Origin: a virus
DNA length: 22,584 nt
Virus record (IMG/VR): IMGVR_UViG_3300029998_000120
Coordinates: 1-22,584 of that record
Reading direction: 5' to 3' (one strand)
Part shown: piece by piece, positions 1 to 22,584 of the stretch
Position numbering within the stretch: the first letter of the stretch is position 1
How the letters are laid out: each line of letters opens with the position of its first letter
The notes under the pieces: generated by a model
The model's input: only the letters and a program-made list of their open reading frames with translations
Told to the model about the DNA's origin: nothing
Database searches by the model: none
Program-made: the position numbers and the translations under genes

Positions 1-116
1 GAATAGAACATATAAAAACTATAATAGGTGATGTTCTTATTATATGGGAAGATGATTATTATAGACACCCTGAAATGGTAATACAACAATGTTTAACATT
101 TTTAAAAAATGAATAA
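1..116 (+). CDS. C-terminal end of a Vsr-like homing endonuclease (5' end outside window)
   Basis: An open frame beginning at base 3 runs to a TAA at 114-116 and encodes about 37 residues. It includes GDVLIIWEDDY followed by an EMVIQQCLTFL segment. This 'IIWE-D...C..FL' ending is typical of the Vsr-like (very-short-patch-repair fold) phage homing endonucleases. The gene overlaps the next start codon (ATG at 109) and sits directly before a split-intein C-fragment. A free-standing endonuclease between two halves of an intein-split gene is the known 'fractured gene' arrangement. Only the tail is visible, so the catalytic residues cannot be checked. Family call is moderate; the coding nature is fairly secure. 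Confidence 0.6.
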   Translation, partial: IEHIKTIIGDVLIIWEDDYYRHPEMVIQQCLTFLKNE

Positions 117-453
117 AAAAATAATAAACTCATTTAATGTAGAAAATTTTCAAATCCTTACAGATTCCGGATTTGAAAATTTAAAAGCTATACATGAAAC
201 CATCCCATATAAATTATGGTTTTTGCGTACCAATTCGTATGAATTGAATTGCGCAGATCGTCATATCGTTTTTACTGATGATTTAAGCGAAAAATTTGTA
301 AAAGATTTGAATATAGGAGACATTATTCAGACTGCTAATGGTATGGAAAGTGTAATTGAAGTATATGAAACTTCATTAAAAGTGAATATGTATGATGCAG
401 AAGTTCAATCACAAAATCATCGATATTTTACTAATGGCATATTATCTCACAAC
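109..453 (+). other. Atypical split intein, long C-fragment (IntC)
   Basis: This 115-residue segment has Hint-fold features: the opening FQILTDSGF, CADRHIVF (the block usually written as a histidine-containing motif), VKDLNIGD, and a C-terminal block ending in His-Asn before Thr+1. Classical split inteins break late and have C-fragments of about 35-45 residues. Here the break is near the N-terminus, as in the AceL-TerL and VidaL type, whose N-fragments are only some 15-30 residues. The catalytic C-terminal Asn is residue 115 (codon 451-453) and the +1 nucleophile is Thr. The N-fragment should be fused to the clamp-loader N-half upstream. Confidence 0.85.
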
Positions 454-1263
454 ACTTCAACACTTTTTATTCTTTCCAAACCTTATACTACACTTTATAT
501 TAATGCTTCATCAGAACGCGGTATTGATGTTTTGCGTGATAAGATTGGAAAATTTTGTGCCACTATTTCATTAGAGGATGGAAAAGAAAAACTAAAATGT
601 ATTATTCTTGATGAATTAGATGGGGCAACTTCTGAATTCTTTAATGCTTTTAAAGCATCTATGGAACGCTATTCAAATGTTGCTAGATTTATTGCATCTT
701 GTAATTATATACAAAAGGTTCCTGATGCCATTCAATCTCGATTCAATTGTATTTCTTATGATGCTGTAAATAATGAAGAAGAGACTTATCTTATTGAAGA
801 ATATAAGAAAAGAGTTAGTTCAATACTAACTGCTGCGAAAATTTCTTTTACACCTGAAATATTAGATAGATTTGTTAGAAATGATTTTCCAGACATGAGA
901 AGTTTAATGAATAAACTTCAAAGCTTTTATCTTCAAGGAATAAAGGAACTTAATGCTAAGAATTTTAACATTAATTTTGACTTTGAAGATTTATATAAAA
1001 TATGCTTAGCAAAACAAGAGCCTTATGAAAATTATAAATTCATTGTTAGCGAATACGCAAGTAGAATCGATGACACTCTTAATGCATTGGCAATAGATTT
1101 TATTGAGTACATAAAAAGTAATGTCCCAAACAAAATAGATAAAATCCCGTTGATTATTATTGCAGTAGCTGAACATCAAGCACAAAGAACAATGGTCATA
1201 GATCCATTAATAACATTATTATCTGCAGTGTATAAGATACAATTAATAACAAATCAAAAATGA
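109..1263 (+). CDS. Split-intein C-fragment fused to C-terminal part of clamp loader large subunit (T4 gp44-like AAA+ ATPase)
   Basis: Residues 1-115 are an intein C-fragment ending in the motif HRYFTNGILSHN; residues 116-384 are the C-extein. The extein starts with T-S and continues with Walker B (IILDELDG, about residue 163), a sensor-1 region (FIASCNYIQKVP) and an IQSRF arginine motif. This is the order seen in gp44-like sliding-clamp loaders, which load the processivity clamp with ATP. The extein lacks its own GxxGxGK, so the N-terminal half with the Walker A motif must be encoded upstream of the window. The splice junction therefore falls right after the Walker A lysine, GK^T. Protein trans-splicing would rebuild the ATPase. 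The ATG overlaps the end of the endonuclease gene. Clamp-loader and intein calls are both strong from motifs. Confidence 0.88.
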   Translation: MNKKIINSFNVENFQILTDSGFENLKAIHETIPYKLWFLRTNSYELNCADRHIVFTDDLSEKFVKDLNIGDIIQTANGMESVIEVYETSLKVNMYDAEVQSQNHRYFTNGILSHNTSTLFILSKPYTTLYINASSERGIDVLRDKIGKFCATISLEDGKEKLKCIILDELDGATSEFFNAFKASMERYSNVARFIASCNYIQKVPDAIQSRFNCISYDAVNNEEETYLIEEYKKRVSSILTAAKISFTPEILDRFVRNDFPDMRSLMNKLQSFYLQGIKELNAKNFNINFDFEDLYKICLAKQEPYENYKFIVSEYASRIDDTLNALAIDFIEYIKSNVPNKIDKIPLIIIAVAEHQAQRTMVIDPLITLLSAVYKIQLITNQK

Positions 1264-1457
1264 AAAGAATAAAATTATTCTATGGCCAGGATACTATCGC
1301 TATAGAAGAAAAAATTGATAGATGGGCATTTAAAGAAAATGCATTCTTTCCTGTACCCATAAACATTATATCTGCTGTTGGTAATATTGCAGAAAATCAT
1401 AACATACTTATAACAATAGTATATGAACCAAATGTACCAGCTAACTTTAAGATATAA
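1260..1457 (+). CDS. Small hypothetical protein (65 aa)
   Basis: It starts by ATGA overlap with the clamp-loader stop, so it is probably translationally coupled. The protein opens MKRIKLFYGQDTIAIEEKID and has a hydrophobic beta-rich C-terminal half (IISAVGNIAENHNILITIVYE). The next small ORF shares the same plan: a short basic start, an amphipathic stretch ending in W, an IISA strand, and a final strand with Y-E. No known domain is recognised. Position after the clamp-loader large subunit is where T4 has gene 62, but length and sequence do not match gp62. Function unknown. Confidence 0.6.
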   Translation: MKRIKLFYGQDTIAIEEKIDRWAFKENAFFPVPINIISAVGNIAENHNILITIVYEPNVPANFKI

Positions 1458-1483
1458 TGACAACGAATCTTTAGGTTTTTAAT

Positions 1484-1660
1484 ATGACAAAAATAAAATA
1501 TATCACAGCAGATGCAAATAGACTTCAAATTGAGGTTGATAATTGGGTAAATTCCGAAAAACCGATTATTATATCAGCATCAGCAAGTTTAGCAGTATCT
1601 CATAGTGCTTATTGGTATGTAACAACTGCTATTCTTTATACTGAATCTATTGAATTGTAA
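1484..1660 (+). CDS. Small hypothetical protein (58 aa), likely paralogue of the preceding ORF
   Basis: The ORF encodes MTKIKYITADANRLQIEVDN... and ends ...ILYTESIEL. It resembles the 65-residue protein just upstream: MxxIKxxxxxxxxxxIExxxxxW, then II-SA, then a terminal hydrophobic strand with Y and E. This suggests a tandem duplication that has diverged strongly. No membrane segment or catalytic motif is evident. It is followed by a promoter for the HAD gene, so it probably ends the clamp-loader transcription unit. Short length makes the call tentative, but the shared pattern supports it. Confidence 0.5.
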   Translation: MTKIKYITADANRLQIEVDNWVNSEKPIIISASASLAVSHSAYWYVTTAILYTESIEL

Positions 1661-1665
1661 AATTT

Positions 1666-1721
1666 TTAACATCAATTTAACTTTATATGATTTTTTAGTT
1701 CAACTCGATTAATTATATTTG
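1666..1721 (+). promoter_or_regulatory. Promoter with 17-bp direct-repeat element
   Basis: The direct repeat TTAACATCAATTTAACT (1666-1682) is followed by TTTTTTAG (1691-1698) and the Bacteroidetes-type -7 box TATATTTG (1714-1721). The box ends a few bases before the ATG at 1726, so the transcript would have almost no leader. Gap from repeat end to -7 box is 31 bases, the same as at 7540 and 22006. Confidence 0.7.
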
Positions 1722-1725
1722 TACT

Positions 1726-2193
1726 ATGAAATTCATCTATACCGATATTGATTTTGTTTTATGTTTAGCTTCTGAGTATAAATATCATGACACTAAATGG
1801 GGACTTATTCAAAAGTTCAACCCTGGAGCTGTTAAGGTTTATAATCAAATTCTAACAGAAACTGGAGCTCTTCCAATCATCACAAGTGATTGGAGATATC
1901 ATTATAATTTAGAAAGTCTTCGGGAAATATTCTTAGAATGGGCTGGAATTATTGTCAAACCGGCAGGAATTACTCCTGAGATACCAGGGATTGTTTTACA
2001 AAGACAAGCAGAATGGAGAGCAAAAGAAATTCTGGAACATGTAAATCAATTCAAACCAGACTTTTGGGTCGCTATAGATGACTTAGATTTAAGCCCATGG
2101 ATAGATGCAAGTCACTTCGTTATCTGTCCAAGGTCTAATGAGGGTATAAAACAATGTGGAAAAGCAAACAAAGTAATTAAACTACTAATATGA
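1726..2193 (+). CDS. HAD-superfamily hydrolase/phosphatase (155 aa)
   Basis: The start is FIYTDIDFVL, giving the DxD nucleophile/acid pair (Asp7, Asp9) of HAD phosphatases; the usual Gly after DID is Phe here. Motif II is IITSDWR near residue 55 and motif IV is VAIDDLD near residue 117. The TSDWR motif and 'P.G.TP' segment resemble the HAD domain associated with RNA-repair proteins and other small phage HAD proteins. A polynucleotide or nucleotide phosphatase role is plausible but not proven. It has its own promoter with the -7 box almost touching the start codon. Its 3' end overlaps a small frameshifted ORF by ATGA. Confidence 0.75.
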   Translation: MKFIYTDIDFVLCLASEYKYHDTKWGLIQKFNPGAVKVYNQILTETGALPIITSDWRYHYNLESLREIFLEWAGIIVKPAGITPEIPGIVLQRQAEWRAKEILEHVNQFKPDFWVAIDDLDLSPWIDASHFVICPRSNEGIKQCGKANKVIKLLI

Positions 2194-2333
2194 ACATACA
2201 ACTTATAACAGCAGGCAGTTGACGATATTAATATTGAAGATGTGAAGGTTCGTGAAGTTTATCTAAGAGCTAGTCTTCTTATTTTACACTGGGATGGAAA
2301 ATATAAAATTTTAAAAAATAAATACTCGTTATA
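2190..2333 (+). pseudogene. Small ORF interrupted by a frameshift
   Basis: ATG at 2190 overlaps the HAD stop and gives MNIQLITAGS before a TGA. From about 2219 another frame reads VDDINIEDVKVREVYLRASL... and ends at TAA 2331-2333, directly abutting the RNase H ATG. One added base near 2219 would join them into a protein of about 48 residues, similar in layout to the other small ORFs at 1260, 1484 and 4634. It may be a decayed gene, a sequencing error or a real frameshift. Confidence 0.4.
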
Positions 2334-3527
2334 ATGACTAACCTTATTTTTGACTTAAATAATATTGCACATAGGTCACTTTTTATCGTGAGCGGATATG
2401 GCAAAAACGCTTATTCATTTGATTCACAAGATGAAATTGATCAATTGATGCGCAAGATGGCAATGGATATTGCTCAAATTATTCGCACCGTAAATTCATC
2501 TCGAATTATATTTGCTCTTGATTCAAAATCATGGAGAAAACAAATTGTGATTGATGAAAATGAAGGGTATAAGGGAACACGAACAAAAACTAGCCAAATC
2601 AATTGGAATAACATTTACAACGCTCTTACAGAATTCTCTGAAATAATGGAGAATAATGGGATGACAGTTACAAAAATTGAAAATGCAGAAGCAGATGATA
2701 TTATTGCACTATGGTCGCATGAATTACAATATAATCAAGCACAACATGTTATAATTGTATCAGGTGATGAGGATATGCGTCAACTTGTAAGAGGCTTTCC
2801 TGTTGATGCCGCTAATGACAAGTGGGTTTTTACAACTGTGTTTAATCCTTTCACGCAAGGCAAAAATGCTTCAAAGAAGTTATTTGCTCCACATAATTTT
2901 CATAATTGGCTTAATGCAGTTGCGCCAGTAGATTTCATGCACATGAAAGCATCAGTCGACATTGATAGAGAAGATTTTAACAAAATAATCACAGGCGAAC
3001 GCACTAAACTCGAACAAATTGATGGACGAATGATTGGCTTGCGTAAATTGTTTTGTGGTGATGATGGTGATAATGTTCCGGCAATGTATTCCTGGCTAAA
3101 TGAAAAAGGAGTAATGGTTCGTTTAACAAATTCTAAATTTGAAAAAATTTATGAGATGCTTTTAGAATCTCCGACAGAACTTATGGATCATCTTGATATA
3201 ATAGACAGATCAAAAAAGGTATTGGAAGCCGTATCAAAAGTTTGTAAGAGTACACCTACGTTTGATATAGATGCACGTATAGATAGGCAAATAAAACTTG
3301 TGATACTTGATAGCGCATTCTTTCCAGAATCAATCACTGATAAATTTAATGAGATAAAAACCATTGAATTAGCGAAACCTTATGCGAATAGAGGCGGTAT
3401 AAATATGCATAATTTACTTGAAGGCACACGTTATGTGAATCCTAATAGTAAATATAATAAGCCAAATCGTAGTGAAGCCGGAATATTTAAAGAAATCGAT
3501 AGGATAAAAGCTAACTCCCTTTTCTAA
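2334..3527 (+). CDS. T4 RNase H-like 5'-3' exonuclease / flap nuclease (397 aa)
   Basis: The PIN/FEN-type 5' nuclease signature is present in order. LIFDLNNIA gives an N-terminal metal-binding Asp7. FALDSKSW and a YKGTR segment follow, then AEADDIIA near residue 119. SGDEDMRQL lies near residue 142 and CGDDGDNVP near residue 240 (the helix-hairpin-helix region). In T4 this family removes RNA primers from Okazaki fragments, which fits its place near the clamp loader. At 397 residues it is longer than T4 RNase H (about 305), with extra C-terminal sequence. It starts immediately after a small ORF stop, and its TAA shares a base with the next ATG. Family call is strong; the exact in vivo substrate is inferred. 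Confidence 0.85.
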   Translation: MTNLIFDLNNIAHRSLFIVSGYGKNAYSFDSQDEIDQLMRKMAMDIAQIIRTVNSSRIIFALDSKSWRKQIVIDENEGYKGTRTKTSQINWNNIYNALTEFSEIMENNGMTVTKIENAEADDIIALWSHELQYNQAQHVIIVSGDEDMRQLVRGFPVDAANDKWVFTTVFNPFTQGKNASKKLFAPHNFHNWLNAVAPVDFMHMKASVDIDREDFNKIITGERTKLEQIDGRMIGLRKLFCGDDGDNVPAMYSWLNEKGVMVRLTNSKFEKIYEMLLESPTELMDHLDIIDRSKKVLEAVSKVCKSTPTFDIDARIDRQIKLVILDSAFFPESITDKFNEIKTIELAKPYANRGGINMHNLLEGTRYVNPNSKYNKPNRSEAGIFKEIDRIKANSLF

Positions 3528-4135
3528 TGGCACGTGGAACTTACAAAGGAGGATATAAATTGTCTTTAGCAGAAAATAGCGGACCATTGTATAACGACTA
3601 TGTTGACGATGCTAAGTACTACGAGGAGCTACGAGAAGTTGCTCTCAGTGGCAGAGATGTTAACAAATCAGTTTACATCACATCGCGTCAGCGATCTTTA
3701 GCCCACACAGAAAATGTAATAAACAAACAAAGAAATATACAAATGACAACAAAAGTTATTACTATTGCCGAAATGTATCAAATTATTCCTGAAACAATGA
3801 AAATAAAAAATCAGGAAGCCGATCTAAAAGACACTCTTTCAAATGTCATCAAATATATTGAACAATCCGGAGAATGGGAGTTCGTTCAGTACATTCCAAA
3901 GAGCGCAACAAACTTAGCACTTATTATTGTAAGAGAGAACTATTTAATGAGCAAATCAGATCAACCTAAATCCGCTTGGACGCCAACTCCAGCACCTCAA
4001 ACCATTCCCATAGAGGAGAGAGCCACGTTCGGACCCGGCTCACAATCTAATCCTGAGGCTGACACCATTGAAGCCACACCAACTGGTAGAGTGGTAGACG
4101 GCAAACCTGCCCACATGAAAATGCCATGGGAGTAA
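3527..4135 (+). CDS. Hypothetical protein (202 aa) with DUF4177-like middle segment
   Basis: It overlaps the RNase H stop by one base. The N-terminal 73 residues are polar and charged. From Met74 the sequence reads MTTKVITIAEMYQIIPE and later EWEFVQYIPKSATNLALIIVREN, a pattern like the small 'WE.V...ALI.R' proteins (DUF4177-like). The last 60 residues are proline- and threonine-rich and look disordered, ending KMPWE. An internal start at Met74 is possible. It could be two functions fused or a replication accessory protein; nothing visible decides this. Confidence 0.6.
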   Translation: MARGTYKGGYKLSLAENSGPLYNDYVDDAKYYEELREVALSGRDVNKSVYITSRQRSLAHTENVINKQRNIQMTTKVITIAEMYQIIPETMKIKNQEADLKDTLSNVIKYIEQSGEWEFVQYIPKSATNLALIIVRENYLMSKSDQPKSAWTPTPAPQTIPIEERATFGPGSQSNPEADTIEATPTGRVVDGKPAHMKMPWE

Positions 4136-4136
4136 T

Positions 4137-4192
4137 TTAACAAAAGAATAACATCTAAACCAAGAACTTTAGTCACTTTTGTGATATAACAC
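4137..4192 (+). promoter_or_regulatory. Weak promoter candidate with degenerate 17-bp repeat
   Basis: A degenerate copy of the direct repeat (TTAACAAAAGAATAACA, 4137-4153) lies 31 bases upstream of TATAACAC (4185-4192). The perfect short palindrome TCACTTTTGTGA (4173-4184) sits between them. The same palindrome occurs at 14104-14115. Confidence 0.4.
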
Positions 4193-4211
4193 TACAAACA
4201 AAACCCAACAC

Positions 4212-4625
4212 ATGGAATTTTTCGATTTTATAAAAGTAGTTTTCAATTCACAGGAGTATTCTCAAATCACTCCTGGCGAAAAGCGAAAGCACTTCTTTTT
4301 GACGAATCGCAGGTATGCCATACAATTTCCAATGCAAGCAAATGCTTTACAAAATTTAAAAATAAATCAAGCAGCTGTAATGGATTTTTGGAATGTTTTT
4401 TTATCGAAACAATATAAGTATGTTCCTGGATGGATATATACTAAAGGAGTAAAAAAATCAGTAGAGATAAAAGAAAAGAAATTAACAGTAAGCAATGAAC
4501 TTATTAAAGAATATTGCAAATATGTTAAATGTGATCCGAAATCTGTAAAAGATGCGCTTGATTTTTTTCCTGATGATATGATTAAGGAATTGAAAAGTTT
4601 CGAAGTCTTATTAAAGCAAAAATAA
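4212..4625 (+). CDS. Hypothetical phage protein (137 aa)
   Basis: The sequence begins MEFFDFIKVVFNSQEYSQI and contains FFLTNRRYAIQFPMQANALQ, a VMDFWNVFLSKQYKYVPGW segment and a charged helical C-terminus (SVKDALDFFPDDMIKELKSF). It is soluble-looking and mostly helical, with no catalytic motif I recognise. A position among replication genes suggests an accessory or transcription/replication adaptor role, but that is only context. It is preceded by a possible promoter and followed eight bases later by a 49-residue ORF. Confidence 0.65.
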   Translation: MEFFDFIKVVFNSQEYSQITPGEKRKHFFLTNRRYAIQFPMQANALQNLKINQAAVMDFWNVFLSKQYKYVPGWIYTKGVKKSVEIKEKKLTVSNELIKEYCKYVKCDPKSVKDALDFFPDDMIKELKSFEVLLKQK

Positions 4626-4633
4626 ATTATTAA

Positions 4634-4783
4634 ATGCAAAAGCTTTTTTATGTTACTAACAATCAAAATATCACAATAGTTTTACAAAGTGTAAATCATA
4701 TAAATGAATTTATTGGCGAAAACGGAAAAATAATAAGTGTAACCGCTGCCAATACAGGATGGCTAATAGTAGCAGAAAAATGA
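4634..4783 (+). CDS. Small hypothetical protein (49 aa)
   Basis: The ORF encodes MQKLFYVTNNQNITIVLQSV... ending ...TGWLIVAEK. Its TGA overlaps the ATG of the next gene at 4780 (ATGA), a coupling seen throughout this phage region. This supports that both are real. The pattern of an N-terminal strand followed by a late hydrophobic strand recalls the small ORFs at 1260 and 1484. No function is recognised. Confidence 0.55.
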   Translation: MQKLFYVTNNQNITIVLQSVNHINEFIGENGKIISVTAANTGWLIVAEK

Positions 4784-5001
4784 TAAAAGATAAATCACCC
4801 AGAATAAAACACATCATATACACTTATGAACATGAAAATATAAAGGGTGTATTAGAATATTTAACACAACCAGACATGATTGTTGACCCATCTACGTGGT
4901 CATATAATCTCAAGTGTATCATTGAAAATGAACAGTATCATACTGCTCGACAAATAATAGAATTAATAGCATATAAATTTGTAAAGAAAATTACACTATG
5001 A
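4780..5001 (+). CDS. Small hypothetical protein (73 aa)
   Basis: I place the start at the ATG at 4780 (MIKDKSPRIKHIIYTY), which overlaps the previous stop as ATGA. An in-frame ATG at 4759 lies deep inside the upstream ORF. The protein is basic at its start and has a helical C-terminus (YHTARQIIELIAYKFVKK). Its TGA overlaps the next ATG at 4998. It is part of a run of coupled small genes; no domain is recognised. Confidence 0.6.
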   Translation: MIKDKSPRIKHIIYTYEHENIKGVLEYLTQPDMIVDPSTWSYNLKCIIENEQYHTARQIIELIAYKFVKKITL

Positions 5002-5534
5002 TTAAAAAGAATAAAACACTAGTAAAACTTGAAGACATTGAATCAGTTATTTTATCAGAGCTCAGTGTTGGACAATTATTACCGACAGTTATTGATAAAG
5101 TTCTTATAACTATCTATGAAGGATATCACACTATATTTCCACCAATGGATATGGGAAAATTCATATACAATAATACATGGAAAAAAGGAGTAGGCGGAGT
5201 CTTTAATCAAGATGTGGTAAATTATTCCAGAGGTAAGTCAACTGGAAAATATCTTCAAGTTAAAAGCCCTACACTTAATTGTATTATTCGTCTTATAAGT
5301 GAAGAAGAAATTGAAAGATTTACAATATTAGGGTTGATTCATGGACAAGTAAAAGATTCGCTTTATATGGTTCTTCGTAATTTAGAACCAGGCGGAAATT
5401 TAACAAATGTAGAAGAATTTTCAAGTGATATTGTTATACCAAATGAAGATATTTTATTCTATGAAGCTAATGCACAAGAACCTACCGATGATTTTGAACC
5501 TCATGTTGGAAGCGTTTCATTATTTTCTGAATAA
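4998..5534 (+). CDS. Hypothetical protein (178 aa)
   Basis: It starts by ATGA overlap. The sequence includes VILSELSVGQLLPTVIDKVLIT, a glycine/aromatic section (PPMDMGKFIYNNTWKKGVGG) and an acidic C-terminal tail (PTDDFEPHVGSVSLF). No transmembrane segment or nucleotide-binding motif is visible. It closes the operon that starts near 4.2 kb; a promoter follows it at 5551-5582. Function unknown. Confidence 0.65.
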   Translation: MIKKNKTLVKLEDIESVILSELSVGQLLPTVIDKVLITIYEGYHTIFPPMDMGKFIYNNTWKKGVGGVFNQDVVNYSRGKSTGKYLQVKSPTLNCIIRLISEEEIERFTILGLIHGQVKDSLYMVLRNLEPGGNLTNVEEFSSDIVIPNEDILFYEANAQEPTDDFEPHVGSVSLFSE

Positions 5535-5550
5535 TATTTTTATTAAATTA

Positions 5551-5582
5551 TTTTTTAGTATCAAGAAAATATATTATATTTG
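5551..5582 (+). promoter_or_regulatory. Bacteroidetes-type promoter
   Basis: TTTTTTAG (5551-5558), a 16-base gap, then TATATTTG (5575-5582) followed by TACTATA. The bases from TATATTTG through TACTAT match the promoters at 1714 and 22054. No 17-bp repeat precedes this copy. Confidence 0.65.
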
Positions 5583-5591
5583 TACTATAAT

Positions 5592-5622
5592 TTTTAGCAC
5601 CTCATTTTTTAAGGTGCTAAAA
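5592..5622 (+). terminator. Perfect 11-bp hairpin at the start of the predicted transcript
   Basis: TTTTAGCACCT pairs perfectly with AGGTGCTAAAA around a 9-base loop. It begins about 10 bases after the -7 box, so it would lie at or near the 5' end of the mRNA for the 5652 gene. No clean T-tract follows, so it could be a 5' stability structure, an attenuator or a leftover terminator of the upstream operon. Confidence 0.5.
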
Positions 5623-5651
5623 TTGTTTTGTATTCACTAACATACTAAAAA

Positions 5652-6086
5652 ATGAAAATGAATTATTCGGAAAAAATTGGAACCTATATGGATTGGTTCT
5701 TCAAAAGGCAAAAAGCTAAAGCACATATGCGTCATGTAAGCAAATCGGAATGGAAAATTCGTAATTCAATGAATTCAGAACAAAGGAAAATTTTTGATCT
5801 TGTTGTTCAAATTACTACAGATTATCCTGAATCGATTTTGTATGACAAGATTACCGAAGAAACGATGATTACCCGCGAGCATTTATTAATTTCAATGTTG
5901 AACGACGTTGTTCATATTGATAATACTACAGGTTTTCATCCCGAAAGACTGCCAAAATCTGCATATCTTTTACTATTACATATCGTAGATAAGAATGCGC
6001 ATAGATATCGCAGGGGTCTCAAATATCAAACTAAGCTTAATTTGCTTAGTTTTTTAGATAAGACAAGTGAAGAACATAAAAAATAA
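5652..6086 (+). CDS. Hypothetical protein (144 aa)
   Basis: A strongly basic N-terminal third (WFFKRQKAKAHMRHVSKSEWKIRN) is followed by a helical region and a basic C-terminus (KNAHRYRRGLKYQTKLNLLSFL). The charge pattern could suit a nucleic-acid-binding role, but no domain is recognised. It has its own promoter and leader hairpin. The gap to the next gene is only a few bases, so the two are probably co-transcribed. A second in-frame ATG two codons in is an alternative start. Confidence 0.6.
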   Translation: MKMNYSEKIGTYMDWFFKRQKAKAHMRHVSKSEWKIRNSMNSEQRKIFDLVVQITTDYPESILYDKITEETMITREHLLISMLNDVVHIDNTTGFHPERLPKSAYLLLLHIVDKNAHRYRRGLKYQTKLNLLSFLDKTSEEHKK

Positions 6087-6089
6087 ATT

Positions 6090-6908
6090 ATGCTGTTACG
6101 AACTCATATAAATCGATTCTTAAATAAAAAAACTGATTTTACTGAAGATGCCTCATTAAAATCTTTAAATGAAACGCATCATTTTCTTGCGAAGGCTACT
6201 AAAACGATGGAGCGAGACGCAATAAGAAAAAACATTCGCTATTTTTTCGAACACGAAAAGAAATTTTTGGCAAAACTTTTGGCCAATTATGTTATAAAAT
6301 TAATAATACTCATATCAATTGTTTACGGAATCATATTTGGCTTGCAATATTATTTTGATATGCCATGGGAACCAAAACTTCCAGTAAATAAGATTACAGT
6401 TTACATGAATAATGACGATAGTTTGAACATCACAAAGATGGACACAAATGTATTCATTATCAAAATTATATTTCCATACGATATTAAAAAAGATTGGAAA
6501 AAATACACTCAAGGTATTCACAATATCGAAACGCATGGCACAACAGATTCCGCATCATATTTTCAACGCAATGGTGAATATTGGGGTAGATATCAATTGG
6601 GTTTAGAAGCTCGAAATCTTGCAGGCATTAAAAGGGATATGACTTTTGAAGAATTTGCTTCTAATCCTTTACTTCAGGAAGCCTGTTTTTACGGATGGAT
6701 GAAACATTTAAAAGGAATAATGCAACCTGAAATTAACAGATATTCTGGAAGATTTATGAATGGCATTCAAATTACAGAATCTGGAATTCTTTCAATGGCC
6801 CATAATGCGGGTACAGGAGCTTGTAAAGCATATTTATCAAGAGGCGCTAATCCACCTGGCGGATTAACATTTTTAAAAATGGGTGGTTATTATTTAAATT
6901 TAGAATAA
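6090..6908 (+). CDS. Membrane-anchored muralytic-like protein (lysozyme/transglycosylase type, 272 aa)
   Basis: A cytoplasmic-looking charged N-terminus (residues 1-68) leads to one transmembrane segment (about residues 69-90, KLIILISIVYGIIFGLQYYF). The C-terminal domain starts near residue 147 with GIHNIETHGTTDSASYFQRN followed by GEYWGRYQLG. A Glu in E-x-H-G, then YWGRYQLG, then HNAGTGACKAYL resembles lysozyme/lytic transglycosylase folds (Glu, then a GxxQ-type motif, then an 'AHNAG' motif). It would cut peptidoglycan from the periplasmic side of the inner membrane, for lysis or DNA entry. Fold assignment is from motif spacing only. The TAA is followed directly by the next ATG. Confidence 0.6.
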   Translation: MLLRTHINRFLNKKTDFTEDASLKSLNETHHFLAKATKTMERDAIRKNIRYFFEHEKKFLAKLLANYVIKLIILISIVYGIIFGLQYYFDMPWEPKLPVNKITVYMNNDDSLNITKMDTNVFIIKIIFPYDIKKDWKKYTQGIHNIETHGTTDSASYFQRNGEYWGRYQLGLEARNLAGIKRDMTFEEFASNPLLQEACFYGWMKHLKGIMQPEINRYSGRFMNGIQITESGILSMAHNAGTGACKAYLSRGANPPGGLTFLKMGGYYLNLE

Positions 6909-7535
6909 ATGAACAATATTGAAGCATTTGATAAAGCAATATCATTTATAACAAGAGCAGATGTTAATGATTTAATTGCTTGGCTTAAAAATGATACTGA
7001 TTTTTTTATTGCACCAGCATCATCAAAATTTCACGGCAATTATGAAGGAGGATTATTAGAGCATTCTCTTAATGTTGTAAGATTAGCATTGCATAATTTC
7101 AATTTTATTGTAAAACAAAAACCAGAACTTGAATATCTTCGAGAATCTGTTATTATTGCTGCACTTTTTCACGATGTTTGCAAAGTAAATTATTATGTAA
7201 AAAAGAAAAAGTTTAAAAAAGATGAACAAAGTAAATGGGTAGAATACGATTCTTATGAAACAGATGATAAAATGCCGTTAGGCCATGGAGAGAAATCTGT
7301 TTATCTCATTTCAAAATATTTTAAACTAACTGATGCTGAAGCTTTAGCTATCAGATGGCATATGGGTGCAACAGAATTTAGTGTTAATATAACTGCTTCT
7401 CCTCAATCATTTGCATATTATGCAGCTATTGAGCATCCATTAGTTCGTCTTATACATGTAGCAGATATGATGTCATTATCACTTGAGGAAAAAAAGGAGC
7501 CAATCTACAGACCAGCTAATTTCGATAATAAATAA
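6909..7535 (+). CDS. HD-domain metal-dependent phosphohydrolase (208 aa)
   Basis: HD motifs appear in order: LLEHSLNV near residue 50, LFHDVCKVNYY near residue 87, GHGEKSVYLI near residue 126 and IRWHMGATEF near residue 148. A final ARG/AD-type Asp is at HVADMMS. This H...HD...H...D pattern is typical of the small HD proteins related to the YhaM exoribonuclease HD domain and nucleotide phosphohydrolases. The fold call is strong, the substrate unknown. Start codon follows the previous stop directly. It ends a transcription unit; a regulated promoter follows. Confidence 0.8.
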   Translation: MNNIEAFDKAISFITRADVNDLIAWLKNDTDFFIAPASSKFHGNYEGGLLEHSLNVVRLALHNFNFIVKQKPELEYLRESVIIAALFHDVCKVNYYVKKKKFKKDEQSKWVEYDSYETDDKMPLGHGEKSVYLISKYFKLTDAEALAIRWHMGATEFSVNITASPQSFAYYAAIEHPLVRLIHVADMMSLSLEEKKEPIYRPANFDNK

Positions 7536-7539
7536 GATT

Positions 7540-7595
7540 TTAACACAACTTTAACAAAATCTGTTATTTTTTCATTTTGAAAAGAATTAAATTTG
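7540..7595 (+). promoter_or_regulatory. Promoter with 17-bp direct-repeat element upstream of NfeD/flotillin cassette
   Basis: TTAACACAACTTTAACA (7540-7556), TTTTTTCA (7567-7574) and TAAATTTG (7588-7595). The repeat-to--7 gap is 31 bases, identical to the copies at 1666 and 22006. This would control the NfeD, small TM, lipoprotein and flotillin genes. Confidence 0.65.
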
Positions 7596-7636
7596 CTTAT
7601 TCAATAATTAATTTTTACATAACTTAAAACTAAAAC

Positions 7637-8188
7637 ATGTTAACCGCATTTTATTTAACGATTTTAATCGTCGGATTGGCTATTTTTGTGCTGTCAATTT
7701 TTGCAGACTTTGGCCATGATTTTGATTTTCATACTGGAGATATTCATCCAGGTGATATAGGAGGCCATGATCTTGGTCAGGATTCTCCTGGTTTATTTTC
7801 ACTTCGTGCTATATCTGCAGGATTAGCTGGGTTTGGCGTAGTTGGACTTACAACAACACTGTATTTAAATTGGCCAATATGGGCTCAATTACTTGGGGGA
7901 ATTGGAGTCGGATTTCTATTTACTTATTTAGCGTATTTAATGATGAAAGTTTTTTATAGTCAACAAGCTGGAAAGCCTGCATCAACTGACACCACAGTCG
8001 GCAAATTTGCCACTATTACAATTGGAGCAGGCAAGCAAGGAATCGCTCAATGCAACGTGGAGAATCGTTATTATCCATGTATCTTAAATGATATAAACGC
8101 GCTTCCTTTGAAATTACATGAACAAGTAAAAATAGTTTCGGTATCAGGTAGTGGAGACACTTTAATCGTTGAAAAAATAATCATATGA
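7637..8188 (+). CDS. NfeD-like membrane protein (183 aa)
   Basis: An N-terminal transmembrane segment (residues 3-23) is followed by a His/Asp/Gly-rich loop (residues 24-50, FGHDFDFH... GDIGGHD). Two further membrane segments lie at about 58-78 and 82-104 (LLGGIGVGFLFTYLAYLMM). The C-terminal 65 residues (VGKFATITIGAGKQGIAQC... EQVKIVSVSGSGDTLIVEK) look like the beta-rich OB-fold of NfeD proteins. NfeD proteins are encoded next to flotillins and work with them in membrane microdomains. The flotillin gene lies 440 bases downstream, which supports the call. The His/Asp-rich loop could bind metal. Confidence 0.75.
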   Translation: MLTAFYLTILIVGLAIFVLSIFADFGHDFDFHTGDIHPGDIGGHDLGQDSPGLFSLRAISAGLAGFGVVGLTTTLYLNWPIWAQLLGGIGVGFLFTYLAYLMMKVFYSQQAGKPASTDTTVGKFATITIGAGKQGIAQCNVENRYYPCILNDINALPLKLHEQVKIVSVSGSGDTLIVEKIII

Positions 8189-8301
8189 AAACATTCTTTA
8201 AAGGACTAATGCAATATAACGCCACATATTGGTCATTAATTATATGTGGTTTTGCTTTGCTTATATTAGTTTGCTCAGTATTCGGAAAATTAATCTCTTA
8301 A
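8185..8301 (+). CDS. Single-TM small membrane protein (38 aa)
   Basis: ATG overlaps the NfeD stop. The peptide has a short polar start (MKTFFKGLMQYNATYW) then one hydrophobic helix (SLIICGFALLILVCSVFG). Placed between NfeD and flotillin genes it may be a small partner of that membrane complex. No family is recognised. Confidence 0.5.
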   Translation: MKTFFKGLMQYNATYWSLIICGFALLILVCSVFGKLIS

Positions 8302-8313
8302 AACAATTATAAA

Positions 8314-8602
8314 ATGAAAAAATTATTTGTAATGATGTTTATAACTGCTTTGTTTTACAGCTTGTTCAAAATCAAAAGAATTTACTGACAATAAAGGCAA
8401 AACATTTATTGCTGAGCCTTATGGTTGGTCTAATTCTGATGAAAATAAACTCGACACTGTTGTTTATAAAGTTAATACTGGCGATGTTATTTGGTCAGTC
8501 TTAGGTTTTGAAACGATTATAGTTCCAATTTGGCTTACTGGTTGGGAAGTAATGGAACCTAAGCGTCTTAAAAGCGCAAAAGAATACGAAAAACATAATT
8601 AA
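8314..8602 (+). pseudogene. Lipoprotein gene with a frameshift in its signal peptide
   Basis: ATG at 8314 gives MKKLFVMMFITALF, a typical signal peptide. The frame then shifts at a TTTT run (8353-8356). With one T fewer it reads on as TACSKSKEFTDNKG, giving an F-T-A-C lipobox with Cys at the cleavage site. The rest is an intact reading of about 80 residues (GDVIWSVLGFETIIVPIWLT ... EYEKHN) to TAA at 8600. The unshifted frame stops after 24 codons. It may be a homopolymer sequencing error, a recent mutation or phase variation; the downstream frame shows no decay. An outer-membrane lipoprotein beside NfeD/flotillin would be in keeping. Confidence 0.65.
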
Positions 8603-8630
8603 AATAACAATAAACTAAAAACAAACAACT

Positions 8631-10175
8631 ATGAATTTAATTGTCGTCGGCGCCATCGTGGCGGTCGTATTAATCATTTTTATCGGTCTTTGGTCGATAT
8701 TATCTAAAAATTATTACAGAATTGCACCTAACATGGCAGCAGTATTGTATGGTAGAAAAAATGTTGGAGCTGCTGGCGCAACCAAAGGTTATCGTCTTAT
8801 CACAGGTGGCGGTGTATTTAAAATTCCTTTTTTCGAGGAAGTAAAAATCATCGACTTATCTAACCGCGTGATCAACATTTCTGTTGCAAATGCTCCTAAC
8901 AAGGACGGTGTAATGACAACTGTAGATGCAGTAGCCAACACGAAATTTTCAAGTGATCAAGCTCTTTTGGAAATTGCAGTTGAACGTTTCCTTGGAAAAA
9001 CTGAGGATGAGATCAACAAAATTATCTTTCAAAATCTTGAAGGTCACCTTCGTTCAGTTGTGGGCAAGATGTCTATGGAAGAACTTATTGGAGATAAACA
9101 GGCTCTTAATCAAGCAGTTATGGAAGATGCTTCTGAAGATTTCAAGAAATTGGGTATCTCGGTTGATTCATTCAACATCCAGAACATTACTGACCACGCT
9201 GACTACATCGTTAACTTAGGTAAGAAACGTTCAGCTGAAATCAAAAGAGATGCTGAAATTGGTACAGCTGAAGCCGAAAGGGACTCAGTTATTAAAACTA
9301 CAGCAGCTAAACGTGCTGGAATTGAAGAAGCTAACTTAAATGATATTAAGATTGCTGAAGCAAACAAGTTAATGAATGTTAGGAGAGCTGAACTGAAAGC
9401 TGAAACTGACAAACAAAATGAAATTGCAGCTCAGGCTGGTCCTTTATCACAAGCTCAAGCAACTAAAGCTGTAATGCAAGCCAGAGCAGCTACCGAAGCA
9501 GCTTCAGAAGAAGCTCAAATCGCAGTTCAAGCTCAAAGAGCTTTAAAAGATACACAACGATACAACGCAGATGTTCTTGTACCAGCTGAAGCAAACAGAC
9601 AAGCTGCTATTATTCTTGCAAACGCAGAACAACAAAAGGCAGTTATTGCAGCTGAAGGACAACGTTTGGCACTTCAAAAAATTGCTGAAGGTGAAGCAAA
9701 TGCAATCAAAATTAAACTTGTAGCTCAAGCTGAAGGTGAAGCTGCGAAAATTGAAAGAATGGGTAAGGCTGAAGGCGAAGCTATTTACGCTAAACTTTCT
9801 GGTGAGGCTAAAGGTACACTTGAGAAAGCAGAAGCATATCAGAAATTGGATGCTACTGGTAAGTTTTTGGAAGTTCTTAATGCTTTACAAACACTTGGAC
9901 CTAATATTATCAAAGAATTTGCAGGAGTTATGGCTGCAAGTACTGCACACCTTGCAAATGTCAAAGACGTGAAAATAATCGATTTTGGTAATGGGCAAAA
10001 TGGTAATTCTACCATAGGCAAATATGGTTCAGCCCCAGTAGAACTTATTACTAAATTTACTGAGTCATTACAAGGCACAGGATTTGATATAAGTAAACTT
10101 ATGGGATTTTTGGGAATAAAAACTAATGATATTCCAACATTATCTGAACCTAAGAACATTGATCCTAAAAAATAA
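8631..10175 (+). CDS. Flotillin-like SPFH-domain membrane scaffold protein (514 aa)
   Basis: An N-terminal membrane anchor (residues 2-24, LIVVGAIVAVVLIIFIGLWS) is followed by the SPFH/band-7 domain (residues 25-200; RIAPNMAAVLYGRKN, FEEVKIIDLSNRVINI). Then comes a long coiled coil rich in Ala, Glu and Lys (residues 200-390; repeats such as AEIKRDAEIGTAEAERD and EGEAxAIK). This is the flotillin (YuaG/FloT, YqiK) plan and length. Flotillins oligomerise at the inner membrane and need NfeD partners, one of which is encoded upstream. The C-terminal 17 residues after GFLGIK look replaced: the likely original ending survives at 10726-10818 past an endonuclease insertion. Strong family call. Confidence 0.88.
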   Translation: MNLIVVGAIVAVVLIIFIGLWSILSKNYYRIAPNMAAVLYGRKNVGAAGATKGYRLITGGGVFKIPFFEEVKIIDLSNRVINISVANAPNKDGVMTTVDAVANTKFSSDQALLEIAVERFLGKTEDEINKIIFQNLEGHLRSVVGKMSMEELIGDKQALNQAVMEDASEDFKKLGISVDSFNIQNITDHADYIVNLGKKRSAEIKRDAEIGTAEAERDSVIKTTAAKRAGIEEANLNDIKIAEANKLMNVRRAELKAETDKQNEIAAQAGPLSQAQATKAVMQARAATEAASEEAQIAVQAQRALKDTQRYNADVLVPAEANRQAAIILANAEQQKAVIAAEGQRLALQKIAEGEANAIKIKLVAQAEGEAAKIERMGKAEGEAIYAKLSGEAKGTLEKAEAYQKLDATGKFLEVLNALQTLGPNIIKEFAGVMAASTAHLANVKDVKIIDFGNGQNGNSTIGKYGSAPVELITKFTESLQGTGFDISKLMGFLGIKTNDIPTLSEPKNIDPKK

Positions 10176-10184
10176 ATTGAATAA

Positions 10185-10778
10185 AACCTTTTCTATACTT
10201 TTAATGGAAAACGATATGTGGGAGATCATTCATGTAATGATCTCAATCATCATAAAACTAAATCATATTTAGGTAGTGGACGATATTTTTTACATGCTAA
10301 AAAAGAATATGGAAAAGAAAATTTCAAAAGAGAAATTCTATTATTTTTTCCAACAAAAAAAGAAGCATTTGATGCACAGGAAAAATATATTACGCAATTT
10401 AATACATTATATCCAAATGGTTATAATTTAAGTCCTACGGGTGGAATAGGGGTAAAGGGTTGTTGCTCTGCAGAAACTAAGAAAAAAATAGGGGATGCTA
10501 ATAGAGGTAGAATACCTGGAAAGGAAACTCGTGAGAAAATGGCAGCTTCAAGAACAGGTAATAAAAATGGTATGTATGATAAAAATCATTCCATTGAATC
10601 TTGTATTAAGATGGGCCAAACAAAAAAAGAAAAAGGGTGTGGCATAGCTGAAAAGAATGGAATGTTTGGTAAATCTCTATTTGAACATTGGAAAATTAAA
10701 TTTGGAGAAAAAATTGCATTATATTGGTATCAAACCAGAAGATGCCATGGCAATGTTAAACTCGGCAGTAAAAACTGA
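10185..10778 (+). pseudogene. GIY-YIG homing endonuclease with NUMOD3 repeats, truncated at both ends
   Basis: The frame reads NLFYTFNGKRYVGDHSCNDL then YLGSGRYFLHAKKEYGKENF, the GIY-YIG catalytic core. NUMOD3-type DNA-binding repeats follow (AETKKKIGDANRG, ETREKMAASRTGNKN, NGMYDKNHS, KNGMFGKS). There is no ATG before the YTFNGKRYVG motif: the frame opens just after a TAA at 10182, and the first usable start (GTG, 10218) would remove part of the motif. The C-terminus runs out of family homology after KFGEKIA and reads through flotillin remnant sequence in another frame. So it is probably a decayed mobile gene. It lies in the same frame as the upstream flotillin. Confidence 0.75.
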
Positions 10779-10818
10779 TACCGATGTAAAGCCAACTATA
10801 ACACCAAAATCTAAATAA
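10726..10818 (+). pseudogene. Displaced original 3' end of the flotillin gene
   Basis: A frame different from the endonuclease reads GIKPEDAMAMLNSAVKTD then TDVKPTITPKSK and a TAA. Joined to the flotillin at its GFLGIK (about residue 496) this gives a natural flotillin-like ending, GFLGIKPEDAMAML. The current flotillin instead ends GFLGIKTNDIPTLSEPK... before its stop. This points to insertion of an endonuclease cassette at GIK, with a replacement 3' end supplied upstream and the old end left behind. Confidence 0.65.
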
Positions 10819-10837
10819 TCTCTTTTTTGTGTAATAA

Positions 10838-10868
10838 TTTTTTTTGTTAGAATTTTTGATTATATTTG
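10838..10868 (+). promoter_or_regulatory. Bacteroidetes-type promoter
   Basis: TTTTTTTTG (10838-10846) then TATATTTG (10861-10868) followed by TAATGAA. It lies 24 bases before the ATG at 10893 and would drive the leader-bearing small-protein cassette. No 17-bp repeat is seen here. Confidence 0.65.
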
Positions 10869-10892
10869 TAATGAATATATAAATTATAACTT

Positions 10893-11084
10893 ATGACTGT
10901 AAATGAAATGATGGAAAAGTCTTTCACAAAAATGGGAATAATTTTTGATGAAAAGACAGGTGTAATAACTGCTACAACTTGGAGTGGAAAGCTTATCGCA
11001 AATATGGCGTATAGAGATGGACATTTTGAATTGGTTGGTAAAATAGGTGATCACACATACAAATTAAAAAAATCTGCGAAATGA
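10893..11084 (+). CDS. Small hypothetical protein (63 aa)
   Basis: It encodes MTVNEMMEKSFTKMGIIFDE, then GVITATTWSGKLIANMAYRD and a basic end (HTYKLKKSAK). The C-terminal two thirds look like a small beta sheet. Its TGA overlaps the next ATG (ATGA at 11081). It is the first gene after the promoter at 10838. No domain recognised. Confidence 0.6.
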   Translation: MTVNEMMEKSFTKMGIIFDEKTGVITATTWSGKLIANMAYRDGHFELVGKIGDHTYKLKKSAK

Positions 11085-11341
11085 AAGCAATGAAAGTTAA
11101 TGAAGTTCAAACCCCTAAATTACAATCAATTATAGACGAAGTTGGATTTAAAATTCAGCAGATTTATGATTTTGATTTTGAAGAAGACAGATTAAAACGA
11201 CTTTTAAAAAAATATAAAGATTTAATTGAAATTTATTCTGATAACGGTTATAGTACATTTGAAATAGCTGAAGAAGTGTTATCCGCACAAAATCCGAGAT
11301 GGAGAAAACAAGTGTATGGTTCCGATGATACTGATGAATAA
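11081..11341 (+). CDS. Small acidic hypothetical protein (86 aa)
   Basis: ATGA overlap with the preceding gene. The protein is helical and charged (IIDEVGFKIQQIYDFDFEED, then RLKRLLKKYKDLIEIYSDNG), ending with an acidic tail (YGSDDTDE). It lacks the MKKLVKESLNE leader found in the genes that follow. No known domain. Confidence 0.6.
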   Translation: MKAMKVNEVQTPKLQSIIDEVGFKIQQIYDFDFEEDRLKRLLKKYKDLIEIYSDNGYSTFEIAEEVLSAQNPRWRKQVYGSDDTDE

Positions 11342-11356
11342 AAAAAATGAAATGAA

Positions 11357-11671
11357 ATGAAATTAGTAAGAGAAAGTATAACACCTGATTGGTATCAAGG
11401 AATTGAGTTCGGAAAGGCTCGAAATGACTTTGGTCCAGAGCCCAGACCTATAAATAACACCAAACGAAAGAAGATAGATTCTCTTGAGAAAAAGGCTGAG
11501 AAGATATACGCTAAAATGGTCGACACACCATACTTCCAAGTTTCTGTTAGAAAACATGTTATGCATAGGACTGAAAAGGTTGACAACAGAGAAGCTCTAA
11601 AACTTATCGACGATGCAATTTCAAACGTTAGGCGAATTGGAGACACTGGAGGAATAATAATCTACATATAA
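11357..11671 (+). CDS. Small protein with capsid-targeting-like leader (104 aa)
   Basis: The N-terminus MKLVRESITPDWYQG is a variant of the MKKLVKESLNE leader shared by the following genes. The rest is basic (KRKKIDSLEKKAEKIYAKM) and ends in a hydrophobic GGIIIYI. A short mature protein carrying a removable N-terminal tag would fit T4 internal-head proteins. No other domain is recognised. It is separated by about 15 bases from its neighbours and is probably in one operon with them. Confidence 0.6.
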   Translation: MKLVRESITPDWYQGIEFGKARNDFGPEPRPINNTKRKKIDSLEKKAEKIYAKMVDTPYFQVSVRKHVMHRTEKVDNREALKLIDDAISNVRRIGDTGGIIIYI

Positions 11672-11685
11672 AAAAAAATTATACG

Positions 11686-11937
11686 ATGAAAAAATTAGTA
11701 TTAGAATCATTAAATGAACAAGAAACTTTCTTACCAGATTATTCAATTTTATCGTTTGACTGGAAAGCATCAGGAGAAGAAATAATGGAAGCTCTTGAAG
11801 TTGCATTAGGTGAATTAGATCTTTATATAACTCCACATCCAGTTGGAGAAGGAAATGATCAATATGTTTTTATAATTTCTAAAGGGCCTTTAAGTGATGA
11901 ACAAAAGACAGAAATAGCTGAAGATTCCATTGAGTAA
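11686..11937 (+). CDS. Small acidic protein with capsid-targeting-like leader (83 aa)
   Basis: The leader is MKKLVLESLNEQE. The remainder is acidic: LPDYSILSFDWKASGEEIME, then ALGELDLYITPHPVGEGNDQ and a beta strand QYVFIISKGPL. The leader's L-N-E matches the LxE-type cut site that the T4 prohead protease uses. The body is unlike the other leader genes, so only the tag is shared. Function of the body unknown. Confidence 0.65.
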   Translation: MKKLVLESLNEQETFLPDYSILSFDWKASGEEIMEALEVALGELDLYITPHPVGEGNDQYVFIISKGPLSDEQKTEIAEDSIE

Positions 11938-11964
11938 GCCCACTAATAAAAATAAAAATAATAT

Positions 11965-12867
11965 ATGAAACCAAACTTAGTTCGTGAATTTATTTCACTT
12001 AATGAATCCGCATCAGAAAAAGATATTAAACGTATAAAAGATCTTTTTGTAAGAAGCAAAGGAGATGATACAAAACTTTTACAGTTAGCTCAAAATATGG
12101 CTGCAAGTATTGATGGAGTTGAAAAAGCTCAAAGTCGTGCTGAAGCTGCCTGGCAATTATTAGGCGCAAATAACAATCCAATTGCAGATATCTTTTTAGA
12201 TAGAGTAAAAGAACTTGGTGGCGGTGCAGCATTAAAAAATCCAGGCGTTTCAAATTCAATTCAAGCAAGAACAACTATCGCATCTGCTCCTCAATTATCT
12301 GCAACAAATCCAAGAGTATCACAATCTGAACATAAAAATGGCGTAATATTCCTTCCTACATATTCAGCAATTGCATTATGGGATTGGGAACTTACAGGAC
12401 AATTTTCTGATGGAGCTTGGGAAAATGCTTCGCCATCTGATCACTGGGAATTTTGGTGTAACTTAGATGTTGAGCTTGGACAACCAGAAGTTGTTGCCCC
12501 GGGTTATCCACGCAAAACTGGATATGGATTTGGAATTCTTATTGAATACGGAATCGGAGATCGTATGGTAAAATTCGGAAGATATGCAAAAGCAGTTGGC
12601 CCTAAAGTTTTAAAATCTATAGGTAGTGAAGTAAGAAGTATCATTGAAGAATTTCCAGAAAATGGTCCATTTAATCTTGCAGAATGGAAAGCTAAAATGA
12701 TCAAAGGAAGTTCATGGCGAGATAAGGATTATTATTGGAAAGGACTTGATCAAGAAGGGGTAAACGCATATTATGCAACAGTTTATACTGAAAAAGATAT
12801 GAAAAGAGATTTAAGTATCATAAAACAAGCTATGAAAAACATATCACGTCGTTTCAACAATTTTTAA
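11965..12867 (+). CDS. Largest leader-bearing protein of the cassette (300 aa)
   Basis: The start MKPNLVREFISLNESASEKD is a longer form of the shared leader (LVREFIS-LNE), even closer to the T4 capsid-targeting pattern with its E-F-I. Residues 17-110 are helical, with an Ala-rich stretch. Residues 120-300 contain many aromatic residues (ALWDWELTGQFSDGAWENAS, DHWEFWCNLDVELG, YPRKTGYGFGILIEYGIGDR) and end in a basic helix (KQAMKNISRRFNNF). No catalytic motif is recognised. Its size makes it the best candidate for a protein with an enzymatic or structural role in the capsid. Confidence 0.65.
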   Translation: MKPNLVREFISLNESASEKDIKRIKDLFVRSKGDDTKLLQLAQNMAASIDGVEKAQSRAEAAWQLLGANNNPIADIFLDRVKELGGGAALKNPGVSNSIQARTTIASAPQLSATNPRVSQSEHKNGVIFLPTYSAIALWDWELTGQFSDGAWENASPSDHWEFWCNLDVELGQPEVVAPGYPRKTGYGFGILIEYGIGDRMVKFGRYAKAVGPKVLKSIGSEVRSIIEEFPENGPFNLAEWKAKMIKGSSWRDKDYYWKGLDQEGVNAYYATVYTEKDMKRDLSIIKQAMKNISRRFNNF

Positions 12868-12895
12868 AAAGAAAATAAAAAGAAAATAAAAAGAC

Positions 12896-13276
12896 ATGAA
12901 AAAATTAGTAAAAGAATCATTAAATGAAGATGCTTATTACGAACCCCGTCATCAATGGAAACCATTAAAGCCAGGCGAAGATCAAGTTAATGAATTTGAA
13001 AAAGTAATTAATGAAAAATTTCCAATCACTACGCCTGAGGGTAGAGAAGATTGGTGGTTTATTGATAGAGTATTTTCGTATCCCGAAGCTTCTGACGGTA
13101 CAGCATGGTTTGTGATTTGTACAAATGATAATGGAAAAAAACATATGTCATTTAGATCAGATGATTTATATAATGATGTTCGTCAAGATGGATCTTTAAG
13201 TTCTCATGAATCGGGTTCAGCTCAAGTTTGGAACAACCCAGGAAATGATGATTACGAAGAAGGAGAAAATGATTAA
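12896..13276 (+). CDS. Leader-bearing acidic protein (126 aa)
   Basis: The leader MKKLVKESLNEDAYYEP has 29 of its first 33 coding bases or more in common with the 13289 gene. The body includes NEFEKVINEKFPITTPEGRE, then EDWWFIDRVFSYPEASDGTA and WFVICTNDNGKK, a probable small alpha/beta fold. The last 25 residues are acidic and polar (NPGNDDYEEGEND). The gene is preceded by a short tandem AAAAGAAAATA repeat. No family recognised. Confidence 0.65.
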   Translation: MKKLVKESLNEDAYYEPRHQWKPLKPGEDQVNEFEKVINEKFPITTPEGREDWWFIDRVFSYPEASDGTAWFVICTNDNGKKHMSFRSDDLYNDVRQDGSLSSHESGSAQVWNNPGNDDYEEGEND

Positions 13277-13288
13277 AAAAATAAAGAT

Positions 13289-13609
13289 ATGAAAAAATTA
13301 GTAAAAGAATCATTGATTGAAAATGATAGTAAAGAAGAAATCGAAGATTTAAAGCAAAAAATTGCTTATGCTCGGATGTTTCATCCAGAAAAAGTCGATA
13401 TTTATTTAGATAGACTTGCAGAAATAGAAGGTGAACTTCCTGCAAACACAATGTTAGGTAATAAAATGTCCCGTGAAGCTTTACAGCGTGATACAGAAGA
13501 ATCTGATCGTGAATATATCAAAAGTCAACGATTTAATAATGAAGAGAATGATCCTTATCGAAATGACCCTGACGATGGTCATGGAGAAATGTATCCTAAA
13601 TTTCGATAA
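13289..13609 (+). CDS. Leader-bearing charged protein (106 aa)
   Basis: The leader MKKLVKESLIENDSKEE is followed by a helical segment (EIEDLKQKIAYARMFHPEKV, DIYLDRLAEIEGELP) and a polar, acidic and probably disordered C-terminus (EENDPYRNDPDDGHGEMYPK). Its first ten codons are identical in DNA to those of the 12896 gene, which points to recent copying of the tag. The TAA abuts the next ATG. Confidence 0.65.
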   Translation: MKKLVKESLIENDSKEEIEDLKQKIAYARMFHPEKVDIYLDRLAEIEGELPANTMLGNKMSREALQRDTEESDREYIKSQRFNNEENDPYRNDPDDGHGEMYPKFR

Positions 13610-13888
13610 ATGGAGCAGCAACAACAGGTATTTGAACAATTTTTTGGCCCTCAAATGCAAAATATTCCTCAACAAATTCCAGAGGATATCCTTTTCAATG
13701 ACCACGTTATTGAAATTGCAAATAATTGGGAATCTGCTTTAGCATTTTATGATAAGCTCAAAGCTGGAACGATTACACAGGTGGGACCCATGGAGAATGA
13801 TTGGTATATCTTTATCTCAACATATCAAATTCAGCTCGATACATTCCAGGGACCCGAGGAGTTCATGGAGCTGGTTTGTAAGAAATAA
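13610..13888 (+). CDS. Hypothetical protein in the cassette without the leader (92 aa)
   Basis: The ATG follows the previous TAA with no gap, so it is probably coupled. The start is Gln-rich (MEQQQQVFEQFFGPQMQN), then ESALAFYDKLKAGTITQVGP and NDWYIFISTYQIQLDTF. It lacks the MKKLVKESLNE leader. If the leader is a capsid tag, this protein may be co-translated with, or bind to, the preceding product. No domain recognised. Confidence 0.6.
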   Translation: MEQQQQVFEQFFGPQMQNIPQQIPEDILFNDHVIEIANNWESALAFYDKLKAGTITQVGPMENDWYIFISTYQIQLDTFQGPEEFMELVCKK

Positions 13889-13901
13889 AATAAACAAGTA
13901 A

Positions 13902-14096
13902 ATGAAATTAGTAAAAGAATCTTTAAACGAAGCGAAACGTAGAAACATGGGTTTAAGTGAAAAAGAATGGATAAAATTAAAAATTATGCTACATATTCAA
14001 ACTTGCATTGGTAGGGAATTAACTCCTGAAGAAGATTTTAAATTTAGACTTGGTTTAGAAAGTTTAGCACAAGATATTTTACGAGAAATAAAATAA
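13902..14096 (+). CDS. Leader-bearing small protein (64 aa)
   Basis: The leader is MKLVKESLNEAKRRNMG. The mature part is one or two helices (LSEKEWIKLKIMLHIQTCIG, RELTPEEDFKFRLGLESLAQ). It begins 13 bases after the preceding stop. No known domain. Confidence 0.6.
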   Translation: MKLVKESLNEAKRRNMGLSEKEWIKLKIMLHIQTCIGRELTPEEDFKFRLGLESLAQDILREIK

Positions 14097-14188
14097 AAAT
14101 TTTTCACTTTTGTGAAACTTTATGCATTAAGTGGCATGAAATCTATAATCGCATTAATATATACTAAAATAAAACAACACTACTTTCA

Positions 14189-14284
14189 ATGAAACAATTA
14201 TTCAGCTCAATGTTAGAACAACCTCAACCACAGAGATGTGAGTCACCGTTATGTAACATTAGAAGTCTGAAAAATGAAGGATAA
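14189..14284 (+). CDS. Very short leader-like ORF (31 aa)
   Basis: It encodes MKQLFSSMLEQPQPQRCESP..., which keeps the M-K-x-L...S-x-L-x-E outline of the cassette leader but almost nothing after it. It could be the tag of a deleted gene or a small real peptide. It is followed at once by a strong terminator. The 92 bases before it hold the palindrome TCACTTTTGTGA (14104-14115). Confidence 0.4.
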   Translation: MKQLFSSMLEQPQPQRCESPLCNIRSLKNEG

Positions 14285-14308
14285 ATAAAATCCTATATAC
14301 TTTAATTC

Positions 14309-14338
14309 AGCCTTCTAAAATTTTAGAAGGCTTTTTTT
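14309..14338 (+). terminator. Rho-independent terminator
   Basis: AGCCTTCTAAAA pairs perfectly with TTTTAGAAGGCT and runs straight into seven T. It closes the leader-bearing cassette. Confidence 0.9.
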
Positions 14339-14364
14339 ATGTTCGTTCTTTGAAATATTGAAAT

Positions 14365-14416
14365 TGTTAAAGATTTGTTAAATGTTTTTTATTATCATTT
14401 AAATGTTATAAATTTG
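14365..14416 (+). promoter_or_regulatory. Promoter with inverted-orientation 17-bp direct repeat
   Basis: TGTTAAAGATTTGTTAA (14365-14381) is the reverse complement form of the repeat. TTTTTTAT (14385-14392) and TAAATTTG (14409-14416) follow. Repeat-to--7 gap is 27, the same as for the other inverted copy at 15595. Confidence 0.65.
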
Positions 14417-14439
14417 TATTCTAATTAAAAATATACATT

Positions 14440-14616
14440 ATGTACTACTCTGATATCGTAATAGCCTGCGTAAGAAAACCTGATGGTAGCATATACGCAA
14501 AAGTCACTGATCTATATACATGGATTGATAACATTCAAAAGGCTAACTTTAAAGACCCTGAGTCTTCTGAATACCTAATTGAACATATAAGAAAGCAACT
14601 ATTTAATTTGCTATAA
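14440..14616 (+). CDS. Small hypothetical protein preceding the tRNA cluster (58 aa)
   Basis: It encodes MYYSDIVIACVRKPDGSIYA then KVTDLYTWIDNIQKANF and a basic helix (EYLIEHIRKQLFNLL). It is the first gene of the unit driven by the promoter at 14385-14416 and ends two bases before tRNA-Cys. No domain recognised. Confidence 0.55.
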   Translation: MYYSDIVIACVRKPDGSIYAKVTDLYTWIDNIQKANFKDPESSEYLIEHIRKQLFNLL

Positions 14617-14617
14617 T

Positions 14618-14688
14618 GACCGCATAGTATAATGGCAGTGCAAAAGTCTGCAAAACTTTCGGTTCCAGTTCGACTCTGGATGTGGTCT
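14618..14688 (+). tRNA. tRNA-Cys (GCA)
   Basis: Acceptor GACCGCA pairs with TGTGGTC. The anticodon arm is AAAGT-CTGCAAA-ACTTT (anticodon GCA) and the T-arm TCCAG-TTCGACT-CTGGA. The discriminator is U73, as expected for Cys. The genomic sequence continues CA, not CCA. Confidence 0.92.
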
Positions 14689-14700
14689 CATTAAAATACC

Positions 14701-14760
14701 GGAGCGCTCTACCGTCAATGAGCAAAGAGTTCGGATGTTGACAATTTCGAATCCGCTCCA
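14701..14760 (+). tRNA. Degenerate 60-nt tRNA-like element
   Basis: Ends GGAGCG and CGCTCC pair (6 bp). A D-arm-like GCTC...GAGC follows directly on the acceptor without the usual linker, and a TTTCGAATCC T-loop-like stretch remains. No proper anticodon arm or 5' T-stem strand can be drawn. It is either a decayed tRNA or a tRNA-like RNA. The 87 bases after it (14761-14847) contain only a TAGCT/AGCTA hairpin and nothing else I can identify. Confidence 0.4.
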
Positions 14761-14847
14761 ACAATATAGCTGTAGTAAAGAAAAGAGCTACTTCGAAATT
14801 TTGGTTTTCTAAACATTACCTCTTGTCGATTTTCTCAGTTATAATTT

Positions 14848-14920
14848 TGCCTCATGGTGTAATTGGCTAGCACTGCAGATTTTGATTCTGCCAGCTAAGG
14901 TTCGAATCCTTATGGGGCAA
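14848..14920 (+). tRNA. tRNA-Gln (TTG)
   Basis: Acceptor TGCCTCA pairs with TGGGGCA. The anticodon arm is GCAGA-TTTTGAT-TCTGC (TTG), and the T-arm contains AAGG-TTCGAAT-CCTT. The discriminator is A, followed by CA. Confidence 0.92.
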
Positions 14921-14926
14921 CAACAA

Positions 14927-15011
14927 TGTTCTCTGATGGAACTGAGCAGACATACCGGCCTTTGACACCGGTGCCTTTACAGGCGTACAGGTTCGAATCC
15001 TGTGGGGACAG
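14927..15011 (+). tRNA. Class II tRNA (Leu/Ser type) with an irregular anticodon loop
   Basis: Acceptor TGTTCTC pairs with GGGGACA, the variable arm is GCCT-TTAC-AGGC, and the T-arm is ACAGG-TTCGAAT-CCTGT. The D-arm (GATGGAACTG...GACATA) is Leu-like, but the discriminator is G73, a Ser feature. The anticodon stem CCGG/CCGG closes a 9-base loop, CCTTTGACA. Forcing a 7-base loop gives anticodon TTG with a C-A mismatch; TGA (Ser) is the alternative. Identity is left open. Confidence 0.65.
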
Positions 15012-15014
15012 CAT

Positions 15015-15078
15015 AAGCTTGGATAATGCACTGGTTGCAGCCCAAGGGTTAGTGAGATACAAACCTCGCTCCAAGCTT
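15015..15078 (+). ncRNA. tRNA-like element lacking an anticodon arm (64 nt)
   Basis: AAGCTTGG and CCAAGCTT form a perfect 8-bp terminal stem. Inside are TGCA-CTGGT-TGCA, CCC-AA-GGG and GTGAG-ATACAAAC-CTCGC. The size, acceptor-like stem and D- and T-arm-like hairpins are tRNA-like, but there is no T-loop consensus and no anticodon arm. It sits tightly between two tRNAs. It may be a decayed tRNA or a tRNA-mimicking RNA. Confidence 0.4.
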
Positions 15079-15082
15079 TTAT

Positions 15083-15155
15083 CGAGTATTAGCTCAGTTG
15101 GAAGAGCGCTACATTTGGGATGTAGAGGCCGAAGGTTCGAGCCCTTCATATTCGA
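15083..15155 (+). tRNA. tRNA-Pro (TGG)
   Basis: Acceptor CGAGTAT pairs with ATATTCG, the D-arm is GCTC...GAGC, the anticodon arm CTACA-TTTGGGA-TGTAG (TGG) and the T-arm GAAGG-TTCGAGC-CCTTC. The discriminator is A, then CA. Confidence 0.93.
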
Positions 15156-15172
15156 CAATAATAAAATTTATT

Positions 15173-15331
15173 ATGAAAGAAACAGAAGCACAAAAAGAAC
15201 AACGAGAAAAAGAAGAACAAGAAAGAAGAGAAAAAGAAAAAGCACATTATGCCTATTTACAACGCATTGAGGATCATTCACAAGATTATTACTTTCTAAA
15301 TGGACAATTAAATTGGAGATGCATCATATAG
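15173..15331 (+). CDS. Small coiled-coil protein, probably truncated (53 aa)
   Basis: The start is a charged helix of alternating Lys/Glu/Arg/Gln (MKETEAQKEQREKEEQ, then ERREKEKAHY), followed by DHSQDYYFLNGQLNWRCII. The last residues overlap the start of the endonuclease remnant, so the natural C-terminus may have been lost when that element arrived. No known domain. Confidence 0.45.
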   Translation: MKETEAQKEQREKEEQERREKEKAHYAYLQRIEDHSQDYYFLNGQLNWRCII

Positions 15332-15591
15332 GTAGATCTGAACGTTGGATTAAAATGTATGAAAATGGAACATTTCCTGCACATACAGGTTTTCTAAACA
15401 AACATCATTCCATCGACACAAAAAACAAAATGAAAATAAAACATGCCTTAAATAATCATCAACAGGGTATGCGAAATTCTCAATTTGGAAGTTGTTGGAT
15501 AACAAATGAAAACGAGAATAAAAAAATTAAAAGAAATGAAATAGTTCCTGCCGGTTGGCGATTAGGCAGAAAAATGAATACTACAACATAA
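15313..15591 (+). pseudogene. C-terminal remnant of a homing endonuclease
   Basis: The frame carries NUMOD3-like GHTGFL-type sequence (FPAHTGFLNKHHSIDTKNKM) and the characteristic tail NSQFGSCWITNENENKKIKR then EIVPAGWRLGRKM. The tail 'QFG..WI...KIK..E.P.GW..GRK' is common to phage-borne homing endonucleases. The catalytic N-terminal domain is missing. It appears fused onto the 3' end of the preceding coiled-coil ORF, another sign of decay. Confidence 0.7.
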
Positions 15592-15594
15592 AAA

Positions 15595-15646
15595 TGTTAA
15601 ACTTTTGTTAAAAGTTTTTTACTTTCGGCAAAATGAAATAAATTTA
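15595..15646 (+). promoter_or_regulatory. Promoter with inverted-orientation 17-bp direct repeat
   Basis: TGTTAAACTTTTGTTAA (15595-15611), TTTTTTAC (15615-15622) and TAAATTTA (15639-15646). The 27-base gap matches the promoter at 14365. It would drive the 15673 gene. Confidence 0.6.
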
Positions 15647-15672
15647 CATTTTAAACAATAAACATAAAAACC

Positions 15673-16209
15673 ATGACAAATTACATTTCAGGAAAAAAAA
15701 TTGACAGTGTAGCGGCAATCTTATTAACTTCCTATACTGAAAAGACTGCTAAATTAAAAAAGCAAATGGAAGAAGCTCTTACAGAAGAATGCAAAAAATT
15801 TCTTCCTAACGAAGTTCTTGACTTTTTCAAAATTTACCCAAATAAAGTACATGTTCATGGTAACGTTTCATTTTATTCTGGTTCCAAGTATTATTATTTA
15901 ACAGTAAAACTTCCGACATTGGAAATGGATGTTAATAGTCGTATTATTAAAAAGGGTACTGATATTTTTAATACTCTTACTAAATTAGCAGAAGAATCTG
16001 AAGCTAATGAACGTGAATATATTATAACAAGGAATCAGATAAAATGCACACTTTCAAAACTAAGAACATATAAACAAATTCAACTTAATTTTCCAGAAGC
16101 ATATGATATTTTGGTTTACAAAGTTGATAAAGTTGATAAAGTTACGGAATCACTTTGTGATAATGTAGAAGAATTAAGAGCAAAATTAAATAAAGAAATT
16201 CCGAAATAA
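15673..16209 (+). CDS. Hypothetical protein (178 aa)
   Basis: A helical N-terminal half (IDSVAAILLTSYTEKTAKLK, KQMEEALTEECKKFLPNEVL) is followed by a strand-rich middle (VHVHGNVSFYSGSKYYYLTV) and a helical end with a short duplication KVDKVDKV. It has its own repeat-controlled promoter and a normal start. No family is recognised. The stop codon lies at the base of a structured intergenic RNA. Confidence 0.7.
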   Translation: MTNYISGKKIDSVAAILLTSYTEKTAKLKKQMEEALTEECKKFLPNEVLDFFKIYPNKVHVHGNVSFYSGSKYYYLTVKLPTLEMDVNSRIIKKGTDIFNTLTKLAEESEANEREYIITRNQIKCTLSKLRTYKQIQLNFPEAYDILVYKVDKVDKVTESLCDNVEELRAKLNKEIPK

Positions 16210-16311
16210 CTGATAAATCAGGTTCTCCTGATAAAACAGTTGAAGAATTCCATTGCGGGATTCTTGGGGTAGACGAAAGTTCCCCGGAGAGACTCTGTTA
16301 AAAGTTTCTCT
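16208..16311 (+). ncRNA. Structured intergenic RNA with four consecutive hairpins
   Basis: Hairpin 1 is AACTG/CAGTT, a symmetric ATAA/AAAA internal loop, then ATCAGG/CCTGAT with loop TTCT (16208-16241). Hairpin 2 is AAGAATTCC-ATTGC-GGGATTCTT (16243-16265). Hairpin 3 is GGGG/CCCC around TAGACGAAAGTT (16266-16285). Hairpin 4 is AGAGA/TCTCT (16288-16311). They follow each other with 0-2 bases between and end 10 bases before tRNA-Glu. The density of pairing far exceeds that of other intergenic DNA here. Confidence 0.5.
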
Positions 16312-16321
16312 GAAAAAATTT

Positions 16322-16394
16322 GGCGAGTTCGTCTAATAGGTTAGGACATAGGCCTTTCAAGTCTACGACACGGATTCGAATTCCGTACTCGCTA
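16322..16394 (+). tRNA. tRNA-Glu (TTC), copy 1
   Basis: Acceptor GGCGAGT pairs with ACTCGCT, the anticodon arm is TAGGC-CTTTCAA-GTCTA (TTC) and the T-arm ACGGA-TTCGAAT-TCCGT. The discriminator A is followed by CCA. The final A of CCA is the first base of the next gene's ATG. Confidence 0.92.
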
Positions 16395-16396
16395 CC

Positions 16397-16708
16397 ATGA
16401 AAACAAAAAGATTGGAAACACCGTATGGGTGGATTGATTATCATTATGAAATATCTGAAAAATACCCAAAGGGATTGTTAATTTTAATGGGAGGATATAT
16501 TAATATGGCTGAAAGAGGTCACGGCAGATACACAGAGATATTGAGCGACCTTTTTAATATGATGCCAATGGATACTATAGTTCAGGCTTCAGTAGCGCAT
16601 CAAGGGTTAATTCCAATGTTTAAACGATTAGGCTTTAAAAAAGTAAAAAGAATTGAATATTGGGGTGAACGTTCCTATCCCATTGAAGGAAAAATTGAAA
16701 AAAAGTAA
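16397..16708 (+). CDS. Short GNAT-like acetyltransferase domain protein (103 aa)
   Basis: The segment GYINMAERGHGRYTEILSDL resembles the acetyl-CoA binding loop and helix of GNAT enzymes (R-G-x-G-x...). VQASVAHQGLIPMFKRLGFK matches the final 'N..li..fekhGF' strand-helix. At 103 residues it lacks part of the N-terminal GNAT sheet, as is common for short phage GNAT proteins. It starts on the CCA end of tRNA-Glu. Substrate unknown. Confidence 0.65.
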   Translation: MKTKRLETPYGWIDYHYEISEKYPKGLLILMGGYINMAERGHGRYTEILSDLFNMMPMDTIVQASVAHQGLIPMFKRLGFKKVKRIEYWGERSYPIEGKIEKK

Positions 16709-16714
16709 AATAAA

Positions 16715-16746
16715 TTTTTTATTGTCAAGAATTTATATTACCTTTG
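16715..16746 (+). promoter_or_regulatory. Bacteroidetes-type promoter for the second tRNA block
   Basis: TTTTTTAT (16715-16722), a 16-base gap and TACCTTTG (16739-16746) followed by TATTT. It lies 16 bases before tRNA-Glu copy 2. Confidence 0.65.
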
Positions 16747-16762
16747 TATTTCTATTAAAAAA

Positions 16763-16834
16763 GGCCCGTTCGTATAGGGGTTAGTACACTGGGTTTTCAG
16801 CCCAGTGACAGGGGTTCGATTCCCCTACGGGCTA
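16763..16834 (+). tRNA. tRNA-Glu (TTC), copy 2
   Basis: Acceptor GGCCCGT pairs with ACGGGCT (first pair G-T), the anticodon arm is CTGGG-TTTTCAG-CCCAG (TTC) and the T-arm AGGGG-TTCGATT-CCCCT. The discriminator is A, followed by CA. It is a second tRNA for the same codons but only distantly similar to copy 1. Confidence 0.93.
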
Positions 16835-16889
16835 CACAAAGACTGTTAGGATTTTATAGAAGGCCAGTTACCTTGCATAGAAATTCAAA

Positions 16890-17101
16890 TGCCCTCTTAG
16901 CTCAGGGGTAGAGCGTTCGGGTGAAGCCGAAACTTGAAGCATAATGACGAGAATGGATGTACAAATTCTGCGCAGGAAATGTAATGATTATTCAAGTTCG
17001 TGTAGAGAGGTAGATGAACTTCAGATGTCTAGAGGAATAACGTTTGAATCTAGAAAGAGTAGTGTAGTCGAGGGGACCGTGGTTCGATGCCACGAGGGGC
17101 A
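16890..17101 (+). tRNA. Composite tRNA-Phe-like element with a ~135-nt insertion
   Basis: The 5' half is tRNA-like: GCCCTCT-TA-GCTC-AGGGGTA-GAGC then stem TTCGG/CCGAA around GTGAAG, with GAA as possible anticodon in a loop one base short. A good T-arm, CGTGG-TTCGATG-CCACG, and AGGGGCA come only at 17078-17101. Between them are consecutive pairings: ACTTGA..ATAAT/ATTATTCAAGT, AAGTTC/GAACTT and TCTAGA/TCTAGA. The acceptor pairs imperfectly (about 5 of 7). The insert is too short for a group I intron. It may be an interrupted tRNA, a fusion of two tRNA halves or a tRNA-like RNA. Confidence 0.45.
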
Positions 17102-17106
17102 CAATT

Positions 17107-17243
17107 TACGTCAATGATTACGAAGGGGCGCAAGCTTTTAACGTACGATCGGGTTAAAAGTGGCTACCCATAGAGGTATCAGAGGTTGAAAAAGAGGTGT
17201 ACAACTCTTTTAAACTTTGGAGGTTCGATTCCTTCTAGACGTA
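17107..17243 (+). tRNA. Composite tRNA-like element with a hairpin inserted after the 5' acceptor strand
   Basis: TACGTC at the start pairs with GACGTA at the end. The T-arm is GGAGG-TTCGATT-CCTTC. An anticodon-like stem AAGAG/CTCTT closes an 8-base loop containing GTA. Between the acceptor strand and the rest lies about 60 bases with a perfect 8-bp hairpin CTTTTAAC/GTTAAAAG (17135-17160). Removing 17113-17170 restores a 7-bp acceptor ACGTCTA/TAGACGT. The amino acid is uncertain (Tyr-like anticodon). Confidence 0.4.
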
Positions 17244-17250
17244 CAAATCA

Positions 17251-17299
17251 CTAGGCTGTCACCCGGTGACTGAGTGGTTCGAAACACTCAGAGGATAAA
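17251..17299 (+). tRNA. tRNA 3' half with Asp-type anticodon loop, 5' half missing
   Basis: The loop CTGTCAC (anticodon GTC) is flanked by CACT-A-GG and CCGGTG. A T-arm-like CTGAGTG-GTTCGAAA-CACTCAG follows. No D-arm or 5' acceptor strand lies upstream, where the preceding element ends. It overlaps the start of the next element. Confidence 0.35.
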
Positions 17300-17406
17300 A
17301 AGTGTAATGGCGCACACCATGAAGTTAGAATGCACGCCACCCGGATTGAACGGGATGAGGCAGCACAGAACGGAAAGGAAGATAGGGTTCGAATCCCGTT
17401 TATTCA
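17293..17406 (+). tRNA. Composite tRNA-like element with an insertion in the D-loop
   Basis: GGATAAA pairs with TTTATTC (one G-T). GTGT-AATGGC... and ...GCAGCAC would form a D-arm if about 50 bases (17312-17360) were removed. These inserted bases contain their own pairings. The T-loop is GGG-TTCGAAT-CCC, with discriminator A then CA. No anticodon arm with T33 can be found. The real nature is uncertain. Confidence 0.35.
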
Positions 17407-17580
17407 CATTGTATATGCATGGAGAATCCCCGTGTTGCGGTGGCACATGAAAGCAGAGATGCGTACAGATTAGCATGAACAACTAATGGCTCTAACGATA
17501 TTGTAGAATATGTAGTGAATCGAAAGGTTACTTCGTGGATTGAAAAATACTTTTTGGCGCTTTTTTCTCATTTTTTACAA
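17407..17580 (+). other. Non-coding stretch with RNA-like pairings
   Basis: No ORF fits. Visible pairings are ATTAG-CATGAACAA-CTAAT (17470s) and AATCGAA/TTCG..GATT near 17518-17543. Base composition is less AT-rich than intergenic DNA elsewhere, as in the tRNA region. It may continue the tRNA-like series, but I cannot fold it into a defined family. Confidence 0.3.
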
Positions 17581-17598
17581 AACTTTTTAATGAAGTGA

Positions 17599-17607
17599 TA
17601 TATAATC
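17599..17607 (+). promoter_or_regulatory. Possible -10-like box TATATAATC
   Basis: TATATAATC lies 29 bases before the lipoprotein ATG. The identical nine bases occur at 19684-19692, downstream of a 17-bp repeat. This is weak evidence on its own. Confidence 0.35.
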
Positions 17608-17635
17608 TTTAAATAAACTAATCTTAAAAATTAAC

Positions 17636-17782
17636 ATGAAAAAATTATTCTTTGCTCTCATTGCTTTTGCTTTAATCTCATTCGCAGCTTGTAAATCAAC
17701 ACCCACAACTACTGAATCTACTAATACCGATTCTACAGCTCAAGTTGATACTATTGTAATTGATAGCGTACCTGCTCAGTAA
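17636..17782 (+). CDS. Small lipoprotein (48 aa)
   Basis: MKKLFFALIAFALISFAAC is a complete lipoprotein signal peptide with lipobox F-A-A-C and Cys19. The mature part is short, polar and Thr/Ser-rich (KSTPTTTESTNTDSTAQVD). Such small lipoproteins can act in lysis or superinfection exclusion; nothing here decides. A GNRA hairpin, TTGCC-GAAA-GGCAA (17790-17803), follows the stop and precedes a tRNA. Confidence 0.7.
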   Translation: MKKLFFALIAFALISFAACKSTPTTTESTNTDSTAQVDTIVIDSVPAQ

Positions 17783-17805
17783 CAAAACATTGCCGAAAGG
17801 CAACT

Positions 17806-17882
17806 GCCCCCTTAGCCCAATAGGAAGAGGCACAACGTCCTTAAAAGGCGTAAAAGTAAGGGTTCGAATCCCTTTTAGGGCA
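17806..17882 (+). tRNA. tRNA with Leu TAA anticodon but no long variable arm; likely rebuilt 3' half
   Basis: The 5' half is GCCCCCT-TA-GCC...GGC and the anticodon arm ACGTC-CTTAAAA-GGCGT (TAA). The T-arm is AAGGG-TTCGAAT-CCCTT. The adjacent 3' acceptor TTAGGGC pairs with only four bases of GCCCCCT. A second 3' half at 18693-18717 ends AGGGGGT, which pairs with GCCCCCT along all seven positions. Bacterial Leu tRNAs are class II, so the short variable region is also odd. Confidence 0.6.
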
Positions 17883-17934
17883 CTCATTACAGTTTGTTCA
17901 CTTTTCCAAATTCGCATGAATATATAGAATAAAA

Positions 17935-18696
17935 ATGTATATTTGTAATTGCGGAAAGGAATTTGAAAAATCACAATCTTATAATAGCCATTGTTCAAAA
18001 TGCAAGATTCATATAAAGATATTAAAACCATCTATATATAAAAAAGATGACATTTATATATGTGAATGCGGTAAAGAATTTATTAAATCACAATCATTAA
18101 ACTCTCACTTTTCACATTGTCTCATACATAGAAAAGGTGAACCAGAAAAACCAAGAGGAGGCAATAAAAATTGGAGTAAAGGATTAACTAAAGAAACTGA
18201 TAAGCGTGTTAAATCACAGAATGATTCATGGAAAGCTAGTGTTATAGCTGGCACATATGTGCCAACGTTTTTGAACAAACATCATACTTTAGAAACAAAA
18301 CAACAAATGTCTAAATCGGCATCAGAAACAAATAATGGATACGTTAAAACTAGATATTATGAAATTTTCTGCCCGCATGATAATAAAAATGTAAAAGTCC
18401 AAGGTACTTGGGAATTAAAATACGCTGAATATCTTAACAAAAATAAGATCAATTGGGCACGTCCTAAAACTCGAATTTTATACACGCTATTTGACGGGGA
18501 TTATTCTCATAGTTACTTCGCAGATTTTTATCTACCAGAATCAGATACATTTATAGAAATAAAGGGCCATTGGTGGAAATCTAAAGATGGCAGAGTGGAT
18601 GATAAAAGAAAAATGAAATGTGTTTTGGAACAAAATCAAGACAAAAATATCATAATTCTTACATTATCTGAATTGAAAGTATTAAACATATTATGA
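17935..18696 (+). CDS. Homing endonuclease with zinc fingers and a PD-(D/E)XK/Vsr-like nuclease domain (253 aa)
   Basis: Two N-terminal zinc-finger-like repeats come first: CNCGKEFEKSQSYNSHCSKC, then CECGKEFIKSQSLNSHFSHC. A linker with NUMOD3-like sequence follows (TFLNKHHTLETKQQMSKSA). The C-terminal nuclease domain includes VQGTWELKYAEYLNKNKI (helix with Glu), SYFADFYLPESDTFIEIKGH (D..EIK, the PD-(D/E)XK core) and a final IIILTLSEL strand. It would cut DNA near its own insertion site and so promote its spread. The stop codon lies inside a tRNA T-arm, and the gene is flanked by tRNA halves, so the tRNA is the likely target. It appears intact. Confidence 0.8.
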   Translation: MYICNCGKEFEKSQSYNSHCSKCKIHIKILKPSIYKKDDIYICECGKEFIKSQSLNSHFSHCLIHRKGEPEKPRGGNKNWSKGLTKETDKRVKSQNDSWKASVIAGTYVPTFLNKHHTLETKQQMSKSASETNNGYVKTRYYEIFCPHDNKNVKVQGTWELKYAEYLNKNKINWARPKTRILYTLFDGDYSHSYFADFYLPESDTFIEIKGHWWKSKDGRVDDKRKMKCVLEQNQDKNIIILTLSELKVLNIL

Positions 18697-18717
18697 GTTC
18701 GAATCTCATAGGGGGTA
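18693..18717 (+). tRNA. Orphan tRNA 3' half (T-arm and acceptor strand)
   Basis: ATGAG-TTCGAAT-CTCAT and AGGGGGT-A, followed by CA. AGGGGGT is complementary to GCCCCCT at 17806 (one G-T pair). It overlaps the endonuclease stop codon. It is probably the displaced original 3' end of the 17806 tRNA. Confidence 0.6.
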
Positions 18718-18727
18718 CAACAAAGAA

Positions 18728-18982
18728 ATGAAAAAAGAAGCACCTGATCACTACTGGAACATACGAGTACTAACTCGAATATATGATAATTCCGATGAAC
18801 GAGATTTCTTTTTAACTGAAGTTCATTACGATAAAGGAATTCCAGTTGCATATGCAACTGGAAGAAATAATTATGCAGGCGCTGATATAAAGGAATTAAA
18901 TTGGAGATTAAATAGAATGAAAGAAGCACTCAAAAAACCAATTTTGGATGCTAACAATTGGCCCAACGAGTGGGCAAAATAA
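18728..18982 (+). CDS. Conserved small protein of unknown function (84 aa)
   Basis: The pattern YWNIRVLTRIYDNSDERDFF, EVHYDKGIPVAYATGRN, LNWRLNRMKEALKKPILDAN matches a widespread small bacterial protein type ('Y.YRV......F.IHEV.Y....P..Y.......L......M..AL.KPIL'). No biochemical role is known to me. It begins about 10 bases after the orphan tRNA half. This family is common on bacterial chromosomes and plasmids, so it may have been acquired. Confidence 0.65.
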   Translation: MKKEAPDHYWNIRVLTRIYDNSDERDFFLTEVHYDKGIPVAYATGRNNYAGADIKELNWRLNRMKEALKKPILDANNWPNEWAK

Positions 18983-18990
18983 AAATATAT

Positions 18991-19080
18991 CGCGGGTTAG
19001 AGTAGAGGACTAACTCTTCGGGCCCATAACCCGACACAGTCTGTTAAAGATTGTCATCCGTCCGAATCGGATACCCGCTA
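18991..19080 (+). tRNA. tRNA-Met (CAT), initiator-like, with an extra hairpin in the variable region
   Basis: Acceptor CGCGGGT against ACCCGCT leaves pair 1-72 as a C-T mismatch. The D-arm is GAGT...ACTC and the anticodon arm TCGGG-CCCATAA-CCCGA (CAT) with three G-C pairs next to the loop. Both are hallmarks of initiator tRNA. The T-arm is ATCCG-TCCGAAT-CGGAT. The variable region is 21 bases and can fold as GAC..AGTCT/AGATTGTC. Position 33 is C instead of the near-universal T. Confidence 0.7.
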
Positions 19081-19113
19081 CTCGGTGAACTTTTTGAAAT
19101 TTTCTTTGAATAT

Positions 19114-19191
19114 ATGATAAAGAAAGAAAGTCTTACTGAATATCTAACTTTAGGTTGGATAAAAGGTAGAAAAATACATGCGAAAGAGTGA
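19114..19191 (+). pseudogene. C-terminal remnant of a homing endonuclease
   Basis: A 25-codon frame ends in LGWIKGRKIHAKE, the 'GW..GRK' tail seen in the remnant at 15313-15591. Nothing of the catalytic domain is left. It lies between two tRNA-Met genes and overlaps the 5' end of the second. Confidence 0.5.
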
Positions 19192-19272
19192 AACGGATTT
19201 TGACTTAAACAGTCAATAGATCATCTCAGGCTCATAACCTCAGGATAGTGGTGTTCGACTCCCACATTCGCA
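19180..19272 (+). tRNA. tRNA-Met-like (CAT) with a hairpin in the D-arm region
   Basis: Acceptor GCGAAAG pairs with CATTCGC (6 of 7). The anticodon loop is CTCATAA (CAT) with an imperfect stem (AGG/CCT plus outer pairs). The T-loop is TTCGACT with GTGG/CCAC. The D region is replaced by TTGACT-TAAAC-AGTCAA (19200-19216). The discriminator is A, followed by CC. Confidence 0.55.
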
Positions 19273-19307
19273 CCTAAAATTAATCACTTTTTAAAATAAA
19301 ATTAATC

Positions 19308-19634
19308 ATGTATCCCGAAACAACAGCCAATCCTACCTGGAACTTTTCAATTAATCCAAAGAAAAAATTAATAAGAACAATTGAAAAATACGATAAAAAT
19401 GGTATATATGCAGGTAAAGAAGTGATAACCGAAGAGGAAATCATAGAACCTGCTTGGAGTTATTTTTATGCAGGTATACTCAATGAAGATGAAAATTCAT
19501 ATAAATGTACAGGGTTTTGGAATTTGCTAGATTATAATGGATGTACCTGTGGAGCATGTAAATGTGGAGACAGTGCACATGATATGGAAGTTAAAGATAT
19601 TCCAAATTTAAACAATTTAATTTCATACGAATAA
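19308..19634 (+). CDS. Hypothetical protein with a Cys cluster (108 aa)
   Basis: The protein has YKCTGFWNLLDYNGCTCGAC and KCGDS, giving four to five Cys in CxCxxCxC spacing, which could bind zinc or another metal. The N-terminal half is charged, with an EVITEEEIIEPAWSYFYAG segment. No family recognised. It is followed by the repeat-controlled promoter region at 19635. Confidence 0.6.
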   Translation: MYPETTANPTWNFSINPKKKLIRTIEKYDKNGIYAGKEVITEEEIIEPAWSYFYAGILNEDENSYKCTGFWNLLDYNGCTCGACKCGDSAHDMEVKDIPNLNNLISYE

Positions 19635-19692
19635 TTAACAAAATTTTAACATTAACCATTAAAACTATCAGCTTTTTGCTGTATATATAATC
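19635..19692 (+). promoter_or_regulatory. 17-bp direct repeat with TATATAATC box
   Basis: TTAACAAAATTTTAACA (19635-19651) is followed, after 32 bases, by TATATAATC (19684-19692). A CAGC-TTTTT-GCTG hairpin (19669-19681) lies between. This copy probably controls the 19859 gene and perhaps the Ro60 gene. Confidence 0.55.
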
Positions 19693-19809
19693 TATACTTA
19701 CTAATTGTGGTAAGGCCAATGAGTTACATCGCTATTCCAAAATAATTGCTAAACAACCTCATCGCCAAATTTCCCAGTTATTATTTTTCAAAATTTGAAA
19801 CTTATTAAC

Positions 19810-19836
19810 GTGCCCGGGAATTTAACTCTCGGGCAC
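19810..19836 (+). other. GC-rich hairpin in the leader of the 19859 gene
   Basis: GTGCCCGGGA pairs with TCTCGGGCAC (10 bp, one G-U) around ATTTAAC. It stands out in AT-rich DNA, has no T-tract, and ends 22 bases before the next ATG. A translational or stability element is more likely than a terminator. Confidence 0.55.
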
Positions 19837-19858
19837 TGTTGATTTAAAAACAACATAT

Positions 19859-20146
19859 ATGTCACGTTCAAATTATACGTATGGTATTGCAGATGGAACT
19901 GATGAAAAGATTTTATGGATTGTTGATAGCAATCTAGGAAATATGTCAGTAACAAATGACATGGAAAATGTTCTTGATGAAATAGAGAAAAAAACACTCT
20001 TTTCATTAAATGATTATAAAATAATTTATAGGGATTCTGCAAATTCCTGGGATGGTGTTGAATATAAAAACGGAAATGTTAATTTTGTTTTTTTAAATGC
20101 ATCAACTATTCAAGAAGCAATTAAAAAAATAACAAAGCAAAATTAA
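19859..20146 (+). CDS. Hypothetical protein (95 aa)
   Basis: The sequence MSRSNYTYGIADGTDEKILW, IVDSNLGNMSVTNDMENVLD, IIYRDSANSWDGVEYKNGNV and a helical end (ASTIQEAIKKITKQ) suggests a small alpha/beta protein. No family recognised. It is 49 bases upstream of the Ro60 gene and may share its transcript. Confidence 0.6.
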   Translation: MSRSNYTYGIADGTDEKILWIVDSNLGNMSVTNDMENVLDEIEKKTLFSLNDYKIIYRDSANSWDGVEYKNGNVNFVFLNASTIQEAIKKITKQN

Positions 20147-20194
20147 ATACTAAATACAATAAACAAATTTCTTTAACCTAAAAAATTAATAGTT

Positions 20195-21898
20195 ATGTCA
20201 AAGTACAATGAAAAGAGGGTATCAATCCCAGATCAAAAGCCAACTGTAACATTACAAGGTGGCCCAGGCTTTACTCAAAAAGCTGAAAAAGAATTAATAG
20301 GCATTCTTTCAACAGGCTTATCTAATACTTTTTACGAAAAGGAAACTGAACGTGAAAAGAGATTTAAGGAAGTTCTTAATGAAGTTGCTAAGAAAAACCC
20401 ATTATTTGCTGCAAAAGCTCTTATCTACGCACGTACAGTGTTTGGTCAAAGAAGTGTTACACACTATGGCGCAGTAGAACTTATTGCTCATTTATCAGGA
20501 ACCGAACTTGCAAAAAGATTTTTCTCAAAGAGAGACCGTAAGGTTAATCGTGGAGGTATTATCTATCGTCTTGATGATATGGCTGAAATCTTAGCTTGTT
20601 ATCAAGCAAAGAATGGCGCTAAGGCTCCAATGCCAAACTCATTAAAGAAGGGTTTCAAAGATGCAATTGAAAACTCAGATGCATACACTCTTGCAAAATA
20701 TCAAATGAAGTCAAGAGGTATAAGTCTTGTTGATATTGTTAATTTGGTTCACCCTCATGCAACAACTACAAATGGTACAGTAAAAGTATCATTAGATGAA
20801 TTCAAGAAAGCTATAAAAGGAACTAAATTTGAAAAGGAATATGATTTTTCATTTTTAACTCCAGAAGAAACTGTGATGGAAATCCCAGCTATCAGAGCAT
20901 TAGTTCTTGGCATTTTGAAGCAATTCAATACTGCTGAAGACAAGAATACAAAGTCTGGACAAGAAGTTGCAGTAGCAGTTAAATCAGGAGAACTTTCAGT
21001 TGAACAAGCTAAGATTGTTCTTAATGATGCTAAAGTTGATAACTATATTGAACTTATTAAAACCAAGAAAATTGGTTATCTTGCTCTTGTTCGTAAATTG
21101 AGAAATATTTTACAAACAAACAACATGGAAGTTCTTGACCTTGCTTGCGATCTTTTAGTGAATGAAAAGCTTATCAAGCAATCACTTATATGGCCTCACC
21201 AAATTGACCTTGCATTAGAAATAATGACATTGGAATTTTCGGGACAAGCAATGGCAAAAGTTACAAAGGCTTTAGGAATAGCTTATGAGCTTTCAATTCC
21301 TAATCTTGAAAATTTATTACCAGAAGGAAGAACCGCAGTTGTATTTGATACTTCAGGCTCAATGGGTTTTTACTCACACGTTCAAAGTGATAAGGATGGA
21401 AAAGCTTGTCAAATTAATTCGACTCCTGCTGAAAAGGCTGCTCTTGTAGCTGCAACTTTTGCTAAGGGTGTAAATGGAGACGTTTATCACTTTGCAGATA
21501 GAGCAGAAAAAATTACTGGCTGGAATCCTAATGACTCTGTAAATACTTTGAAACAAAAATTCAAAGGATACAGTGGACGTCAAGGTCACGGTACTGATTT
21601 TGGATCATGTTTTGACTTATTTGTACAAACAAATCAACAATATGATCGCGTTTTGATTATCAGTGATGAACAAGATGGATACGGAAACGTAGAAAACAAA
21701 TGGAAGACATACTGTAACAAGTTTGGAACTCCATACGTTTATATCATCAATGTTTGTGGATATGGCCCAACAGCAATGAAAGACGGTGGAAAGGTATTCA
21801 GATTATTCGGATACACTCAAGCTATCTATGAAACGATTCCGCAATTCGAAATGAACCCTCAAATCGTGATTGATGAAATCAACAAGATAGAAATTTAA
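20195..21898 (+). CDS. Ro60/TROVE-domain RNA-binding protein with vWA domain (567 aa)
   Basis: Residues 30-370 match the helical TROVE repeat ring: FYEKETEREKRFKEVLNEVA, NPLFAAKALIYARTVFGQRS, HYGAVELIAHLSG. The C-terminal third is a von Willebrand A domain with the MIDAS residues in FDTSGSMG (about 384-391), GHGTDFG (about 464) and ISDEQDG (about 489). Ro60/Rsr proteins form a ring that binds misfolded RNAs in its hole and Y RNAs on its outside; bacterial Rsr works with tRNA-like Y RNAs in rRNA processing and RNA degradation. The length is normal for the family. Family call is strong. The partner RNA is unknown, but irregular tRNA-like elements lie just upstream. Confidence 0.9.
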   Translation: MSKYNEKRVSIPDQKPTVTLQGGPGFTQKAEKELIGILSTGLSNTFYEKETEREKRFKEVLNEVAKKNPLFAAKALIYARTVFGQRSVTHYGAVELIAHLSGTELAKRFFSKRDRKVNRGGIIYRLDDMAEILACYQAKNGAKAPMPNSLKKGFKDAIENSDAYTLAKYQMKSRGISLVDIVNLVHPHATTTNGTVKVSLDEFKKAIKGTKFEKEYDFSFLTPEETVMEIPAIRALVLGILKQFNTAEDKNTKSGQEVAVAVKSGELSVEQAKIVLNDAKVDNYIELIKTKKIGYLALVRKLRNILQTNNMEVLDLACDLLVNEKLIKQSLIWPHQIDLALEIMTLEFSGQAMAKVTKALGIAYELSIPNLENLLPEGRTAVVFDTSGSMGFYSHVQSDKDGKACQINSTPAEKAALVAATFAKGVNGDVYHFADRAEKITGWNPNDSVNTLKQKFKGYSGRQGHGTDFGSCFDLFVQTNQQYDRVLIISDEQDGYGNVENKWKTYCNKFGTPYVYIINVCGYGPTAMKDGGKVFRLFGYTQAIYETIPQFEMNPQIVIDEINKIEI

Positions 21899-21902
21899 AA
21901 CT

Positions 21903-21930
21903 AAAGGGAGGAGAAATCTTCCCTTTTTTA
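21903..21930 (+). terminator. Rho-independent terminator with GAAA tetraloop
   Basis: AAAGGGAGGA pairs with TCTTCCCTTT (one G-U) around GAAA, followed by a T-tract. It ends the Ro60 transcript five bases after the stop codon. Confidence 0.9.
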
Positions 21931-22005
21931 TTGCTTCTAATGTATCTCTGATAATTCATTAAGACGGTTTTAATGGCTTAATGTTATCGTGATGAACATT
22001 AACTT

Positions 22006-22061
22006 TTAACTCAACTTTAACAATAATGATATTATTAGAATCCTTTTAATGATTATATTTG
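22006..22061 (+). promoter_or_regulatory. Promoter with 17-bp direct-repeat element
   Basis: TTAACTCAACTTTAACA (22006-22022), ATTATTAG (22031-22038) and TATATTTG (22054-22061) followed by TACTATG. Repeat-to--7 gap is 31. The -7 box ends 4 bases before the ATG, as at 1714. Confidence 0.7.
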
Positions 22062-22065
22062 TACT

Positions 22066-22293
22066 ATGATTATACATCAAACAAAGTGTTACACACAAAA
22101 ACAATATAACGATTTAGGGTCTCAGTTTATAACAGAAGAACTTAAAGATATTATAAATTTAAAATCTAAAAAGGTACATTGGAGTACTGCAAAAATTGAA
22201 ACTGAAAGAGTTACTCAAGGAGTAGATTTTAAAGGTATTGTAAATAAAATAGAAATGACAATTGTGGTTAAATTAACAGTGGAGGCAGAATGA
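22066..22293 (+). CDS. Hypothetical protein (75 aa)
   Basis: It begins MIIHQTKCYTQKQYNDLGSQ and ends with a beta strand (GIVNKIEMTIVVKLTVEAE). The start codon is four bases after the -7 box, so the mRNA would be leaderless or nearly so. Its TGA overlaps the next ATG (ATGA at 22290). No family recognised. Confidence 0.6.
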   Translation: MIIHQTKCYTQKQYNDLGSQFITEELKDIINLKSKKVHWSTAKIETERVTQGVDFKGIVNKIEMTIVVKLTVEAE

Positions 22294-22481
22294 ACACACT
22301 AGAAAAAAGTATATTAGAAACGGTTACAACAAATTTGCGTAAAGCACAAAGCGAACCCGTAATTGATTGGACCAAATACTCAATTATGTTGCGACATGCT
22401 CTTGATAATAATATTGCAATATTAGATACTCTTATTAAAAATCCAGTAACTCCAGATAAAGATGAAAATATTTTTTCTTAA
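22290..22481 (+). CDS. Small helical hypothetical protein (63 aa)
   Basis: ATGA overlap with the preceding ORF. The sequence is helical: MNTLEKSILETVTTNLRKAQ, then MLRHALDNNIAILDTLIKNP. Its 3' end overlaps the start of the dCMP deaminase by 20 bases. No family recognised. Confidence 0.55.
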   Translation: MNTLEKSILETVTTNLRKAQSEPVIDWTKYSIMLRHALDNNIAILDTLIKNPVTPDKDENIFS

Positions 22482-22584
22482 AGCAGCATATTTACTTGGA
22501 AAAGAATCCAAGTGTGTTTCAAAAAAAGTTGGAGCAATTATTGCTCTTAATCAAAGAATTATATCAACTGGTTATAACGGAACC
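22462..22584 (+). CDS. dCMP deaminase, N-terminal part (gene continues past window)
   Basis: The first 41 residues read MKIFFLKAAYLLGKESKCVS, KKVGAIIALNQRIISTGYNGT. The pattern 'A..(L)..S.C....VGAII.....I.STGYNGT' is the N-terminal signature of deoxycytidylate deaminases such as T4 Cd and ComEB. The enzyme converts dCMP to dUMP for phage dTMP synthesis. The zinc-binding motifs lie beyond the window edge. The overlap with the preceding ORF suggests an operon. Confidence 0.8.
   Translation, partial: MKIFFLKAAYLLGKESKCVSKKVGAIIALNQRIISTGYNGT

What the first reader, a model, noticed from the sequence alone, without database searches (positions are those of the whole stretch)
1..453. Atypical split intein in the Walker A motif of a clamp loader, with a homing endonuclease between the halves
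The clamp-loader ORF starts with a 115-residue Hint-like segment ending ILSHN|T and continues as AAA+ ATPase from just after the missing Walker A lysine. The C-fragment is long, so the N-fragment must be very short, as in the rare AceL-TerL/VidaL class. The tail of a Vsr-like endonuclease overlaps its start. This is the 'fractured gene' layout. An N-proximal split in a clamp loader at GK^T would be a useful new member: neither half can bind ATP before splicing.
Basis: partly seen in the sequence, partly recalled or inferred. Interest (0 to 1): 0.82.

Follow-up and report, generated by a model that had tools for sequence, protein, structure and literature searches.

The report
Split clamp-loader gene rejoined by intein
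In an uncultivated phage the essential clamp-loader gene is cut in two exactly inside its ATP-binding loop, each half carrying part of a self-splicing protein (a split intein with a 34-residue front piece) with a DNA-cutting gene between them; it belongs to a widespread, little-described family of such elements that sit at this same spot in several unrelated phage ATPase genes.

Summary
A second contig, L002, is identical to the window over 11,260 bases and adds 4,576 bases upstream. There lies the missing half: an 83-codon ORF encoding clamp-loader residues 1-49 ending GSAGSGK, fused to a 34-residue intein N-fragment. Next is a 365-codon Vsr-like endonuclease gene, which overlaps the C-half start by 8 bases. 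The C-half carries a 115-residue intein C-fragment ending SHN, then Thr and the rest of gp44. Joining the exteins gives a 318-residue gp44, 80% identical to an intact relative with no gap at the junction. All 21 other gp44 homologues found are uninterrupted at GK^T. The C-fragment folds like VidaL and Cat, the atypically split inteins. It is not a lone oddity: at least 502 related stretches occur in IMG/VR. Those classified sit at GK^T/S of the Walker A motif of TerL, DnaB-like helicase, gp46/Rad50 and two sites of a Clp ATPase, mostly split, often with homologous endonucleases. gp44 appears once. Splicing and homing are inferred, not shown. Verdict: a real, new member of a known kind (fractured gene with atypically split intein), within an apparently undescribed Walker A family that has moved between non-homologous genes.

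The parts
1..116 (+). 3' end (last 37 codons and stop) of the 365-codon Vsr-like endonuclease ORF; the whole ORF is L002 3595-4692 (window coordinate = L002 minus 4576)
   Evidence: homologues in 33 other breaks; conserved D280/E291/H298 region; Foldseek Vsr 1cw0 prob 1.00
109..453 (+). Intein C-fragment, 115 aa, Met1 to Asn115 (block B CADRH, block F MYDAEV, NHRYFTNGILSHN)
454..1263 (+). Clamp loader (gp44) C-extein, 269 aa from Thr+1 (the Walker A threonine), with Walker B ILDE
   Evidence: PHROG 168 E 2e-36; gap-free junction in the alignment of spliced product to intact gp44. The N-half (gp44 1-49 ending GSAGSGK plus 34-aa IntN) lies outside the window at L002 3312-3563

Best explanation
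A fractured gene. The gp44-like clamp loader is encoded as two proteins: gp44 1-49 plus a 34-aa IntN (83 aa), and a 115-aa IntC plus gp44 50-318 (384 aa). The short IntN docks on IntC to complete a Hint domain. By standard class 1 chemistry (Cys1 acyl shift, transfer to Thr+1, Asn115 cyclisation helped by His114) the halves join at GK^T into a complete 318-residue gp44. Before splicing one half has the P-loop G...GK and the other has the P-loop threonine and Walker B, so neither should hydrolyse ATP. The Vsr-like ORF in the break is probably the homing endonuclease that spreads the IntN-endonuclease-IntC cassette into empty gp44 alleles. The element belongs to a family of Walker A inteins that has moved between non-homologous phage ATPase genes. 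Shown from sequence: layout, residues, precise junction, family, empty sites. Inferred: trans-splicing, inactivity of the halves, homing.
For: L002 equals the window over 11,260 bp at 100% and supplies the N-half. Spliced product collinear with intact gp44, 80% identity, no gap at the junction. 21 other gp44 loci uninterrupted at GK^T, synteny kept (Nudix and small ORF upstream, HAD gene downstream). IntN profile E 3.8e-10. IntC best matches VidaL/Cat by sequence and fold. Catalytic residues invariant over 41 relatives. Same N-half / endonuclease / C-half order in TerL, helicase, gp46 and Clp genes and in named phage records. No intron family in Rfam.
Against: The contiguous stretch N-half/endonuclease/C-half rests on one contig (L002); the window starts inside the endonuclease. 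No splicing or cleavage data. Most of the genome is unseen, so a second gp44 cannot be excluded. The endonuclease fold match is weak by E-value (0.084) although its probability is 1.00.
Confidence: 0.9

Rival explanations
1. Decaying element: the gene was broken by the endonuclease insertion, the intein no longer splices, and the phage uses another clamp loader or tolerates the loss.
For: Single instance in gp44; most of the genome not seen.
Against: All three ORFs are open with family-invariant catalytic residues; the extein is collinear and 80% identical to an intact relative; no second copy in the 27 kb seen. One relative (L105) does show a stop inside IntC, so decay can happen, but not here.
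Confidence: 0.06
2. RNA-level splicing: the 1.1-kb break is a group I or II intron that joins the two halves in mRNA, giving a contiguous intein.
For: Introns with endonucleases occur in phage TerL genes (PMC10448857, PMC3322345).
Against: No Rfam match in L002; the C-half has its own ATG after an in-frame stop and starts at a family-typical place; the same split occurs with breaks of only about 70-200 bp.
Confidence: 0.02
3. Assembly artefact in L002 joining an unrelated N-half to the endonuclease.
For: The joined stretch is on one contig only.
Against: N-extein and C-extein belong to the same gp44 clade and match at residue precision; IntN and IntC belong to one family; identical layout in many independent contigs.
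Confidence: 0.02

Closest known systems
VidaL intein (PDB 6VGV)
   Same: Best sequence and fold match of the C-fragment (E 1.4e-9; TMq 0.81); Cys-dependent, short IntN, block B with Ala in place of Thr (CAFNH vs CADRH)
   Different: IntN 16 aa, split right after beta-2 (PMC13014065); here 34 aa
AceL-TerL / GOS-TerL / Cat inteins
   Same: Atypical split with IntN 25-37 aa and IntC 104-115 aa (PMC11766414, PMC13014065); Cat is the second best fold match
   Different: +1 Cys in those (PMC11766414); here GK^T of a clamp loader with +1 Thr; IntC only 25% identical to an AceL-like C-fragment at a ^CF TerL site (L032)
Fractured genes with split inteins and Vsr-related endonucleases (Dassa et al. 2009, NAR 37:2560; cited in PMC7090010, text not held)
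   Same: Host enzyme gene broken by a split intein with a free-standing endonuclease between the halves
   Different: gp44 at GK^T not seen in any paper I could read; whether it is among Dassa's loci could not be checked
'Classic' P-loop inteins, e.g. mycobacteriophage TerL1-a (PMC5050341)
   Same: Inserted between the P-loop Lys and Thr
   Different: The mycobacteriophage ones are not described there as split; this family is mostly split near the N-end

Membership tests
Split intein (Hint domain) | Two ORFs carrying complementary Hint pieces fused to extein halves | tested here: met
Split intein (Hint domain) | Nucleophile at 1, block B His, block F Asp/His, C-terminal His-Asn, nucleophile at +1 | tested here: met
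   C1; H52, D96, H104, H114, N115 invariant in 41 relatives; T+1
Split intein (Hint domain) | Hint fold | tested here: met
   IntC model pLDDT 91.9; 44 matches at E<=0.001, inteins and intein-like domains
Split intein (Hint domain) | Trans-splicing activity | not testable with these tools
   needs co-expression
Atypically split intein | IntN of 15-37 aa, IntC over 100 aa | tested here: met
   34 and 115 aa; range from PMC13014065
Fractured gene (Dassa type) | Free-standing endonuclease gene between the two halves | tested here: met
   L002 3595-4692; homologues in 33 other breaks
Vsr-like nuclease | Vsr-like fold with conserved acidic and His residues | tested here: met
   Foldseek 1cw0 prob 1.00, TMt 0.62, E 0.084; DUF559/MTES_1575 matches in several relatives though not in this ORF itself; conserved D280, E291, H298
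EDxHD / I-Bth0305I homing family | Sequence homology to I-Bth0305I | tested here: inconclusive
   no PDB sequence match to the profile
Homing endonuclease | Cuts the empty gp44 allele near GK^T | not testable with these tools
   none
gp44 clamp loader | Collinear with gp44 including P-loop and Walker B after joining | tested here: met

The most novel reading that the evidence does not exclude
One family of atypically split inteins, with a linked Vsr-like endonuclease lineage, has colonised the same codon junction (GGnAAR|AC, GK^T/S) of at least five phage ATPase gene families without detectable extein similarity (TerL, DnaB-like helicase, gp46/Rad50, Clp D1 and D2, and here gp44), jumping between genes because the Walker A coding sequence is a shared target.
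Probability: 0.5. Interest if true: 0.75.

Novelty: new member of a known kind. Interest (0 to 1): 0.62.

Why it matters
It gives a new atypically split intein with a clear native junction (SGSGK|TST) and points to hundreds more: only four natural ones (AceL, GOS, VidaL, PolB16) are named in a 2026 paper (PMC13014065). Short N-fragments are wanted for protein semisynthesis. The family also makes it testable how an intein moves between unrelated genes, whether the Walker A codons are the shared target, and how phages keep essential replication and packaging ATPases inactive until splicing.

Tried and rejected
Rfam for an intron in the break: none. Pfam on the endonuclease ORF alone: only irrelevant weak hits; relatives were needed. 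PDB sequence search with the endonuclease profile: no nuclease hit. IntN alone against PDB: nothing relevant. Tree of IntC: too short to resolve the backbone or place gp44; host-gene labels cluster (11 changes vs 19.5 shuffled) but the donor gene cannot be named. Genome-contig scan failed for lack of conserved stretches. Promoter/terminator scan of the break: at chance level. Dassa 2009 and Carvajal-Vallejos 2012 are not in the library. Apparent intein-like matches at the N-end of intact gp44 (L003 from residue 99) were chance alignment of the P-loop region.

Full report
Observation. The window starts inside an endonuclease ORF whose stop (window 114-116) overlaps the ATG at 109. ORF 109-1263 encodes 115 residues ending ILSHN, then Thr and the clamp-loader (gp44) sequence lacking its first 49 residues. 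The clamp-loader part matches PHROG 168 at 2e-36, and the intein C-terminal model passes its curated cut-off.

The missing half. The window is a 22,584-base virus record with nothing upstream. A scan of IMG/VR with the C-half returned contig IMGVR_UViG_3300029983_000112 (L002), identical over 11,260 bases and reaching 4,576 bases further upstream. L002 3312-3563 encodes MSNTIEQLFTERFRPKDFNLLIAPSRIKNELSKGLVQNLLLYGSAGSGK|CVCENTIITLKNKETGEIFDISFKNFMDQQEMER. L002 3595-4692 is the 365-codon endonuclease, and the C-half begins at 4685 (window 109). Removing intein and endonuclease gives 318 residues that align to the intact gp44 of L003 at 80% identity with no gap at the junction. No second gp44 lies in L002 or the window. 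Every one of the 21 other gp44 homologues recovered is uninterrupted at GK^T, and neighbours on both sides are conserved. So the element is a precise insertion between Lys and Thr of the Walker A motif.

The intein. IntN is 34 aa and IntC 115 aa, inside the atypical range of 15-37 aa for IntN reported for AceL-TerL, GOS-TerL, VidaL and PolB16 (PMC13014065; GOS-TerL is 37 + 115, PMC11766414). IntC matches VidaL and Cat by sequence (profile E 2.6e-14 to VidaL). An AlphaFold model (pLDDT 91.9) matches VidaL first (TMq 0.81) and Cat second. Over 41 relatives, H52 of the ADxH block B, D96, H104, H114 and N115 are invariant. The unusual Ala in block B is family-wide and shared with VidaL, which is active (PMC13014065). 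A profile of other IntNs, built without this phage, finds its IntN and nothing else in 557 ORF segments (E 3.8e-10, next 0.34). One caution: that profile includes the L032 IntN, which is 79% identical to this one over 24 residues.

The endonuclease. Its relatives occupy 33 other breaks (phmmer E of about 4e-6 or better within that small set), in Clp, helicase, gp46 and TerL genes. The C-terminal domain has D280, E291 and H298 conserved. Relatives match DUF559 and MTES_1575 nuclease models weakly, and the model matches E. coli Vsr with probability 1.00 (E 0.084, TMt 0.62). I read it as Vsr-like. Membership of the I-Bth0305I family was not established.

The wider family. A scan with the IntC profile found 267 related stretches, a second with another profile 502. 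Among 62 distinct C-fragments classified from the first scan, 47 were split, 8 contiguous, and 7 had no N-half in the DNA held. Host genes by PHROG on representatives: TerL, DnaB-like helicase, SbcC/gp46, Clp ATPase at two sites; the rest were assigned by their C-extein starts. N-fragments are mostly 28-62 aa. At the DNA level 55 of 55 junctions read GGnAA(A/G)| and 52 of 55 have C at +2; the Gly-Lys part is partly imposed by how the N-halves were found. Some breaks are only about 70-200 bases and hold no endonuclease. Named records show the same: LR756500 TerL split with an endonuclease, phi30-2 UvsX split at GESG^S with a 17-aa IntN, and contiguous TerL inteins in Ackermannviridae such as VAP7, Kuja and CBA120. 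gp44 occurs only here.

Movement between genes. The gp44 IntC is 54% identical to one in a DnaB-like helicase and 53% to one in TerL, while the exteins show no similarity beyond chance (best E 0.019). Vertical descent from a common P-loop ancestor does not explain this, so transfer between genes is needed. The tree is too short to say from where. Whether the endonuclease recognises the Walker A codons is a hypothesis.

Mechanism. IntN docking on IntC followed by class 1 splicing with Cys1 and Thr+1 is the established route for such residues. Here it is inferred. Separation of the P-loop lysine from the threonine and Walker B makes inactivity of both halves likely, also inferred.

Known or new. 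Split inteins with endonucleases between the halves are known (Dassa et al. 2009, not readable here), as is the GK^T site as a 'classic' P-loop site (PMC5050341). Searches for split inteins in clamp loaders returned no such case in the papers held. I therefore file it as a new member of a known kind, in a family broader than the literature I could read describes.

Noticed in passing
L032 3031-6048 vs L002 3459-3560: An AceL-like fractured TerL (site ^CF) carries an IntN 79% identical (19/24 aa, 56/72 nt) to the gp44 IntN although the IntCs are only 25% identical, the largest such mismatch among 1830 pairs. Suggests N-fragments are exchanged between intein families.
   Followed up: partly
L028 2215-5233 (Pseudomonas phage phi30-2): Unannotated fractured UvsX: 17-aa IntN after GESG, Vsr-like endonuclease ORF, VidaL-like IntC before SGKS, in a cultured phage.
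   Followed up: partly
L025 2238-5828 (LR756500, minus strand): Fractured TerL whose IntC ends SSQ|T instead of SHN|T, so both usual C-terminal catalytic residues differ.
   Followed up: no
L019 1102-3216 and L030 3488-6830: TerL of vB_VmeM-32 holds a GK^T C-fragment plus a contiguous intein at another site; VP-1 TerL has a contiguous GK^T intein and a second site split with a GIY-YIG-like ORF.
   Followed up: no
L105 5953-6357: TerL IntC with an in-frame stop codon in an otherwise intact C-fragment: decay, error or recoding.
   Followed up: no
window 1726-2193, 20195-21898; L002 69-1220: RNA-repair flavoured genes: HAD_SAK_2, a TROVE/Ro60-domain protein and RlaP, in a phage with 8 tRNA genes at 14618-19081.
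   Followed up: no
window 10218-10778 and 17935-18696: Further endonuclease-like ORFs: a NUMOD3-containing ORF of 186 aa, and a zinc-finger-like ORF with a weak DUF7487 match lying between tRNA genes.
   Followed up: no
window 7637-10175: SPFH/Band 7 (flotillin-like) protein of 514 aa preceded by a 183-aa ORF without a Pfam match that looks membrane-spanning by eye.
   Followed up: no
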